Below, piece after piece: positions 1 through 64,000 of a stretch of 64,000 bases of DNA. Position numbers and translations under genes: made by a program. Position 1 is the first letter of the stretch. Each line of letters opens with the position of its first letter. Location of the stretch: NCBI RefSeq assembly GCF_008807415.1, contig NZ_CP043626.1:1612001-1676000 (forward strand). The letters run 5' to 3'. The notes under the pieces are model-generated. The model saw only the letters and a list, made by a program, of their open reading frames with translations. It was not told the origin of the DNA and made no database searches. This DNA comes from Pseudomonas denitrificans (nom. rej.). Its GTDB lineage: Bacteria > Pseudomonadota > Gammaproteobacteria > Pseudomonadales > Pseudomonadaceae.

Positions 1-1
1 T

Positions 2-715
2 TTCGTCGGGCGCAAGGTCGGGCGCGGCTTCTATCGCTATGCCGACGGCAAGATGATCGATGCGCCCGCTCCGCAACCGGTGCCGAACGTGGCCGCCCTG
101 CCGCCGGTGTGGATCGGTGCGGAGAACGACCAGGATCGCGAACTGCTCGGCGAACTGCTGAAGAAGCTTGGCGCGACCCTGGAGCAGGGCGCCCGGCCAA
201 GCAGCGAGGCGCTGTGCCTGCTGGCTCCCTATGGCGTTGACGCCACCACGGCGTGCCAGAGCTTCGCTACCGACCCGGCGCGTACCCTGTGCATCGACCT
301 GCTGCTGGATCTGCAACGCCACCGCTGCCTGATGCAGAACCCGGCGACCTCCAGCGCCATGCGCGACGCCGCCCATGCGCTGCTGGCGGCTGACGGCGTG
401 GGCGTCACCGTCATCAATGACAGCGTCGGCTTCGTCGCCCAGCGCGTACTGGCGCTGATCGTCAACCTGGCTGGCGACATCGTCCAGCAGCGCATCGCCA
501 GCGTCGATGACCTCGACGAAGGTGTGCGCCGTGGCCTGGGTTACCCGCAGGGCCCGCTGGCCTGGGGCGACAGCGTCGGCCCGGCGCGCCTGCTGAGCAT
601 TCTCGAACGCATGACCGGCCTGACCGGCGACGCCCGCTATCGCCCCGGCCCCTGGCTGCGCCGCCGCGCCGCGCTGGGGTTGTCGCTGCGCCATGCCGAC
701 CCCGCGCTGGGCTGA
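2..715 (+). CDS. 3-hydroxyacyl-CoA dehydrogenase, C-terminal part (truncated by window edge)
   Basis: The reading frame is open from the first bases of the window, so the N-terminal NAD-binding domain lies outside. The visible 237 residues begin with the GRKVGRGFYRY segment typical of the end of the first C-terminal 3HCDH domain. They continue into a second 3HCDH domain (GFVAQRVLALIVN, then GLGYPQGPLAWGD), as in the ~500-residue PaaH/PaaC type. The family oxidises 3-hydroxyacyl-CoA to 3-oxoacyl-CoA with NAD+. The thiolase starts 33 bases downstream, so the two probably act in sequence in one operon. Substrate cannot be read directly; the CoA-transferase neighbour suggests a dicarboxyl-CoA such as 3-hydroxyadipyl-CoA. 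Confidence 0.9.
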   Translation, partial: FVGRKVGRGFYRYADGKMIDAPAPQPVPNVAALPPVWIGAENDQDRELLGELLKKLGATLEQGARPSSEALCLLAPYGVDATTACQSFATDPARTLCIDLLLDLQRHRCLMQNPATSSAMRDAAHALLAADGVGVTVINDSVGFVAQRVLALIVNLAGDIVQQRIASVDDLDEGVRRGLGYPQGPLAWGDSVGPARLLSILERMTGLTGDARYRPGPWLRRRAALGLSLRHADPALG

Positions 716-748
716 CGCCCGGCGTCCACCTCTTTCAAGGAGACCTCC

Positions 749-1951
749 ATGCTCAATGCCTTTATCTACGCCGGCCTGCGCACCCCCTTCGGGCGCCATG
801 GCGGCGCCCTGGCCCCGGTACGCCCGGACGATCTGATCGCCCAGGTGATCCGCGAGCTGCTGGCCCGCACCAGCGTGCCCGGTGAAGCCATCGAGGACGT
901 GATCCTCGGCAACACCAACCAGGCCGGCGAAGACAGCCGCAATATCGCCCGCCATGCCGCGCTGCTCGCCGGCCTGCCGGTGACCGTACCGGGACAGACG
1001 GTGAACCGCCTGTGCGCCAGCGGCCTGGCGGCCGTCATCGACGCGGCGCGTGCCGTGACCTGTGGCGAAGGCGAGCTGTTCGTCGCTGGCGGCGTGGAAA
1101 GCATGTCCCGCGCGCCCTTCGTCATGGCCAAGGCCGAGGCCGCCTACAGCCGCGACCTGACGGTGTTCGACAGCACCATCGGCGCGCGCTTCCCCAACCC
1201 GAAGATCATCGCCGGGTTCGGCAACGACAGCATGCCGGAGACCGGCGACAACGTAGCCCGCGAGTTCGGCATCAGCCGCGAGCAGGCCGACCGTTTCGCC
1301 GCGCGCTCCCAGGCCAACTATGAAGCCGCCCGCGAGGCCGGTTTCTTCGCCGGGGAAATCCTCCCGGTCAGCGTGCCTACTGGGCGCAAGACGCCGCCGA
1401 ACGTGGTCGAGCAGGACGAACATCCGCGTCCGTCTTCCGATGAAGCCGCGCTGGCGCGCCTGAAACCCTTGTCCGAAGGCGGCGTGGTCACCGCCGGCAA
1501 TGCCTCTGGCGTCAACGATGGCGCGGCCGCGCTGCTGATCGGCTCGGCTGCGGCGGGCGAACGCCACGGCCTCAAGCCGCTGGCACGGATTCTCTCGGCA
1601 GCGGCGGTCGGCGTGGAGCCACGCATCATGGGCGTCGGCCCGGTGGAGGCGATCAACAAGGCGCTTACCCGCGCCGAACTGACCCTCGCCGACATGGACA
1701 TCATCGAGATCAACGAGGCCTTCGCCTCCCAGGTGCTCGGCTGCCTGCACGGCCTGGGCGTGGACTTCGACGATGCGCGGGTCAACCCCAACGGCGGCGC
1801 CATCGCCGTCGGCCACCCGCTGGGCGCTTCCGGCGCGCGGCTGGCGCTGAGCGTCGCGCGACAACTGCAGCGCAGTGGTCAACGCTATGCGGTTATCAGC
1901 CTGTGCATCGGTGTGGGCCAGGGGCTCGCCATGGTTATCGAGCGCGCGTAA
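749..1951 (+). CDS. Thiolase (acetyl-CoA acyltransferase, 3-oxoadipyl-CoA thiolase-like)
   Basis: A 400-residue thiolase, the full family length. The nucleophilic cysteine lies in NRLCASGLAAV near residue 90. The C-terminal catalytic motifs are GHPLGASGAR (His) and SLCIGVGQG (Cys). The start is supported by AAGGAGACC a few bases upstream. The enzyme cleaves 3-oxoacyl-CoA with CoA, releasing acetyl-CoA. It resembles the PcaF/PaaJ branch, but the exact substrate is inferred only from the adjacent 3-hydroxyacyl-CoA dehydrogenase and CoA-transferase. Together these suggest chain shortening of a dicarboxylic acid. Confidence 0.9.
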   Translation: MLNAFIYAGLRTPFGRHGGALAPVRPDDLIAQVIRELLARTSVPGEAIEDVILGNTNQAGEDSRNIARHAALLAGLPVTVPGQTVNRLCASGLAAVIDAARAVTCGEGELFVAGGVESMSRAPFVMAKAEAAYSRDLTVFDSTIGARFPNPKIIAGFGNDSMPETGDNVAREFGISREQADRFAARSQANYEAAREAGFFAGEILPVSVPTGRKTPPNVVEQDEHPRPSSDEAALARLKPLSEGGVVTAGNASGVNDGAAALLIGSAAAGERHGLKPLARILSAAAVGVEPRIMGVGPVEAINKALTRAELTLADMDIIEINEAFASQVLGCLHGLGVDFDDARVNPNGGAIAVGHPLGASGARLALSVARQLQRSGQRYAVISLCIGVGQGLAMVIERA

Positions 1952-1973
1952 GCGCGCCTGCGAGGAATTGAAG

Positions 1974-3212
1974 ATGGGTGCTTTGAGCGGATACCGCGTA
2001 CTCGACCTCAGCCGCGTGCTGGCCGGCCCCTGGTGCGGCCAGGTGCTGGCCGACCTGGGCGCGGAAGTGATCAAGATCGAACGTCCCGGCGTGGGTGACG
2101 ACACCCGCGGCTGGGGCCCGCCTTACATGAAGGCTGCCGACGGCTCGGACAGTTCCGAGGCGGCGTACTACCAGTCGACCAACCGCAACAAGCTGTCGGT
2201 GGCGCTGAACCTGGCGACGGAAGAAGGCCAGGCGCTGGTGCGCGCCCTGGCCTGCGAGTGCGATGTGCTGATCGAGAACTACAAGGCCGGCTCGCTGGCC
2301 AAGTACGGGCTGGATTACGACAGCCTGTCCAAGGTCAATCCGCGCCTGGTCTACTGCTCCATCACCGGCTTCGGCCAGACCGGCCCGCGCGCCGAGGAGC
2401 CCGGCTACGACTTCATCATCCAGGGCATGGGCGGGCTGATGAGCATCACCGGCGAGAAGGACGGCGTGCCCGGCGCCAGCCCGCAGAAGGTCGGTGTCGC
2501 CGTGTCCGACGTAATGACCGGCCTGTACTCGGTGGTTGCCATCCAGGCTGCGCTGCTGGCGCGGGAGAAGACCGGCCGCGGCCAGCACTGCGACATGGCG
2601 CTGCTCGACGTGCAGGTCGCCATGCTCGGCAACCAGAGCCAGAACTACCTCGCCACCGGCCGCTCGCCGGGCCGCCAGGGCAACGCCCACGTCAACATCG
2701 TGCCGTACCAGGTGTTCAGCGCGCAGGACATGGATTTCATCATCGCCTGCGGCAACGACAGCCAGTTCGTCTCGCTGTGCGACGCCATCGGCCTGCCCGA
2801 ACTGCCGAAGGACCCGCGTTTCACCCGTAACGCCGACCGCGTGCGCAACCGCGACGTGATCGTCGGCAAGCTGGCCGAGCACTTCCAGGGCGACACCGCC
2901 GACAACTGGGTGCGCCGCATCCACGCGATGAAGGTGCCGGTCGGCGTGATCAACGATATCGGCCGCGCGCTGGACGAGCCGCAGGTGGTCGCCCGGGACA
3001 TGCTGGTGGAGATTCCCCACGCGCAGAACCCCGCGTTCCGCATGGTCGGCAGCCCGCTGAAACTGTCCGACACCCCGGTGGAATACCAGCGCCCGGCGCC
3101 GATGCTCGGCGAACACACCGACGAGGTGCTCAAGCGCCGCCTGGGGCTCGACGACGCGCGCCTGGCTGCGCTCAAGGCCGAGGGTGTGATCGAGCAGCTG
3201 GGCAAACCCTGA
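1974..3212 (+). CDS. CaiB/BaiF family (class III) CoA-transferase
   Basis: 412 residues from the ATG at 1974, which has GAGG upstream; a longer in-frame extension would overlap the thiolase gene and is unlikely. The N-terminus LSGYRVLDLSRVLAGPWCGQ and the GAEVIKIERPG segment are diagnostic of class III CoA-transferases. These move CoA between a donor such as succinyl-CoA and a carboxylate. The sequence resembles the Pseudomonas protein encoded beside glutaryl-CoA dehydrogenase (succinyl-CoA:glutarate type), so activation of a dicarboxylate is the likely role. It is the third gene of the beta-oxidation operon. Family assignment is firm; substrate is inference. Confidence 0.88.
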   Translation: MGALSGYRVLDLSRVLAGPWCGQVLADLGAEVIKIERPGVGDDTRGWGPPYMKAADGSDSSEAAYYQSTNRNKLSVALNLATEEGQALVRALACECDVLIENYKAGSLAKYGLDYDSLSKVNPRLVYCSITGFGQTGPRAEEPGYDFIIQGMGGLMSITGEKDGVPGASPQKVGVAVSDVMTGLYSVVAIQAALLAREKTGRGQHCDMALLDVQVAMLGNQSQNYLATGRSPGRQGNAHVNIVPYQVFSAQDMDFIIACGNDSQFVSLCDAIGLPELPKDPRFTRNADRVRNRDVIVGKLAEHFQGDTADNWVRRIHAMKVPVGVINDIGRALDEPQVVARDMLVEIPHAQNPAFRMVGSPLKLSDTPVEYQRPAPMLGEHTDEVLKRRLGLDDARLAALKAEGVIEQLGKP

Positions 3213-3233
3213 CGCGTCAATGCTCGCAAGAGA

Positions 3234-3312
3234 GTAGGGCGCATAACGCGCCAGCGTTATCCGCCGCTGGCCCGAATGACGGCGGATAACCGCAAGCAGT
3301 TATCCGCCCTAC
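3234..3312. repeat. Intergenic palindrome, GTAGGGCG family (copy 1)
   Basis: An inverted repeat framed by GTAGGGCGCATAACG at one end and GTTATCCGCCCTAC at the other, with GGCGGATAACC inside. The same framed element recurs at 8847-8917, 53540-53628 and 57180-57257. It sits between the CoA-transferase stop and etfB. Likely a REP-type element, possibly acting as a transcript 3' end. Confidence 0.8.
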
Positions 3313-3325
3313 GTTCGTTGAGTCC

Positions 3326-3402
3326 GTTCGCGAGCAGGCTCGCTCCTGCGGGGCGTTCCCCCCATTGCTCTTCGCAGGCGTGGGCCTGCTCGCGAACCCA
3401 TC
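3326..3402. repeat. REP-like palindrome, GCGAGCAGGCTCGCTCCTGC family
   Basis: Contains TTCGCGAGCAGGCTCGCTCC followed, in inverted order, by GGGCCTGCTCGCGAACCC, forming two arms around a short central segment. This is the widespread Pseudomonas REP type. Related copies with the same arms lie near 25850-25920. Confidence 0.75.
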
Positions 3403-3450
3403 CCAACAGCAGCGCCGAGGCAAACCGGCGTCAGCCAAGGAAACAACCGA

Positions 3451-4200
3451 ATGAAAGTGCTCGTCGCGGTAAAACGCGTGGTCGATTACAACGTCAAGGT
3501 CCGCGTCAAGGCGGACAACTCCGGCGTCGATCTGGCCAACGTCAAGATGTCCATGAACCCCTTCTGCGAAATCGCCGTGGAAGAGGCCGTACGCCTGAAA
3601 GAGAAGGGCGTCGCCAGCGAGATCGTGGTGGTCTCGGTCGGCCCCAGTGGCGCGCAGGAGCAACTGCGTACCGCATTGGCACTGGGCGCAGACCGCGCGG
3701 TGCTGGTCGAGAGCAATGACGAACTGAGCTCGCTGGCTGTCGCCAAGGCCCTGAAAGCCCTGGTCGACAAGGAGCAGCCGCAGCTGGTCATCCTCGGCAA
3801 GCAGGCCATCGACAGCGACAACAACCAGACCGGCCAGATGCTGGCTGCGCTGACCGGCTACGCCCAGGGCACCTTCGCGTCCAAGGTCGAAGTCGCTGGC
3901 GACAAGGTCAACGTCACCCGTGAAATCGACGGCGGCCTGCAGACCGTTGCCCTGAACCTGCCGGCCATCGTCACCACCGACCTGCGCCTGAACGAGCCGC
4001 GCTACGCGTCGCTGCCCAACATCATGAAGGCGAAGAAAAAGCCGCTGGAATTCCTCCCACCCGATGTACTGGGCATCTCCATGACCTCCACCGTGAAGAC
4101 CCTCAAGGTGGAAGCGCCCGCCGCGCGCAGCGCCGGCATCAAGGTGAAATCCGTGGCCGAACTGGTCGAGAAACTGAAGAACGAAGCGAAGGTGATCTGA
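3451..4200 (+). CDS. etfB: Electron transfer flavoprotein beta subunit
   Basis: 249 residues, the normal EtfB length. It begins [20 protein letters not shown] and carries the AMP-binding and EtfA-interaction segments [16 protein letters not shown] and [20 protein letters not shown]. With EtfA it forms the FAD/AMP heterodimer that takes electrons from acyl-CoA dehydrogenases and passes them to ETF-quinone oxidoreductase. Its stop overlaps the etfA start by one base, implying translational coupling. No ETF-quinone oxidoreductase is adjacent, unlike the usual Pseudomonas locus. This may therefore be a pathway-associated extra copy serving the upstream beta-oxidation genes. Confidence 0.95.
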
Positions 4201-5144
4201 TGGCTGTTTTGGTTGTTGCAGAACATTCGAATGGCGCGCTGGGCTCGGCGACGCTGAACACCGTTGCCGCTGCGCAGAAGATCGGTGGTGACATCGCTGT
4301 CCTGGTCGCTGGCCAGAACGTCGGTGGCGTGGCTGAAGCCGCTGCCAAGATCGCCGGTGTTTCCAAGGTGCTGGTCGCCGACAACGCTGCCTACGCTCAC
4401 CAGCTGCCGGAGAACGTCGCTCCGCTGATCGCTGCTCTTGTGAAAGACAGTGGGGGCAATGGCTACAGCCACGTGCTGGCCGCCGCCACCACCAACGGCA
4501 AGAACTTCCTGCCGCGCGTCGCCGCCCTGCTGGACGTCGACCAGATCTCCGAGATCATCGAAGTGGTCAGCGCCGACACCTTCAAGCGTCCGATCTATGC
4601 CGGTAACGCCATCGCCACCGTGCAATCTTCGGCTGCGGTCAAGGTCATCACCGTGCGTGGCACCGGCTTCGACGCCGTTGCTGCCGAAGGTGGCTCCGCC
4701 GCTGTTGAAGCCGTTTCCGGCCCGGCCGATGCCGGCAAGTCCGCCTTCGTGGGCGAAGAACTGGCCAAGTCCGACCGTCCGGAGCTGACCGCTGCCAGGA
4801 TCGTCGTTTCCGGCGGCCGCGGCATGGGCAATGGCGACAACTTCAGCATCCTCTACTCCCTGGCTGACAAGCTGGGCGCTGCCGTCGGTGCTTCCCGCGC
4901 TGCGGTGGATGCCGGCTTCGTGCCGAACGACATGCAGGTCGGCCAGACCGGCAAGATCGTCGCTCCGCAGCTGTACGCGGCCGTCGGTATCTCCGGCGCC
5001 ATCCAGCACCTGGCGGGCATGAAGGACTCGAAAGTGATCGTTGCGATCAACAAGGACGAAGAGGCGCCGATCTTCCAGGTTGCCGACTACGGCCTGGTCG
5101 CCGACCTGTTCGAAGCCGTACCGGAGCTGGAACGGACTATCTGA
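4200..5144 (+). CDS. etfA: Electron transfer flavoprotein alpha subunit
   Basis: 314 residues. The C-terminal FAD-binding domain is clear: [51 protein letters not shown] and [15 protein letters not shown]. It forms the ETF heterodimer with the preceding etfB product. The ATG at 4200 shares a base with the etfB stop. A GC-rich hairpin followed by GTTTTG lies 17 bases after the stop and probably ends this transcript. Confidence 0.95.
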
Positions 5145-5161
5145 TCCCGCTCATTCCCCTG

Positions 5162-5192
5162 GCCGGGCCAGCCGTCATCGGCCCGGCGTTTT
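5162..5192 (+). terminator. Probable Rho-independent terminator after etfA
   Basis: GCCGGGCC and GGCCCGGC form a perfect 8-bp stem around an 11-base loop, followed by GTTTT. It separates etfBA from the OprD porin gene. Confidence 0.7.
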
Positions 5193-5224
5193 GCCAACAC
5201 CTCAAGTAGAAAGAAACAAGAACA

Positions 5225-6475
5225 ATGAATACTCGTCGACTCCCCGTGCTGGTCTCCGGACTGGCGCTGCTGCCCCCGTTCGTCCACGCCGATTTCCTCG
5301 CCGACAGCAAGGCCAGCATCGAAACTCGCAACTTCTACTTCAACCGCGACTACCGCCAGAGCGGCGCCGCCCAGTCGAAATCCGAGGAATGGGCGCAGGG
5401 CTTCCTGCTGCGCTACGAGTCGGGCTACACCGACGGCACCGTCGGCGTCGGTGTCGATGCCCTCGGCCTGCTGGGCCTGAAGCTCGACTCCAGCCCGGAT
5501 CGCTCCGGCTCCGGCCTGCTGCCGTATTCCGCCAGCGACAAGCGCGCCGCCGACGACTACAGCGACCTCGGCCTGACCGCCAAGCTGCGCGTCTCAAAGA
5601 GCACCCTGAAAGTCGGCACGCTGCTGCCCAAGCTGCCGGTGGTGCAGTACAACGACACCCGCCTGCTGCCGCAGACCTTCCAGGGCGCGCTGGTGGAGTC
5701 GAAGGAACTCGACGACCTCGACCTGCAGCTCGGCCAGCTGCGCGAGGTGAAGCAGCGTGATTCGTCCAACGACGAAGACCTGTCGATGACCCGTGGCAAC
5801 AAGCGCAACATCGTGGCCGGCAGCCACCTCACCAGCGACCGCTTCAACCTCGCTGGCGGCACCTACCGCTGGAGCAACCAGCTCAGCACCAGCTACCACT
5901 ACGCCAACCTCGAAGACCTCTATCGCCAACACTACGTGAGCCTGGTGCACACGCTGCCGATCGCCGAAGGCCAGTCGCTGAAGTCCGACATCCGCTGGGC
6001 GCGCTCCACCGACGATGGCGGCAGCAACGTCGACAACCGCGCGCTCAACGCCATGTTCACCTACAAGCTCGGCAACCAGGCGTTCGGCCTCGGGCTGCAG
6101 CGCATGTCCGGCGACACCGGCTTCGCCTACCTGTCCGGCACCGACCCGTACCTGGTCAACTACGTGCAGATCGGCGACTTCGCCAACAAGGACGAGCGCT
6201 CCTGGCAACTGCGCTACGACTTCAATTTCGCCTCCTACGGGCTGCCCGGCCTGAGCCTGATGACCCGCTACCTGCGCGGCGACAACATCGACCTGCTGAA
6301 CGGGCAGGGCAACGGCAAGGAGTGGGAGCGCGACACCGACGTCGGCTACCTGGTGCAGAGCGGCCCGCTGAAGAACGTCGGCTTCAAGCTGCGCAACAGC
6401 ACTTTCCGCAGCAGCTTCGGCAACGACATGGACGAGACCCGCTTCATCGTCAGCTACACCTTGCCGATCTGGTAA
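5225..6475 (+). CDS. OprD-family outer membrane porin
   Basis: 416 residues with an N-terminal signal peptide (MNTRRLPVLVSGLALLPPFVHA, cleaved after HA). The mature start DFLADSKASIETRNFYFNRD is typical of OprD porins, and it ends in IW, the usual C-terminal aromatic residue for BAM recognition. Other OprD hallmarks are SEEWAQGFLLRYESGYT, GVGVDALGLLGLKLDS and DERSWQLRYDFNFASYGLPG. OprD-family channels are substrate-selective 18-stranded barrels. Its place downstream of dicarboxylate beta-oxidation genes suggests uptake of the pathway substrate, which is inference. An AAGAAACAAG purine-rich stretch precedes the ATG. Confidence 0.93.
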   Translation: MNTRRLPVLVSGLALLPPFVHADFLADSKASIETRNFYFNRDYRQSGAAQSKSEEWAQGFLLRYESGYTDGTVGVGVDALGLLGLKLDSSPDRSGSGLLPYSASDKRAADDYSDLGLTAKLRVSKSTLKVGTLLPKLPVVQYNDTRLLPQTFQGALVESKELDDLDLQLGQLREVKQRDSSNDEDLSMTRGNKRNIVAGSHLTSDRFNLAGGTYRWSNQLSTSYHYANLEDLYRQHYVSLVHTLPIAEGQSLKSDIRWARSTDDGGSNVDNRALNAMFTYKLGNQAFGLGLQRMSGDTGFAYLSGTDPYLVNYVQIGDFANKDERSWQLRYDFNFASYGLPGLSLMTRYLRGDNIDLLNGQGNGKEWERDTDVGYLVQSGPLKNVGFKLRNSTFRSSFGNDMDETRFIVSYTLPIW

Positions 6476-6486
6476 GTGCTACCTGA

Positions 6487-6516
6487 AGCCTCCCGCTCCA
6501 TAGCGATTGGGAGGCT
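6487..6516. terminator. Inverted repeat after OprD gene, possible transcript end
   Basis: AGCCTCCC and GGGAGGCT pair as an 8-bp stem around a 14-base loop, 12 bases after the porin stop. There is no U-tract, so it may be an attenuator-type or Rho-dependent 3' end. The rest of 6517-6747 shows no gene or clear motif. Confidence 0.4.
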
Positions 6517-6750
6517 ACGCTCCACGAGTCTCCGGGCGCTGCGCAGGCAGGCCCGGAGTACACCTCGGCGATACTCCGGGACGAACGGCGTGAAAGCCCG
6601 TGCTTGAGCGAGTGAGGGGATATTTCCTACGTGCTGGCTGTCTCACTGGACGAGGAAAAGTCTGGTCAGAGCCTGCGCCCTCGGCTTATAAAACCCCTTC
6701 GCCGCTGTAGACCCGCAGGGATGGCGGCCCCACGAGATCAAGGAACGATG

Positions 6751-7167
6751 ATGCGACGAGTCACGATGATTCTGCTCGCTGCCGCCCTGTTGCAGGGCTG
6801 TGCGCACCAGAAGACCGGCAACCAGTGCGAAGACAACTTCAACACCGAAGGGGGCTTCATCGCCGGCAAGACCTTCACGTCCAACGTCCAGCTGGACATG
6901 CCGGTGGCCAAGGTCTTCGACCGGGCGCAGAAGACGCTGGTGAAGGAAGGCTTCACCATCCAGAACGCCGATGAGAAGAGCGGCACCATCTCCGCCTACC
7001 AGGGCGTGATCCTGAGCAGCCGCAACGCACCGTTGAACGTCGTGGTGGAAAAGTCGGGCTCGGGCTCCAAGGTAAGTTATGTCTTTGTCACCCTGGGTGG
7101 CATGTACACCACCGAGGGCGCGGTGCGTGACGGCTTCTGCCGGTTCACCGACGGGATTCGGCAGTAA
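6751..7167 (+). CDS. Small predicted lipoprotein
   Basis: 138 residues from the second of two tandem ATGs, six bases after AGGA. The N-terminus MRRVTMILLAAALLQGCAHQ has a lipobox LLQGC, so the protein should be lipid-anchored after cleavage before the cysteine. The body (AKVFDRAQKTLVKEGF, then DEKSGTISAYQGV) suggests a small alpha/beta periplasmic fold, but no family is recognised. It is a stand-alone gene with a high-GC intergenic space on both sides. The 5' extension to 6631 lacks coding character. Confidence 0.7.
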   Translation: MRRVTMILLAAALLQGCAHQKTGNQCEDNFNTEGGFIAGKTFTSNVQLDMPVAKVFDRAQKTLVKEGFTIQNADEKSGTISAYQGVILSSRNAPLNVVVEKSGSGSKVSYVFVTLGGMYTTEGAVRDGFCRFTDGIRQ

Positions 7168-7180
7168 TCGGTAGCCTCGT

Positions 7181-7229
7181 GCAGGAGCGCGCCATGCGCG
7201 CGATCGCGGGCATGGCCCGCTCCCACAGG
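7181..7229. repeat. REP-like palindrome (GGAGCG..CGCTCC type)
   Basis: CAGGAGCGCGCCATGCGCGCG followed by its near inverse ending GGCATGGCCCGCTCCCAC. It belongs to the same class as the element at 53470-53518. Confidence 0.7.
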
Positions 7230-7240
7230 AAGCTTGGTTT

Positions 7241-7322
7241 GTAGGATGGGTGGAGCGCAGCGATACCCATGCTGTGGCGTGGTACGAGGCGATGGGTATC
7301 GCTGCGCTCCACTCCATCCTAC
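7241..7322. repeat. Intergenic palindrome, GTAGGATGG/AGCGATACCCAT family (copy 1)
   Basis: The left arm GTAGGATGGGTGGAGCGCAG continues CGATACCCAT, and the right arm is the inverse (ATGGGTATCGCTGCGCTCCA, then CCATCCTAC). The arms are about 30 bp and nearly perfect. Copies recur at 28140, 32041, 32302 and 53835-53921, with a half copy at 57311. Confidence 0.85.
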
Positions 7323-7349
7323 GTTCGAGGTTCCCTGAGATTACTGGGC

Positions 7350-7574
7350 CTAAGCGCGGACCAGCCTTTCCACGAGGCGGCGTGTGAGTGGGGCGATGAA
7401 CAGTACCAGCGGGAAGCCGATGCTCCAGCTGGCGAGCCACGCGCCCAGCCAGAGCTGGGCGAAGGCTGGGGCCAGGCCGACGGCGCGCCAGGTGGAGAGG
7501 CCGGAGACCAGCAAGGTCATCACGCAGGACAGGATCAGCGCGAACAGCAGCGGGCCGTAGCGGCGGGCGATCAT
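7350..7574 (-). CDS. DUF2798 family small membrane protein
   Basis: 74 residues with two hydrophobic segments: GPLLFALILSCVMTLLVSG near residues 7-25 and a second around LGAWLASWSIGFPLVLFIAP. This matches the DUF2798 architecture, whose function is unknown. The ATG overlaps the stop of the upstream flavodoxin gene by four bases (ATGA), so the two are translationally coupled and probably share the MerR-controlled promoter. A much longer ORF in this frame extends through the flavodoxin gene in another frame and is not used. Confidence 0.75.
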   Translation of the reverse strand: MIARRYGPLLFALILSCVMTLLVSGLSTWRAVGLAPAFAQLWLGAWLASWSIGFPLVLFIAPLTRRLVERLVRA

Positions 7575-8161
7575 GCGTGGGCCTCCTGCGCGTGCTCGAC
7601 CTGCGGCTGGTGCAGGCGGCCGAGGGTTTCGGCGAAGTACTGGCCGAACAGCCGGGCGGTCTTCAGGTCGCCGGGGCAGAAGTCCGCGGCGGTCTTGTCC
7701 GCCTGGGCCATCAGCCCGGACCAGGAGCCGAGGCGGTTGGCGGCTTCCTCGACGGGCACGCCCAGGTGCTGCTCGGGGAGGATCGCGTTGCCGGCCCAGA
7801 GCATCCCGTGCTGCATGCAGAAGGTGAACAGCGAGATCAATGTGGACTGCTTGTCGCCCGCAGGCAGCGCCGACACGGTGAAGCCGGCGGCGAGGCGGCC
7901 GCGCAACTTCTGCTGGCGCCAGAGCGGCCCGGTGGCGTCCATCAGGGCTTTCAGCGGCGCCGAGACGCCGCCCAGGTAGGTTGGTGATCCCAGGATCAGG
8001 CCGTGATAGGCGAGCAGCGCTTGCGGCTGCTCGATCAACTCCTGCGCCTTGAGCAGATGCACTTCGCAGCCGGGCACACTGCGAGCGCCGCTGGCGATGG
8101 TCTGGGCGATGCGCTCGGTACGGCCGCTGGCGCTGTGGTAGACGATGGCGATGGTTTTCAT
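7571..8161 (-). CDS. Flavodoxin-like NAD(P)H:quinone / FMN reductase
   Basis: 196 residues starting at MKTIAIVYHSASGRTERIAQ, where the SASGRT loop is the FMN phosphate-binding site of flavodoxin folds. LILGSPTYLGGVSAPLKALMD and SALPAGDKQSTL are WrbA/NADPH-FMN-reductase-like features. The start has GGAGAAAGC just upstream; an eight-residue extension is less likely. The family reduces quinones or FMN with NAD(P)H in the cytoplasm. Divergent from a MerR regulator with a symmetrical operator in the shared promoter, which suggests induction by a redox or electrophile signal. Specific substrate unknown. Confidence 0.8.
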   Translation of the reverse strand: MKTIAIVYHSASGRTERIAQTIASGARSVPGCEVHLLKAQELIEQPQALLAYHGLILGSPTYLGGVSAPLKALMDATGPLWRQQKLRGRLAAGFTVSALPAGDKQSTLISLFTFCMQHGMLWAGNAILPEQHLGVPVEEAANRLGSWSGLMAQADKTAADFCPGDLKTARLFGQYFAETLGRLHQPQVEHAQEAHA

Positions 8162-8228
8162 GCTTTCTCCGCAGGTTGCACACAAGGGAAAGGCCGCGCT
8201 TGGATTGACCTCGGCGGCCTTTGGCGTG

Positions 8229-8259
8229 AACCTGCAAGTTCAAGCGAACTTGAGGTCAA
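8229..8259 (-). promoter_or_regulatory. MerR-type promoter/operator for the flavodoxin operon
   Basis: Read on the minus strand: TTGACC (-35, 8259-8254), a 19-base spacer, then CAGGTT at the -10 position. The spacer holds CAAGTTC-GCTT-GAACTTG, a perfect 7-bp inverted repeat. Long spacers with a central dyad are typical of MerR-activated promoters. The left part, CCTCAAGTTCGCTTGA, resembles the SoxR box. Confidence 0.65.
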
Positions 8260-8269
8260 GAGGTGTTGC

Positions 8270-8707
8270 ATGGATATCGCTGACGTGGCCAGGCGCTCCG
8301 GCGTGCCGGCATCGACCCTGCGTTTCTACGAGGAAAAGGGGCTGATCGTCTCGCTCGCCAAGCCCGGCGCGCGCCGCCAGTTCGCGCCACAGATTCTCGA
8401 TCAGCTGGCGTTGATCACCCTCGGGCAATCGGCGGGGTTCAGCCTGGAGGAAATCCGCTCGATGTTCGCCGGTGACGGCGGGGCGAACATCGACCGGCAG
8501 ATGCTGGCGGCCAAGGCGGATGAGCTGGATGCCACGATCCGACGCCTGCGGGCGATGAGCCGGGGGCTGCGCCATGCGGCGGCGTGCCCGGCGCCCAGTC
8601 ATGCGCAGTGCCCGACTTTCCAGAAACTGGTCAAGGCGGCGGGGGAGAGTGCGCTGGAGGGGAAGAGGGAGCGGGGGCGGTTGAGGAAGGGGAAGGGTGC
8701 TGTCTGA
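8270..8707 (+). CDS. MerR-family transcriptional regulator
   Basis: 145 residues from the ATG at 8270. The N-terminal winged helix is classic MerR: DIADVARRSGVPASTLRFYE, then EKGLI. The middle GFSLEEIRSMF region leads into a dimerisation helix. The C-terminal part carries two cysteines in CPAPSHAQCP, seven residues apart, fewer than the four-cysteine cluster of SoxR. Effector sensing could use these cysteines; this is inference. It is transcribed away from the flavodoxin/DUF2798 pair and probably controls that operon and itself through the dyad at 8229-8259. Confidence 0.85.
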   Translation: MDIADVARRSGVPASTLRFYEEKGLIVSLAKPGARRQFAPQILDQLALITLGQSAGFSLEEIRSMFAGDGGANIDRQMLAAKADELDATIRRLRAMSRGLRHAAACPAPSHAQCPTFQKLVKAAGESALEGKRERGRLRKGKGAV

Positions 8708-8846
8708 GGGACTTGAGTGGGGAGAGGGTGGTATCGGCTGGCAGGATGCTTTGCAATTGCGAGCGGATGCCCGGTTCATGCTCGCGAACCCAGCCAACCG
8801 CCGGCCCTGCCGGCGGATCGCGGGCATGGCCCGCTCCTACAGTTCC

Positions 8847-8917
8847 GTAGGGCGAATAACCCGGAACGGGTTATCCGCCGGCTTGGCGGATAACGCCATA
8901 GGCGTTATGCGCCCTAC
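8847..8917. repeat. Intergenic palindrome, GTAGGGCG family (copy 2), overlapping a stop codon
   Basis: GTAGGGCGAATAACCCGGAA to GGCGTTATGCGCCCTAC. The terminal CTA (8914-8916) is the TAG stop of the convergent LysR gene read on the minus strand. A half REP element (GATCGCGGGCATGGCCCGCT) lies just before it, at 8817-8841. Confidence 0.8.
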
Positions 8918-9777
8918 AGGGAGACGCCCAGCGCGGCGGATAGCCACTCGCAAAACCCCACCGCCTGCGCGTTGCGCTCGCTCTGCTGGTGCACCAGCAG
9001 CGACCAGTTGGGCCCGCGCACGGTCTGTTCGCTGAGTGGAGTGAGCAGGTGATTGCCTCGGGCATCACCCGCCAGCAATTGGCTCACCAGGGCAATGCCC
9101 AGCCCCTGGCTGGCGGCATCCAGCAGCAGGCCGGGGTCGGAGAAGTTCAGGCCCTCGCTGCGCTGGCCGACGTCGGCGCCACCTTGCAGCTGCCAGTGCG
9201 CCCAGTCCATTTCCCGTTCGCCGTGCAGGGTGGTGCGCGCCGATTCCGGCTGCGCCAGCAATGAGGGATGGCAGGCCGGGTAGAGGCGATCCTCCAGCAG
9301 CACGCGGAAGCGGCATTCGGCCTGGGCGGTGAGGTCGTCGCGCACGGCGATGTCGATGGTCTGGGTGGCCATGTCCGGGGTTTCGTCGGTGGTCAGCAGC
9401 CAGAGGTCGATCTGCGGGTGGCGCGCGTGGAAGTCGCCCAGGCGCGGCACCAGCCAGTGGCGGGCGAAGGCCGGGGTGGTGTTGACCACCAGTTGGTTGG
9501 GCTTGCGGTACTGGTCCAGGCGGCGGATGCCTACGGCCAGTTGCTGGAGCATGGATTGCGTGGTGCTGAGCAGGTCGGCGCCAGCGTCGGTCAGCGCCAC
9601 CTTGCGCCCGGAGCGATAGAACAGCGGCTGTTCGACGAAGCTTTCCAGGCTGCGGATCTGCTGGCTGATAGCCGACTGGGTGAGGTGCAGTTCCTCGGCA
9701 GCCTTGTGGAAGCTGCCCAGGCGCGCAGCGGCTTCGAAACCACGCAGGGCATTCAGGGGTGGCCAGTGTTTGAGCAT
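8914..9777 (-). CDS. LysR-family regulator (GcvA-like), divergent from agmatine operon
   Basis: 287 residues. The N-terminal HTH is ALRGFEAAARLGSFHKAAEE, then LHLTQSAISQQIRSLE, the GcvA/AmpR-like subgroup. The C-terminal periplasmic-binding-type effector domain includes TPAFARHWLVPRLGDFHARH and IDIAVRDDL. It is transcribed away from the agu2-like operon across a 133-bp intergenic region that holds a 6-bp dyad. It is therefore the natural candidate regulator of agmatine use here, whereas the main Pseudomonas agu locus uses a TetR regulator (AguR). Its TAG stop lies inside a repeat element, so the C-terminus may have been trimmed by repeat insertion. Confidence 0.85.
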   Translation of the reverse strand: MLKHWPPLNALRGFEAAARLGSFHKAAEELHLTQSAISQQIRSLESFVEQPLFYRSGRKVALTDAGADLLSTTQSMLQQLAVGIRRLDQYRKPNQLVVNTTPAFARHWLVPRLGDFHARHPQIDLWLLTTDETPDMATQTIDIAVRDDLTAQAECRFRVLLEDRLYPACHPSLLAQPESARTTLHGEREMDWAHWQLQGGADVGQRSEGLNFSDPGLLLDAASQGLGIALVSQLLAGDARGNHLLTPLSEQTVRGPNWSLLVHQQSERNAQAVGFCEWLSAALGVSL

Positions 9778-9798
9778 GATCGATAAGCCTGTCTAATC

Positions 9799-9849
9799 AG
9801 ATTTGCGCAAAATCTATCGTTTGTTCTGACATTTTTACAGGCCTAGCAT
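9799..9849 (+). promoter_or_regulatory. Divergent control region: LysR-type dyad and sigma70-like promoter
   Basis: AGATTT-GCGCA-AAATCT (9799-9815) is a perfect dyad suitable for a LysR dimer. Downstream, TTGTTC (9821-9826), a 17-base spacer and TAGCAT (9844-9849) form a plausible promoter for the agmatine operon, 62 bases before its ATG. Confidence 0.5.
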
Positions 9850-9910
9850 GGTTGTCAGGCGCCGCTGAACCTTTTCCTTCCGATAAAAATTACTTACCAA
9901 AGGCTTGAGT

Positions 9911-10965
9911 ATGCATCGCAACGACGACATGCAGAACGGCTGGCGCATGCCTGCCGAATGGGTCAACCACGCGGCGACCTGGATGGCATTCCCGCATAAC
10001 CGTCCGCTCTGGGAGGGCGGCTGGCACGTGACCCTGGAGCAGGTGCAGGAAGACTTTGCCCGCGTCGCCAACGCCATCGCCCGCTTCGAGCCGGTGAAAC
10101 TGGTGGTGGACCCGTCCGCCATGGCCCGCGCCGCCGAGCTGTGCGGGGCCAACGTCGAACTGGTGCCGCTGCCCATCGACGACAGCTGGTGCCGTGATTC
10201 CGGGCCGACCTTCGTCTGCCATCCGCAGCACGGCGTGGCCGGCGTGAGCTGGCGTTTCAACGCCTGGGGCGGCAAGTCCGAGCACACCCTGGACGAAGGC
10301 CTGGGCCGGCGCATCCTCAACAACCTCGGGTTCGATTGCTTTGGCACACCGCTGTCCAACGAGGGCGGCGCGATTCACGTAGATGGCGAGGGCACGCTGA
10401 TCACCACCGAATCAGTGCTGCTCAACCCCAACCGCAATCCCGGCGTCAGCAAGCGTGAGATGGAAGAAATCTTCGGCCGCCTGCTGGGCGTGACCAAAAC
10501 CATCTGGCTGCCGGGCGACCCGCAGTACGTCACTGGCGACATGACCGACGGCCACGTCGATGGCGTCTGCGCCTTCGCCCGCCCCGGCGTGCTGCTGGTG
10601 GATGCGACCCACGACGCCTCCAGCACCTACGCCGAGGTGGCGCGGGAGAACCGTCGCGCACTGGAGCTGGCCACCGATGCCCAGGGCCGTTCCTTCGAGC
10701 TGATCGAACTGTTCGAAGCCAGCGCAGCGGTGGACCCGGAAGCGGAAGTCTTCTGCGCGTCCTACACCAACTTCTACCTGGCCAATGGCGCGGTGATCAT
10801 GCCGGCCTATGGCATCGCCGCCGACGACGAAGCCGCCGCCGTGCTGGCCCGCGCCTTCCCCGGCCGCGAAGTGGTGCCGGTGCGCATCAACAACCTGGCC
10901 CATGGCGGTGGCGGCGTGCACTGCATCACCCAGCAGCAGCCGGCCTGGCCGCTGGGAGGCCTGTG

Positions 10966-10966
<1 letters not shown>
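9911..10966 (+). CDS. agu2A: Agmatine deiminase
   Basis: 351 residues of the peptidyl-arginine-deiminase-like family. It converts agmatine to N-carbamoylputrescine and ammonia in the cytoplasm. Visible active-site regions are PIDDSWCRDSGPTF, NEGGAIHVDGEGT, TDGHVDGVCAFA and the catalytic cysteine in GGGGVHCITQQQP at the C-terminus. The ATG at 9911 sits seven bases after AAAGG; a TTG two codons earlier is too close to it. The stop overlaps the next start (TGATG). Order and content match the agu2ABCA' operon described in some P. aeruginosa strains, so the symbol follows that; the main aguA is presumably elsewhere. Confidence 0.88.
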
Positions 10967-11868
<902 letters not shown>

Positions 11869-11870
11869 CC

Positions 11871-12968
11871 ATGAACAAGCACCTGCTGATTGGCGCGCTG
11901 GGGCTATCCCTGGCATGCACCCTGCAACCGGCCGCAGCCGAAGAGAAGGTCCTGCGCCTGTTCAACTGGGCGGATTACTTCGCCCCCGACACGCTGGCGA
12001 ACTTCACCCAGGAAACCGGCATCCGCGTCATCTACGACGTGATGGACAGCAGCGAGACGCTGGAGGCCAAGATGATGGCCGGGCACAGCGGCTACGACCT
12101 GATCTTCCCCGGCGATACCGTGGCCGAGCGCCTGATGCGCGCCGGCGCCTTGCAGAAGCTCGACGACAGCAAGCTGGAACACCTGGGCGATATCGAGCCG
12201 GGCCTGCAGAGCCTGCAGACCAAGTACCCGTACTCGCGGCATGCCGTGGTGCCCTACACCTGGGGCAGCATCGGCCTGACCTACAACCAGGCGAAGATCG
12301 AGCAGCGCATGCCTGGCGCACCGGTGAACAGCCTCGACCTGATGTTCAAGCCGGAGCTGGCCAAGCACTTCGCCGACTGCGGCATCTCGATGATCGATTC
12401 GCCGGATGAGGTGCTCGCCGTGGTGCTCAACTACCTCGGCCGCGACCCGCGCAGCGGCAAGCCGCAGGACCTGAGCGATGCGCTGGCGGTGCTCAACGGC
12501 ATCCGCCCGTACATCCGCAAGTTCCAGTCGCAGCCGGTGACCCAGCTGGTGAATGGCGACCTGTGCCTGTCGCTGGGCTACAGCGGTGACGTGATCCAGT
12601 CGCAACGCGCCGCCATTGATGCGAAGAAGCCCGAACGCTTCGAGTACCGCGTGCCGCGCGAAGGCACTTCGGTGTGGATGGACACCATGGCCATCCCGGT
12701 CGACGCGCCGCACCCCGAGTACGCCTACGCGCTGATCAACTACCTGATGCGCCCGGACGTGATGGCAGCGATCAGCAACGCCACCGGCTACCCGACGTCC
12801 AATGCCAAGGCGCGGCCGATGGTCGAGGCGAGCATGCGCGACAACCCGGACATCTATCTTGATGAGAAGGCCTACGCGCGACTGTTCCCCGGCAAGGACA
12901 TCCCGCAGCGCGACATGCGTTCGCGGATGCGCACCTGGACCAGTTTCAAGACCGGCACCGGTGGTTGA
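11871..12968 (+). CDS. agu2C: Periplasmic polyamine/agmatine-binding protein (PotF/SpuD-like)
   Basis: 365 residues with a signal peptide (MNKHLLIGALGLSLACTLQP, cut after AAA). The mature start EKVLRLFNWADYFAPDTL and the motif SGYDLIFPGDTVAERLMRAG are those of PotD/PotF polyamine receptors. It probably captures extracellular agmatine or putrescine. No permease or ATPase genes accompany it, so it must use another transporter or act as a sensor. It lies two bases after agu2B and 10 bases before agu2A'. Confidence 0.85.
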   Translation: MNKHLLIGALGLSLACTLQPAAAEEKVLRLFNWADYFAPDTLANFTQETGIRVIYDVMDSSETLEAKMMAGHSGYDLIFPGDTVAERLMRAGALQKLDDSKLEHLGDIEPGLQSLQTKYPYSRHAVVPYTWGSIGLTYNQAKIEQRMPGAPVNSLDLMFKPELAKHFADCGISMIDSPDEVLAVVLNYLGRDPRSGKPQDLSDALAVLNGIRPYIRKFQSQPVTQLVNGDLCLSLGYSGDVIQSQRAAIDAKKPERFEYRVPREGTSVWMDTMAIPVDAPHPEYAYALINYLMRPDVMAAISNATGYPTSNAKARPMVEASMRDNPDIYLDEKAYARLFPGKDIPQRDMRSRMRTWTSFKTGTGG

Positions 12969-12978
12969 GGAGGCGAAG

Positions 12979-14082
12979 ATGATGACACGCAGGAACCTGC
13001 TCGGCGCCGGCATGACGCTGGCGACGGGCCTCGGGCTTGGCCTGGGCCGCGTCGCCCTGGCGGCGAAGCCCTGGTACATGCCCGACGAGCACCGCAAACA
13101 GGAGCGGGTGTTCGTTGCTTACGCGGCGAGCCCTGACGTCTGGGAAGACATCGCTCCGGACGTCAATGCCACGGTGGCGCGGCTGGCCCGCGCCATCGCC
13201 GAGTTCCAGCCGGTGACGGTGCTCTGCCGGCCGGAGCAGCAGGCCGAGGCCAAGCGCGCGTGCGCTGGCCAGAACATCGACTTCCTGCCGGTGCCGGTGG
13301 ATGACATCTGGGTGCGCGACTACGGCGGCTGCTTCCTGGTCAATGATGCGCCGGGCGGCCTGGCGCTGGCCGACTTCAATTTCAACGGCTGGGGCGGCAA
13401 GCAGCACGCCGAGCGCGACCGTGAAGTGTCGGCAGCGCTGGCCGAGGACGTGGAGGCCAAAGCCCTCGTCAGCGAACTGTGCGGGGAGGGCGGCGGCATC
13501 GAGGTGGACGGCCACGGCACGGCTATCTTCACCGAGAGCTGCTGGCTCAACGACAACCGCAACCCGGACTGGACGCGTCCGCGTATCGAAGCGGAGCTCA
13601 AGCGCATGCTGGGGCTGCGGAAGGTGATCTGGTTGCCGGGCATTCGCGGCAAGGACATCACCGATGCGCACGTGGACTTCTATGCGCGCTTCGTCGAGCC
13701 GGGCGTGGTGGTGGTCAACCTGGACAACGACAAGCGTTCCTACGACTACCAGGTCACCCGCCGGCACCTGGAGATCCTGAAGAACGCCACCGACGCCGAT
13801 GGTCGCAAGCTTGAACTGCACGGCCTGCCACCGCCGATGAACCCCAAGCCGAACGCCTACAACCGCGACAACCCGGACTTCGCTGCCGGCTACATCAACT
13901 ACCTGCCGGTGAATGGCGGGGTGATCGCGCCGAAGTTCGGTGATGCGGCGGCGGACGAGCATTGCCATGCCTTGCTCCGCGAGCTGTACCCGGACCGCGA
14001 GATCGTGCAGCTGAACATCGACCCGATTGCTGCCGGGGGCGGTGGCATCCACTGCGTGACGTTGCAGATGCCGGCAGTGTGA
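12979..14082 (+). CDS. agu2A': Tat-exported agmatine deiminase paralogue
   Basis: 367 residues. The N-terminus MMTRRNLLGAGMTLATGLG is a twin-arginine signal, so this deiminase should act in the periplasm. The catalytic segments parallel those of the cytoplasmic enzyme: PVDDIWVRDYGGCF, GEGGGIEVDGHGT, DAHVDFYARF, and the nucleophile in GGGGIHCVTLQMP. The GAGGAGG Shine-Dalgarno before 12979 supports this start over longer in-frame options. A periplasmic and a cytoplasmic deiminase in one operon with a binding protein suggests conversion of agmatine on both sides of the membrane. Confidence 0.85.
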   Translation: MMTRRNLLGAGMTLATGLGLGLGRVALAAKPWYMPDEHRKQERVFVAYAASPDVWEDIAPDVNATVARLARAIAEFQPVTVLCRPEQQAEAKRACAGQNIDFLPVPVDDIWVRDYGGCFLVNDAPGGLALADFNFNGWGGKQHAERDREVSAALAEDVEAKALVSELCGEGGGIEVDGHGTAIFTESCWLNDNRNPDWTRPRIEAELKRMLGLRKVIWLPGIRGKDITDAHVDFYARFVEPGVVVVNLDNDKRSYDYQVTRRHLEILKNATDADGRKLELHGLPPPMNPKPNAYNRDNPDFAAGYINYLPVNGGVIAPKFGDAAADEHCHALLRELYPDREIVQLNIDPIAAGGGGIHCVTLQMPAV

Positions 14083-14083
14083 A

Positions 14084-15382
14084 TCAGCCGCCGGCCCAGG
14101 GACGCGCACCGGTTTCCTGGCGGGATTGCTCCGCCTGCCGGGCGTCGACTCCGGGCGCGGCGTTGCCCCAGGTATTGCGGATGTAGGTCAGCACGGCAGC
14201 GACCTGATCGTCGGCCAGTCGCCAGTCGAACGCTGGCATCCCCGCTCCGGTGGGGTTGCCAGCGGTGCGCGGGCCATCGCTGCCGTTGAGCAGCATGCGC
14301 AGCAGCGAAGCCGGATCGCGCGCGTTGACCACCGGGTTGCCGGCGAGCGTGGGGATCATCTGCCGCACACCGGAACCGTCGCTGACGTGGCAGGCGCTGC
14401 ACTGGCTGTCGTAGATCCGCTTGCCCGAAACCATGGCGGGTGCAACAGAGGACAACTGCTCGGCCCGTGGCTTGACGCTGGCGGGGAGGGTCTTGAGGTA
14501 TTCGGCGATGGCGGCGAGGTCTTCCTCGGTCAGGTATTGGGTCGAATTCTCGATGGCCTCGGTCATCGGGCCGGAGGCCACGCTGAGCCGGTTGGTGCCG
14601 GTCTTCAGGTACAGGACGATGTCATCGGTGGTCCAGTGGCCAAGCCCGGTATGCAGGTTGCCTGTCAGGTCCGGGGCGTGCCAGCCGGCGAGTACGGCGC
14701 CTTGCAGGGAGTCCTCGCGGTCGCCGCCGAGGAAGTTCACCGCGGTGTGGCAGACCGTGCAGTGGCCGGGGCCGTTGACCAGGTAGTCGCCGCGATTGAA
14801 CGCGTCGCTCCGGCGCGGATCGGGCTCGAAGGGCGTCGCGCGGAAGAACAACAGGTTCCAGCCGGCGAGCAGCCAGCGCTGGTCGAAGGGGAACGGCAGC
14901 TGGTTCTCGACCACTGCGTTGCTGACCGGCGGCAAGGTCCTGATGTACTGCCACAGGTCCGCCAGGTCCTGGTCGGTCAGGCGGCCATACGCGGTGTAGG
15001 GCATCGCCGGGTAGAGATAGCCGTGGCTGCCTTTGCCGTGGCGGACCGCGCGGTCGAACTGCTCCTGGGTCCAGCCGCCGATGCCGGTCTGCGGGTCGGA
15101 GGTGATGTTGGAGGACAGCAGTGGGCCGAAGGGAGTTTCCATACGATAGCCGCCAGCGAAGGGTTGGCCGCCCGGTGCGCTGTGGCAGGCGACGCAGTCC
15201 GCCAGATCGGCGATGTAGCGGCCGCGCTCCAGCTGTGTTTTCAGGGCGGAGGCGGCGAGGCTTCTGCGGTTCTGCGGGTAGCGTTGCTGCAGGTCGTAGG
15301 CCACTGCGCCGGCATAGCCCAGCCCGACGAGCAGTGCAGTCACCGCGAGGATGGACAGGGCACGTTTCGTGGTTGTTTTCAT
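14084..15382 (-). CDS. Tri-haem cytochrome c subunit of a membrane-bound dehydrogenase
   Basis: 432 residues with an N-terminal membrane anchor (LSILAVTALLVGLGYAGAVA). Three haem c sites are visible: CVACH near residue 63, CTVCH near 208 and CSACH near 329. The architecture is that of the cytochrome subunit of gluconate, sorbitol or alcohol dehydrogenase complexes, which passes electrons from the flavoprotein to ubiquinone. It is the third gene of the operon, 10 bases after the GMC flavoprotein gene. It ends one base from the convergent agu2A' stop. Confidence 0.9.
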   Translation of the reverse strand: MKTTTKRALSILAVTALLVGLGYAGAVAYDLQQRYPQNRRSLAASALKTQLERGRYIADLADCVACHSAPGGQPFAGGYRMETPFGPLLSSNITSDPQTGIGGWTQEQFDRAVRHGKGSHGYLYPAMPYTAYGRLTDQDLADLWQYIRTLPPVSNAVVENQLPFPFDQRWLLAGWNLLFFRATPFEPDPRRSDAFNRGDYLVNGPGHCTVCHTAVNFLGGDREDSLQGAVLAGWHAPDLTGNLHTGLGHWTTDDIVLYLKTGTNRLSVASGPMTEAIENSTQYLTEEDLAAIAEYLKTLPASVKPRAEQLSSVAPAMVSGKRIYDSQCSACHVSDGSGVRQMIPTLAGNPVVNARDPASLLRMLLNGSDGPRTAGNPTGAGMPAFDWRLADDQVAAVLTYIRNTWGNAAPGVDARQAEQSRQETGARPWAGG

Positions 15383-15392
15383 GGGATGTCCC

Positions 15393-17165
15393 TCAGCTCA
15401 CCAGGGGGCGGGGGTGCCGCAGGTAGTCGCCGACGATGGCCCTGGCGGTCCACAAGGCCAGGGCGCACAGGGTGCCGGTGGGGTTGTAGCCGGCGTTGTT
15501 GGGGAACGACGAGGCGCCCAGGACGAACAGGTTGTGGGCGTCCCAGTGCTGCTGGAACGGGTTGAGCACCGAGGTGCCGGGGTCGCTTCCCATCACCGCT
15601 CCACCGATGGTGTGTGAGCTGTCGTAGGCGCGGAAAGGTGAATTGTGCTGGGCGGGGAAGGCGACGGTTTCCCAGCTGCGGGCACCGAGCTCGCGGCAGA
15701 TGTCCTCGATCTTCAGGCGGATGAACTCGGCCATGCGCCGGTCGTTCTCGTTGTAGTCGAAGGTCATGCGCAGGAGCGGCAGGCCATTGGCGTCGCGGTA
15801 GGTCGGGTCCAGCGAGAGGTAGCTGTCGGCGTGGGAGTAGGACGTGCCCTGGCCCTGGATCTTCGCGTAGTTCTGGTAGCTGTGACGGAAGGCCTTCTTC
15901 CACTCGCTGCCCCATTGCCGTGTGCCGGGAGGGATACGGTCGGCCATGCCGATCGGCGTGCCCTGGTCGGACAGTGCCTGGATGCCGGCGCCGCCGATGA
16001 AGCCCAGGCCCGAGTGGTCGAAGTTGTCGCCGTTGAAATCATCGATCTGGGTGGACAGCGCGCCGGTGGAGATGAAGGGGTTCATGTACTCATTGTCGAA
16101 GTACAGGAACCCGTAGGACATGGTCTGGTAGCTGTAGGCACGGCCCAGGGTGCCGCTGCGATTCGCCGGGTCGTAGGGCTGGCCGATCCCGGAGAGCAAC
16201 AGCAAGCGCACGTTGTCCAGCTGGTAGGCCGCGATCACCACGATGTCCGCCGGCTGGAAGCCGACGCCGCCCGCCGAGTCTAGGAAGGTGACGCCGGAAA
16301 CGCGGTGGTCAGCCCGGAGCTTTTCCACCCTGAGCACCGTGCATTCGGTGAGCAGGGTGAAGTTGTGGCGGTCCATCAGCGCCGGTATCACGCAGGCGTT
16401 CGGAGAGGACTTGGACCAGTTGCCGCAGCCGTAGAAGCCGCAGTAGCCGCAGTAGGTGCAGGGCGCGAGGTTGATCCCCAGCGGGTTGGTGTAGGGCGCT
16501 CCGAGGGTGCCGGCGGGGATGGGGAAGGGGTGGTAGCCCATGCGCTGGGTGGCCGCGTGGAACAGTTCGTTCCAGTGCGAGCGTTCCAGTGGCGGGGTCG
16601 GGTATTCGCTGCTGCGCGAGCCTTCGAACGGGTTGCCCCCGGCAACGGCGTGCCCGTCCAGCACGCCGGCCTTGCCGGAAATGCCGGCGATCTTCTCGAA
16701 GCGGTCGTAATGCGGCTCCAGGTCGTCGTAGCTGACGCCCCAGTCCTGCAGGATCAGGCCATCGGCCAGGGGCATGCCGGCGTAGCGCTCGCGCACCCGC
16801 GTGGCCATCTGGAAGTCTGCCGGCGAGAAGCGCCAGGCGTTGGCCGCCCAGTGCTTGCCGGCGCCACCGACGCTGTTGCCCATTTGCCAGCTGTTCCAGT
16901 CGCGCCCCGGCAGGGCGGTCTCCGAGGGGGCGTTGCGGAAGGTCAGGGTTTCCACGCCCGGCGGCCGGAGCGCCTCGCGGCGCACGCCGTAGCGCAGTTC
17001 GTCCGCTGCGATGTTCGGCGGGTAGTTGCGATGGGCCTGCTCCCAGGCCCCGCGGTCGATGGCGACGACATTCAGCCCGGCGCGGGTCAGCTCCTCGGCC
17101 ATGAGTGAACCGGACCAGCCCAATCCGACGATGACCACATCGGCCTTTTCACGGGTGTAATGCAT
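15393..17165 (-). CDS. GMC-family FAD dehydrogenase (gluconate/glucose dehydrogenase large subunit type)
   Basis: 590 residues. FAD-binding motif ADVVIVGLGWSGSLMAEEL at the N-terminus. A cysteine cluster CTYCGYCGFYGC near residues 235-246 resembles the iron-sulfur site of FAD-glucose dehydrogenases. C-terminal catalytic histidine region DSSHTIGGAVMG, then FPNNAGYNPTGT. It oxidises a sugar, sugar acid or polyol in the periplasm; the actual substrate cannot be read. It carries no signal of its own and probably exports with the Tat-bearing small subunit encoded just upstream. Confidence 0.9.
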   Translation of the reverse strand: MHYTREKADVVIVGLGWSGSLMAEELTRAGLNVVAIDRGAWEQAHRNYPPNIAADELRYGVRREALRPPGVETLTFRNAPSETALPGRDWNSWQMGNSVGGAGKHWAANAWRFSPADFQMATRVRERYAGMPLADGLILQDWGVSYDDLEPHYDRFEKIAGISGKAGVLDGHAVAGGNPFEGSRSSEYPTPPLERSHWNELFHAATQRMGYHPFPIPAGTLGAPYTNPLGINLAPCTYCGYCGFYGCGNWSKSSPNACVIPALMDRHNFTLLTECTVLRVEKLRADHRVSGVTFLDSAGGVGFQPADIVVIAAYQLDNVRLLLLSGIGQPYDPANRSGTLGRAYSYQTMSYGFLYFDNEYMNPFISTGALSTQIDDFNGDNFDHSGLGFIGGAGIQALSDQGTPIGMADRIPPGTRQWGSEWKKAFRHSYQNYAKIQGQGTSYSHADSYLSLDPTYRDANGLPLLRMTFDYNENDRRMAEFIRLKIEDICRELGARSWETVAFPAQHNSPFRAYDSSHTIGGAVMGSDPGTSVLNPFQQHWDAHNLFVLGASSFPNNAGYNPTGTLCALALWTARAIVGDYLRHPRPLVS

Positions 17166-17194
17166 GACGGTGGCTCCTTTCGCGGAACGCGGAC

Positions 17195-17920
17195 TCAGAT
17201 GCGCCCGATGAGGCTGACGGGCTGGATATCCAGTGGCTGCCCCTTCAGGGCAGCGACGTCGCGGTAGTCGTAGCGGGCGCCGGGAAAACCGATCATCTTC
17301 CAGCCCGCCATGTCGCGATTGCCGCCGTACACGGGGTCGGCGAGGAAACCTTCGCGGACGTTGGCCAGCAGCAGGGCGAAGAAGGTGTCGGAGGGCTGCA
17401 GCGAGAAGGCGACGCGCCCGGCTTCCAGGTCTTCCAGGTAGCGGTCCTGGTCATCGGTGGAGAGTTGCGAGAAGGACTTCTCGAAGCGAGCCCGGCAGTC
17501 CTTCTCGACTTCAGCCAGCCCGGTCCGGTAGCGGTCGGCCGGCGTCAGCGGACCCTGCTCGCCCTGTTGCGCGCTGCCCGGCAGAAAGGGGGACGACGCG
17601 TAGCGCGCCGTCCCCTTGCCATAGTCGCCGGCCAGCTGGTGGTCGATGAAGGTGACGCAGCCCGCTTCGGAAGCGCTGATGGACAGCTCGTCGGCGGGGA
17701 TCAGCCGGTCGAAGATGGCCTTGATCTGGGCAGCCTCGTGCTCGTTGAAGAACACCCGCAGGCGCGGGTCGACCGGCAAGGGCGGCGCGGTATCGGCGGC
17801 GGTCCAGCGCCGGCTGCCTGTGAGGATCTGGCTGGCGGCGCTGGCGGGGCGCAGCAGGGTGGCGAGCGTAGCGCTGCCAATCAGGATGAGTCCGGACTTC
17901 AGTGTATGTCGACGATTCAT
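17195..17920 (-). CDS. Gluconate 2-dehydrogenase subunit 3 family protein (Tat signal)
   Basis: 241 residues. The N-terminus MNRRHTLKSGLILIGSATLA is a twin-arginine leader. The body is the DUF1403/gluconate dehydrogenase gamma-type domain: FNEHEAAQIKAIFDRLIPAD, and further on FLADPVYGGNRDMAGWKMIG. This small subunit usually escorts the GMC flavoprotein through Tat and stabilises it. It is the first gene of a minus-strand operon (small subunit, flavoprotein, cytochrome c) with 29- and 10-base spacings. Confidence 0.88.
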   Translation of the reverse strand: MNRRHTLKSGLILIGSATLATLLRPASAASQILTGSRRWTAADTAPPLPVDPRLRVFFNEHEAAQIKAIFDRLIPADELSISASEAGCVTFIDHQLAGDYGKGTARYASSPFLPGSAQQGEQGPLTPADRYRTGLAEVEKDCRARFEKSFSQLSTDDQDRYLEDLEAGRVAFSLQPSDTFFALLLANVREGFLADPVYGGNRDMAGWKMIGFPGARYDYRDVAALKGQPLDIQPVSLIGRI

Positions 17921-18338
17921 GAAGTATTTCTCCAGTACGCATCGGCCGTGGTGATCGAACAGGCGGACGGCCAGGGGTTCATGGCCGGGGCTCGAGGACC
18001 GATGTCGTTGAAATGCAGGAGCGTGCCGTGGATGCAGTCACAGCGAATGAACGCAGCGAACGCCTGGAGCAGCGTCGCGCTGGGCAGTGGCGGGGGAAGT
18101 GGGGCGGACTGAAGTTGTGAAGTTGTTGGTTGATATGAAAGGCGTGTTGTAGGAGCCGCAGGAAAAGTCCTGGGAACTTTATGGTTTGAAAGACTGCTTT
18201 TGTTGTTCTTTATAACGCTGCAGATAATTAACTGCGCCGAAGGAAGTTCCGGGTGTGGCGTCCATTAATTGAACGCGCATGAATCAATCGAGCGCTACCA
18301 GCTTCATGGGATGGGTAGAGCATCCTGTCGGCGCGGCG
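17921..18338. other. 418-bp intergenic region upstream of the GMC dehydrogenase operon
   Basis: No ORF with coding character was found. The part from about 18120 to 18260 is noticeably AT-richer (TTGTTCTTTATAACGCTGC, GATAATTAACTGCG), as expected for the promoter of the minus-strand dehydrogenase operon. I see no clear dyad or known operator. Confidence 0.5.
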
Positions 18339-19096
18339 TCAGCCGAATGCCGCGTTCAACAGGGCCGGCAAGGCGACGCCCGCTGCACTGGCGAGGGCGA
18401 AATCACGCTCGCCGTGCAACGGGCCGGGGGCGGGGTTGACGTGCAGGACGCTCGCGCGCAGGCGCCAGGCGATCTCGGGAATCTCCGCTGCGGGGTAGAC
18501 CACGCCGGAGGTCCCGACGGAGATCAGCAGGTCGCATTGTTCGGCAGCCTGGAAGGCGTGGGTGATGGCGTCCAGCGGCAGGCTTTCGCCGAACCACACC
18601 ACGCCGGGGCGCAGCGGGCCGCCGCAATGGGCACAGGCCGGCGGTTGCACGCGGCGGCCGGCCTCGGGTTCGTCCGGTACCGGCAGCGGCGCAACCGGCT
18701 CGCGCTGGCACTGGAAGCAGCGCGGGCGTTCCAGCTGGCCGTGCAGGTGGGTGACGTCCTGGCTGCCGGCGCGCTCGTGGAGGTCGTCGACGTTCTGGGT
18801 GATCAGCGTGAGCCTGGGCACCTTGCTCGCCAGCGCGGCGATGGCCAGGTGCGCCGGGTTGGGCTGGGCACGGTGGACGACGCTGCGCGCCATTCGTACC
18901 AGCCCCAGACCAGCGTCGGGTCCGCGCGGAAGGCTTCGGCGGTGGCCAGGGAGGCCGCGTCGAAACGCTCCCACAGCCCGGTAAGGCGGTCGCGGAAGGT
19001 GGGAATGCCGCTCTCGGCGGAAACACCAGCACCGGTGAACACCACGACGTGACGGGCCTTGCGCAGTGCATCGATGAGCGCGGAATCGAGGATCAT
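18339..19096 (-). pseudogene. Sirtuin-type NAD-dependent protein deacylase, single frameshift
   Basis: The first part reads [20 protein letters not shown], then IPTFRD, the NAD-binding motif, and runs to VWGWYEWR. The rest continues in another frame: [37 protein letters not shown] (catalytic His), a four-cysteine zinc site (CFQCQ and CAHCGG) and SVGTSGVVYPAAE. The break is at about 18884-18891; one extra C would restore [10 protein letters not shown]. Every sirtuin motif is intact on either side, so this is either a very recent mutation or a sequencing deletion. The ATG overlaps the upstream diguanylate cyclase stop by four bases. Confidence 0.88.
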
Positions 19097-20706
19097 TGCG
19101 GGGCTTCCTGGGGCGTGGGCGCGCTTTCCAGGCGATTGCGCCCGGCGGCCTTGGCGCGGTACAGCGCGCGGTCGGCGGCTTCGATGAGGGCCTGTGGGCT
19201 GCTGTCGCTGCCGCTCGGCAGGGTGGCGATACCGATGCTCGCGGTGATGCGGCCCAGGGGGCTGCCGGCGTGGGTGAGGTTGGCGCCCTGCAGGCGCTGC
19301 ATGAATTGCTGGGCCACGGCCAGGGCGCCGTCAGGACCGGTGTTGGGCAGGATCACCGCGAGTTCCTCGCCGCCGTAGCGCGCGGCCAGATCGGCGGGAC
19401 GCCGCACGCTGTCGGCGAGGACGCGGCCGATGCGCCGCAGGCAGTCGTCGCCGGCCGGATGGCCATAGGTGTCGTTGAAGCGTTTGAAATGATCCACGTC
19501 GATCAGCAGCAGCCCCAGTGGCGAACGTTCGCGGTGGGCGCGGCGCAGTTCGGCGAGCAGGTGCTCGTCGAAGCTGCGGCGGTTCTCCAGGCCGGTGAGC
19601 GGGTCCCGCGAGGCGAGCACTTCCAGCTGCCGGTTGGCCTTGAGCAGGTCCTCGCGGGCATCGCGCAGCAGGCGCTCGGTGCCGATGCGGCGTTGGATCG
19701 CGAGGATCAGCAGGCTGCCGATGACCACGATGACCATCAGCAGGCCGAAGGCGATGGCCACCGTGCGCAGGGCGTCGGCGGCCCAGGCGGCGAGGGCTTC
19801 GTCCTTGCCGAGGGCGACCGAGGTCACCAGCGGGTAGCGCTCGTTCTTGCGGAAGGCGTAGATGCGCTCGATGCCGTCCAGCGAGGAGGCGAAGGTCGCG
19901 CTGCCGACCGTGGCGCTCTCCAGATACTGGGTGAAGATCGGCGAGCGCGACAGCACGCGGCCCATGTCGCTTTCGCGGAAGGGGTAGCGCACCAGCACCT
20001 GGCCGTTGCTGGTGGCCACGCCGATGGCGCCGGTCTTGCCGATGTCGATCTTGCCGAACAGGCGGAGGAAGTCCTGCACGCCGAGGGTGGCGACTATCAC
20101 TCCGGCGAAGTTGCCCTGGGCGTCGTTGTAGCGGCGGCTGACCGTGATTACCCAGACGCCGGTGGCGCGGCTGTGGATCGGTTCGCCGATATAGGCGTCC
20201 AGCGAGGGATTGTCGCGGTGGTGGATGAAGTAACCGCGGTCGGCGCTGTTGGCACCGGGCGGGAAGGGGCCGTTGGAGGTCATCAGCCAGTTGCCCTGGG
20301 CATCGTAGATGCCGACGCCGTTGAGCTGTGCGAGCAGGTGTTGCTGGCTCCGCACCAGGTCGTTCAGCCGTTGCAGCTGGGGCGCGCCGCGTCCCTCGTG
20401 CTCCAGGCGTTCGGCCAGGCCGAGCAGCAGCATGGAACTCTGGGTGACGATGCCTTCGACGTAGGTATCCAGCGCCTGGGTGAGGTTGAGGTTGTGCGTG
20501 GTGGTTTCCGCCAGCGTGCGCTCGCGCGCCGACCACAGCTCCCACGCCGTGGCGGCGGCCACGGCAAGGCTGATGATCGACAGCAGGAGGATGGCAAGAC
20601 GGATGTCGCGTTTCACTCTGGCCTCGTTGGGTCGGTCCCTGTGGCGGTTGCCGTGCTTGGCGGGCATCGTCCGCAGCGAGTGCAGGGAGACGCCGGCCGC
20701 GCTCAC
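19093..20706 (-). CDS. Membrane diguanylate cyclase with periplasmic Cache-type sensor
   Basis: Up to 537 residues; the start could also be the ATG at 20667. A first transmembrane helix ([19 protein letters not shown]), a periplasmic dCache-like sensor of ~240 residues (including [20 protein letters not shown]), and a second helix ([20 protein letters not shown]) lead to a GGDEF domain. The active site reads GGEEL, and an RxxD inhibitory site (RPAD) lies exactly five residues upstream. It should therefore make c-di-GMP with product feedback. Likely an inner-membrane sensor for a small ligand. It is 18 bases downstream of a second cyclase gene. Confidence 0.9.
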
Positions 20707-20724
20707 CGGGTTACGTGTCGTTCG

Positions 20725-21921
20725 TCAGACGCCCTGCATACCGCTGAGTTGCACACGGTTGCGACCTTTCTGCTTGGCGACGTACAGGTGCTGGTCGCAG
20801 CGGGCGAGCAACTCGCGTGGCTCCTGCAGCCCGCTTTCGTTGGCCATGGCTGCGCCGAGGCTGATGGTCAGGTGGCGCAGGCTGTCGGGCCGGTAGAAGT
20901 GCTCGATGCCCAGGCTCGCCACCTGTTCGCGCAGCCGTTCGGCGACGCAGCGCAGGTCCTCGGCGCTGGTCGCCTCCAGCAGGATGGCGAACTCCTCGCC
21001 GCCATAACGATAGACGTTGGCGCGCCCGCCGCGCAGGGTACCCACCAGGCTTTCGGCCACCTGGCACAGGCAGCGGTCGCCGGCCTGGTGGCCGTAGTGG
21101 TCGTTGTAGGGCTTGAAGTAGTCGATGTCGGCCATCAGCAGGGCGAAGGGCCGCCCGTGGGCACGCATGCCGTGCCAGCTCTCGTTGAGCTGCAGGTCCA
21201 GCGAGCGGCGGTTGCCCACGCCGGTGAGGCCGTCGGTGGCGGCCAGTTCCTGCAGGCGCAGGTTGAGTGCTGCCAGCTCGGTGCGCTGGCGCTTTTCTTC
21301 GAGGTCGGCGAGGAAGGCCTGGCGCACGCCCTTGATGTTGGTCCAGCTGATGAACAGGCTGAACAGCGCGATAGGCAGGTAGACCAGGGTGAAGATCAGC
21401 AGCGGCTTGGCGGCGCCGTCGTGGATCAGCCAGACGTTGTAGAGAATGATCGCCGTGATGATCGCCGAGACCAGCGCGATGCCCTTGAACGAGTAGCGCA
21501 CGCCGAGGTTGCCCAGCAGCACGAACACCACCGAGGCGTAGAGGAAGAACGGCACGTCCGGCGAGGCGCTGCGCTTGAGCAGTTCGAACCAGGCGATGGT
21601 GGAGATGATGTCGTGCACCGGCATCAGCAGGTCCATCACCAGCACGCTGCGGCTGAAGCGGAACACCAGGAAGATGTTGATCAGGCCGATCAGGCTGAGG
21701 CCTGTGCGCAGGAACAGCGATTCCCTGGCCATGTCGGGGATGAGCAGCGCGTCGGCCAGTACGTAGGAGTCGTAGGCGGCCATGGCGATGAAGTTGATCG
21801 CCAGCAGGAAGCGCCGGTAATGCTGGATCACATACGCCTTGTAGGCATCCTGCAGGCGCGGTGGAATTCTCCCCTGGTACTGCTGCCGGGGAGGAACGGC
21901 GGGGAACTCGGGTGCGGTCAT
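20725..21921 (-). CDS. Membrane diguanylate cyclase lacking the inhibitory site
   Basis: 398 residues. About six hydrophobic segments occupy residues 35-205 (for example FFLYASVVFVLLGNLG and PLLIFTLVYLPIALFSLFIS). A short helix and a GGDEF domain follow (TDGLTGVGNRRSLDLQLNES). The active site is GGEEF, but the residues where the RxxD I-site should lie read GGRA, so product inhibition is probably absent. It makes c-di-GMP at the inner membrane. First gene of the cyclase-cyclase-sirtuin operon. The membrane sensor class is not one I can name. Confidence 0.88.
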   Translation of the reverse strand: MTAPEFPAVPPRQQYQGRIPPRLQDAYKAYVIQHYRRFLLAINFIAMAAYDSYVLADALLIPDMARESLFLRTGLSLIGLINIFLVFRFSRSVLVMDLLMPVHDIISTIAWFELLKRSASPDVPFFLYASVVFVLLGNLGVRYSFKGIALVSAIITAIILYNVWLIHDGAAKPLLIFTLVYLPIALFSLFISWTNIKGVRQAFLADLEEKRQRTELAALNLRLQELAATDGLTGVGNRRSLDLQLNESWHGMRAHGRPFALLMADIDYFKPYNDHYGHQAGDRCLCQVAESLVGTLRGGRANVYRYGGEEFAILLEATSAEDLRCVAERLREQVASLGIEHFYRPDSLRHLTISLGAAMANESGLQEPRELLARCDQHLYVAKQKGRNRVQLSGMQGV

Positions 21922-22135
21922 CGAGAGTGGGAGCCTGTGTCTGCCATCCAGGGCGAATGCTGGCCAAGGGCTAGAGTAGGGTGCGGCACCATCGCCGTCC
22001 AGCGGGGCGATGCACAGGCTGTACCAAAACGTCGGTTCCCGCGGATTGGCTCTGTAATCAGGGTCGCTAATGGATCTTTATAGGGAGCCAATGCGGCGGC
22101 ATGATGACCGCCATCATCTGCTGTCGAGGCCTGAC

Positions 22136-22756
22136 ATGTACGTACCTGCGCATTTCGAGGAAACCCGCCCGGACGAGCTGCACCGGCTGATCCGCGACTA
22201 TCCCCTGGGCATCCTGGTCACCGGCCATGACGGCCTGCTGGACGCCAACCACCTGCCGTTCGAGCTGGAGCTCTCCGGCGCGAAGCCGCTGCTGCGCGCC
22301 CACGTCGCCCGCAACAACCCGGTCTGGCAGGAGGCCGACGGCGAGGAGGTGCTGGTGATCTTCCGTGGCGAGCATGCCTACGTCTCGCCCAACTGGTACC
22401 CGAGCAAGCACGAGGCGCACCGCCAGGTGCCGACCTGGAACTATCAGGTGGTGCACGTTCGTGGTCGCCTCAAGGTCATGGACGAGGAGCGCTTCGTGCG
22501 CGGTGTGGTCGGCCGCCTGACGCGCACCCACGAAGCGAGCGAGGAGAAGCCCTGGAAGATGAGCGACTCCACCCCGGAATTCATCAGCGGCATGCTGGCG
22601 AACATCGTCGGCATCGAGGTGGAGATCGGCGAGATCATCGGCAAGTCGAAGCTCAGCCAGAACAAGGAAGAGCGCGATCGCCTGGGTGCCGCCGAGCGGC
22701 TGGAGCAGCTCGGCAGTGGCGAGCTTTCCGCAGCGATGAAGGGCGCGCTGGGCTGA
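22136..22756 (+). CDS. PaiB-like FMN-binding protein
   Basis: 206 residues from the ATG at 22136, beginning MYVPAHFEETRPDELHRLIR. Motifs typical of the PaiB/FMN-binding split-barrel family are ANHLPFEL, LRAHVARNNPVW, FRGEHAYVSPNWY and VPTWNYQVVHV. In Bacillus PaiB was linked to repression of sporulation and protease genes; in Gram-negatives it is usually annotated as an FMN-binding negative regulator. Actual function here is unknown. Single gene between the divergent cyclase operon and a membrane-protein gene. Confidence 0.85.
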   Translation: MYVPAHFEETRPDELHRLIRDYPLGILVTGHDGLLDANHLPFELELSGAKPLLRAHVARNNPVWQEADGEEVLVIFRGEHAYVSPNWYPSKHEAHRQVPTWNYQVVHVRGRLKVMDEERFVRGVVGRLTRTHEASEEKPWKMSDSTPEFISGMLANIVGIEVEIGEIIGKSKLSQNKEERDRLGAAERLEQLGSGELSAAMKGALG

Positions 22757-22827
22757 GTCCGTGCCGGTGAGGCCCGTTCCAGACATGTCCGCATGTTTCG
22801 AAGGGTTGGCGGATTGGTTGCGTGGAA

Positions 22828-22842
22828 TGTAATAATATTACA
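22828..22842. promoter_or_regulatory. AT-rich dyad upstream of DUF1624 gene
   Basis: TGTAAT-AAT-ATTACA is a perfect 6-bp inverted repeat in an otherwise GC-rich gap, 24 bases before the ATG. Its placement suits an operator for the DUF1624-OprD pair. Confidence 0.5.
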
Positions 22843-22866
22843 ATTCACTCGCAATCGATCTCGCCC

Positions 22867-24045
22867 ATGACCTCCGCACTGAGCCCCGCAATACCTTCAA
22901 TTGCCAAAACCGCCACGCGACTCCACTCCATCGACGCCCTGCGCGGGCTGGTGATCCTCTTCATGCTGCTGGACCACGTCCGAGAGACGTTCTACCTGCA
23001 CCTGCAGGTGAGCGACCCGATGGACGTGACCCAGACCGACCCCGCGCTGTTCTTCAGCCGCACCCTGGCGCACCTGTGCGCGCCAGTATTCGTCTTCCTC
23101 ACCGGGCTTTCCGCTTTCCTCTATGGCGAGAAACACGAGGGCCGCGCGGCGGTCTCGGCCTTCCTGTTCAAGCGCGGGCTGTTCCTGGTGCTGCTGGAAA
23201 TCACCCTGGTGAACTTCGCCTGGACCTTCCAGTTTCCGCCGCAGGTCATCTACCTGCAGGTGATCTGGGCCATCGGCCTGAGCATGCTGGCGCTTTCCGC
23301 ACTGGTCTGGCTGCCGCGCGCCACGCTGGTGGTGCTGGGAGTGGCGCTGGTGGCCGGGCACAACCTCCTCGATGGGCTGCACTTCGCGCCCGGCCACTGG
23401 GCACACGTGCCCTGGGCGGTGCTGCATGACCGCGGCTGGATCGAGGTGGGCGATGCGCTGCGCTTGCGCACGTCCTATCCGTTGCTGCCGTGGATCGGGG
23501 TGATTGCCCTCGGGTATGCCGTCGGCCCCTGGTTCGGTCGTTCTGCCGATGCTGCCCGGCGCACCCGCAACCTGCTGCTGGCGGCGGCCATCGCGCTGGG
23601 CGGATTCATCGCCCTGCGCCTGAACAACGGTTATGGCGAGAAGCCCTGGGGCGATGGCGATACTGACCTGCAACTGCTGATGAGCTTCTTCAACATCACC
23701 AAGTACCCACCGTCGCTGCTGTTCCTGGCGCTGACCCTGGGCATCGGCCTGCTCCTGCTGGTGCTCTTCGAGCGCCGAGGGCAGGGCGCACTGGCGCGCT
23801 GGCTGGCGGTGTTCGGTGCGGCGCCGATGTTCTTCTACCTGCTGCACCTCTATGTGCTGAAGCTGCTGTACCTGGCCGCCGCGGCAATCTGGGGGCTGAA
23901 CCACGGGCAGTACTTCGGCTTCGATTCGGTGTGGGCGGTCTGGGTTGGTGCGCTGGTACTGATCGTCGCCCTGTACCCGCCGGTGCACTGGTTCGCCGGG
24001 CTCAAGGCCCGTCGTCGCGATATCACCTGGCTGAAGTACCTGTGA
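22867..24045 (+). CDS. DUF1624 / heparan-alpha-glucosaminide N-acetyltransferase-like membrane protein
   Basis: 392 residues with about ten hydrophobic segments. The N-terminal signature HSIDALRGLVILFMLLDHVR is that of DUF1624/YeiB-type proteins, where the histidine and aspartate lie at the membrane face. Other recognisable parts are CAPVFVFLTGLSAFLYG and APMFFYLLHLYVLKLLYL. The family is related to membrane acyltransferases; the substrate is unknown. Its stop overlaps the GTG start of the following OprD gene (GTGA), so the two are co-translated. Confidence 0.82.
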   Translation: MTSALSPAIPSIAKTATRLHSIDALRGLVILFMLLDHVRETFYLHLQVSDPMDVTQTDPALFFSRTLAHLCAPVFVFLTGLSAFLYGEKHEGRAAVSAFLFKRGLFLVLLEITLVNFAWTFQFPPQVIYLQVIWAIGLSMLALSALVWLPRATLVVLGVALVAGHNLLDGLHFAPGHWAHVPWAVLHDRGWIEVGDALRLRTSYPLLPWIGVIALGYAVGPWFGRSADAARRTRNLLLAAAIALGGFIALRLNNGYGEKPWGDGDTDLQLLMSFFNITKYPPSLLFLALTLGIGLLLLVLFERRGQGALARWLAVFGAAPMFFYLLHLYVLKLLYLAAAAIWGLNHGQYFGFDSVWAVWVGALVLIVALYPPVHWFAGLKARRRDITWLKYL

Positions 24046-25373
24046 GGCTGCGCAGTTCCGCTGTGCTGCTGGCGCTGTCCGCGCCGGCGTTCGGCGCGGC
24101 GCAGGAGGAGTCCGGCGGTTTCGTCGAGGACAGCCGCTGGAGCCTGCTCAACCGCACGGTGTTCGACCAGCGCGAGTACCGCCACGGCGATCGCAACAGT
24201 GGCGCGCGCAATGCCTACAAGCCGCGCAGCGAGCGCAATGGCTATGCGGAGGAGTGGGCCTACGGGCTGATGGGCAGCCTGCAGTCAGGCTTCACCCGGG
24301 GCAGCGTCGGATTGGGGTTGGACGCCCACCTCTACCAGGGCGTGCTGCTGGACAGCGGCGGTGGGCGTGCCGGCAAGGCACGGCTGGTTGGGCTGGATAA
24401 CGAAGGCCACCCCAAGGACAGCTTCGCCCGCGGCGGCGCGGCGTTGAAAGCGCGGATGTCTTCGACCACCCTTTGGTGGGGCGAGCAGCGGGTGAAGACG
24501 CCGGTGTTCAGCTCGTCCGACAGTCGCCTGCTGCCGGAAACGGCCACCGGCTTCTTCCTCTCCAGCGAGGAGTTCTCCGGGCTGCGGCTGGTGGCCGGGC
24601 ACTTCACCGAAAGCACCGATCGCAACGCCTCCAGCCATGATCGCGGCTTCGTGGTGAACTACTCCAACGCCCGCCAGGGCGATGCCTTCGACCTCGCGGG
24701 CTTCACCTACGCGCCAGCCAAGTCGGCAAGCCTGAGCCTCTTCACCTCGCGCTACGAGGACAGCTGGCGCCAGGACTACCTGGGCGGCACCTTCAGCCAA
24801 CCACTGGGCGCGGGGCAGGACCTGTCGCTGAACCTCAACCTCTACCGCACCCGAGACACCGGTCAGGCGCTCTCCGGGCGCATCGACAACACCACCTGGA
24901 GCCTGCTCGGCGGCTACGATTTCGGCGCACACCGGCTCAGTGTCGGTTACCAGCAGGTCGAGGGCGACACGCCGTTCGACTACGTGACGCGTGGGGCGAT
25001 CTTCCTCACCAATGCGGTGCAGCTATCGGACTTCAATGCGCCCAACGAACGCTCCTGGCAGTTGCGCTATGAGCTGGACCTGGCTAGCTTCGGCGCGCCG
25101 GGGTTGTCGATGGCGGCGGCCTACGTGCGTGGCACGGACATCGATGGCAGCCACGTCGACCCGCGTGGCGGCTACGCGTACCTGGGGTACGGCGAGGGCG
25201 GCAAGCACTGGGAGCGCGACCTGATGCTGCAATACCGCGTGCCGGAAGGCCCGGCCAAGGGGCTGCGGCTGGTGCTGATGCACAACAGCCACCGCGCCAA
25301 TGCCGCGCAGGCGGAGCTCAATACCGATCAGCTGAGGGTTGCCGTGGAATACCCGCTGGACGGCGGCTTCTGA
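24042..25373 (+). CDS. OprD-family outer membrane porin
   Basis: 443 residues from a GTG that overlaps the preceding stop. The short signal peptide is MRLRSSAVLLALSAPAFGAA. OprD features are SRWSLLNRTVFDQREYRHGD, EEWAYGLMGSLQSGFTRGSV, NERSWQLRYELDLASFGAPG and a final FxxxYPLDGGF-like strand ending in Phe. It forms a selective channel in the outer membrane. Coupling to a DUF1624 membrane protein is unusual for this family and may mean a joint role in handling one compound. The long upstream extension of this frame lies inside the DUF1624 gene and is not used. Confidence 0.9.
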   Translation: MRLRSSAVLLALSAPAFGAAQEESGGFVEDSRWSLLNRTVFDQREYRHGDRNSGARNAYKPRSERNGYAEEWAYGLMGSLQSGFTRGSVGLGLDAHLYQGVLLDSGGGRAGKARLVGLDNEGHPKDSFARGGAALKARMSSTTLWWGEQRVKTPVFSSSDSRLLPETATGFFLSSEEFSGLRLVAGHFTESTDRNASSHDRGFVVNYSNARQGDAFDLAGFTYAPAKSASLSLFTSRYEDSWRQDYLGGTFSQPLGAGQDLSLNLNLYRTRDTGQALSGRIDNTTWSLLGGYDFGAHRLSVGYQQVEGDTPFDYVTRGAIFLTNAVQLSDFNAPNERSWQLRYELDLASFGAPGLSMAAAYVRGTDIDGSHVDPRGGYAYLGYGEGGKHWERDLMLQYRVPEGPAKGLRLVLMHNSHRANAAQAELNTDQLRVAVEYPLDGGF

Positions 25374-25775
25374 TCAGAGCCCACCGAGCAGGTCGTGGGC
25401 GTCGAGCAGGCGCCAGGCGATCTCCGGGTTCCTCTCCAGGCCCCGGCGGATCGCGGCGGGTATGGCCTGGCGGGTCTTGCGACAGAGACCGGGCTGCTCG
25501 TCGAAGTCGAATTCGATGCCGCGCATGGTGCGCACTTCGTTGAAGCCGGGGGCGATGTGCAGGCGGATGCCAAGCTGCTCGTAGAGCTTGTGCTGCATGC
25601 GCTGCAGGTCGGACAGGTCCTTGAGGTTCTCCAGCCGCTCCAGCAGGCGCTGCTCCTCGTGCCGGGTGAGCAGCAGGATGCGCAGGTCGGCGTCGGGCTG
25701 TTCCAGCAGGCGTTCCCGGTCGCAGTTGCAGGCGCCGGGCGGGCATTGCTGGCGGAGCGGGGGAGTGGCGGTCAT
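25374..25775 (-). CDS. Conserved-looking hypothetical protein with N-terminal Cys cluster
   Basis: 133 residues from the ATG at 25775. The N-terminus contains QQCPPGACNCDRERLL, a C-x5-C-x-C cluster that could bind metal. The middle is strongly helical and charged (LLTRHEEQRLLERLENLKDL), and the end is basic and helical. No family recognised. It is convergent with the OprD gene (stops adjacent) and sits 156 bases downstream of the rlhA stop on the same strand. Coding potential is good, but function is unknown. Confidence 0.65.
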   Translation of the reverse strand: MTATPPLRQQCPPGACNCDRERLLEQPDADLRILLLTRHEEQRLLERLENLKDLSDLQRMQHKLYEQLGIRLHIAPGFNEVRTMRGIEFDFDEQPGLCRKTRQAIPAAIRRGLERNPEIAWRLLDAHDLLGGL

Positions 25776-25847
25776 GTCCCGATCATAGCGGGGGATCGGG
25801 GAATTGCGCAGGGAGATTGCTCTTTGCAGGGGCGAGGGGGGCGCCTG

Positions 25848-25920
25848 GCTCTTGCTCGCGAACGAATTTCCCGGCACCTCAGATGCTGGGCTGTTCGCGA
25901 GCAAGCTCGCTCCTACACGT
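25848..25920. repeat. REP-like palindrome between rlhA and the hypothetical gene
   Basis: TTGCTCGCGAACGAATTTC and, in inverse sense, GTTCGCGAGCAAGCTCGCTC followed by CTACAC. Same class as 3326-3402. Confidence 0.7.
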
Positions 25921-25931
25921 CCAGGTCAGCC

Positions 25932-27935
25932 TCAGTGCGCCGGCTTGCGAATGGTTTTGAGCAGGTCTTCCGGGCTGATCTGCCCGACGATGTTGCTCAC
26001 GCCTTCGCTGCCCGGTTGCGGCAGGCCGAGGATGTGGCCCTTGATCTTGCCGATCACGTGCATCTCGCACGGCTTGCAGTCGAACTTCAGGGTCAGCACT
26101 TCGTCGCCGTGGATCAGCTGCATCGGCTGCACCTTGGTGCGCACGCCGGTGACGCCCTTGGCCTGTTTCGGGCACAGGTTGAACGAGAAGCGCAGGCAGT
26201 GCTTGGTAATCATCACCGGCACTTCGCCTGTCTCTTCGTGGGCCTCGTAGGCCGCGTCGATCAGCTGTACGCCGTGGCGGTGGTAAAACTCGCGGGCCTT
26301 CTCGTTGTAGACGTTGTACAGGAACGACAGGTGCGACTCCGGGTACACCGGCGGCGGGCTGGTTTCGGCCTTGCGGCCACCGCGCGGGTGGGCCTGCACG
26401 CGGGCTTCGGTGAGCGCTTCGATGGCTTCGCGGCGCAGCGACTTGAGCTGGGAATTGGGAATGAAGAACGCCTGCGGGGCGTCCAGCTCGATCTGGTCGG
26501 CGTGGTACTGGGTGGTGCCCAGTTGGCCGAGCAGGTCGTGCAACTGGTCCAGCGCCTGTTCCGGCTTGTTGGCGGCGCCGAACGGGCCGTCCAGGGCGAC
26601 GCTGGCGCTGACGCCTTCCTCGCTGGTAGCGGTCAGTTCCAGGCGCTCTTCGCGCAGTTTTGCGACCCACGACAGGCCGACGCGACGCTCGGCGGAGGTC
26701 TTCTGCAGCGCCTGCTGCCAGTTGTGGTCGAGGTTGCGTGACAGCGGGTGGTTCGGGCGCAGGCGGTAGAGTCCCTCGGGCATCTCGTTGGGCTCGACGC
26801 GGTAGCGGTAGCGCTTCTCGCCGTCCTCTTCGAATTCACCTTTCGGCTCGGCGATGTTGGCGCGGAAACCGACCACTTCGCGCTTGACCAGCACGTTGAG
26901 GCCGTCGCCGTTGGACAGCGGGTCCTTGGTCACCACCAGCAGGTCGCGCTTGCCGACTTTCTCCACGGTGCCCACCGGCAGGCCGGTGAAGGTCGGCGAG
27001 TCGAAGGCGCCGATGTCGATCTTGCGGTCGCTGACGAAGTAGTCGGTGCTGCCACGGTGGAAGGTCTTGTCCGGGTCCGGCACGAAGAAGTGGTCGGTGC
27101 GGCCGCTGGAGGCGCGGGCGAGGTCCGGGCGCTCGGCGAGAATGCCGTCCAGGCGCTGGCGGTAATAGGCGGTGATGTTCTTCACGTAGCCCATGTCCTT
27201 GTAGCGCCCTTCGATCTTGAAGGAGCGCACGCCGGCGTCCACCAGGGCGCTGAGGTTGGCGCTCTGGTTGTTGTCCTTCATCGACAGCAGGTGCTTCTCG
27301 AAGGCCACCACGCGGCCCTGGTCATCCTTCAGGGTGTAGGGCAGGCGGCACGCCTGGGAGCAGTCGCCGCGGTTGGCGCTGCGGCCGGTCTGGGCGTGGG
27401 AGATGTTGCACTGGCCGGAGAAGGCCACGCACAGCGCGCCGTGGATGAAGAACTCGATGGCGGCATCGGTCTCGTCGGCGATGGCGCGGATTTCCTTGAG
27501 GTTCAGCTCACGGGCCAGCACCAGCTGGGAGAAGCCGGCCTGATCGAGGAACTTCGCCCGCTCCAGGGTGCGGATGTCGGTCTGGGTGCTGGCGTGCAGC
27601 TCGATCGGCGGGATGTCCAGCTCCATGATGCCCAGGTCCTGCACGATCAGCGCATCGACGCCGGCGTCGTAGAGCTGGTGGATCAGCGCGCGCGCCGGCT
27701 CCAGCTCGTTGTCGTGGAGGATGGTGTTGATCGTGGTGAACACCCGTGCGTGGTAGCGGTGGGCGAACTCCACCAGCTGGGCGATATCGCTCACCTCGTT
27801 GCAGGCATTGTGCCGCGCGCCGAAGCTCGGGCCGCCGATGTAGACGGCGTCGGCGCCATGCAGGATGGCCTCGCGGGCGATATGCACATCGCGGGCAGGG
27901 CTGAGCAGTTCCAGATGGTGTTTGGGCAAGGACAT
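25932..27935 (-). CDS. rlhA: 23S rRNA 5-hydroxycytidine C2501 synthase (U32 family)
   Basis: 667 residues starting MSLPKHHLELLSPARDVHIA, with GATAAAGAAGAAATC before the ATG. The peptidase-U32 domain is clear: GADAVYIGGPSFGARHNACN, HASTQTDIRTLERAKFLDQ, FIHGALCVAFSGQCNISHA, and cysteines in RGDCSQACRLPY. The C-terminal half adds DUF3656 and a tail with CLRFSFNLCPKQA and FDCKPCEMHVIG, the YdcP/RlhA arrangement. RlhA hydroxylates C2501 of 23S rRNA using prephenate and an Fe-S centre. The 140-residue 5' extension of the frame runs through repeat DNA and is not coding. Confidence 0.92.
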   Translation of the reverse strand: MSLPKHHLELLSPARDVHIAREAILHGADAVYIGGPSFGARHNACNEVSDIAQLVEFAHRYHARVFTTINTILHDNELEPARALIHQLYDAGVDALIVQDLGIMELDIPPIELHASTQTDIRTLERAKFLDQAGFSQLVLARELNLKEIRAIADETDAAIEFFIHGALCVAFSGQCNISHAQTGRSANRGDCSQACRLPYTLKDDQGRVVAFEKHLLSMKDNNQSANLSALVDAGVRSFKIEGRYKDMGYVKNITAYYRQRLDGILAERPDLARASSGRTDHFFVPDPDKTFHRGSTDYFVSDRKIDIGAFDSPTFTGLPVGTVEKVGKRDLLVVTKDPLSNGDGLNVLVKREVVGFRANIAEPKGEFEEDGEKRYRYRVEPNEMPEGLYRLRPNHPLSRNLDHNWQQALQKTSAERRVGLSWVAKLREERLELTATSEEGVSASVALDGPFGAANKPEQALDQLHDLLGQLGTTQYHADQIELDAPQAFFIPNSQLKSLRREAIEALTEARVQAHPRGGRKAETSPPPVYPESHLSFLYNVYNEKAREFYHRHGVQLIDAAYEAHEETGEVPVMITKHCLRFSFNLCPKQAKGVTGVRTKVQPMQLIHGDEVLTLKFDCKPCEMHVIGKIKGHILGLPQPGSEGVSNIVGQISPEDLLKTIRKPAH

Positions 27936-28090
27936 GATTTCTTCTTTATCAGGCGTGCTAATCAGGTATGACACGGGCAATCGCGCATTGTACCGGCCAA
28001 ACGCCGCGCCGGCACCCGTGGCGTGCCGGGCGGCGTAACCCCCGGTCGTCCCGGCTGCCCCTGCAGGAGCGGGCCATGCCCGCGAACCGC

Positions 28091-28280
28091 GGACAACGTC
28101 CGCGCCAACCGCCGCTCCGATCCCATCGGCTAACCCTTTGTAGGATGGCGTGGAGCGCAGCGATACCCATCGCCCCGTGCACCGGCAGCATGGGTATCGC
28201 TGCGCTCCACCCATCCTACGTGCGTGCCAGCGGACTATGTCCGCGTTGTTTCGGCGCGGGCAGGCATGGCCAGTTCCTAC
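28091..28280. repeat. ~200-bp composite repeat (copy 1) containing a GTAGGATGG palindrome
   Basis: From GGACAACGTCCGCGCCAACC through the palindrome at 28140-28219 to GCATGGCCAGTTCCTACGG. The same composite unit appears twice more at 31992-32190 and 32253-32451. The rest of the 506-bp gap (27936-28441) contains another GGAGCGGGCCATGCCCGCG half element and no gene. Confidence 0.85.
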
Positions 28281-28441
28281 GGGTCGCACCGCCAGCTCCG
28301 GCAATTCTGCAAGGCCCTTGAGATGCCCTTGCAGAACTGCAAAGTGACCCTGCAACCCTGTCTATTCCGCGCTTTGCGGGCATGGATCAAGATTCGTTCG
28401 TCCTCTCGGAACACCTCTCCCCACTTTCAAGGAACCGAATC

Positions 28442-29458
28442 ATGAACGCCAAGAAATCCCTGCTCGCCGCCTCCCTCACCCTGGCTATCGGCAACGTCTT
28501 CGCCGCCGGCAATCCCACCGTCGAACACAACACCCAGGCCTTCCTCGAAGCCCTGGAAGCCGGCAAGGGCCAGCCCCTGGAAACCCTCTCGCCCAAAGAC
28601 GCCCGCGCGGTGCTGACTGGCGCCCAGGCTTCGGTGAAGGTCGATCTCTCCGGCACCCAGGTCAGCGAGAAGACCGTGCAGACCAATGTCGGCCCGGTGA
28701 AGCTGACCATCGTCCGCCCGGCTGGCGTGAAGGGCACTCTGCCGGTGTTCATGTTCTTCCACGGCGGTGGCTGGGTGCTGGGTGACTACCCGACCCACGC
28801 CCGCCTGATCCACGACCTGGTGGTGAACTCCGGCGCGGTTGCTGTCTACGTCGATTACACCCCGTCCCCCGAGGCGCATTACCCGGTCGCGATCAACCAG
28901 GCCTACGCCGCGACCCAATGGGTCGCCGAACACGGCAAGGAGATCAACGTCGACGGCAAGCGCCTGGCTGTGGCCGGCAACAGTGTCGGCGGCAACATGG
29001 CAGCGGTAGTCGCGCTGATGGCCAAGGACAAGGGCACGCCCAAGCTGCGCTTCCAGGCGCTGCTGTGGCCGGTGACCGACGCCAGCTTCGAGACCGGCTC
29101 GTACAACCAGTTCGCCCAGGGACACTTCCTCACCAAGCCGATGATGCAGTGGTTCTGGGACAGCTACACCACCGCCCCGAAACAGCGCGCCGAGATCTAC
29201 GCATCGCCCCTGCGCGCCACCACCGACCAGCTCAAGGGCCTGCCGCCGACCCTGATCCAGACCGCCGAATCCGACGTGCTGCGTGACGAAGGTGAAGCCT
29301 ACGGTCGCAAACTCGACGCCGCCGGTGTGGCTGTCACTTCCGTGCGCTACAACGGAATGATCCACGACTACGGTCTGCTCAACGTGGTGGGCAAGGTGCC
29401 CGCGGTACAGGCCGCCATGCGCCAGGCCGGTGAAGAGCTGAAGGTTCACCTGCAGTAA
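28442..29458 (+). CDS. Secreted alpha/beta hydrolase (hormone-sensitive-lipase type)
   Basis: 338 residues with a signal peptide (MNAKKSLLAASLTLAIGNVF, cut after AAA or AFA-like site). The oxyanion motif is FFHGGGWVLGDYPTHAR, the nucleophile elbow GNSVGGNMAAV, and the acid/histidine regions include SDVLRDEGEAYGRKL and GMIHDYGLLN. This is the HSL/GDXG esterase family. It probably hydrolyses small esters in the periplasm. SD AAGGAACCG precedes the ATG. It heads a same-strand cluster with an ABM-domain protein and an amidohydrolase; a shared catabolic role is possible but not shown. Confidence 0.9.
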   Translation: MNAKKSLLAASLTLAIGNVFAAGNPTVEHNTQAFLEALEAGKGQPLETLSPKDARAVLTGAQASVKVDLSGTQVSEKTVQTNVGPVKLTIVRPAGVKGTLPVFMFFHGGGWVLGDYPTHARLIHDLVVNSGAVAVYVDYTPSPEAHYPVAINQAYAATQWVAEHGKEINVDGKRLAVAGNSVGGNMAAVVALMAKDKGTPKLRFQALLWPVTDASFETGSYNQFAQGHFLTKPMMQWFWDSYTTAPKQRAEIYASPLRATTDQLKGLPPTLIQTAESDVLRDEGEAYGRKLDAAGVAVTSVRYNGMIHDYGLLNVVGKVPAVQAAMRQAGEELKVHLQ

Positions 29459-29531
29459 GCCGCTTATCCAACCAGCCGCTTTCCTCCCTCGCCGTCGGGC
29501 GGGGGAGGCCACTTCTCCGGAGGGAACCCCC

Positions 29532-30085
29532 TTGAGCCAGCCCACGCCGCAAGAATCCGTCACCCTGATCATCCGCCACCGCGCCCGCCCCGACAGCGTC
29601 GCCGCCTATGAAGCCATCCTGCGCGAACTGACCCGTGCCGCCAGCGAGTTCCCTGGCCATCTGGGCGTGGACGTGATGCGCCAGGGCGACCATTTCACCT
29701 CGGTCCTGCGCTTCGCCAGCGCCAATGAACTGCAGGCCTGGCTCGACTCGCCGCAGCGCCACGAGCTGATCGACCGCGCCAACCCGCACCTGATCGACGT
29801 CGAGCAGAAGGAACTGCACACCGCCCACGAATTCTGGTTCACCACCCGGACACCCCCCACAAGCAGCCACCGCGCTGGAAGCAGGCGGCCATCTCCTACC
29901 TGGTGATCCTGCCGCTGGTGATGCTGGTGCCGCAGCTCTGGCGCCCGCTGTTCGCCCAGGTCCCGCTGCTGGGCGGCTTCGTCCCGGCCAACATGCTCAT
30001 CGTCGCGACCATCGTCCTGCTGGTGGTCTACGTTTTCATGCCACGGGCCACGCGCCTGTTCTCCGCCTGGCTCAATGCCCGCTGA
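29532..30085 (+). pseudogene. Antibiotic biosynthesis monooxygenase (ABM) domain membrane protein, frameshifted
   Basis: The N-terminal part from TTG 29532 is an ABM domain (ESVTLIIRHRARPDSVAAYE; FPGHLGVDVMRQGDHF). It breaks after FTTRTPP. The continuation is in another frame: HKQPPRWKQAAISYLVILPL, then two membrane helices ending RATRLFSAWLNAR at 30085. The break is a run of six C at about 29852-29857; a seventh C restores one 184-residue protein with the ABM-plus-membrane architecture common in proteobacteria. Total length (554 nt) is one short of a multiple of three, which agrees. May be a sequencing deletion. Confidence 0.82.
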
Positions 30086-30104
30086 TCGAAAGAGGAACAT
30101 CGCC

Positions 30105-31942
30105 ATGTACGCCGACCTGATCCTGACCAACGGCCGCTTCCACACCGTCGACCGCGAGAAACCCGAGGCCACCGCCGTGGCCATCGCCGACGGCAAGTTC
30201 ATCGCCGTGGGCACGGAAGCCGAGGCCATGGCCTTCCGCGCCGGCGCCACTCGCGTCATCGACCTCAAGGGGCGCACCGCGATCCCCGGCCTCAACGACT
30301 CGCACCTGCACCTGATCCGGGGCGGGCTGAACTACAACCTCGAACTGCGCTGGGAAGGCGTGCCGTCCCTGGCCGACGCCCTGCGCCTGCTCAAGGAGCA
30401 GGCCCTGCGCACGCCGTCGCCGCAATGGGTGCGCGTGGTGGGCGGCTGGAACGAATTCCAGTTCGCCGAGAAGCGCATGCCGACCATCGAGGAACTGAAC
30501 CAGGCCGCGCCGGACACCCCGTGTTCGTCCTGCACCTTTACGACCGCGCGCTGCTCAACCGTGCCGCACTGCGCGTCGTCGGCTACACGAAAGACACGCC
30601 GAACCCGCCCGGTGGCGAGATCGTCCGCGACAGCAAGGGCGAGCCCACCGGCATGCTGGTGGCGCGGCCCAACGCGATGATCCTCTATGCGACCCTGGCC
30701 AAGGGGCCGAAGCTGCCGTTCGACTACCAGGTCAACTCCACCCGCCAGTTCATGCGCGAGCTGAACCGCCTGGGCGTCACCAGCGCCATCGACGCCGGTG
30801 GCGGCTTCCAGAACTACCCGGACGACTACCAGGTGATCGAACAGCTGGAGAAAGACAACCAGCTCACCGTGCGCATTGCCTACAACCTGTTCACCCAGAA
30901 ACCCAAGGAAGAACTGGCCGACTTCAAGAACTGGACCAGCAGCGTCCAGTACGGGCAGGGCAGCGACTTCCTGCGGCACAACGGCGCCGGCGAGATGCTG
31001 GTGTTCTCCGCCGCCGACTTCGAGGACTTCCTCGAACCGCGCCCCGACCTGCCCGGCACCATGGAAGCCGAACTGGAGCCGGTGGTGCGCCACCTCGTCG
31101 AGCAGCGCTGGCCGTTCCGCCTGCACGCCACCTACGACGAATCCATCTCGCGGATGCTCGACGTGTTCGAGAAGGTCAATCGGGACATCCCGTTCAACGG
31201 CCTGCACTGGTTCTTCGACCACTGTGAAACCATCTCGCCAAAGAACATCGAGCGGGTGAGGGCGTTGGGCGGCGGCATCGCCATCCAGGACCGCATGGCG
31301 TTCCAGGGCGAATACTTCGTCGACCGCTATGGCAAACAGGCCGCTGAGGCGACCCCGCCGATCAAGCGCATGCTGGCCGAAGGCGTGCCCGTTGGCGCCG
31401 GTACCGACGCCACCCGTGTCTCCAGCTACAACCCCTGGACCTCGCTGTACTGGATGGTCAGCGGCAAGACCGTCGGCGGCATGGAGCTGTACCCGGAAGG
31501 ACTGCCTCGCAGCACAGCGCTGGAGCTGTACACCCACGGCAGCGCGTGGTTCTCCAACGAGCAGGGCAAAAAGGGAATGCTCAAGGTCGGACAGATGGCC
31601 GACCTGGCGGTGCTCTCGGCGGACTACTTCAACGTGCCGGAGGAAGAGATCAAGGCCATCGAGTCAGTGCTGACCGTGGTGGACGGCCGCGTGGTGTTCG
31701 GCAGCGGCGACTTCGAACGCCAGGCGCCGAGCGCCATTCCGGTACTGCCGGACTGGTCGCCGGTAGCCAAGGTCCCCGGCCACTGGCGCCCGCAGGCGCC
31801 GCTGCAGAATGCCGTGCACCAGTGCGTCGGTTCCTGCGGCGTGCATGGCCACAGCCACGAACGCGCCCGCCAGTCGAGCGTACCGGTGAGTGATTTCCAG
31901 GGCTTCTGGGGCGCCTTCGGCTGTTCCTGCTTCGCCTTCTGA
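30105..31942 (+). pseudogene. YtcJ-like amidohydrolase, single frameshift
   Basis: The first part starts MYADLILTNGRFHTVDREKP and has the metal motif GLNDSHLHLIRGG. It is in frame to AAPDTP at about 30520. The remainder continues in another frame: VFVLHLYDRALLNRAALRVV, FRLHATYDESISRML, HWFFDHCETISPKNIER, GAGTDATRVSSYNPW, and a C-terminal extension rich in Cys/His (CVGSCGVHGHSHERAR). One extra G after CCCCG would restore TPVFVLHLYDRAL and give 612 residues. Family members are metal-dependent hydrolases (amidohydrolase_3), here likely cytoplasmic. Either recently broken or a sequencing indel. Confidence 0.85.
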
Positions 31943-31991
31943 CCCCACCAATGGCCCGCTCCTTGTAGGAGCGGGCCATGCCGCGACCTGC

Positions 31992-32190
31992 GGACAACGT
32001 CCGCGCTAACCGCCGCTGCATTTCCACCGACTGACTCTTTGTAGGATGGCGTGGAGCGCAGCGATACCCATCGATCCGTGCACCGACAGCATGGGTATCG
32101 CTTCGCTCCACCCATCCTACGTTTGCTCCAGCGGACTGCGTCCGCGTTGTTCCGGCGCGGGGTCTGTTGCAGGCATGGCCAGCTCCTACA
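31992..32190. repeat. ~200-bp composite repeat (copy 2)
   Basis: GGACAACGTCCGCGCTAACC through the palindrome 32041-32120 to CATGGCCAGCTCCTACA. Nearly identical to the unit 261 bp downstream and similar to that at 28091. Confidence 0.88.
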
Positions 32191-32252
32191 GATTGGCTCC
32201 ACGCTTCACTTGTAGGATGGGCGGGGGCGCCCAGCCCATGCCCGCGAACCGT

Positions 32253-32451
32253 GGACAACGTCCGCGCTAACCGCTGCGGCATTTCCACCGACGGACTCTT
32301 TGTAGGATGGCGTGGAGCGCAGCGATACCCATCGATCGGCGCACCATCAGCATGGGTATCGCTGCGCTCCACCCATCCTACGTGCGTGCCAGCGGACTGA
32401 GTCCGTGTTGTTCCGGCGCGGGGTCTGTCGCAGGCTTGGCCAGCTCCTGCA
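32253..32451. repeat. ~200-bp composite repeat (copy 3)
   Basis: Direct repeat of 31992-32190, including the palindrome 32302-32381. The linker 32191-32252 holds a variant TAGGATGGGCGGGGGCGCCC hairpin. No gene lies in 31943-32483. Confidence 0.88.
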
Positions 32452-32483
32452 GGCTGACCATGCGCTTACCCTGATGCCCGCGC

Positions 32484-33242
32484 TCAGAACCCCACCAACT
32501 GCCCCACGGCCTGCGCCTGCGGGTCATCGCTGCGGCTCACCAGCGCATAGTTGTAGCCGCCCTGGCTCCAGTAGCGCGCCAGCAGGTCGCCATCCGTGCG
32601 CTGCCCCTGCGGCAACATCTCGTGGCGCGGGCCCGGCGGGCGGATGAAGAAGGTCAACCGCCGCCCCTGACCATCCTCGTAGATCACCAGCGCCGCCGCG
32701 CCCTGTTCGGTCGCGAGCAAACGGGCGCCAACCGTCTTCAGGCCAACCTGCTCCAGCGCCGGCGGTGGTGGGGCGTCTTTAAGGTAGCGAGCCAGCCAGC
32801 CGCGCAGGTCGCCGCCATCACGCAAGTCCAGGCCGTTCTGGTTGGCAGCGGCAAACAAGCGGTAAGCCTGCACCGCGTCCTGCATCGGCACCATGCCGCG
32901 CACCATCGCGTCGCCGCGCATCTGCCAGCCGCCCATGCCGCCGACGCCCAGCGCAATCAGCAGGGCCGCCGCGGTGGCGAGGCGCGTGCGCCGGCGCTGC
33001 TGGATCTGCCGGCGAATCCGCGCCGGATCGAGCTGCTCGGGCAGCGCACCACGGGCCTGCCCGGCAAAGGCCGCGCGCAGTTGCTGGGCGTCCTGGCGCC
33101 AGCCTTCCACGCGGCGGGCGTCGTCCGGGTGGGCGGCCAGCCAGGCTTCCACCCATTGGCGGCGCGCCGGCTCCAGCTGGTCGTCGATGTAGGCGTGCAG
33201 ATCCTGTTCCTGGGGAGTGCCGTCGGGAATGCGTTCGTTCAT
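32484..33242 (-). CDS. Anti-sigma factor (transmembrane)
   Basis: 252 residues. The N-terminal cytoplasmic part (DLHAYIDDQLEPARRQWVEA, WLAAHPDDARRVEGWRQDA) is the ChrR/RsiW-like anti-sigma fold. A single membrane helix (LATAAALLIALGVGGMGGW) lies near residues 87-105, followed by a periplasmic domain of ~140 residues. It should hold the upstream-encoded ECF sigma factor inactive until a periplasmic signal, here probably oxidative, releases it. Its ATG overlaps the sigma gene stop by four bases, the standard coupling for such pairs. Confidence 0.9.
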   Translation of the reverse strand: MNERIPDGTPQEQDLHAYIDDQLEPARRQWVEAWLAAHPDDARRVEGWRQDAQQLRAAFAGQARGALPEQLDPARIRRQIQQRRRTRLATAAALLIALGVGGMGGWQMRGDAMVRGMVPMQDAVQAYRLFAAANQNGLDLRDGGDLRGWLARYLKDAPPPPALEQVGLKTVGARLLATEQGAAALVIYEDGQGRRLTFFIRPPGPRHEMLPQGQRTDGDLLARYWSQGGYNYALVSRSDDPQAQAVGQLVGF

Positions 33243-33748
33243 TTCAGTACCCGCAAAGAAGGAGTCGCCGCCTGTCCTTCGCTCAGCGCGCGCAGCGCCG
33301 TGCGGGCGCGCGACAGGCGGGACATGACGGTGCCCATGGGAATATCCAGTGCCTCTGCCACCTCGCGGTAGCTCAGGCCCTCGACGCTGACCAGCGTCAA
33401 CAGCGCACGTTGCTCGGCGGGCAGGCGCTCGAAGGCCTCCAGCGTCGAGCGGGCGCTGACGATGTCCTCGGGCGAGGCACTCACCGCGCTGTCCGCACCG
33501 AACAGGCTGAGCAGGCGCGCATAGCGTTTCGCCCGGCGCTGCCCGTCGATGAAGTGCCGGTAGAGGATCGAGAACAGCCAGGCGCGCAGGTCGCCGTCGT
33601 CGCGGCGGCCGGTCCAGGCCGACAGCGCCTTCTCCAGGGTCGCCTGGACCAGGTCGTCGGCGCTGCTCGCGCTGCGGGTCAGCGACAGCGCGAAGCGCCG
33701 CAGCCGAGGCAGCAGTTCGCGCAGTGAATGGTCGTCCAGTGAGTGCAT
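33239..33748 (-). CDS. ECF-type RNA polymerase sigma factor
   Basis: 169 residues from the ATG at 33748. Region 2 is visible as SADDLVQATLEKALSAWTGR, then DLRAWLFSILYRHFID. Region 4 is LPAEQRALLTLVSVEGLSYR, then EVAEALDIPMGTVMSRLSRA. The frame extends far upstream through the divergent operon, but that extension has no coding character. It is divergent from the catalase-like operon, and both transcription units share the same GGGAATA-N15-CGTC element, so this sigma factor most likely drives itself and that operon. Confidence 0.93.
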   Translation of the reverse strand: MHSLDDHSLRELLPRLRRFALSLTRSASSADDLVQATLEKALSAWTGRRDDGDLRAWLFSILYRHFIDGQRRAKRYARLLSLFGADSAVSASPEDIVSARSTLEAFERLPAEQRALLTLVSVEGLSYREVAEALDIPMGTVMSRLSRARTALRALSEGQAATPSLRVLK

Positions 33749-33783
33749 CGGGGCGCCAGGAGTGGGTGGGTTCGAGCGAGAAA

Positions 33784-33809
33784 GACGAATACTGCGGCGA
33801 TCTATTCCC
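33784..33809 (-). promoter_or_regulatory. Predicted ECF promoter of the sigma/anti-sigma operon
   Basis: On the minus strand GGGAATA (33809-33803), 15 bases, then CGTC (33787-33784), 35 bases before the sigma ATG. Same two boxes and spacing as the promoter on the opposite strand. Confidence 0.7.
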
Positions 33810-33842
33810 TTCGCGGGAAAAAATAATTTATTCGCCATCGGC

Positions 33843-33868
33843 GGGAATAACCCGTCGCACGGTGCGTC
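33843..33868 (+). promoter_or_regulatory. Predicted ECF promoter of the catalase-like operon
   Basis: GGGAATA (33843-33849), 15 bases, then CGTC (33865-33868), 42 bases before the srpA-like ATG. An overlapping CGTA at 33868 is an alternative -10. Confidence 0.7.
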
Positions 33869-33910
33869 GTACCGGCTCAACGCATTCAGCCTAAGCCTGA
33901 GGAGCTGGAA

Positions 33911-34957
33911 ATGACAGAAACACCGCCCACCGCACCCAACGTGCCCCTGCGCCTGGCCGCCATCGGCGCCGTGGTGCTCGGCGTGGCCGCCATATTCGCC
34001 TACGTCGCTGGCTGGCTCGACCCGCAGCGGCTCACCCCGGCCGGCGTGATCAACACCCTGGAACACAACAGCGGCGTCTACCCCGGCTACCGGCGCAACC
34101 ACGCCAAGGGCCTGTGCGTGATCGGCCACTTCGACAGCAATGGCGGCGCTGCCGGCCTGTCCCGAGCCAGCCTGTTCTCCGTCGGTCGCGTGCCGGTGGT
34201 AGGGCGCCTCGCCATTCCCGGCGGCAACCCCAAGGCCAGCGACGGCGCCGCGCCGATCCGCAGCCTGGCCCTGCGCTTCCAGCCGGCCGATGGCCAGGAG
34301 TGGCGCACCGGCATGAACGCCATGCCGGTCTTCGTCGTGCGTGACGTTGCCAGCTTCTACGCCCTGCAACAGGCCACCGCGCCACAGCCGGGCACCGGCA
34401 AACCCGACCCGGAAAAGGCCGGCGCCTTCTTCAAGTCGCACCCCGAGACCCAGGCCTTCCTCAAGTGGGCCAAGTCCTCCACGCCGTCCTCCAGCTACGC
34501 CAACAGCGCCTACTACAGCCTCAACGCGTTCTATCTGGTGAACAAGGAAGGCAAGGAGCAGCCGGTGCGCTGGTCCGTGCAGCCCGAAGCGCCGGTCGAG
34601 CCGCTGTCCGCCGACAAGCGCGGCGACGCCGACTTCCTCGCCGCCGAACTGGCCCAGCGCATCGCCGCCGGCCCGCTGCGCTGGCGCCTGCAGTTCACCC
34701 TCGGCGAGCCCGGCGACAGCACCGTCGACCCCACCCAGGCCTGGCCTGACAGCCGCCGCACCGTGGACGCCGGCGAACTGGTGATCGAGCGCCTGCAACC
34801 AGAAATCGGCGGCGACTGCCGCGACGTCAACTACGACCCGCTGATTCTCCCCGACGGCATCCGCGCCTCCGACGACCCTCTGCTCAGCGCTCGCTCGGCC
34901 GCCTACTCGGAATCTTTCAACCGTCGTACCCGTGAGCAGGCCCAGGAGACCCACTGA
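33911..34957 (+). CDS. Catalase-family peroxidase (SrpA-like)
   Basis: 348 residues. An N-terminal membrane anchor or uncleaved signal (LRLAAIGAVVLGVAAIFAYV) precedes a short catalase-like domain. The distal haem histidine lies in GYRRNHAKGLCVIGHFDSNG, and VPVVGRLAIPGGNPKASDGA, SLALRF follow as in SrpA-type enzymes. The proximal tyrosine region is probably SARSAAYSESFNRR. Such mini-catalases act in the periplasm on peroxides. Its stop overlaps the cytochrome b561 start by one base. Probable first gene of an ECF-controlled oxidative-stress operon. Confidence 0.87.
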   Translation: MTETPPTAPNVPLRLAAIGAVVLGVAAIFAYVAGWLDPQRLTPAGVINTLEHNSGVYPGYRRNHAKGLCVIGHFDSNGGAAGLSRASLFSVGRVPVVGRLAIPGGNPKASDGAAPIRSLALRFQPADGQEWRTGMNAMPVFVVRDVASFYALQQATAPQPGTGKPDPEKAGAFFKSHPETQAFLKWAKSSTPSSSYANSAYYSLNAFYLVNKEGKEQPVRWSVQPEAPVEPLSADKRGDADFLAAELAQRIAAGPLRWRLQFTLGEPGDSTVDPTQAWPDSRRTVDAGELVIERLQPEIGGDCRDVNYDPLILPDGIRASDDPLLSARSAAYSESFNRRTREQAQETH

Positions 34958-35517
34958 TGAAACCGACTTACTTCCCGCTCTCCCTGCGTGTGCTGCACTG
35001 GCTGATGGCCGTGCTGGTGCTTGCCATGCTGCTGATCGGCCTGGGCATGATCGCCAGCGTCTCCCCGCGCCATGCCGCGCTGGTTGCCATCCACAAACCC
35101 CTGGGCGCGGCGCTGCTGGTACTCGTACTGCTGCGCATCGTTGTGCGCCTGACCCAGCGCATCCCCGCACTGCCCAGCGACATGCCCGGCTGGCAACGCA
35201 GCGCCGCGCATCTCTCGCACCTGGCGCTCTACGGCCTGCTGCTGGCGCAACCGCTCGTGGGCTGGACCATGCAATCCGCTGGCGGCTACCCCGTCGTGCT
35301 CTGGGGCGGCTTCGAACTGCCCGCGCTGGTCTCACCCTCGGTACAGCTCCACACAATCCTGCGTAGCGCCCACACCTTCATCGCCTACGCCTTGCTCGCA
35401 ACCATCCTCCTGCACCTCGCCGCCGCGCTGTTCCACGGGCTCATCCGCCGCGACGAAGTCCTCCCGAGCATGACCGGCGCACCCATGCCGTGCAGCTCCA
35501 GCGAGGACCGGCCATGA
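34957..35517 (+). CDS. Cytochrome b561
   Basis: 186 residues with four hydrophobic helices. Histidines suitable as haem b ligands are in LRVLHWLMAVLVLAM, ALVAIHKPLGAALLVL, HLSHLALYGLLLAQP and RSAHTFIAYALLATILLHLA. The protein carries electrons between the quinone pool and a periplasmic acceptor, here presumably the SrpA-like peroxidase encoded immediately upstream. Start and stop overlap both neighbours. Confidence 0.9.
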   Translation: MKPTYFPLSLRVLHWLMAVLVLAMLLIGLGMIASVSPRHAALVAIHKPLGAALLVLVLLRIVVRLTQRIPALPSDMPGWQRSAAHLSHLALYGLLLAQPLVGWTMQSAGGYPVVLWGGFELPALVSPSVQLHTILRSAHTFIAYALLATILLHLAAALFHGLIRRDEVLPSMTGAPMPCSSSEDRP

Positions 35518-35756
35518 AGCGCTTGTTCGCTGCCGCCTGCCTATTCACCTCCTGCGCGGCCCTCGCCGCGCAGGACGCGCCACCGGTACAGGACTACCAC
35601 TACGGCCAGAAACTCGACATCAAGCGCGTGGTGCAACAGCCGGACCTGGGGTTCTGCGGGATTCGCGAAGTGGAGATGACCTACGAGGACAGCGCCGGGC
35701 AGCGGCATACATTGCGGTATCCGGTGTGGGGGCAGGAGTGTGGGAATGAGAATTGA
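35514..35756 (+). CDS. DUF2790 family small periplasmic protein
   Basis: 80 residues with a signal peptide (MKRLFAAACLFTSCAALAAQ). The mature part VQDYHYGQKLDIKRVV, then CGIREVEMTYEDSAG and YPVWGQEC, matches DUF2790, common in pseudomonads. Two mature cysteines could form a disulphide. The ATG overlaps the cytochrome b561 stop by four bases, so it is the last gene of the operon. Function unknown; operon context points to envelope oxidative or metal stress. Confidence 0.82.
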   Translation: MKRLFAAACLFTSCAALAAQDAPPVQDYHYGQKLDIKRVVQQPDLGFCGIREVEMTYEDSAGQRHTLRYPVWGQECGNEN

Positions 35757-35815
35757 ATGGTAATGGGGCGGGGGCTATATGGCCCCCATCTCGCTTTCAG
35801 GGAAATGCTGAAGCG

Positions 35816-36349
35816 CTATTTACACGTCGATTCGATATCAACGTTCAGATAGAGGTACAAGTGCCCCACAGTCGCTCCCTTACTCTTCATGAAGAGATTG
35901 ATGCCTTCGATGCCGTAGCAGCGTTCAATCTGGAACGTCTTGCCATCGCCTGTGGCAGAAATGGTTCCTGAATTGAGCCTCTTTACTGAATCTGCGTTCA
36001 AAATAGCGGTGCCGGTAACATGGGCCGAAAGCCCAAGACTTCTTGATGGCATCCGATAGGTGTAGATGGGCGCTTCCTGATCCGCCGCAGAAACTCGGCC
36101 TGTTGACTCGACCTCCTTGAATGAGTGGCCCGAAAGTCGCTGGCAGCATATTCCCTCGCCGGAATCTGATAGGTACTCAATATCAATGGTTGATGACCTG
36201 TTGATCTTCTGTGGGGAGGATAGCGTGAAGTAACTTAAGTGTGCCGTCGGAGAGGGTTCGATAAAGGCAATTCCTAGTGGTTGTGCCTGGCAGCTAATGG
36301 TCTGCGTGCCTGCCAGTATGAATGATATGGCTATGCGTTTGGCTGACAT
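35816..36349 (-). CDS. Secreted hypothetical protein, T6SS islet orphan
   Basis: 177 residues with an N-terminal signal-like segment (KRIAISFILAGTQTISCQAQ). Mature cysteines occur in EGICCQRL, IERCYGIEGI and a C-terminal STCK. No family recognised. Base composition is lower in GC than flanking core genes. It is on the same strand as, and last after, the PAAR effector, its candidate immunity gene and a broken gene. An additional periplasmic immunity protein is a reasonable guess; nothing in the sequence proves it. Confidence 0.55.
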   Translation of the reverse strand: MSAKRIAISFILAGTQTISCQAQPLGIAFIEPSPTAHLSYFTLSSPQKINRSSTIDIEYLSDSGEGICCQRLSGHSFKEVESTGRVSAADQEAPIYTYRMPSRSLGLSAHVTGTAILNADSVKRLNSGTISATGDGKTFQIERCYGIEGINLFMKSKGATVGHLYLYLNVDIESTCK

Positions 36350-36470
36350 TCCAATTTTAATTTTTAGTTTTCCGTGTGTGGTTGTTATTTGACCTGCTGT
36401 GCCGGGTGGTTTGTTTATTCGTTAAGAATTACTCGAATAATATTTAGCCTTTCGCCTCGGGTGGCTACCT

Positions 36471-36940
36471 TCATGTGTTTTCTTTCTTGGTATACCGTGG
36501 AGTGCATAGGACGCTGCCGTCTATTGAGTAACTTGGTTCGAAATCGATTGGGAGGCTCTCTGCATAGTAATATGCCGCCTCTTTTTCAATGTAATTAACT
36601 AAGGCTATGCTTTGTTGTGGAGGTATAATTGTATGGACTGATGCGTAGTCTTTAATGCTTTAGATTTGTATGCTCCTAGGTTTTTGTAGTTTAGCTCTAG
36701 ACAGGTCTTAAGGGAGAGCCATTTCCAGCGCACTGGATAAGTTTTAGAAAGTATTTTCTCCTTCAGATATGGGGTTGTGTACCAATAGATGTGGGATGAA
36801 TCTCTCTTCCTCGGGCGTTCATTCCAACTAACGTTATCCCAGAGGCCAGAAGGTGCGTCGCCAAAAGCTTTGCTTTTGGCGCTTGTTTGTAAAGAGTTAC
36901 TTCTCCCATGGGCGAGCCTCTCTTTTGCTCTTGGAGTCAC
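36471..36940 (-). pseudogene. Broken AT-rich gene, frameshift relic in T6SS islet
   Basis: The first frame reads GLWDNVSWNERPRKRDSSHI, YWYTTPYLKEKILSKTYPVR, and so on to NYKNLGAYKSKALK. At about 36651-36653 the sense continues in another frame: DYASVHTIIPPQQSIALVNY, IEKEAAYYYAESLPIDFEPS, to KKENT and a TGA at 36471. One extra base in the AAA run joins the two halves into a smooth protein. The real 5' end is unclear, because the frame runs into the immunity gene. I do not recognise the family. It may be a leftover C-terminal toxin or immunity segment. Confidence 0.5.
36859..36881. terminator. Perfect hairpin after the candidate immunity gene
   Basis: CGCCAAAAGC-TTT-GCTTTTGGCG, a 10-bp perfect stem, 16 bases past the immunity gene stop on the minus strand. 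No long U-tract on that strand; on the plus strand it is followed by CTTGTTTGT. It lies inside the broken downstream ORF. Confidence 0.5.
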
Positions 36941-37421
36941 ATGCGGGGATTATCGTGCTTCCGTCCTTTAGTCGTATATATTGAAAGTATTTGTACCCAT
37001 TATTAATATTTCCTTCTATGCAAAAGGCGCTTGAGTAGAAATAATTGTAGTGTTCTGAATCGTTTACTCTGTCTATCGTGAAGGAGTAGGTTCTGTTTTT
37101 TTGTAGTGTACTTATGTTTGAGTCTTTGTCGAGTTCATAGCCGTCGGGTATATCGCCAAATTTAAAGCACTCGCCTGGTTTTAATGTCACGGGCTTGAAG
37201 TTTCCCTTAAGCGCCAGTATCCATTTAAGGGAGGTGTTTACATAGCTTTCTGATAAGACAACTCTGCTTATGGGGAACGCTTCTGTAGCGTTTTGGGGTA
37301 AGCAAATTGCCGGTGCGCCATTTCTTGATGCTATCACTGCTTCTCCACGCCATCCAATTGGCGTTGCGTGAGAGTCATAAGAAAGCATGGCCAGAAGAAT
37401 TAGGCTGTAATTAAATCTCAT
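36897..37421 (-). CDS. Candidate periplasmic T6SS immunity protein
   Basis: 174 residues starting MRFNYSLILLAMLSYDSHAT, a signal peptide with likely cleavage after SHA. Mature features are GAPAICLPQNATEAFPISRV, LKPGECFKFGDIPDGYEL, and cysteines in FCIEGN and PACDSK. It resembles small periplasmic immunity-type proteins often found after PAAR or VgrG effectors. It begins seven bases after the metallopeptidase effector stop, on the same strand, the normal effector-immunity order. An immunity role is therefore inferred from context and export signal, not from direct homology I can prove. Confidence 0.62.
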   Translation of the reverse strand: MRFNYSLILLAMLSYDSHATPIGWRGEAVIASRNGAPAICLPQNATEAFPISRVVLSESYVNTSLKWILALKGNFKPVTLKPGECFKFGDIPDGYELDKDSNISTLQKNRTYSFTIDRVNDSEHYNYFYSSAFCIEGNINNGYKYFQYIRLKDGSTIIPACDSKSKREARPWEK

Positions 37422-37428
37422 CAAAATC

Positions 37429-38622
37429 TCACTCTGGTAGATTAGAAATGTCACTAGGATTTTTTAGGAAATCCTGCATTGTTGATTGGAGTAGTGTCGG
37501 AGATTTTGTCTGGTTTGCACTGTTCCATACGGATTCTGGCTTCTTGAGTACGCAAATAATAAAGTAATCAGAGATTATCTCTCCCTGTTGTTCCATGTTG
37601 TAGTTGGATAACTTCTTGCTTGGATTTAGCTGGTATTCATAAGCTGATGCACCTCGACTGGTAACCCAAAGAGCATGCCACTTCACCCAGTACCCCAGTT
37701 GATACTGCCAGACGTGAGTCATTTCATGGATAAACAGGGCCTTGTCTCTATCGTCATTCGTGCTGGAGAAGTCATCACTATACAGGTAGGTTTTTTGGGG
37801 GAAGTACATCTCCCCATTAGGTGTAACAGCCGTATTCTGGAGCCCAAGAAATAGCCACCAACCGCCATGATGAATTTTCACCTGGCTGTAATCGATGGAG
37901 TCCTTGAAGACAATCCGCGCCATGGCGATTTCACCGGACGTCAGTGCGCGCTTTTCGCCTTCTGGCAGCGAGATGGTTTGGATGGCGGCTCCGTTGGGTG
38001 AGTTGTCGGTGGATAGCTCACTCGCTTTCAGGTCTATGACCAGTGGTTCATCGGTGCCCTTGGCGATGCAGCAGCCGGACTCAGATGCTTCTGGCGGCAT
38101 CAACTCCAGGCGAGTGATTCGCGTGGCTTCCTGAGTGGTGACTTGCTCGATTCGCCCGAGATGGTCGGTTACACCTTTGCGAGTCGTTCCATCCGCAAGG
38201 AACACTACATAGTTAAGCCCTTTGGGAATGCTGCCGTTGGGGCAGGTGAGGCAAATTTGGGCCACATAAGGCGTCAGACTAGGGATGGGGACCGATTGGG
38301 CTGGGTAGCTGCCTCCCGCTGGTCCTGAGGAAAGCTCCCCCAACGGCGCAATAATCCGATTGCTCCCAATCGGACAACTACAACTCACCAAGTGCCCATC
38401 TAATGCAATCGGCTTCCCAAGCAAGTTGAAGCGAGATTCCCCCTCCACAACGACACCTGTCTTTCCGCATTTTGGACATACGGTTGTCGGATCGCCCCTA
38501 CGTACCATTCCTCGGCGATCTGTTGTGGCATTGGAAGGAATCGTGCTGATCAGGCTTGCGCCAGTGGTCGTCCAGTCACCGTTCAATGCTTGGCCGCGAC
38601 CAAAAATTTGCGGGCGTCTCAT
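37429..38622 (-). CDS. PAAR-domain T6SS effector with C-terminal zinc metallopeptidase
   Basis: 397 residues from the ATG at 38622. Residues ~40-95 form a PAAR domain (RRGDPTTVCPKCGKTGVVVE; ALDGHLVSCSCPIGSN) that would cap the VgrG spike. A linker domain follows with NYVVFLADGTTRKGVTDHLG, common in T6SS cargo proteins. The C-terminal third has HEMTHVWQYQ, an HExxH zinc site, and a downstream QQGEIISDYF glutamate that could be the third ligand. Likely a periplasm-acting toxin delivered to rival cells. No VgrG or T6SS core gene is in the window, so this is an orphan islet. GC is lower than its surroundings. Confidence 0.82.
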   Translation of the reverse strand: MRRPQIFGRGQALNGDWTTTGASLISTIPSNATTDRRGMVRRGDPTTVCPKCGKTGVVVEGESRFNLLGKPIALDGHLVSCSCPIGSNRIIAPLGELSSGPAGGSYPAQSVPIPSLTPYVAQICLTCPNGSIPKGLNYVVFLADGTTRKGVTDHLGRIEQVTTQEATRITRLELMPPEASESGCCIAKGTDEPLVIDLKASELSTDNSPNGAAIQTISLPEGEKRALTSGEIAMARIVFKDSIDYSQVKIHHGGWWLFLGLQNTAVTPNGEMYFPQKTYLYSDDFSSTNDDRDKALFIHEMTHVWQYQLGYWVKWHALWVTSRGASAYEYQLNPSKKLSNYNMEQQGEIISDYFIICVLKKPESVWNSANQTKSPTLLQSTMQDFLKNPSDISNLPE

Positions 38623-38702
38623 AACCGGGCCTCGCCATCCACGGGGGCGTCCCCGGATGTTTTTCCGAGTTTGAGGCTGTGCGGAGCTGCGAATTGAGTC
38701 AT
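38619..38702 (-). CDS. 27-residue leader ORF overlapping the effector start
   Basis: A small ORF with a strong AGGAGAACGAC Shine-Dalgarno: MTQFAAPHSLKLGKTSGDAP and seven further residues, ending in TTATGA, where the TGA overlaps the effector ATG. It could be a translational-coupling leader. It could also be the true N-terminus of the effector if one base is missing, since the effector frame stays open upstream (TRKNIRGRPRGWRGPV). Too short to judge by composition. Confidence 0.4.
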   Translation of the reverse strand: MTQFAAPHSLKLGKTSGDAPVDGEARL

Positions 38703-38899
38703 GTCGTTCTCCTGAATAGACGGGCGTAGGATTCCTCAACCGTAGGAAACCAAGCGGAGGCTGGACGCTATCAAGGAGAACTGTGGGCAGGGTGTCGGAA
38801 ACGGCCGAAAAGGCTGTATGCGATTGCCAGAGCTGGTAGAGGAGATTTGACGGGGAAACGTTGAACGGGGTGTAGGAGCAGAGTAGGGCGTGGGCCTGA

Positions 38900-39940
38900 T
38901 CAGGAGGAAGGTGTCTTCGATGTGATGGGCGAAGCTCCTTGCACACGCCTTATCATCCGAATCTTCCACACCGTCTCCACAAACGGCCTAACGATCAGGC
39001 TCCACAGCGAAGAATACTTCTCGTCATCCTGCTCCCCGGCGCCGAACTGGATCGGCTCCGGCGCGCGCTGGGTGACGTAGAGCGTGCCGAACATCCAGTC
39101 CCACAGCGACAGGTTGATGCCGAAGTTCTTGTTGAAGTGGCGGGGCGCGTCGCTGTGGTGGATCTGGTGCTGGGCGGGGCTGTTCAGCACATGCTCGACC
39201 ACCGGGCCGAACGACAGCCACACGTGGCTGTGGCGCAGGTTCGTCGCCAGCACGTTGAACAGCAGGATCATGTAGGTCACGCCGAACAGCGTGTAGGCGC
39301 TGATCTCTCCGCCGCAGAGGTACCAGAAGGCGCCGGCATAGGCGCCCAGGGCGAAGGCGCCGGCCAGCTGCGCCGCCAGTTTCTCCACGAAGTGCACGCG
39401 GCTCGCGGTGATCGGCGTCAGCACCGCCGCCGAGTGATGCACCTTGTGGAACGCCCACAGCCAGCGCGAATGGAAGGCGCGGTGTACCCAGTAGTTCTTG
39501 AAGTCGCTGACCAGGAACACCCCCAGCCCGTAGAGAAGCGACAGGCCGAGGTTCGTCCCCACCTGCGGCCGCGCGCCCCAGAGATTGGTGAAGAAGGCGA
39601 TGTAGTCGCCCGAGCGCAGGATGTAGGGATCGACCAGCCCGACGATGGGCACCAGCAACGCCACATTGAGGATGCCGCGCACCAGGTAGTAGCGGTAATC
39701 CAGCAGCGCCGAGCGATGCAGGTTCACCCGGCTACCACCAATGAACTGCCAGAACGACGCCGCCTGCGTCAGCCCGCGCTGCCGGCGGAAGCGGAACAAT
39801 GCGTAGGCGATGGCGTAGGAGCACAGCAGGAACACCACGCCGACGCGGCCGCTGAGGTCGAACAGGCCGGCGACCTGATGGGTAATGGGGTTGATCACCC
39901 ACTCGGTGAAGTGGCGGTGGAGGTGCGAGAGGTCAGGCAT
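38900..39940 (-). CDS. Sterol desaturase / fatty acid hydroxylase superfamily membrane protein
   Basis: 346 residues with several membrane helices. The di-iron histidine clusters are visible: NYWVHRAFHSRWLWAFHKVH followed by H, then HSHVWL and QHQIHHSD. This is the FA_hydroxylase superfamily that hydroxylates or desaturates lipids in the inner membrane. Substrate unknown. A decayed copy of its 5' part lies at 45741-46037 in the same orientation, so the locus was duplicated at some time. The T6SS islet begins just downstream. Confidence 0.88.
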   Translation of the reverse strand: MPDLSHLHRHFTEWVINPITHQVAGLFDLSGRVGVVFLLCSYAIAYALFRFRRQRGLTQAASFWQFIGGSRVNLHRSALLDYRYYLVRGILNVALLVPIVGLVDPYILRSGDYIAFFTNLWGARPQVGTNLGLSLLYGLGVFLVSDFKNYWVHRAFHSRWLWAFHKVHHSAAVLTPITASRVHFVEKLAAQLAGAFALGAYAGAFWYLCGGEISAYTLFGVTYMILLFNVLATNLRHSHVWLSFGPVVEHVLNSPAQHQIHHSDAPRHFNKNFGINLSLWDWMFGTLYVTQRAPEPIQFGAGEQDDEKYSSLWSLIVRPFVETVWKIRMIRRVQGASPITSKTPSS

Positions 39941-40313
39941 GGGCGCTGGCGCCGGGAGTCAGGTGAACAGGCTTGTACGTCGAGTGACCGCCCACGGCGC
40001 TGAGGAGCCAGCGACTCATGGGGTGTTACGCGTTCGCTCAGCATGGAACCTGGAGGATCACGCTGTCAAAGTCCAGCGGTGCCGGGGCGGGGCAATTCGA
40101 CAGGGGGTCGTCAGCAGCCTGATGTGCGGAGGCGACTGGATTGGCCTGAAGCGGGGGCATCGATGAAGTGGGGTGGCGCCCGCACGGTGCATTAAGCCGG
40201 GGCGCAACCTTGAGGGAGTCGGCAAAGGAGCGACATCCGCGAAGCTGCAGGTTCCGCGCGAAGGGCAGGGTGAAGACGTTTGCCAGTCAGCAACGAGCCG
40301 CGTGGTTGACGGC
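39941..40313. other. 373-bp intergenic region
   Basis: No convincing ORF. On the minus strand TTTGACAGCGTGATCC at about 40063-40078 contains a TTGACA -35-like hexamer that could serve the desaturase gene, but the matching -10 is weak. No repeat family of this window is present here. Confidence 0.4.
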
Positions 40314-40919
40314 TCAGGCTGCTGTCGCCAATGGCTGCTGCTGTCGATCCAGCGTTTCCTGGAGTTCAGCCACTGAATCCAGGACTCGCTGCGCCCAGCG
40401 ATCATCGTCCGGACGCACGACAACGACGCGGAAGCCATGGTCATGGCCTTCGCTCTTCACGCCTTCGGAATCATCGACATGCAGATCGATATCGAATGCC
40501 GGCGGAAGTTTCGAGGGGGAGTTCGCCAGCCCGCGCTCGGTCAGGGCCTGGTTGTGCCGAACGCTGTTGACCACGCCGTCGACGTGGATGCCGTACAGCA
40601 ACAGCCAGCGCCTGATATAGGAGGGTGTGCGGCCGGAGGACGTGTAGACCCAGATGCTGCAGCCCTGGCGGCGCAGTTCCCGGGTCAGGGAGCGGGTGCC
40701 GAAACGCAGCGGTTCGCCAAGCCAGCGATGAATGAACACCGGGAGCCTGCTGGGTTCGACGTCGCTGTGGTGGGGGAGGCAGGCCAGGGTGTCATCGATA
40801 TCGAACGAAATCCGAATGCGCGGGCGTCCGAAGCGATAAGGCGCAAGGGAACCCTTCATGGCGTCCCACAGCTGATCCTTGATGGCCAGGCAGGTGGCGA
40901 GCATGGGTTGCGTACTCAT
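40314..40919 (-). CDS. HAD-like phosphatase domain protein
   Basis: 201 residues. The HAD motif I is RISFDIDDTLACLPH, with the nucleophilic and acid aspartates as DxDxT. Motif II may be IWVYTSSGRTPSY. DIDLHVDDSEGVKSEG near residue 150 supplies acidic motif IV residues. The substrate is unknown. The ATG shares one base with the stop of the Fic-like gene, and both follow pstB on the same strand with tight spacing, so phosphate-starvation expression by read-through from the Pho box is plausible. The C-terminus is glutamine-rich. Confidence 0.75.
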   Translation of the reverse strand: MSTQPMLATCLAIKDQLWDAMKGSLAPYRFGRPRIRISFDIDDTLACLPHHSDVEPSRLPVFIHRWLGEPLRFGTRSLTRELRRQGCSIWVYTSSGRTPSYIRRWLLLYGIHVDGVVNSVRHNQALTERGLANSPSKLPPAFDIDLHVDDSEGVKSEGHDHGFRVVVVRPDDDRWAQRVLDSVAELQETLDRQQQPLATAA

Positions 40920-41650
40920 CAGGCACCTCCCTGACAGGCGGAGGCGTGCTTCTCGCCAAGGAAAAATCGGTCCGGATCCGGTGAATGATCTTCGAGGAAG
41001 GCGGCGTACTTTTTCTTGATCTTGGGCAATTCAAATAGCGCCTTTACGCCATGCTTGGCGGAGTTGCGGATGACCGATGACGGGTTGTAGTAACCCTTGG
41101 CGTTGTCCAGGGTCAGCACGAACGGCGGCAGCCCGGCGCGTATCAGCAGATAGCTGACGATCAGCGAGCCGCTGCGATGGTTACCTTCGATGAACAATTG
41201 CGGTTTGCTCAGAATCCGCACGTAGACACCGGCAGCGCGCTTCCACACCGATTCGCTGTGATACGCGCAGTACCAGTTGTACAGGTCCTTGATGCCGCCT
41301 TCGACGTTGTTGAAGAAGTGCGCCTCGGTGGCTGCCAGGTGCGGCGCGAATTCCAGCCGACGGGCCGGGTCCCGGCCGCAAAGCACGGTGGCGTTGATCT
41401 CCAGCATCAGGTTGACCTGCTGCAGATCGAACAGGTCGACGCCCCGTGCGACGTAGTCGTCGATCAGGGCGTAACCCTCCAGCACGTTGTGCAGCACTTC
41501 ATCGGTGAACGGATCACGCGGCTCGGTAAAGCACTGGCTGAGCTCGCCGAAACGGCCTTGCACCTCACGCAGCGCACGTTCAATCGCTCGCAGATCAAGA
41601 CGGCGCGTGGCAGGCATGGGCAACCCTGACAAAGAGGTGTGTGGCTTCAT
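40919..41650 (-). CDS. Fic/DOC-like protein with degenerate active-site motif
   Basis: 243 residues; the start may instead be the ATG at 41617. The key segment reads SKPQLFIEGNHRSGSLIVSY. The canonical Fic motif is HPFxxGNGRxxR, so here the catalytic histidine position is Gln and the second glycine of GNG is His. EGN and the arginine remain. AMPylation as in standard Fic enzymes is therefore doubtful; a different nucleotidyl or phosphotransfer reaction, or an inactive scaffold, is possible. It starts 16 bases after the pstB stop and is coupled to the HAD gene. Confidence 0.68.
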   Translation of the reverse strand: MKPHTSLSGLPMPATRRLDLRAIERALREVQGRFGELSQCFTEPRDPFTDEVLHNVLEGYALIDDYVARGVDLFDLQQVNLMLEINATVLCGRDPARRLEFAPHLAATEAHFFNNVEGGIKDLYNWYCAYHSESVWKRAAGVYVRILSKPQLFIEGNHRSGSLIVSYLLIRAGLPPFVLTLDNAKGYYNPSSVIRNSAKHGVKALFELPKIKKKYAAFLEDHSPDPDRFFLGEKHASACQGGA

Positions 41651-41666
41651 ACGATGCAGGTTCGAC

Positions 41667-42485
<819 letters not shown>

Positions 42486-42504
42486 GATTCGGATGCTCCG
42501 TATC

Positions 42505-43398
42505 TCAAAACTTGGGCTTGCCAAAAATGCGGCTGATGACGTTCACGATCAGCACGATCATCACCAGCACCAGCGATGCGGCCCACGCGAGCTCGAGCTG
42601 GTTGTCGAAGGGCATGCCGGAGAAGTTGTAGATCAGCACGGAAAGCGAGGCCGTGGGGTTCATCACGGCCAGGCTGCCGTCGTGGTAGATCCAGTAGTTG
42701 CTGAACAGCGCGGTGAACAGCAACGGCGCGGTCTCGCCAGCGGCGCGCGCCACGGCCAGCATGACGCCGGTGAGGATCGCCGGCAGGCCGGTGGGCAGTA
42801 CGATCTTCCAGATGACCTGTGCGCGGGTGCAGCCCATGCCGTAGGCAGCATCCTTCATGATCTTGGGCACCATCTTCATCGACTCTTCGGCCGTGAGCAC
42901 GACGATCGGCAGCATCAGCACGGCCAGTGCCACGCCACCCGCCGGTGCCGAGTAGGTGCCGGTGGTCATCACCACCAGGGCGTAGGCGAAGACGCCGGCC
43001 AGGATGGAGGGCAGGCCGGTGAGCGTCTTGGCGGCAAAGCGCGCGGCGCTTGCCAGTTTGCTGTCCGGCCCCAGTTCAGCCAGGAAGACGGCGGCCATGA
43101 TGCCAACCGGAACGGCAATGGCGGCGGCGATACCGACCATGACGAAGGTGCCGGCCAGCGCGTTGCCGAAGCCGCCGCCGGTCTCGAAGCCGGTCGGTGG
43201 CAGTTCGGTGAAGACCTCCAGGCTCAGGCGCGCACCACCGCGGGTGATCAGCATGTAGAGCACGGAGATCAGCGGCACGCTGGCCAGCAGGGCGCCCAGC
43301 CAGACCAGCGTGGTCAGCACCAGGCTGCGCAGGGCGCGGCCCTCAAGCTTGCGCTGCAGGCTCGGCAGGGCAGAGACGGTGGGAGTGAGGCTGGTCAT
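42505..43398 (-). CDS. pstA: Phosphate ABC transporter permease PstA
   Basis: 297 residues with six predicted helices. Signature segments are [57 protein letters not shown] and [16 protein letters not shown] (the EAA-loop region). It forms the membrane channel with PstC. The start overlaps the pstC stop by one base. Confidence 0.95.
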
Positions 43399-44363
43399 TA
43401 CTTGGTCCCCCGCTGGGCGTAAAGCATGATCATGGAGCCGAGCACGTTCACGATCAGCGTGATGAACATCAGCACCAGTGCGGCATACATCAGCACTTCA
43501 ACCTCGTTCGGCCCGGCTTCGGGGAAGTTCAGCGCCAGCAAGGCGGCCAGCGTGTTGGCCGGTGCGAACAGCGACAGGGAAATGGTGTTCGCATTGCCGA
43601 CCAGCATGGCCAGGGCCATGGTTTCACCCAGTGCGCGGCCCAGGCCCAGGACCAGCGAGCCGAAGATGCCGGTGGCCGCGGAGGGCACCATCACCTTGAG
43701 GATCGCTTCCCAATGGGTGGTGCCCATGCCGTAGGCGGCCTGCTTGGTTTTCATCGGCACGCTGGCGAGAGCGTCCTGCGAGACCGCGGCAATGGTGGGC
43801 AGAATCATGATGGCGAGCACCAGAGAGGCGGGCAGCAAGCCTGGCCCGCTCAACGATGTGCCGAAAAAGGGTATCCAGCCGAGCTCGCTGTTCAGCCACG
43901 CAGTCAGCGGGCGAATGGCCGGGATCACCACGTAGATCCCCCACAGGCCGTAAACGACGCTGGGGATGGCCGCGAGCAGTTCGACGATGGTACGGAACAC
44001 CGCCGCAAGCCTGGCGGGGAGGAAGTCCTGGGTCAGGAAGATCGCCATGCTGACGCCGAACAGGCCGGCGATCAGCAGCGCGATCAGTGCGCTGTAGAGC
44101 GTGCCCCAGATGGCCGGCAGAATGCCGTACTTGCCCTGGTTGACGTCCCAGACCGAACCCAGGAGAACGTCCAGGCCATGTTTCTCCATGCCCGGAAAGG
44201 CCTTGCGGCCGACTTCGAACACGAGGGCAACGACCAGCACCAGAATCAGGACCACACCCAGGCGTGCAATGGCACGGAAGGTCCGGTCAACCAGGAAATC
44301 CTTCGCGGATGGCGGTTGGCAGGCAGAGTCCGGATTTACCGGTACGACAAAAGGTTGGGTCAT
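43398..44363 (-). CDS. pstC: Phosphate ABC transporter permease PstC
   Basis: 321 residues. PstC features include YGILPAIWGTLYSALIALLI, ELLAAIPSVVYGLWGIYV, KTKQAAYGMGTTHWEAILKV and LGLGRALGETMALAMLVGNA. Second gene of the operon, 74 bases after pstS. It partners PstA in the inner membrane. Confidence 0.95.
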   Translation of the reverse strand: MTQPFVVPVNPDSACQPPSAKDFLVDRTFRAIARLGVVLILVLVVALVFEVGRKAFPGMEKHGLDVLLGSVWDVNQGKYGILPAIWGTLYSALIALLIAGLFGVSMAIFLTQDFLPARLAAVFRTIVELLAAIPSVVYGLWGIYVVIPAIRPLTAWLNSELGWIPFFGTSLSGPGLLPASLVLAIMILPTIAAVSQDALASVPMKTKQAAYGMGTTHWEAILKVMVPSAATGIFGSLVLGLGRALGETMALAMLVGNANTISLSLFAPANTLAALLALNFPEAGPNEVEVLMYAALVLMFITLIVNVLGSMIMLYAQRGTK

Positions 44364-44437
44364 GGGAGAGTTCCGGAACAGGTGGAAATCTCATCCGGCG
44401 TGGCCGACAGCCCCCGCCGGATGAAGACTCGCAGGCG

Positions 44438-45469
44438 TTACTGGATGTTGGCGGAAGCTTTGCGAACCTGATCGACGACTGCTTGCGGCAGCGGGATGTA
44501 GCCCATCGAATCAGCGATCTTCTGCCCTTCGGTCAGGCCGTACTCGACCATTTCACGCATGGCCTTGGCCTTGGCCGGGTTCTCGTTGTGCTTGCGGAAG
44601 ATCATCCAGGTGTAGGAGGTGATCGGGTAGGACTGGGCACCGTCCGGATCGGGCAGCCAGGCCACCAGGTTCTCCGGGAACTTCACGGCAGCCAGCGCCG
44701 CGGCACCGCTTTCTGCGTTCGGCACGACGTACTGGCCGGCCTTGTTCTGCAGCTGGGCGAAGTCGACCTTGGCCAGCTTGGCGAAGCCGTACTCGATGTA
44801 GCCGATGGCGCCCGGGGTCTGGCGCACGGTAGCGGTCACGCCATCGTTCTTCGGCGACTTGATGAACTTGTCGCTGGCCGGCCAGTTGACGGTGTTGCCT
44901 TCACCCAGGGCAGTCTTGAACTCCGGGTTGATGGTCGACATGTGCTTGGTGAACACAGCGGTGGTGCCGCTGGAATCCGCACGCACGACAACGGTGATCG
45001 GCAGGGCCGGCAGCTTCAGCTCAGGGTTGGCCGCGACGATCTGCGGGTCGTTCCACTGAGTGATCTTGCCCAGGAAGATGTTGGAGTAAACGTCGCGCGG
45101 CAGTTTCAGACCCTTGGGGCTGCCCGGCAGGTTGTACGCCAGGACGATTTCGCCGGCGGTCATCGGCAGCAGTTGCACGCCTTCGGCAACCTTGGCGATG
45201 TCCTCGTCCTTCATGGCCGAGTCACTGGCCGCGAAGTCCACAGTCTTGTTGAGGAAATCCTGTACGCCCGCACCGCTGCCCTTGGACTGGTAATCCACGG
45301 TGACGCCAGCGGTTTTCTTGCTGAAGTCCTTGAACCAGGTCAGGTAGATCGGAGCGGGGAAGCTGGCGCCAGAGCCGGTCAGGCGGACGCTCTCGTCGGC
45401 AAAGACGACGGAAGAGGCACACATGGACAGCGTTACGGCGATCGCAGCAGATTTCACAAAGCTTTTCAT
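44438..45469 (-). CDS. pstS: Periplasmic phosphate-binding protein
   Basis: 343 residues from ATG 45469, with a signal peptide (MKSFVKSAAIAVTLSMCASS, cut after VFA). Phosphate-site segments are TGSGASFPAPIYLTWFKDF, SKGSGAGVQDFLNKTVDFAA, and RADSSGTTAVFTKHMS. PIGYIEYG-like and CxxS segments are conserved. It delivers phosphate to PstCAB. Expression is expected to be PhoB-dependent from the Pho box 48 bases upstream. TTG three codons earlier is a possible but unlikely start. Confidence 0.95.
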   Translation of the reverse strand: MKSFVKSAAIAVTLSMCASSVVFADESVRLTGSGASFPAPIYLTWFKDFSKKTAGVTVDYQSKGSGAGVQDFLNKTVDFAASDSAMKDEDIAKVAEGVQLLPMTAGEIVLAYNLPGSPKGLKLPRDVYSNIFLGKITQWNDPQIVAANPELKLPALPITVVVRADSSGTTAVFTKHMSTINPEFKTALGEGNTVNWPASDKFIKSPKNDGVTATVRQTPGAIGYIEYGFAKLAKVDFAQLQNKAGQYVVPNAESGAAALAAVKFPENLVAWLPDPDGAQSYPITSYTWMIFRKHNENPAKAKAMREMVEYGLTEGQKIADSMGYIPLPQAVVDQVRKASANIQ

Positions 45470-45517
45470 CGAGGGCAATCCTTTTGATATCGGGCTGCCA
45501 TACTGTGATCGGGTCCT

Positions 45518-45535
45518 GTGAAATTTTTATGACAG
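45518..45535 (-). promoter_or_regulatory. Pho box upstream of pstS
   Basis: Minus-strand CTGTCATAAAAATTTCAC matches the PhoB box (two CTGTCAT-type half sites 11 bases apart) at all but one constrained position. A -10-like CAGTAT lies 12 bases downstream (45505-45500), the normal PhoB promoter geometry. Confidence 0.85.
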
Positions 45536-45740
45536 CGCGGTGGCAAGCGCTCTGGCTCGCCGGCTCGACTGGTCTATCTCCGGGCTTCTGCGATGCGCGT
45601 CAGGTTAATTTGCCGCGGCTGCGCGCCTTGGCTGGCGGCGATTTCGGGGCAGGGGCGGAGGTTCAGGGCGGGGATCTCCCGCCTACTCGATGAGCACGCT
45701 GCGCAATAAATAGTTACGGTCACTCGGCGGTGCAGACGTG

Positions 45741-46037
45741 GGTGAAGAAGGCGATGTAGTCGCCCGAGCGCGCGCGTATCAGGTAGTAGCGCTAATCCAG
45801 CGGCGCCGAGCGATGCCGCTACACCCGGTTGGCACCGATAAACTGCCAGAACGACGCCGCCTGCGTCAGCTCGCGTTGCCGGCGGAACCGGAACAGCACG
45901 TATGTGATTGCGTAGGAACACAGCAGTAGGACCATGCCGACGCGGCCGCTAAGTTCGAAGACACCAGTGACTTGGTTGGTGATCGGAGTAATCACCAGTT
46001 CTGTGAAATGCTAGCGGATGTGCGAGAGGTCAGGCAT
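45741..46037 (-). pseudogene. Decayed 5' copy of the sterol desaturase-like gene
   Basis: Reading from the ATG at 46037 gives MPDLSHIR, then TAG, HFTELVITPITNQVTGVFEL, SGRVGMVLLLCSYAITYVLF, FRQ-like residues, AASFWQFIGANRV, TAG, and D-TAG-RYYLIR, ending at SGDYIAFFT. The intact gene at 38900-39940 reads the same way with many identical residues. Three in-frame amber codons and an internal deletion (the segment before SGDYIAFFT is missing) show true decay rather than a sequencing error. The 3' three-quarters of the gene are gone. It lies just upstream of pstS. Confidence 0.85.
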
Positions 46038-46298
46038 GGAAGTTCCAGGCGCTGCTCGAGTGGCAGGTTGCCTATGCAGCACATGTCTCATGTGATACGC
46101 CTCGATTGCACCGGCCAATGCTGTCGCCGCCCAATGGATGTGGAGGCTATATTTGTAATATATATTGGATTCGAAGTTTTTTTATTTCCTTGATTTTGGT
46201 TGAAGAAGTGACTTTTGTCTAGAGGAAGGGCTATTTATTATTTCTCACTGAAATATAATCAATTATAGTTGCGCGTGAGTGGTCCTGTTGTTGAGGGG

Positions 46299-46321
46299 GC
46301 TCTACGCATGGGACGTAGAGC
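46299..46321. terminator. Hairpin between desaturase relic and nuclease-NTPase gene
   Basis: GCTCTACG-CATGGGA-CGTAGAGC, a perfect 8-bp stem, 11 bases past the stop of the minus-strand nuclease-NTPase gene. U-tract is poor. The region 46038-46298 is AT-rich and shows no ORF. Confidence 0.5.
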
Positions 46322-46331
46322 TTTCATGGTT

Positions 46332-48791
46332 TTATGTTCTGTTTCTTGGTCTTTGGGCGCTGCGCAGGACTTCCTCTTTTTCGATGTCAAAACTTTCTCT
46401 TATTTTTTGGGTGAATTTGGGTAGGTGTGCACCAAAATACTCTAACTCCTGTTCTTCTTCTTTTTCTAAGTATGAGATAAACGCCTCCGCCTTGGATATC
46501 CTAGTTCTCACTCGCTCTAATCTTTTTCGCGCGGTGAATAGTCTAAAGTCTTCGTTCGATAGAGAAACCATTTCATGCGCTTTGGCTTCGTTGAATATGC
46601 CGCAGTCAGTTGATATAAGTTCTATGTAGGTGAAGAACGATGAGAGTATGTTGAATATGTATAGCCCATAAGTTGTTATTTTTATGCTGTCCACGGCGTC
46701 GCAGTAAAAGTCAAGCCTATTATTTGACTCTACGAGATCTAGCTTTAGAAATATATCGAGATTCTTCTCAAGGTCTTCGATCATATTGAAATTCTCGGAG
46801 AAGTAGTCCTTGAACTCGCTTATTGATACATAGAATGGATTTGACGGGTCAATTCCGTCGGATAGCTTGTGTAATATTCGCATTCCTGTGAAGTGCGATC
46901 CGTTGGACTTTGATCTGATTTGAAATAGGTTGGGAATGCTGCTTTGTGATTCCTCATAGAAAAATCTATATGGGATCATTAGTGGCTTTAAGACTTGATG
47001 GATTTTTAACTTCCAGATTGTTTTGGATGATACCATCTCGTCGACACTTGTATATCCGGACTTTAGGAAGTCTCTAAATAGTTCTAATGCTAATCTAATA
47101 TTTCCATGGGCGCATGCGCTAAGGAAGTCATTGAGAGGCGAGTTGTTGCCCTGTCGGAATTCATTTTGAAAGATCCTGAATAACTTCTTGAATACATCGA
47201 TTTTGTGTTCTTTTTCTTTTTCTCCAAAAAACTCATCGCAGAAATCATCGCGCTCTAACATTGACTGGACGTAGTTTATGCGCTTTTCAAAAACAGCTTG
47301 TGCAACTGGGGAGCTAATATGGAATCCGGAATTTTGATAGGCGTCAAGCGTGCCATGTATCCTCGATGCGTGAAACCGCTCCTCCCTCATCGAGATGATG
47401 ACTAGGCACCCAAGCTGGTCGGCGATTTCTTGCGCGGTCGTGAAACAAAAATCTTGTAGGCTGTGGGGGAGTTGGTCAGTATTGTCGATGGCAATGACGC
47501 AACCCTTGTGCTTAATCTTCCAATATCCTACGAGTTTTTTTGCTACATATTTTTTATCATCCAGCCAGTTCCTTATCATCTTATTAAGTTCGAGGTTGTA
47601 AGCTTCGGATGTTTCGTTAAGACCGCAAAGTGTTTGTTTTTTTGCGAGGTCGAATTTGTCTGAAAATAGCTCTAAAAGTTTTTCTCGATCTGATTTTAGA
47701 ATTTCATCAACGTCAAGGTTGGAAATTACCTGCCCCCAGATCTTGTCGAATATTTGTTTTTCATCTTCAGGAGTATTCAAGAGATCGGCGATTGCCACTC
47801 GAGAATACTTGGAAAGGTATTGAGGTGGATTGTGGTAAAGTAGTTTTCTCAGGAAGGTTGATTTTCCTGCTCCTTTTCCTCCAAAAAGAACAATAACCTC
47901 CCCTTGTTTCTTTTCTTTTAGGCTTTTCGCAATGCGATTCCCGAAAATCCCCCCCTTGCCATTGTCCTCGGCTTGCTGGATACCTCTTTCTTCTAGGTAA
48001 GGTGTTAGCGAGTCCTTTATGAGTAGTCGGAAATTTGTGAATGCTGTTTCGTAGTCTCTCTGGCTTACATAGCATGACTCCATAAATTCTGGTTCGGAAA
48101 CGTCTATTGTGCCAAAGTATTTGTTGGCTAAAGGTCGCAGCTCACGGGCGTATCCGTTGGAACTGACTTCGTGGTCGTACGAGGCGATTTTGTCTTTCGG
48201 GTAAAATATTTCTCTGTTTTTTCTGACCATTCCGCCCAGTGCTGACTTTAAAGATCCTTCTTTGATGGCGCTGTAGCTGAGTATGTTCACTGCTTCAGTA
48301 AATTTTTCCGAGAAATATCTATTGCTCTTAATGGTGAGTGCTTTTAGATTTCTCCAGTTCTTCCCAGTTTCAAATGTCTTAAATAGTATCCATTCGTGAC
48401 CGTTTGTTATCCCGGCAAAATTACAACCTTCTTCCATGCAGTAGGTTCTTACCTGTTCTATTGCTGTTCGAATGTTGGTGTCGGTAAGAAGGGTCTGTAT
48501 TGTGATGTACTGAAATGGTTGGTCGCTATTGAAGTTGTGGGGGATATTAAAATAAATCCCTTCCTTCTTCGCTTCAATGAAAATCAAATCATCGCCATTG
48601 CTTCTTTTTAGTCTGTAGTCTGCGAAACCTGGAGAGATGAAGCTTTCATGTAATGTTTGATTGACTGGCCAGCCTAATACGCCATGTAGGATTTCATCAA
48701 TTATTTTATGCCGCGTATCAGCCTCGTTCAGTGTGCGAGCGTGCTCCATTTTGGCAATTCGGATAGCAATTTCATGAGGTCCTTCCGTCAT
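46332..48791 (-). CDS. HsdR-N-type nuclease fused to P-loop NTPase, candidate defence protein
   Basis: 819 residues from the ATG at 48791 (AAGGAATTAAG upstream). Residues ~15-75 look like the type I restriction HsdR N-terminal PD-(D/E)XK domain: ADTRHKIIDEILHGVLGWPV, then FADYRLKRSNGDDLIFIEAK. These give the D...ExK catalytic pattern. Near residue 300 is a Walker A, IVLFGGKGAGKSTFLRKLLY, and further on a Walker B-like GCVIAIDNTDQLPHSLQDFC and a sensor-like CLVIISMREERFHASRIHG. The C-terminus is helical, ending in a charged coiled coil (ERVRTRISKAEAFISYLEKE). Strongly AT-rich compared with neighbours, a sign of transfer. No methylase or specificity gene is adjacent. Probably a single-gene anti-phage nuclease/STAND-like ATPase; not one I can name. 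Confidence 0.7.
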   Translation of the reverse strand: MTEGPHEIAIRIAKMEHARTLNEADTRHKIIDEILHGVLGWPVNQTLHESFISPGFADYRLKRSNGDDLIFIEAKKEGIYFNIPHNFNSDQPFQYITIQTLLTDTNIRTAIEQVRTYCMEEGCNFAGITNGHEWILFKTFETGKNWRNLKALTIKSNRYFSEKFTEAVNILSYSAIKEGSLKSALGGMVRKNREIFYPKDKIASYDHEVSSNGYARELRPLANKYFGTIDVSEPEFMESCYVSQRDYETAFTNFRLLIKDSLTPYLEERGIQQAEDNGKGGIFGNRIAKSLKEKKQGEVIVLFGGKGAGKSTFLRKLLYHNPPQYLSKYSRVAIADLLNTPEDEKQIFDKIWGQVISNLDVDEILKSDREKLLELFSDKFDLAKKQTLCGLNETSEAYNLELNKMIRNWLDDKKYVAKKLVGYWKIKHKGCVIAIDNTDQLPHSLQDFCFTTAQEIADQLGCLVIISMREERFHASRIHGTLDAYQNSGFHISSPVAQAVFEKRINYVQSMLERDDFCDEFFGEKEKEHKIDVFKKLFRIFQNEFRQGNNSPLNDFLSACAHGNIRLALELFRDFLKSGYTSVDEMVSSKTIWKLKIHQVLKPLMIPYRFFYEESQSSIPNLFQIRSKSNGSHFTGMRILHKLSDGIDPSNPFYVSISEFKDYFSENFNMIEDLEKNLDIFLKLDLVESNNRLDFYCDAVDSIKITTYGLYIFNILSSFFTYIELISTDCGIFNEAKAHEMVSLSNEDFRLFTARKRLERVRTRISKAEAFISYLEKEEEQELEYFGAHLPKFTQKIRESFDIEKEEVLRSAQRPRNRT

Positions 48792-49181
48792 CTTAATTCC
48801 TTTTAGTTGGTCTGAAATACACAGGGTTGGCGTGGCTAGGTCTAGTTTCTCACGTTTATCGTTGCACCGATTGTGGCAGATGGCCATTTCGGCAATTTTG
48901 TTATCTTAATTGCTCGGCACGATAAGTCAAAGGCCGCAAATATCCTTGCTGAGCATGCCTGGGCTCCTGCTGAGATTAGTGCTTTTTATACGAGGCGTTA
49001 ATGTAGTTTGAAAACAACGTTTTAGGCTATGCGACATTGCTTGACCACCACATGTCCGCCCTTTAACCTCCGGCGTTCCCTTGTGAAAGCGACAGGGGCG
49101 GGTTTGGCGACCCGGTAAATCCACAGCGCGACCGCGCCCATAGCGCTGCGACGTATTCCTACGTTCGCAGTGCCTTGCTAT
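48792..49181. other. 390-bp region between nuclease-NTPase and C4-like RNA
   Basis: Holds the nuclease-NTPase promoter region. On the plus strand a short open frame reads GHFGNFVILIARHDKSKAAN and ILAEHAWAPAEISAFYTRR to a TAA at about 48999. It lacks a convincing start and may be a remnant or chance. Beyond about 49030 the composition returns to high GC. Confidence 0.35.
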
Positions 49182-49257
49182 GGCGGGCCGCGCAGGGAGA
49201 CCTTCGGGTCTGCCGGTCCTGTGGTGCCGGTTCGCCAACCTTGCGCGGTTCTGCCAC
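49182..49257 (+). ncRNA. Probable C4-type antisense RNA upstream of antirepressor gene
   Basis: GGCGGGCCGCGCAGGG at the 5' side can pair with ACCTTGCGCGGTTCTGCC at the 3' side (core CCGCGCA/TGCGCGG). Inside is a perfect AGACC-TTCG-GGTCT hairpin, then GCCGGTCCTGTGGTGCCGG. This layout and the GGTTCTGCCACC end resemble the phage P1/P4 C4 RNA family that silences antirepressor translation. The antirepressor-like gene starts 60 bases downstream, as expected. Confidence 0.6.
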
Positions 49258-49317
49258 CCCTACCGTTTGGCGACGGGGGAGTGGCCTTTTTGGACTCACC
49301 ACAAAGGTCTCAACTCC

Positions 49318-49791
49318 ATGGACGACATCTACGTTCCCACCGTTTTCCACCGCTACAACCGTTCCCTGCGCGGCGTGTTGATCGACAACCAGCCCTGGTT
49401 GGTCGCCCGCGAGCTGGGTTATCTGATCCGCGAGCGGGTCGATGCTTATGTTCTTCGATTGGATGAGGACCTCTTTCGCGAGGCGCGCCTGGTGACGGGT
49501 GGCGGCGAGGAGGTCGTGTTGCTGGTGAATGACTTCGGCACCTTCCATGTGCTGCACCGTTATCGCGATCCGGAGCATCGGCAGTTGCGGATGTGGATCA
49601 CCGGCCATGTGCTGCCGACGCTCAGGGATCAGGAGCGGGTGGCGGCGGGGTTGCCGAGGCGGATGCTGGCGAAAGGCGAGGGGCGGTCGTTGGCGGTGCT
49701 GGATTGGCAGGGGGAGTACTGGGTGCCGATGGGGGAGGTGCCGCGGTTGATGCGCGAGGAGAGGCGCGGGAGATGGTGGCGGCGGGAGTAG
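49318..49791 (+). CDS. BRO-N domain protein, phage antirepressor-like
   Basis: 157 residues from ATG 49318. The N-terminal half is BRO-N-like: FHRYNRSLRGVLIDNQPWLV, ARELGYLI, and NDFGTFHVLHRYRDPEHRQL, then WITGHVLPTL. In phages such proteins relieve repressor control. The C-terminal part is short and arginine-rich (LMREERRGRWWRRE), so the KilA-C or Ant domain of full antirepressors is missing. No other phage genes are near, so this is probably a domesticated or leftover prophage gene, kept with its C4-like RNA. Confidence 0.72.
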   Translation: MDDIYVPTVFHRYNRSLRGVLIDNQPWLVARELGYLIRERVDAYVLRLDEDLFREARLVTGGGEEVVLLVNDFGTFHVLHRYRDPEHRQLRMWITGHVLPTLRDQERVAAGLPRRMLAKGEGRSLAVLDWQGEYWVPMGEVPRLMREERRGRWWRRE

Positions 49792-49877
49792 GGCGCACAG
49801 ATGTAGGAGAGCGCCTTTCGGCGCTGGTCGCGGGCATGGGCTAGACGCCCCCGCCGCTCCTACACAAGAGCAAGAGC

Positions 49878-49917
49878 CCCTCACCCTAACCCTCTCCCGC
49901 AAGCGGGAGAGGGGACC
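49878..49917. repeat. CCCTCTCCC/GGGAGAGGG palindrome (copy 1)
   Basis: CTCACCCTAACCCTCTCCCG, CAAGCGGGAGAGGGGACC. Further members at 51536-51567 and 51697-51742 in the next intergenic region. Confidence 0.75.
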
Positions 49918-49975
49918 GTCAGGTGTGAGTCATGCAGTGGTGTTAGCCGGATAGGGCTTGATTGGCGTTTGCCAA

Positions 49976-51247
49976 TCAAGCAGCCGGCGGGGTGCCTTCG
50001 GCGTTGGCGACCACGGCGTCGATCTGGATCAGCGCGCCTTTGGGCAATGCACCTACGGCTACCGTCCGGCGGGCGGGGACGCCGCCGGGGAAGTAGCTGG
50101 CGTACACCTCATCGACGGCGGCAATGTCGTCGATGTTTTTCAGGTAGAGGTTGACCTTCACCACATCGGCCAGGGTGTGGTCGATGCTTTCGACAATGGC
50201 CTTGAGGTGCTTGAAGCACTGGCTGGCCTGTTCCTTGATGCCGCCGGCCACCAGCTCACCGGTCTTCACGTCCAGCGGCAGCTGGGCGGAGATGTGGTTG
50301 TAGTGGGAGAAGGCGACGGTCTGGGTGGAGTAGGGGCACTTCGGTGCGGCGCTGGTGTTGTGCGCCTTGATGACGATGCCGTGGCGGTCTTCGACGGCTT
50401 GCGGGGGCGTGCCGTCGCCGTGGGAGACCACGGCCTCGACCTGCACCAGGGCATCCATCGGCAGGGCTTGCGCCTGTACCACGGTGCGTGCCGGCACGTA
50501 GCCGACGGCGCGGGCGATGGCCGAGTCGGGGAAGAAGGTGGTGTAGACCTGGTTCACGGCCTGCATGTCGGCGAGGTTCTTGACGAAGACGGTGATGCGC
50601 ACGATGTCATCGAAGGGCACGTCGATGCTTTCGAGGATGGTCTTGATGTTGCGCAGGCACTGCCGGGTCTGCTCCTCGACGCCGCCGGCCACCAGCTTCC
50701 CGGTGCGCGGGTCGATGGGCAGCTGGGCGCTGAGGTTGTTGTAGTGGGAGAAGGCGACGGTCTGGGTGGACAGCGGGCTCAGCGGCGCGCTCTCGGTGTT
50801 GCGTTCGACCTTGATCAGGTCGCCGGCCTGCGGGGCGTTGGGGATGGTGCCTTCGCCGCAGGTGATGAGCGCCTCGACCTGTACCTGGGCGCCCAGCGGC
50901 AGGGCGGCCACACCGACAGTGGTGAGCGTCGGCAGGTAGTTGGGGAAGAAGGCAGCGTGCACCTTGGCGACGGCTTCGGTGTCAGCGATGTTGGTCAGGA
51001 AGATGGAGATGCGGACGGTGTCGTTCAGGCTGTGGCCGATGCTTTCGACGACGGCCTTGAGGTTCCTGTAGCACTGTTCGGCCTGTTCCTTGGCGCCACC
51101 GGCCACCAGCTTGCCGCTGCTCGGGTCGACCGGCAGCTGGGCGGAAAGGTTGTTGTAGTGGGAGAAGGCGACGGTTTGGGCGTAGGGGCCGAGGTTTTGC
51201 GGGGCCTTGTCGGTGTTACGTGCCAGAACTGCGTTGTAGCCACTCAT
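49976..51247 (-). CDS. Triple-RidA-domain fusion protein
   Basis: 423 residues made of three RidA/YjgF/UK114 domains (about residues 1-140, 141-285, 286-423). Each has the same opening, TQTVAFSHYNNLSAQLP or QTVAFSHYNHISAQLP, and a GKLVAGG or GELVAGG segment. RidA enzymes hydrolyse reactive enamine/imine intermediates and normally are ~130-residue trimers, so this is a covalent trimer in one chain. The arginine equivalent to E. coli RidA Arg105 is present in domains 2 (VPARTVV) and 3 (VPARRTV) but is Leu in domain 1 (LPTLTTV). Start supported by AAGGGAG upstream. Flanked by repeats; apparently monocistronic. Confidence 0.88.
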   Translation of the reverse strand: MSGYNAVLARNTDKAPQNLGPYAQTVAFSHYNNLSAQLPVDPSSGKLVAGGAKEQAEQCYRNLKAVVESIGHSLNDTVRISIFLTNIADTEAVAKVHAAFFPNYLPTLTTVGVAALPLGAQVQVEALITCGEGTIPNAPQAGDLIKVERNTESAPLSPLSTQTVAFSHYNNLSAQLPIDPRTGKLVAGGVEEQTRQCLRNIKTILESIDVPFDDIVRITVFVKNLADMQAVNQVYTTFFPDSAIARAVGYVPARTVVQAQALPMDALVQVEAVVSHGDGTPPQAVEDRHGIVIKAHNTSAAPKCPYSTQTVAFSHYNHISAQLPLDVKTGELVAGGIKEQASQCFKHLKAIVESIDHTLADVVKVNLYLKNIDDIAAVDEVYASYFPGGVPARRTVAVGALPKGALIQIDAVVANAEGTPPAA

Positions 51248-51752
51248 GTTGGTGCTCCCTTGTTCGCTGGGAATCCGTGGATTGGGTGGCAAACGCTTCG
51301 TCCATTGCGATATCGGTCGTTGCCACTATCGGTTCAGACGACGGATATCAAGCTCGTCGAGAGGCGCGCAGACTATCGAGTCTTGAAGGGTGACCCCTTT
51401 GACTTATGGCAAGCGTAGTGGGGTCTTCTTACCGGGTTGTTTCAATTGGCGATGGGATTTGGTCGGGATATTTCGAAAGGGATATCTGAAAGTGGGGTGG
51501 TGGTTTTTGTGGAGGTCCGGTGCCTGGGCTTTCCCTCACCCCAGCCCTCTCCCAGAGGGAGAGGGGGCAGTCTGTGCCGGCTGGCAGTTTGGTTTTATCC
51601 TGTAGGACCCTCTCCCCAGCCCTGGCTGCGCGCCCTGCTCCGAAGGGGGAGGGAGCGATCGTGCCGGCTGATGATGTGGGTTCTCCTTGCGCCGAACGGT
51701 CCCCTCTCCCTTCAGGGAGAGGGTTAGGGAGAGGGCGCTTTCCGGCCGCCTA
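51248..51752. other. 505-bp intergenic region with CCCTCTCCC palindromes
   Basis: Contains at least two GGGAGAGGG-type inverted repeats (51536-51567 and 51697-51742) and a third diverged element at 51604-51653. ORFs across this region are repeat-derived. The part 51300-51420 may hold the promoter of the RidA gene; no clear motif. Confidence 0.6.
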
Positions 51753-53378
51753 TCAGAATATGTAGTCAGTGGTCAGGAAGCTGGAGTCGCGGTCGCGGAT
51801 GATCTGGCTGATCAGCGCCTTGTTGGCGTCGGTGAAGCGCGTGGCCACCAGGGTGCGGATGGAGAAGGTGCGCAGGGCGTCGTGGACGGAGAGGGTGCCT
51901 TCGGCGGAGTTCTTGCGGCCGTTGAAGGGGTAGCTGTCCGGGCCGCGCTGGCACTGGGCGTTGATGTTGATGCGGCCGACCTGGTTGACGAAGGCATCCA
52001 CCAGCGGGCCGATCTGCTCGGGGTTGTCGCCGAACAGGCTGAGCTGCTGGCCGTAGTCGGACTGCAGGACGTAGTCGATCACCTCGTCCAGCTCGCGGTA
52101 GGGCACTACCGGCACCAGCGGGCCGAACTGTTCCTCGTTGTACAGGCGCATGTCGGCGCGCACCGGGCTGAGCAGTGCGGGGTAGAAGAAGCTTTCGCGG
52201 CTCTCGCCGCCGCCGGGGTTGATGACCCTGGCGCCCTTGGCCAGGGCGTCCTGCAGCAGGCCGTTGAGGTAGTCGACCTTGCCCGGCTCGGGCAGCGGGG
52301 TGAGCGCCACGCCGGATTCCCAGGGCATGCCGGGTTTGAGTTCGGCGAGCTTGGCGCTGAACCTGGCGAGGAAGCTGTCCAGCACGTCTTCGTGGACGAA
52401 GAGGATCTTCAGCGCGGTGCAACGCTGGCCGTTGAAGGAGAGGGCGCCGGTGATGGCTTCGCTGACAGCGTTGTCGAGGTCGACGCTGGGCAGGACGATG
52501 CCGGGGTTCTTGGCGTCCAGCCCGAGGGCGGCGCGCAGGCGGTGCGGGCGCGGGTGGAGCTTCTTCAGGTCGGCGGCGCCGGAGTGGGTGCCGATGAAGG
52601 CGAAGACGTCGACCTTGCCGCTGGCCATGAGCGCGCTGACGGTCTCGCGGCCACGCCCGTAGATGACGTTGATGACGCCCGGCGGGAAGCTGTCGCGGAA
52701 GGCTTCGAGCAGCGGGCGGATCAGCAGCACGCCGAACTTGGCGGGCTTGAAGACCACGGTGTTGCCCATGATCAGCGCCGGGATCAGGGTGGTGAAGGTT
52801 TCGTTCAGCGGGTAGTTGTACGGCCCCATGCACAGCGCCACGCCCAGCGGCACGCGGCGAATCTGCCCCAGCGTGCCCTGTTCCAGTTCGAAGCGGCTGG
52901 AGCGGCGGTCCAGTTCCTTGAGCGCCTGGATGGTGTCGACGATGTAGTCGCAGGTGCGGTCGAACTCCTTCTCCGAGTCCTTGAGGTTCTTGCCGATCTC
53001 CCACATCAGCAGCTTGACCACGGCGGTGCGCTGCTCGCGCATGCGGTCGAGGAAGCGCTCGACGTGGGCGATGCGCTCGGCCACGCGCAGGTTGGGCCAC
53101 GCGCCCTGGCCGTTGTCGTAGGCGGCCACGGCGGCGTCCAGCGCGGCGAGGGCGGCGTCGGCATCCAGCAGCGGGGTGCTGCCGAGGATGACCTGTTCAT
53201 CGCCCTGGTCGGTGGCGAGGAAGATCGGGCTGCGTACCGGCGCGAGCGGGCCGTCCCAGCGGCGCAGTTCGCCGTTGACCAGGTACTCGCGCTGCTCGAC
53301 GGGCGCGTCGGGGCGCCAGGCGTCGGGGATGTCGGTGAGGCGGGGGAACAGATGGTCGAGCTTGTTGTTGTCGGGCAT
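51753..53378 (-). CDS. gapN: NADP-dependent non-phosphorylating glyceraldehyde-3-phosphate dehydrogenase
   Basis: 541 residues of the aldehyde dehydrogenase superfamily. CMGPYNYPLNETFTTLIPAL and GNTVVFKPAKFGVL form the NADP site region; the catalytic cysteine is in FNGQRCTALKI. The usual ELGGKNP motif with the general-base glutamate reads LGLDAKNPG, a feature of this GapN branch. EEQFGPLVPVVPY and the C-terminal INAQCQRGPDSYPFNGRKNS are conserved. It oxidises glyceraldehyde-3-phosphate directly to 3-phosphoglycerate with NADPH production. In P. aeruginosa the same gene neighbours gntP, gntK and gntR. Confidence 0.88.
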   Translation of the reverse strand: MPDNNKLDHLFPRLTDIPDAWRPDAPVEQREYLVNGELRRWDGPLAPVRSPIFLATDQGDEQVILGSTPLLDADAALAALDAAVAAYDNGQGAWPNLRVAERIAHVERFLDRMREQRTAVVKLLMWEIGKNLKDSEKEFDRTCDYIVDTIQALKELDRRSSRFELEQGTLGQIRRVPLGVALCMGPYNYPLNETFTTLIPALIMGNTVVFKPAKFGVLLIRPLLEAFRDSFPPGVINVIYGRGRETVSALMASGKVDVFAFIGTHSGAADLKKLHPRPHRLRAALGLDAKNPGIVLPSVDLDNAVSEAITGALSFNGQRCTALKILFVHEDVLDSFLARFSAKLAELKPGMPWESGVALTPLPEPGKVDYLNGLLQDALAKGARVINPGGGESRESFFYPALLSPVRADMRLYNEEQFGPLVPVVPYRELDEVIDYVLQSDYGQQLSLFGDNPEQIGPLVDAFVNQVGRININAQCQRGPDSYPFNGRKNSAEGTLSVHDALRTFSIRTLVATRFTDANKALISQIIRDRDSSFLTTDYIF

Positions 53379-53417
53379 GACTCATCCCTCGGGGAAGGTG
53401 GGCGACTGGTCTGTTTT

Positions 53418-53432
53418 AGATCGTAGCTGTCT
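53418..53432. promoter_or_regulatory. Weak GntR-like site upstream of gapN
   Basis: AGATCGTAGCTGTCT contains both half sites of the gluconate operator (AGAT and GCTGTCT), but with one extra central base. 40 bases before the gapN ATG. Confidence 0.35.
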
Positions 53433-53539
53433 TCAGATTAATCGATTCAGCAAATGGTGCGACAGGTCCTGTAGGAGCGGGCCATGCCCGCGATCGCGCG
53501 CATGGCGCGCTCCTACAGATGAATGCTGAAGGTCAGTGC

Positions 53540-53628
53540 GTAGGGCGCATAACCGCTTGCGGTTATCCGCCGGCTTTACGGTGTACGGGTGGGGCGGCGG
53601 ATAACCCGTTCCGGGTTATGCGCCCTAC
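53540..53628. repeat. Intergenic palindrome, GTAGGGCG family (copy 3)
   Basis: GTAGGGCGCATAACCGCTTG to CCGGGTTATGCGCCCTAC. Framing identical to copies 1, 2 and 4. Confidence 0.8.
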
Positions 53629-53834
53629 GGGTGTGCCGGGTTGGGCTGCTTTGCCGGAGCGGGCTGCAGGAGTTCCTGCTGCTCGGCGTAGCGGGCGCGG
53701 ATGTCGAAATCACGGGGCCAGGAGGGCTGGACGGGGGCTTTCGGAGTTGCGGAGGAAGTCACGGGCGATACCTCGTTGCAGGAATCCGGGGCGGGCGGTT
53801 GGTGGTGCTCGCCGGGTGATGAGGTGCTGGGCGT

Positions 53835-53921
53835 GATGGGTATTGCTGCGCTCCACGCCATCCTACGCAGAGCTCCCAGGTAGGGCAGTTCGCAGGATGG
53901 GTGGAGCGCAGCGATACCCAT
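53835..53921. repeat. Divergent pair of GTAGGATGG half elements
   Basis: ATGGGTATTGCTGCGCTCCA (running to CATCCTAC) followed, after 28 bases, by CAGGATGGGTGGAGCGCAG and CGATACCCAT. The arms are in reverse order relative to other copies, as though two elements recombined. Confidence 0.7.
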
Positions 53922-53932
53922 CGATCAATGCA

Positions 53933-55285
53933 TCAGACGAACAACGACAGCAGCAGGATGAACAGCAGGCCGACCACCGAGAGGATGGTTTCCATCGCCG
54001 TCCAGGTCTTGAAGGTCTCCATCACACTCATGTTGAAGTACTGCTTCACCAGCCAGAAACCGGCGTCGTTGACGTGGGACAGGATCAGCGAGCCGGCGCC
54101 GGTGGCGAGGACCAGCAGTTCGCGGTTGACGCCGGGGATCAGGTCGATGACCGGCACCACGATGCCGGCGCCGGTGATGGTGGCGACGGTGGCGGAGCCG
54201 GTGGCGATGCGGATCACCGCGGCCACCAGCCAGGCCAGGAGGATCGGCGAGATCTGTGCCTGCACCGCCATGTGGCCGATTACGTCGCCCACGCCGCTGG
54301 CGACCAGCATCTGTTTGAAGCCGCCGCCGGCACCGATGATCATCACGATGGCGGCGGTAGGCGCGAGGCTCTGGTCGAGCAGCTTGAGGATCTTCTTCGA
54401 ATCGAAGCCGCGGGCGTGGCCGAAGGTGTACAGCGACAGCAGCAGGGCCAGCAGCAGGGCGGTGATCGGGTGGCCGATCATGTCCAGCCAGGCGCGGATC
54501 ACGTGGCCGTCGGCGAGCATGACGTCGGCGAAGGTCTTGAGCAGCATCAGGAACACCGGCAGCAGCACGGTCAGCAGGGTGACGCCGAAGCTGGGCAGGT
54601 TGCTGGTGTCCGGTTCGTGGGCGATCTGCGCTACCAACTCTTCATTGGGCTGGCCGGGAATGTACTGGGCGATGAACTTGCCGAAGATCGGACCGGCGAT
54701 GGCGGCGGTGGGCAGGGCGACCAGCAGGCCGTAGAAGATGGTCTTGCCGATGTCCGCGCCGAACACGCCGATGGCCAGCAGCGGGCCCGGGTGCGGCGGC
54801 ACCAGGCCGTGTACGGCGGAGAGGCCGGCGAGCAGCGGGATGCCGATCTTGATCAGCGAGACGCCGCTGCGCCGGGCGACGATGAACACCAGCGGCACCA
54901 GCAGGATGAAGCCGATCTCGAAGAACAGCGGGATGCCGACCAGGAAGGCGGCGAGCATCATGGCCCAGTGCACGCGTTCCTTGCCGAAGGCGCGGATCAG
55001 GGTACGGGCGATCTGATCCGCGCCGCCGGACTCGGCCATCATCTTGCCGAGCATGGTGCCCAGGGCAAGGATGATGCCGACGAAGCCGAGCACGCCGCCG
55101 AAACCGTCCTGGAAGGATTTGACGATGGTCGCCACGGGCATGCCGGAGGTGAGGCCGAGGAAGCCGGCGGCGATGATCAGGGCGACGAAGGGGTGAATCT
55201 TGAAGCGGGTGATCAGCAGGATCAGGCCGATGATGGTGACCACCGCGTCCAGCAGCAGATAGGTGTTGTGGGACATGCCGAGCAT
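53933..55285 (-). CDS. gntP: Gluconate permease, GntP family
   Basis: 450 residues, about twelve to fourteen hydrophobic segments. Signature segments are HGLVPPHPGPLLAIGVFGAD, ESGGADQIARTLIRAFGKER, ATGSATVATITGAGIVVPVI and LSHVNDAGFWLVKQYFNMSV, as in E. coli GntP/GntT. It imports D-gluconate with protons. The ATG at 55285 follows AGGAGAGACCC. A perfect 14-bp GntR operator lies 57 bases upstream. It follows gntK on the same strand. Confidence 0.94.
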   Translation of the reverse strand: MLGMSHNTYLLLDAVVTIIGLILLITRFKIHPFVALIIAAGFLGLTSGMPVATIVKSFQDGFGGVLGFVGIILALGTMLGKMMAESGGADQIARTLIRAFGKERVHWAMMLAAFLVGIPLFFEIGFILLVPLVFIVARRSGVSLIKIGIPLLAGLSAVHGLVPPHPGPLLAIGVFGADIGKTIFYGLLVALPTAAIAGPIFGKFIAQYIPGQPNEELVAQIAHEPDTSNLPSFGVTLLTVLLPVFLMLLKTFADVMLADGHVIRAWLDMIGHPITALLLALLLSLYTFGHARGFDSKKILKLLDQSLAPTAAIVMIIGAGGGFKQMLVASGVGDVIGHMAVQAQISPILLAWLVAAVIRIATGSATVATITGAGIVVPVIDLIPGVNRELLVLATGAGSLILSHVNDAGFWLVKQYFNMSVMETFKTWTAMETILSVVGLLFILLLSLFV

Positions 55286-55342
55286 GGGTCTCTCCTGTTT
55301 TTGTCTTTGTGCCGGAGCGGCTCTTCTTTCTTGGATTAATCG

Positions 55343-55356
55343 AGATAGCGCTATCT
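55343..55356. promoter_or_regulatory. GntR operator upstream of gntP
   Basis: AGATAGCGCTATCT, a perfect 14-bp palindrome. It matches operators at 55918 and 56072. Confidence 0.82.
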
Positions 55357-55378
55357 TTCGATGGCAGGCGCTATTGCG

Positions 55379-55900
55379 TCAGTCGTTGGAGTGCTGTCGC
55401 CACCAGAGGTGTGCGGCTTCCGCCAGTTCGTCGAGCGGGCGGGTGGCGTCCAGGCTTAGGGTCAGCGGCTCGCTGGTCGGCACTTCGAGGGCGGCGAACT
55501 GGCTGTCGATCAGGCTCGCCGGCATGAAGTGGCCGGGGCGGGTGGCGACGCGCTGGGCGGCGGTTTCCGGGGTGAGTTCCAGGAACACCACGCCCAGGCC
55601 GGGCACGGCGCGGCGCAGGCGTTCGCGGTAGATGAGCTTGAGCGCGGAGCAGGTGAGCACGGGGCGCTGGCCGGCGGCGATGGCTTTCTGCAGCTGGGCG
55701 GCGAGGGTGTCGAGCCAGCCGGCGCGGTCCTCGTCGGTCAGCGGGATGCCGGCGCTCATCTTCTGGATGTTAGCTTCGGGGTGGAAGGAGTCGCCTTCAA
55801 TGGCGAACGCGCCGCTGCGCAGGCACAGGGCCTCGCTGACGCTGGACTTGCCGCATCCGGCGACACCCATGATGAGCACGGCATCGATGGCGGGGAGCAT
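55379..55900 (-). CDS. gntK: Gluconokinase
   Basis: 173 residues, the normal length of this kinase. P-loop IMGVAGCGKSSVSEALC at the N-terminus; EGDSFHPEANIQKMSAGIPL, TDEDR and VLTCSALKLIYRERLRR are diagnostic. It phosphorylates gluconate to 6-phosphogluconate, feeding the Entner-Doudoroff path. I place the start at 55900, because an 18-residue extension would begin inside the promoter and carry the GntR operator at 55918-55931. Confidence 0.94.
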   Translation of the reverse strand: MLPAIDAVLIMGVAGCGKSSVSEALCLRSGAFAIEGDSFHPEANIQKMSAGIPLTDEDRAGWLDTLAAQLQKAIAAGQRPVLTCSALKLIYRERLRRAVPGLGVVFLELTPETAAQRVATRPGHFMPASLIDSQFAALEVPTSEPLTLSLDATRPLDELAEAAHLWWRQHSND

Positions 55901-55917
55901 GCAGGGCCTCAGTGTTG

Positions 55918-55931
55918 AGACAGCGCTATCT
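55918..55931. promoter_or_regulatory. GntR operator upstream of gntK
   Basis: AGACAGCGCTATCT, 13 of 14 bases identical to the gntP operator, 18 bases before the gntK ATG. Confidence 0.8.
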
Positions 55932-56071
55932 TTGGTGGGCGTAACGAAAAGCATCGGCTGCCTCCGTATTCTTGTCATTCTAGTCGGTGTGTCCCGGTGC
56001 TCTCGGTGAGTATGTTTCACCGGCGGGCGAGGGGCGGCGGGAGCCGGCCTCAGGCAATTGCCCTGGCTGCG

Positions 56072-56085
56072 AGACAGCGCTACCT
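56072..56085. promoter_or_regulatory. GntR operator upstream of gntR
   Basis: AGACAGCGCTACCT, 12 of 14 bases identical to the gntP operator, 33 bases before the gntR ATG; implies autoregulation. Confidence 0.8.
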
Positions 56086-56118
56086 TAGTGCCTCGATTTT
56101 TGTTTGGCAAGCCGCCCG

Positions 56119-57162
56119 ATGACCGCTCAGAAGAACGATAAGAAAAACGACAGAAGCTCTCGCACCACCGGCAAACCCACCCTCAACGACGTGGCACGCA
56201 GTGCCGGCGTCAGCCCCATCACCGCCTCGCGAGCCCTGCGCGGCGTGAGCACGGTGGCCGAGGGGCTGGCGGAAAAGGTCCGCCAGGCCGCCGCCGACCT
56301 GGGCTACGTGGCCAACCCCGCCGCCCGCGCGCTGGCTTCCAAGCAGAGCCACAACATCGTGGTGCTGGTGCCTTCGCTGGCGAACCAGCTGTTCATCGAA
56401 ACCCTCGAAGCCATCCACGCGGTGATGCATCCGCGCGGCCTGGAAGTGCTGATCGGCAATTACCACTACTCCCGCGACGAAGAAGAGAACCTGCTGCGCA
56501 ACTATCTCGCGTACCAGCCGCGCGGCCTGTTGCTGACCGGCTTCGACCGCACCGAGAGCGCCCGCCGGATGATCGAGGCCAGCGGCGTGCCGGCGGTCTA
56601 CATGATGGACCTGGACCCCGGCGCGGGGCTGCATTGCGTGGGCTTCTCGCAGATTCGCGCAGGGGAGGCCGCGGCCAGACACCTGCTCAAGAGCGGGCGC
56701 AAGCGCCTGGCGTACATCGGCGCGCAACTGGACCAGCGCACCCTGCTGCGCGGCGAAGGTTACCGCCGCGCCCTGCAGCAGGCCGGCTGCTACGACCCGG
56801 CGCTGGAAGTCCTCACGCCGCGCCCATCCTCGGTGGGCCTGGGCGGCGAGCTGTTCCGCCAGCTGCTGGCCAGCCATCCGCAGGTGGAAGGCATCTTCTT
56901 CGGCAACGACGACCTGGCCCACGGCGCTCTGCTGGAAGCCATGCGCCACGGCATCCGCATCCCCGAGCAGGTGGCAGTGCTGGGCTTCAATGACCTGCCC
57001 AGCTCGGAATTCATGGTCCCGCGCCTCTCCAGCATCCGCACCCCACGCAAGGCCATCGGCACCCATGCGGCCGAGCGCCTGCTCGACCTGATCAACGACA
57101 AGCCGGTGAATGCGCCGGTGATGGACCTGGGGTTCGAATTGATGGTTCGCGAGAGCAGCTGA
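56119..57162 (+). CDS. gntR: Gluconate regulon repressor, LacI family
   Basis: 347 residues from ATG 56119. The LacI HTH is PTLNDVARSAGVSPITASRA, with hinge NPAARALASKQS. The periplasmic-binding-type domain (NIVVLVPSLANQLFIETLEA; GIFFGNDDLAHGALLEAMRH; VAVLGFNDLPSSEF) should bind gluconate or 6-phosphogluconate. It is divergent from gntK-gntP-gapN, and operators lie in front of gntR, gntK and gntP, so it probably represses all and is released by gluconate. Confidence 0.92.
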   Translation: MTAQKNDKKNDRSSRTTGKPTLNDVARSAGVSPITASRALRGVSTVAEGLAEKVRQAAADLGYVANPAARALASKQSHNIVVLVPSLANQLFIETLEAIHAVMHPRGLEVLIGNYHYSRDEEENLLRNYLAYQPRGLLLTGFDRTESARRMIEASGVPAVYMMDLDPGAGLHCVGFSQIRAGEAAARHLLKSGRKRLAYIGAQLDQRTLLRGEGYRRALQQAGCYDPALEVLTPRPSSVGLGGELFRQLLASHPQVEGIFFGNDDLAHGALLEAMRHGIRIPEQVAVLGFNDLPSSEFMVPRLSSIRTPRKAIGTHAAERLLDLINDKPVNAPVMDLGFELMVRESS

Positions 57163-57179
57163 CGCCCGCCGCAAGGATC

Positions 57180-57257
57180 GTAGGGCGCATAACGCGCCAG
57201 CGTTATCCGCCATCGGAGGTCGGCGGCGGATAACCTGTTCCAGGTTATGCGCCCTAC
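57180..57257. repeat. Intergenic palindrome, GTAGGGCG family (copy 4)
   Basis: GTAGGGCGCATAACGCGCCA, GCGTTATCCGCC at one end and CAGGTTATGCGCCCTAC at the other. Located after gntR. A half GTAGGATGG element follows at 57312-57344. Confidence 0.8.
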
Positions 57258-57377
57258 GGGGCGGGGCTCCGGCGCTCCTGCAGGTTGCACCGAGTCGCCG
57301 GGAGCCCCGTTGTAGGATGGTGTGGAGCGCAGCGATACCCATCGTTCCAGTGCGCAGACTGCAAACCCTTTGCGCAT

Positions 57378-57403
57378 AAAAAATGCCCGCTGGAGCAGCG
57401 GGC
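57378..57403 (-). terminator. Rho-independent terminator of the aau operon
   Basis: Minus strand: GCCCGCTG-CTC-CAGCGGGC (8-bp perfect stem, 3-base loop) followed by ATTTTTT. It is 53 bases after the cytochrome c stop. Confidence 0.9.
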
Positions 57404-57455
57404 GTAGTGCGGAGGCAAAGCTGTTTCCCGGCGGGCAAGCCACCGGAGCAATCAC

Positions 57456-57983
57456 TCAGTACGCATCGCTCATCCCATCGGTGATGGTGATGCCCTGCTT
57501 GCGCATTTCCTGGATCAGCCCGGCGCGGGTGCCCGGCAGGTTGAGCAGGGCCTGGTAGCGCGTGGCTTTGACTTCCTCGGCGGTATAGGGCTTGAACTCG
57601 GCGGGCATGCTGTCGCCGGCCATGCCCTCCTTGCGCAGCAGCCAGTTGAGCAGGTCGGCCAGTTGCGCGTCGTTCAGCGCGGACTGGGACATGCCCGGCA
57701 CGCGCACGAGGAATTGCCGGCCACCGTCCACCTTCAGGAAGTTGCCGACGAAGCCGTGCAGGCGCGGCGTGTCGTTGGCCTTGCTGCCGCTGCCTTCGGT
57801 GAGATGGCAGCCGGCGCATTGCAGCTGGTAGTTGGTGGCCGGGGTGTAGCTTTGCTGGGAGATCGGCTTCTGCACCTCCTCGTTGCCGGGCGCCGGGCGC
57901 TGGTGCGGATCGGGGATCGCACGGGCCTGAGCGATGGGGGCGACCAGACTGCAGAGCAGGGCGCCGACAACGAGACTGCGCAT
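57456..57983 (-). CDS. Mono-haem cytochrome c of the aromatic amine dehydrogenase operon
   Basis: 175 residues from ATG 57983 with a signal peptide (MRSLVVGALLCSLVAPIAQA). A single haem site CAGCH sits in YQLQCAGCHLTEGSG, with a distal methionine likely in VPGMSQSALNDAQLADLLNW. It corresponds to the monohaem cytochrome gene that follows aauBEDA in the described Alcaligenes cluster. It may accept electrons from the TTQ enzyme or act in TTQ maturation. Last gene of the operon, before a strong terminator. Confidence 0.85.
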   Translation of the reverse strand: MRSLVVGALLCSLVAPIAQARAIPDPHQRPAPGNEEVQKPISQQSYTPATNYQLQCAGCHLTEGSGSKANDTPRLHGFVGNFLKVDGGRQFLVRVPGMSQSALNDAQLADLLNWLLRKEGMAGDSMPAEFKPYTAEEVKATRYQALLNLPGTRAGLIQEMRKQGITITDGMSDAY

Positions 57984-58000
57984 GGGCTTTTCTCCCGACT

Positions 58001-58522
58001 TCAGACCGCGACGCCGCGGATGATGGTGACGGTGCAGTTGTAGATGCGCGATTCCGCGCCCAGGCACCAGTTGACGTCGTTGTTGTTGAACGGACGGTAC
58101 AGCGGTTCCTCGCTCTCGTTGCGGGTACAGGCGCACTGGGAGCAGCTGTGCTTACCGCAGCAGTCGTTGTAGGAAATGATGTAGTCCTTGCCGTCCGCCG
58201 GGTTGCGGCAGGTGCCGATCCAGGTCACTTGCGAGGCATCGGTGCCGGGCGGGCAGGAGGTGGTGGTGCCGCCGCAGCAGGTGCAGAGGAAGCCGTCGAT
58301 GGAGCAGTAGCGCCAGTAGTCGCAGCTGTTCGGGTCGCCCGGATCGCCGGCCTTGGGTGCCTCGGCGGCCAGGGCCTTGGAGGTGCGATCGATCGGCAGG
58401 ATGATCGGCAGGGCGGCGCCGGCCACCAGCAGCGAGCCGAAGCGGCCCAGCAGCTTGCGCCGCGAGGTGACGTTGGCCACCTGGCGGGAGGAGCGCTCGA
58501 ACAGGTTGTCGAGGAATTTCAT
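58001..58522 (-). CDS. aauA: Aromatic amine dehydrogenase small (TTQ) subunit
   Basis: 173 residues. Twin-arginine signal TSRRKLLGRFGSLLVAGAAL. The mature protein is Cys-rich, forming disulphides: SCDYWRYCSIDGFLCTCCGG, WIGTCRNPADGKDYI, YNDCCGKHSCSQCAC. The two tryptophans that make tryptophan tryptophylquinone are in VTWIGTC and NDVNWC. CTCCGGTTTSCPPG and NDVNWC are closer to aromatic amine than to methylamine dehydrogenase, from memory of both sequences. The enzyme deaminates amines such as tyramine or phenethylamine in the periplasm. Confidence 0.88.
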   Translation of the reverse strand: MKFLDNLFERSSRQVANVTSRRKLLGRFGSLLVAGAALPIILPIDRTSKALAAEAPKAGDPGDPNSCDYWRYCSIDGFLCTCCGGTTTSCPPGTDASQVTWIGTCRNPADGKDYIISYNDCCGKHSCSQCACTRNESEEPLYRPFNNNDVNWCLGAESRIYNCTVTIIRGVAV

Positions 58523-58539
58523 TCTTGTTCTCTCCGTGA

Positions 58540-59166
58540 TCAGTGGCTGTGGCCGTGGCTGGCGTCGTGGGTGTGCACGTGGCCGGTGCCATTCATGTAC
58601 TGCTGCAGGGTGGCGCTGCCCAGGTGCTCGACCTCGAACAGGCTGTCCAGGTGCTCACGGGAGTTCACCAGGCCCTTGGCGCGCAGGATGCCCTTGCTGT
58701 CGATCAGCGCGGCGTAGGGCAGCTTGCCGATCTGGTAGGTCATGCCGACTTCCGGGCCGACCACGTAGGCGGATTTCTCCAGGCCGTGCTCGGCGATCAG
58801 CGCCTGCTGGGCGGCCATGTCGCCGTCGCTGACGTAGATCACTTCCAGCTCGCCGGCCTTGTCCTTGGCGATGGATTTGATCGCCGGCAGCAGCGATTTG
58901 CAGATCGGGCAGGTCGGCGAGAGGAAGAACAGCAGCTGGCCGCGCTCGCTTTCATAGCCGAAGTTGACCGGACGACCGTGGCGGTCGGCGGCGGTGACTT
59001 TCGGTGCGGGCTCGTTGACCGCCACGCCCTTGTCGACCATCAGCGCACCGGCCGGCGCGATGCGGCCGTGGAGGACGCCGATCTGGCGCACCAGCGCCAT
59101 GACGGTGAAGGCGAGGGCGATGAGCAGCACCCAGAGAAGAATGTTGGAAACGATCAGACCTTCCAT
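58540..59166 (-). CDS. aauD: Amine dehydrogenase accessory protein MauD/AauD-like
   Basis: 208 residues from ATG 59166. One N-terminal membrane helix (NILLWVLLIALAFTVMALV) and a periplasmic thioredoxin-like domain with active site CPICK in LFFLSPTCPICKSLLPAIKS. It probably forms or isomerises the many disulphides of the small subunit. The C-terminus is His-rich (HVHTHDASHGHSH), possibly a metal-binding tail, not a core MauD feature I recall. Third gene, 4 bases after aauE. Confidence 0.88.
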   Translation of the reverse strand: MEGLIVSNILLWVLLIALAFTVMALVRQIGVLHGRIAPAGALMVDKGVAVNEPAPKVTAADRHGRPVNFGYESERGQLLFFLSPTCPICKSLLPAIKSIAKDKAGELEVIYVSDGDMAAQQALIAEHGLEKSAYVVGPEVGMTYQIGKLPYAALIDSKGILRAKGLVNSREHLDSLFEVEHLGSATLQQYMNGTGHVHTHDASHGHSH

Positions 59167-59170
59167 TTGT

Positions 59171-59710
59171 TCACCTTCCGATGAGTTTGAGCAGGCGGGG
59201 ATGATTGGCCAGCAGGCCATCGGCCGCGGCATACAGGAGCAGGGCGACAGCGCTGGCGGCGAGGATCACGAAGGCGTCGAACACGCCCATCTCGCGAGCC
59301 TGCGGAGCGCAGGAGGCGATCAGGGCGAGCGCGGCGATGATCGCGTTGCGCAGCAGCAGTACCGGGCGCAGCGGTTGCATCTGGCCGGGGCCGGAGCAGC
59401 CGCAGTCGATGTCGCGGCGCCCGCGCCAGAGGTTGATGCCGATGGCGCCGGCATAGAACAGGATCAGCGCCGTGGCGACCAGGGCCGCGCCGTGGCGGCT
59501 CGCCGGTACCAGCAGGGCGAAGGCGACGATGCCTTCGACCACCGGCAGCACGCGGGCCACCGGGCCGACCAGCGAGGCCGGCAGCAGGCCGTAGTCTTCG
59601 ACCTGGCGGGCGAAGCGCATCGGCGCGCGCAGCTTGTGGCTGGCGGCGCTGGCGAGCAGCACCGCAACGGCCACCGCACTGGCGATGATCAGGATCGGAT
59701 CGGAAAACAT
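59171..59710 (-). CDS. aauE: Amine dehydrogenase accessory membrane protein MauE/AauE-like
   Basis: 179 residues with four to five membrane helices. MauE/DoxX features include SAASHKLRAPMRFARQVEDY, GLLPASLVGPVARVLPVVEG and DCGCSGPGQ. The conserved cysteine pair in DCGC is thought to exchange electrons with MauD for disulphide formation. Second gene, between the large subunit and aauD. Confidence 0.88.
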   Translation of the reverse strand: MFSDPILIIASAVAVAVLLASAASHKLRAPMRFARQVEDYGLLPASLVGPVARVLPVVEGIVAFALLVPASRHGAALVATALILFYAGAIGINLWRGRRDIDCGCSGPGQMQPLRPVLLLRNAIIAALALIASCAPQAREMGVFDAFVILAASAVALLLYAAADGLLANHPRLLKLIGR

Positions 59711-59732
59711 ATCCGTACCTCTCGGGGTGGTT

Positions 59733-60878
59733 TTAGTGGCTCAGGACCAGGATCGGCGTCTTGGCGATCTTGTCCATGGCGCCGTTGTACTTGCCGGTCT
59801 TCAGGTCGAAGATCTGCAGGCCGCCTTCGATGTCGGTGCCCAGCAGCAGCGGCTTGTCGTCCGTGGTGGCATGCAGGCTCCACACCGGCTTGGGCGCTTC
59901 CAGGGTGCCGATCTTCTTCTGCGTCTTCAGGTCGTAGACCCAGATGAACGGGCTCGGGTCTTCCCATTTGCCGGCGCTGTGCTCTTCATGCATCAGCACG
60001 TACATGCGGTTGAGCTTGGGCGCTACGGCCATCAGCTGCCAGCCGCCGGTGCCCCAGCCTTTCTTGCGTTCCTCGTCGGTGGTCAGCGACCAGCTCGGCA
60101 GCATCTTCGGCTTGTCGCCGGAAACGTCCACCGGCTTGACCATGCCGTCGGTGGTCACGAAGAAGTAGGTCTCGCCCACGGCCAGGCCGCGTTCGTTGAG
60201 CTTCTCCTTGTTCGGATCGAAGAACGGAGTCTGGCTGCGGCCGGTTTCCTTGCCGTCGTCACCGATTTTGGTGATCTGCAGTTGGCCGTCACCGCACAGC
60301 GAGGCGAAGGCGCGCTTGCCGACCGGGTAGTTGAGCACGCAGCCGCTGATGGCGATTTCGCTGGCGACCTTCTTCTCCTGGGTGTCGACCACGGTGACCG
60401 AAGTGGACGGGGTGAAGTTGTAGATGTAGACGAAGCGATCGTCGGAGCTCGCGCCCAGGGCGTACTTCTGGGTCAGGATCGAGGCGCGCTTGGCCGGGAT
60501 TTCCACTTCCCACTTCGGACGCAGGTTCGAGGTGTCCCAGGCGGTCAGCACGTCGGTGCGCACGCCGCGGGTGCCACGGGAGTAGAAGGTGTCGGCGGAG
60601 TACAGGGTCTTCGCATCGTGGCTCAGGGTGGACGGAGCGACGAAGCCGGTGCTGACCATGCCGAGCATCTTCTTCTGCTCGGGGTCGACCACGGTGACGC
60701 GGCCGGCGATGAAGTTCTCGAACTCCACGTCGACGATGTAGGCGCGGTGCGGCGAGGGCGGGAACGGCAAGACGGTCTCACCGATGCTCTCGGTCGGCAG
60801 CTCGGCGTGCGCTGCGCCCATCGCGAGGCACGTGCTCAGCGCGAGGACCGATGGAGCGAGGAACCTGGCGACGCTCAT
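59733..60878 (-). CDS. aauB: Aromatic amine dehydrogenase large (beta-propeller) subunit
   Basis: 381 residues from ATG 60878 with a signal peptide (LAPSVLALSTCLAMGAAHAE). The seven-bladed propeller shows in repeated VTVVD, VYDLKTQKKIGTL and IFDLKTGKYNG blade ends, and the first mature segment HRAYIVDVEFENFIAGRVTV is family-typical. It packs around two small subunits in an alpha2beta2 enzyme. First gene of aauBEDA-cytochrome. A 75-residue upstream extension of the frame lies in the promoter region and is not used. Confidence 0.88.
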   Translation of the reverse strand: MSVARFLAPSVLALSTCLAMGAAHAELPTESIGETVLPFPPSPHRAYIVDVEFENFIAGRVTVVDPEQKKMLGMVSTGFVAPSTLSHDAKTLYSADTFYSRGTRGVRTDVLTAWDTSNLRPKWEVEIPAKRASILTQKYALGASSDDRFVYIYNFTPSTSVTVVDTQEKKVASEIAISGCVLNYPVGKRAFASLCGDGQLQITKIGDDGKETGRSQTPFFDPNKEKLNERGLAVGETYFFVTTDGMVKPVDVSGDKPKMLPSWSLTTDEERKKGWGTGGWQLMAVAPKLNRMYVLMHEEHSAGKWEDPSPFIWVYDLKTQKKIGTLEAPKPVWSLHATTDDKPLLLGTDIEGGLQIFDLKTGKYNGAMDKIAKTPILVLSH

Positions 60879-61161
60879 TGGCGGGTACTCCCTTTTTCTT
60901 GTTGGCGGGCTATCGGTTGTTATCGGGCCGTCTGCCAGGGGCGGACAGCGGACGGAACATTGAGGAGAGTCTGCCTGCGTCGGTTTGCAGCGGACTTGTT
61001 GTCCGTGCCATTTCCTTGTCTGGGGGTGACAGGGTGTCGCAGGGAGAAAGTGCAGACTGCCGTTGCGTTTGGAGGCGGGAAATCCGCCGAACGGCACAGA
61101 CATGGATCAAGGCTTCGTCAGGTTTTGGTGCGAAAAAGCTGCATCGTGCCCCGAAAATCCG

Positions 61162-61235
61162 CACAATGCACATTTGAGCTATCTTGAAACGCCGTAACAC
61201 CCACCGGAAGTGTGCATTGTGAACAGTTCACAATG
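61162..61235. promoter_or_regulatory. Nested dyads upstream of codB
   Basis: CATTGTGAAC-A-GTTCACAATG (61215-61235) is a perfect 10-bp inverted repeat. In addition CACAATGCACA (61162-61172) is the exact inverse of TGTGCATTGTG (61211-61221), 38 bases apart. CACAATG thus occurs three times. Likely operator array for the PucR-type regulator encoded downstream. The rest of 60879-61161 shows no gene. Confidence 0.6.
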
Positions 61236-61340
61236 TTCGACATGCTCAAAATTTCCGCGTCGTTCCTGATTGGCTTTTCCGGCCCGCTATTTGCGTTGTG
61301 CCGGGAGTCCTCAACCAATCCTCGCGGAGATCCCCCCTCG

Positions 61341-62600
61341 ATGAGTTCCCCCAGTGAGTTCCCCCTGAGCGCCACGCCCAGGGAAGGGCGCAAAGGCCTG
61401 CTGCCCATCGCCATGGTTCTGTTCAGCTTCACCTTCTTCACCGGCACCATGTTCGCCGGCGGCAAGATCGGCATGGCCTTCGACTTCGTCGACATGCTCT
61501 GGGTCGCCTTCATCGGTAACGTGTTGCTCGCCATCTACGCCGCCGCCCTGGGCCTGATCGCCTCGCGCAGCGGCCTGAACACCGTGCTGATGGGGCGCTT
61601 CTGCTTCGGCGAGCGCGGTAGCAAGCTGTCCGACTTCCTCCTCGGCTTCGCCGAACTGGGCTGGTACGCCTGGGGCACCGCCACCGTGGCCATCGTGCTG
61701 GTGAAGATGCTGTCCCTGCCGGAGTGGCTGAACATCCCGCTGATGGTGGTCTTCGGCCTGCTGTTCTCGGTCACCGCGATCATCGGCTTCAAGGGCCTGG
61801 ACATCATGTCCCGCGTGTCGGTGCCGCTGATGTTCATCCTGCTGGTGGCGTCCATGGTCATCGCGACCAACCACGCCGGTGGCTGGAGCGGCCTGCTGGC
61901 GAAGGAACCGAGCCAGACCCTGACCTTCTCCGCCGCCGTGACCATGGTCTTCGGCACCTTCGCCAGCGGCGCGACCCAGGCCACCAACTGGACCCGCATG
62001 GCCCGCAGCGGGCGCATCGCGGTGATCGCCAGCGTGGTCGCGTTCCTCATCGGCAACGGCCTGATGATCGTCGCCGGCGCCTGGTGCGCCATCGTCTACC
62101 AGAACGCCGACATCGTCGAAGTGATGGTGCTGCAGGGCCTGTCCTTCGCTGCGGTGATCATGCTCTGCCTGAACCTGTGGACCATCCAGGGCCCGACCAT
62201 CTACAACGTCTCCGCCGCCGCCTGCCACCTGGTGCGCAGCGAGCGTCGCCGCACCATGACCCTGCTGGCCGCCGGCATCGGCATCATCCTCGCCATCGGC
62301 GGCATGTACGAATGGCTGATCCCGTTCCTGGTGCTGCTGGGCTCGATCATCCCGCCGCTGGGTGGCGTGATCATGGCCGACTACTGGTACCGCAACCGCG
62401 GTGAATACCCGGCGCTGGTGGGTAGCCACATTCCGGCGTTCAATGTCACCGGCCTGGTGTCCTACGCGGTCGGAGCAGGCCTGGCCTACGCCTCGCCGTG
62501 GATCGCACCGCTGGTGGGTATTGCCGCTTCCGCGATCTGCTACATCGTCCTCACCGAAGTCACCCGCGCCCGTGCGCCGGTGACCGAGCCGCGCGCTTGA
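61341..62600 (+). CDS. codB: Cytosine permease (NCS1 family)
   Basis: 419 residues from ATG 61341, about twelve membrane helices. NCS1 features: GTMFAGGKIGMAFDFVDMLW, GRFCFGERGSKLSDFLLGFA, ELGWYAWGTATVAIVL, TQATNWTRMARSGR and WTIQGPTIYNVSAA. It imports cytosine, or a related purine/pyrimidine base. Its stop overlaps the TTG start of the following regulator, and codA follows, so transport and deamination of cytosine are co-expressed. The 43-residue upstream extension contains the operator region and is excluded. Confidence 0.9.
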   Translation: MSSPSEFPLSATPREGRKGLLPIAMVLFSFTFFTGTMFAGGKIGMAFDFVDMLWVAFIGNVLLAIYAAALGLIASRSGLNTVLMGRFCFGERGSKLSDFLLGFAELGWYAWGTATVAIVLVKMLSLPEWLNIPLMVVFGLLFSVTAIIGFKGLDIMSRVSVPLMFILLVASMVIATNHAGGWSGLLAKEPSQTLTFSAAVTMVFGTFASGATQATNWTRMARSGRIAVIASVVAFLIGNGLMIVAGAWCAIVYQNADIVEVMVLQGLSFAAVIMLCLNLWTIQGPTIYNVSAAACHLVRSERRRTMTLLAAGIGIILAIGGMYEWLIPFLVLLGSIIPPLGGVIMADYWYRNRGEYPALVGSHIPAFNVTGLVSYAVGAGLAYASPWIAPLVGIAASAICYIVLTEVTRARAPVTEPRA

Positions 62601-63817
62601 GCCTGAGCGTCGAGGAAATCCTCCGTCTGCCGGGGCTGGAAAGCCTCGTGCTGCGGGCCGGCGCGCGCAACGTGCATCGCAGCGTGCGCTGGTCCTACGT
62701 GGCGGAGAACGTCGGCATTGCCGACTGGGTGATGGGCGGCGAGCTGGTGTTCGTCACCGGCATCAACCACAGCCGTGACGAAGCCAACCTTCTGCAGCTG
62801 GTGCGCGAGGGCGTCGCCAGCGGCATCGCCGGCATCGTCATCCTCACCGGCGACGAGTTCATCCAGCGCATCCCTCTGTCTGTGGTTCATCTGGCCGAGA
62901 CGCAAGGGCTGCCGCTGATCGAGCAGCCCTACGCGCTGAAGATGGTCATCGTCACCCACTTGATCGGCACGGCGCTGGTGCAGATGACCCAGGTGAAGAC
63001 CTCGCGCCGAGACATCCTCGGCCAACTGCTCAGCGGCGACTACCCGAGCCTGGAGATCGTCCGCCGTCGCGCCCAGCACCTGGAACTGCCGGTGGAGACG
63101 CCACGGCGCCTGGTGGCGTTGCGGCTGTCCGGCGTCGACACGCTGTTCCAGCAGCAGGAACCGGAGGAGGCCGAGCGCGCGCTGCAACTGACCCGCCAGC
63201 GCCTGCTCGACCACCTGGAGAACTGGCAGCAGGAGCGCCCCGAGCGCCTGCCGGTGGTGATCCAGGGTGACCTGTTCGTCCTGCTGCTGGATGATTCCAG
63301 GAGTGCCGAGCGCGCCGAGCTGCACGCCCTGGCCGCCGGCTTGCAGCAGGAACTCGCGCCGTTGCGTGCTTATCTTGGCTTGTCTGCCCGCGCCGAGTCC
63401 TGCGCCGAGTTTCCCCGCGCGCTGCTCGAGGCCCGCCAGGCGCTGGACGTCGCCGAAGGCATGCAGGCGCCCGCCGGCTTCTGCGACTACCGTGAGCTGG
63501 GCGTGCTGCGCCTGCTGCGGGCGATCCCCGATCGTGCGGTGGTCGAGCAGTTCATGAAGGACACCCTCGGCCCGCTCAATGACGCGGGCCGCAAACAGCC
63601 GCACCTGCTGATCGAGACGCTCGACGCGCTCGTCCAGGAAGGCGGCAACGCGCTCCGGGCGGCACAACGCCTGGGCATCCACCGCAATACCCTGAACCAG
63701 CGGATCGCGCGCATCGAGGCCCTGAGCGGCCAGTCCCTGGACGACGCGCAGTTCCGCCTGAATACCTCCGTGGCGCTGCTCATCTGGCGCATGTCCAATG
63801 CGCCGCGCCACGAATAG
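62597..63817 (+). CDS. PucR-family transcriptional regulator between codB and codA
   Basis: 406 residues from TTG 62597, overlapping the codB stop. The N-terminal PucR domain reads VRWSYVAENVGIADWVMGGE, then LVFVTG; a GGDEF-like middle region follows. The C-terminal PucR HTH is NALRAAQRLGIHRNTLNQRI followed by ARIEAL. PucR-type proteins respond to purine or pyrimidine breakdown products. Placed inside the codBA operon, it probably controls it, perhaps through the dyads at 61162-61235. No ATG near; an upstream start would sit inside codB. Confidence 0.85.
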   Translation: MSLSVEEILRLPGLESLVLRAGARNVHRSVRWSYVAENVGIADWVMGGELVFVTGINHSRDEANLLQLVREGVASGIAGIVILTGDEFIQRIPLSVVHLAETQGLPLIEQPYALKMVIVTHLIGTALVQMTQVKTSRRDILGQLLSGDYPSLEIVRRRAQHLELPVETPRRLVALRLSGVDTLFQQQEPEEAERALQLTRQRLLDHLENWQQERPERLPVVIQGDLFVLLLDDSRSAERAELHALAAGLQQELAPLRAYLGLSARAESCAEFPRALLEARQALDVAEGMQAPAGFCDYRELGVLRLLRAIPDRAVVEQFMKDTLGPLNDAGRKQPHLLIETLDALVQEGGNALRAAQRLGIHRNTLNQRIARIEALSGQSLDDAQFRLNTSVALLIWRMSNAPRHE

Positions 63818-63839
63818 CCTGAAGAGGACCTACGAGCCC

Positions 63840-64000
63840 ATGAAGATCATCAACGCCTCGCTGCGCAAGCAGACCGGCCTGTTCACCATCCGCTGCGAAG
63901 GCGACGTCATCGCCGAGGTCGTGCAGCAAGCCGGCACCGTGGAGGCCTGCGGCGACGACATCGACGCCCGCGGCAACCTGGCCATCGCCCCGCTGGTGGA
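63840..64000 (+). CDS. codA: Cytosine deaminase, N-terminal part (truncated by window edge)
   Basis: Starts at ATG 63840, about ten bases after GAAGAGGAC, and runs open to the window end: MKIINASLRKQTGLFTIRCE, GNLAIAPLVE and so on, 53 residues. This matches the N-terminal strand-rich part of CodA up to the point just before the metal-binding HxH motif, which lies outside. The enzyme deaminates cytosine to uracil. Third gene of codB-pucR-codA. Confidence 0.82.
   Translation, partial: MKIINASLRKQTGLFTIRCEGDVIAEVVQQAGTVEACGDDIDARGNLAIAPLV

Follow-up and report, generated by a model that had tools for sequence, protein, structure and literature searches.

Gene organization at the locus

The locus carries an intact open reading frame (ORF) for an 819-aa protein on the minus strand (Table 1), opening with ATG and free of internal stops in translation, that joins a predicted HsdR-N nuclease domain to a P-loop NTPase in one stand-alone gene. 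Throughout, "the window" denotes the whole 64,000-nucleotide stretch that was analysed, corresponding to positions 1,612,001 to 1,676,000 of a single-contig genome of 6.88 Mb. The longest mechanical ORF begins farther upstream, at 48887; the start at 48791 is the likelier one because the starts of homologues roughly coincide with it in an alignment of 40 homologues, and because the ATG is preceded by the motif AAAAGGA, presumably a ribosome-binding site. Compared with an 80%-identical homologue the gene has a dN of 0.137, with synonymous sites saturated, in line with strong constraint. Counts of promoters and terminators were close to chance.

The gene occupies a variable slot. To the left, the conserved flank ends upstream of pstS (44438-45478, identified by a PDB match), and between the same flanks four relatives (G010, G023, G013, and G006) carry other ORFs. 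In the window, the slot holds only the nuclease-NTPase gene and the relic of a second gene. No further ORF of at least 250 aa lies between 45574 and 49902, and neither HsdM nor HsdS adjoins the gene. Within the relic, 45773-46039 shares 81% identity with the start of ORF 38900-39940 (39676-39942); by eye that ORF encodes a sterol-desaturase-like membrane protein, and it has no PDB match. The coding sequence has a G+C content of 0.413, and the window, the slot excepted, one of 0.651. The preliminary description had thus read the surroundings correctly as to strong AT richness, a missing methylase or specificity partner, and a decayed gene copy on one side. Its phage-type element on the other side stands in part: ORF 49180-49791 is there, but its match to Bro-N reaches 19.9 bits, below the cut-off of 25.6.

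Table 1. Position of the gene, its predicted domains and motifs, and the features of the slot (window coordinates)
Feature	Coordinates	Strand	Basis
CDS, 819 aa, stand-alone HsdR-N nuclease and ORC/STAND-like NTPase	46332..48791	minus	ORF, full-length homologues, alignment of 40 homologues
Likely ribosome-binding site AAAAGGA	48798..48804	minus	6 bases before ATG; direct sequence read
PD-(D/E)XK (HsdR-N type) nuclease domain, residues 21-160	48312..48731	minus	Pfam matches of close relatives; helix-strand order in model
Putative catalytic D58	48618..48620	minus	conservation; role inferred
Putative catalytic E73-A-K75	48567..48575	minus	conservation; role inferred
QxxxY motif, Q113-Y117	48441..48455	minus	conservation
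ORC/STAND-type P-loop NTPase with lid, residues 213-620	46932..48155	minus	model; Foldseek; VIA-align
Walker A GGKGAGKST, residues 304-312	47856..47882	minus	sequence and alignment of 40 homologues
Walker B AIDNTD, residues 434-439	47475..47492	minus	conservation of D436, N437, D439
Most conserved of nine stretches compared, residues 598-645	46857..47000	minus	between lid and winged helix
Winged-helix-like domain, residues 646-716	46644..46856	minus	inferred: secondary-structure elements and their order resemble ORC/STAND proteins
C-terminal helices, residues 717-819, and stop	46332..46643	minus	structure model
Variable slot	45734..49063		flanks conserved to 45733, again from ~49033-49064, in relatives with other genes
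Relic of 5' end of sterol-desaturase-like gene (label by eye)	45773..46061		inside left border of slot
Bro-N-like ORF, right neighbour of slot	49180..49791	plus	Pfam below cut-off; matched in relatives

Several observations concern the wider surroundings. Two relatives (L029 and L030) have the sterol-desaturase-like gene adjoining the RidA-type ORF, with no pst block there. Part of the Bro-N-like ORF (~49178-49412) has many matches at ~69-76% identity in genomes of the genus, as if it belonged to a multicopy family, and a stretch of ~70 bases (~49854-49925) is dispersed in many of these genomes, mostly at 86-100% identity, as an interspersed repeat. ORF 49976-51292 (minus strand) gives three successive RidA/YjgF-type matches (~26-147, 162-292, and 306-430) and so resembles a triple RidA-like fusion, while an ORF of 243 aa beside the pst genes (40919-41650) matches Fic with 14.1 bits (cut-off 24). 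Beside the same right flank, relative G006 has an AT-rich run of four ORFs (L028, 8078-11507; GC 0.43-0.45), and relative G022 an insertion of GC 0.38-0.44 (L036, 4224-7561) with, all by eye, a 701-aa protein with a GNAT-like start, a small ASCH-like ORF, and an HNH-like ORF; both insertions are possibly further defence cargo.

Domain architecture and conserved active sites

The N-terminal domain is predicted, from relatives' profiles and conserved motifs, to be an HsdR-type PD-(D/E)XK nuclease. The D...ExK pattern that had been placed near residues 50-75 corresponds to D58, E73, and K75. In the alignment of 40 homologues (drawn from 120 listed sequences, with at least 725 found) D58 is kept in 39 of 40, and E73, K75, Q113, and Y117 in all 40. 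A wider set of 30 sequences retains D58, E73, K75, and Y117 in 29/29 readable rows and Q113 in 26/29, with E in the remainder; three incomplete proteins (L085, L117, and L122) were counted only where readable. Among 28 members from viral contigs, D58, E73, K75, and Y117 are present in all 27 readable rows, and position 113 is Q in 14 of these and E in 13. Four out of four close relatives scanned (L039, P0101, P0088, and P0065) match HSDR_N or HSDR_N_2 above the Pfam cut-off; the window protein itself scores 12.4 bits against HSDR_N_2, under the cut-off of 25. Modelled alone (three sequences), the nuclease domain attained a pLDDT of 46.8; the PD-(D/E)XK fold is therefore assigned from profiles, motifs, and the order of secondary-structure elements. 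The top match in a viral structure library was weak and is named for the HsdR N-terminal domain.

The second active site is equally well kept. K310 of the Walker A motif and D436, N437, and D439 of the Walker B motif occur in 40/40 sequences of the alignment and in 30/30 of the wider set; in the viral-contig members K310 is found in 28/28, and the three Walker B residues in 27/27 readable rows. Since catalytic and Walker residues are kept in 39 or 40 of the 40 aligned homologues, the motif pattern is not a product of chance. Both active sites remain nearly invariant across aligned relatives down to 18-24% identity. The motifs GGKGAGKST and AIDNTD, the fusion of the two domains, and the helical C-terminus had all been proposed beforehand and are recovered here from the intact ORF, the relatives' profiles, and the structure model.

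Structure prediction, one of the checks that the preliminary description had recommended, places the NTPase near the ORC/Cdc6-STAND type. The nearest folds are Cdc6/ORC, CED-4 (8jns, Foldseek E 3.7e-5), plant NLRs (NRC1 NB-ARC, 8bv0, 6.2e-5), and RADAR RdrA, with TnsC also among the structural matches; ORC/Cdc6 structures score equal to or above the STAND matches in both Foldseek and VIA-align. Because the folds of ORC, TnsC, and STAND NTPases are related to one another, the match does not choose the sub-type. Between lid and winged helix, 40% of the alignment columns of residues 598-645 are invariant. Beyond the winged helix, the model shows roughly 100 residues that form helices. The C-terminal part is conserved about as well as the rest of the protein, an evenness that, on the aligned sequences, would be unlike a fast-evolving protein sensor.

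A large superfamily with variable tails

The protein search found at least 725 relatives at E<=1e-3. Among the 119 relatives listed besides the query, identity ranges from 49 to 90%, and 117 align over at least 95% of the query. A second sub-family is about 24% identical, and its E. coli members are annotated as 'P-loop NTPase fold protein'. Profile comparison of the window's sub-family with these E. coli-type proteins (27 of 120 listed sequences, 419 found) joins the two with an hhalign probability of 100% over 784 columns, and the superfamily is a large one. The tails differ among its members: an S1 domain sits at the C-terminus of four relatives scanned from one clade (L061, L129, L133, and L136), and an Acinetobacter plasmid member has a cold-shock domain there. 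Both are nucleic-acid-binding OB folds. Pfam finds neither in the window protein.

Library searches return no name for the family. The window protein has 17 Pfam matches at E<=1, AAA_22 among them with an E-value of 0.00037 that lies under its cut-off; no Pfam or NCBIfam model reaches its cut-off, and NCBIfam comes nowhere near. The profile search recommended earlier, run against PADLOC 2023, yielded a single match, mad8, at 15.5 bits over the P-loop region, hence no strong match to a named system, in keeping with the initial failure to assign one. Distant relatives match DrmMI with 21-24 bits (L056, L041, and L119) and PDC-M54B with 20 bits (L056) over the nuclease region; these matches are local and weak, and we read them as shared HsdR-N-like domains, not as membership of those systems. 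A PDB sequence search with the protein or the alignment gave P-loop segments and chance matches only. The kind of protein, a nuclease joined to a STAND/AAA+ ATPase, is already known; the libraries and literature searched contain no name for this family. Open-access titles and abstract openings do not name the architecture (preprints and most subscription papers lay outside this scope), and 'HsdR' does not occur in the main text of a paper on P. aeruginosa hotspots (PMC10250203). According to the part consulted of the DefensePredictor paper (PMC13092281), it lists 31 further systems, 13 with PD-(D/E)XK domains and 7 with P-loop NTPases, and a homologue of the window gene may be among them. Likewise, the hotspot cargo tables of Rousset et al. 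2022 (PMC9122126) may list relatives.

Distribution and gene neighbourhoods

The window gene is a sporadic single-gene unit of foreign base composition. Within its genus it is present in 1 of 25 genomes, its own; a genome of the same species lacks the gene, but in that genome the flanks have no strong matches either. A single-sequence search found it in 1/369 genomes of the class, and a profile search in 9/390 genomes of the order and 4/398 of the phylum, the own genome included each time; in the genus of G745, a member of the same family, 10/398 genomes had it by single-sequence search, the own genome not included. As scoring was limited to two candidates per genome in the order, class, phylum, and G745-genus searches, these counts may be low. 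Among plasmids there are 30 matching records, and in 20 of these the match spans 80% or more of the protein. A Pantoea plasmid that also carries integrating-conjugative-element genes has the homologue next to a tyrosine recombinase, and on rhizobial plasmids homologues are situated near IS elements.

Twenty other loci of the 21 collected were compared (L001 was dropped, being on the same contig as L074). The G+C content of the gene is below that of its flanks in all 20, by 0.13 on average. At 15 of 18 loci (L082 and L085 have no gene on one side) no ORF on the same strand lies within 60 bases of the gene, a count that, like the neighbour counts below, comes from a simple ORF caller and may include false ORFs. 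The neighbours comprise 112 proteins and were set against 112 of 114 control proteins. They match 75 PADLOC families versus 12 for the control, counted as families and not as proteins; each family has at most two members in either set, and most of the 25 families shown for the neighbours are methylase models with one member each. Counted in this way, the comparison does not clearly favour an association with defence islands. Of the 101 Pfam families matched by the relatives' neighbours, the 25 shown include one C-5 methylase. Phage integrases amount to 5/112 neighbours versus at most 1/112 control proteins (none is found among the ten control Pfam families with two or more members), a hint of an integrase excess beside the relatives.

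Distant relatives in prophages

The gpA-gpQ interval of P2-like prophages is an anti-phage hotspot with tested systems, according to the consulted part of Rousset et al. 2022 (PMC9122126). Of 28 viral-contig loci with a member of the superfamily, nine have it between P2 gpA and gpQ (L114, L119, L129, L131, L133, L136, L138, L140, and L141), and five more (L115, L118, L130, L135, and L137) show gpA or gpQ beside the gene. PHROGs identified portal, terminase, and head proteins along with gpA at L114, and a portal protein at L118. These records are not all independent, since L140 and L141 look like near copies, and other ORFs may lie within the same intervals. Two clades are found there, the E. 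coli-type clade and a clade whose three scanned members have S1 tails, and the members are only 21-25% identical to the window protein in local alignments. The defence role proposed at the outset thus gains from distant relatives in a published prophage hotspot, but searches of phage records and viral contigs, at the sensitivity applied, did not recover the sub-family to which the window protein itself belongs. Phage records gave no match to E. coli-type or Acinetobacter-type queries either, and a DNA search of E. coli genomes with the Pantoea homologue found none.

Among 5426 E. coli genomes, a DNA search found E. coli-type members in 8. The two contexts inspected both lie in a Rac-like prophage; there the gene stands alone, oriented opposite to its neighbours, between DUF1367 and DUF977 genes. 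At this place other E. coli strains have a Sll1717-family ATPase between DUF1367 and DUF1627 genes (L112) or an FRG-domain gene adjoining the DUF977 gene (L113), and we regard the DUF1367/DUF977 region as a candidate hotspot for prophage cargo. At L117 (7914-10450) a prophage carries the E. coli-type gene broken into two ORFs, both of 385 aa.

Possible function

The window gene is probably an anti-phage gene, and the reading that we favour, with fair though limited confidence, is a putative single-gene, ATP-gated switch with a triggered nuclease directed against phages or mobile elements. The ORC/STAND-type NTPase, together with the winged helix and the helical tail, would sense some feature that appears upon infection; ATP binding would then lead to rearrangement or oligomerisation of the protein, bringing HsdR-type PD-(D/E)XK domains together to cut either the invader's DNA or that of the whole cell. 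The gene itself would travel alone, as cargo of mobile elements.

A rather unlikely but still serious alternative dispenses with the protein trigger: an ORC/TnsC-like NTPase would load on particular DNA structures (ends, forks, or single strands), and the nuclease would cut DNA without some host feature, making the protein a methylase-free restriction enzyme and not an immune receptor, though still a means of defence. It draws on the DNA-loading Cdc6/ORC and TnsC proteins, which the NTPase matches as much as the NLRs, on a C-terminal part that is conserved and not variable, and on the S1 and cold-shock tails of relatives; the window protein, however, has no such domain, and the kinship of the ORC, TnsC, and STAND folds keeps the match from discriminating. 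Taken together, the triggered switch and the DNA-structure machine make a putative defence against phages or mobile elements highly probable.

Outside defence proper, the gene might serve its carrier element, by excluding rival plasmids or prophages or by stabilisation, with no general anti-phage role. The 30 plasmid records, the one Pantoea plasmid with integrating-conjugative-element genes, and the members in prophages would suit such a role, which we nevertheless think improbable: the slot in the window holds the gene and a relic alone, and an operon partner is usually absent. A nuclease with an AAA+-like NTPase is also a frequent combination in repair, and a host enzyme of DNA repair or recombination has to be considered on that account. 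Against it speak the occurrence in a single genome of 25 in the genus, in 9/390 of the order, and in 4/398 of the phylum, the foreign base composition, and the other genes found at the same site in relatives; a repair function is most improbable.

A broader conjecture, which we offer as possible though on balance doubtful, is that of a large and unnamed superfamily whose members, compact immune nucleases encoded by single genes, would combine the HsdR-type nuclease with the ORC/STAND-type NTPase and repeatedly enter prophage defence hotspots. Their exchangeable C-terminal sensor (helical, S1, or cold-shock) would perceive nucleic acids made during infection, not phage proteins. A confirmed defence role would enlarge the set of single-gene defence proteins by a widespread family in which the nucleases of type I restriction are linked with the ORC/NLR switch fold. 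Its clades with differing tails (helices, S1, cold-shock) would amount to a natural experiment for learning which signals the switch responds to, and the members in the P2 hotspot could be used directly as a laboratory model.

Comparison with known systems

Several known systems share parts of this architecture or its genomic position. KAP NTPases are approached by three E. coli-type relatives (L056, L041, and L119), which match KAP_NTPase with 25.6-28.7 bits (cut-off 20), whereas the window protein has no match to that Pfam family at E<=1, and its Walker B sequence DNxD differs from the usual KAP form. RdrA of RADAR, one of the nearest folds, works with the deaminase RdrB and is not known to have an HsdR-type nuclease such as that predicted for the window protein. 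With the old/tin cargo of P2 the distant relatives share the gpA-gpQ interval; the likeness described here is one of position.

GiPD474, a single-gene defence ATPase of Gifsy, was considered and set aside: it is ParA-like with its Walker A motif at 29-34, and no nuclease domain is seen in the part of its description consulted (PMC12724215). Avs and other nuclease-STAND proteins, discussed in the same source, have in common with the window protein the N-terminal nuclease, the STAND-like NTPase, the winged helix, and the single-gene format. The long C-terminal repeat sensor of the Avs type is missing from the window protein, which matches no Pfam repeat family at E<=1 and none of the Avs models of PADLOC.

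With HsdR (HSDR_N, PF04313/PF13588) the protein shares the N-terminal PD-(D/E)XK domain with its D...ExK and QxxxY motifs. A remnant of a type I restriction-modification system is ruled out by the lack of a motor (no SF2 helicase family is among the 17 Pfam matches) and of adjacent partners, and the principal difference lies in the engine: where HsdR has an SF2 translocase motor, the window protein has an ORC/STAND NTPase.
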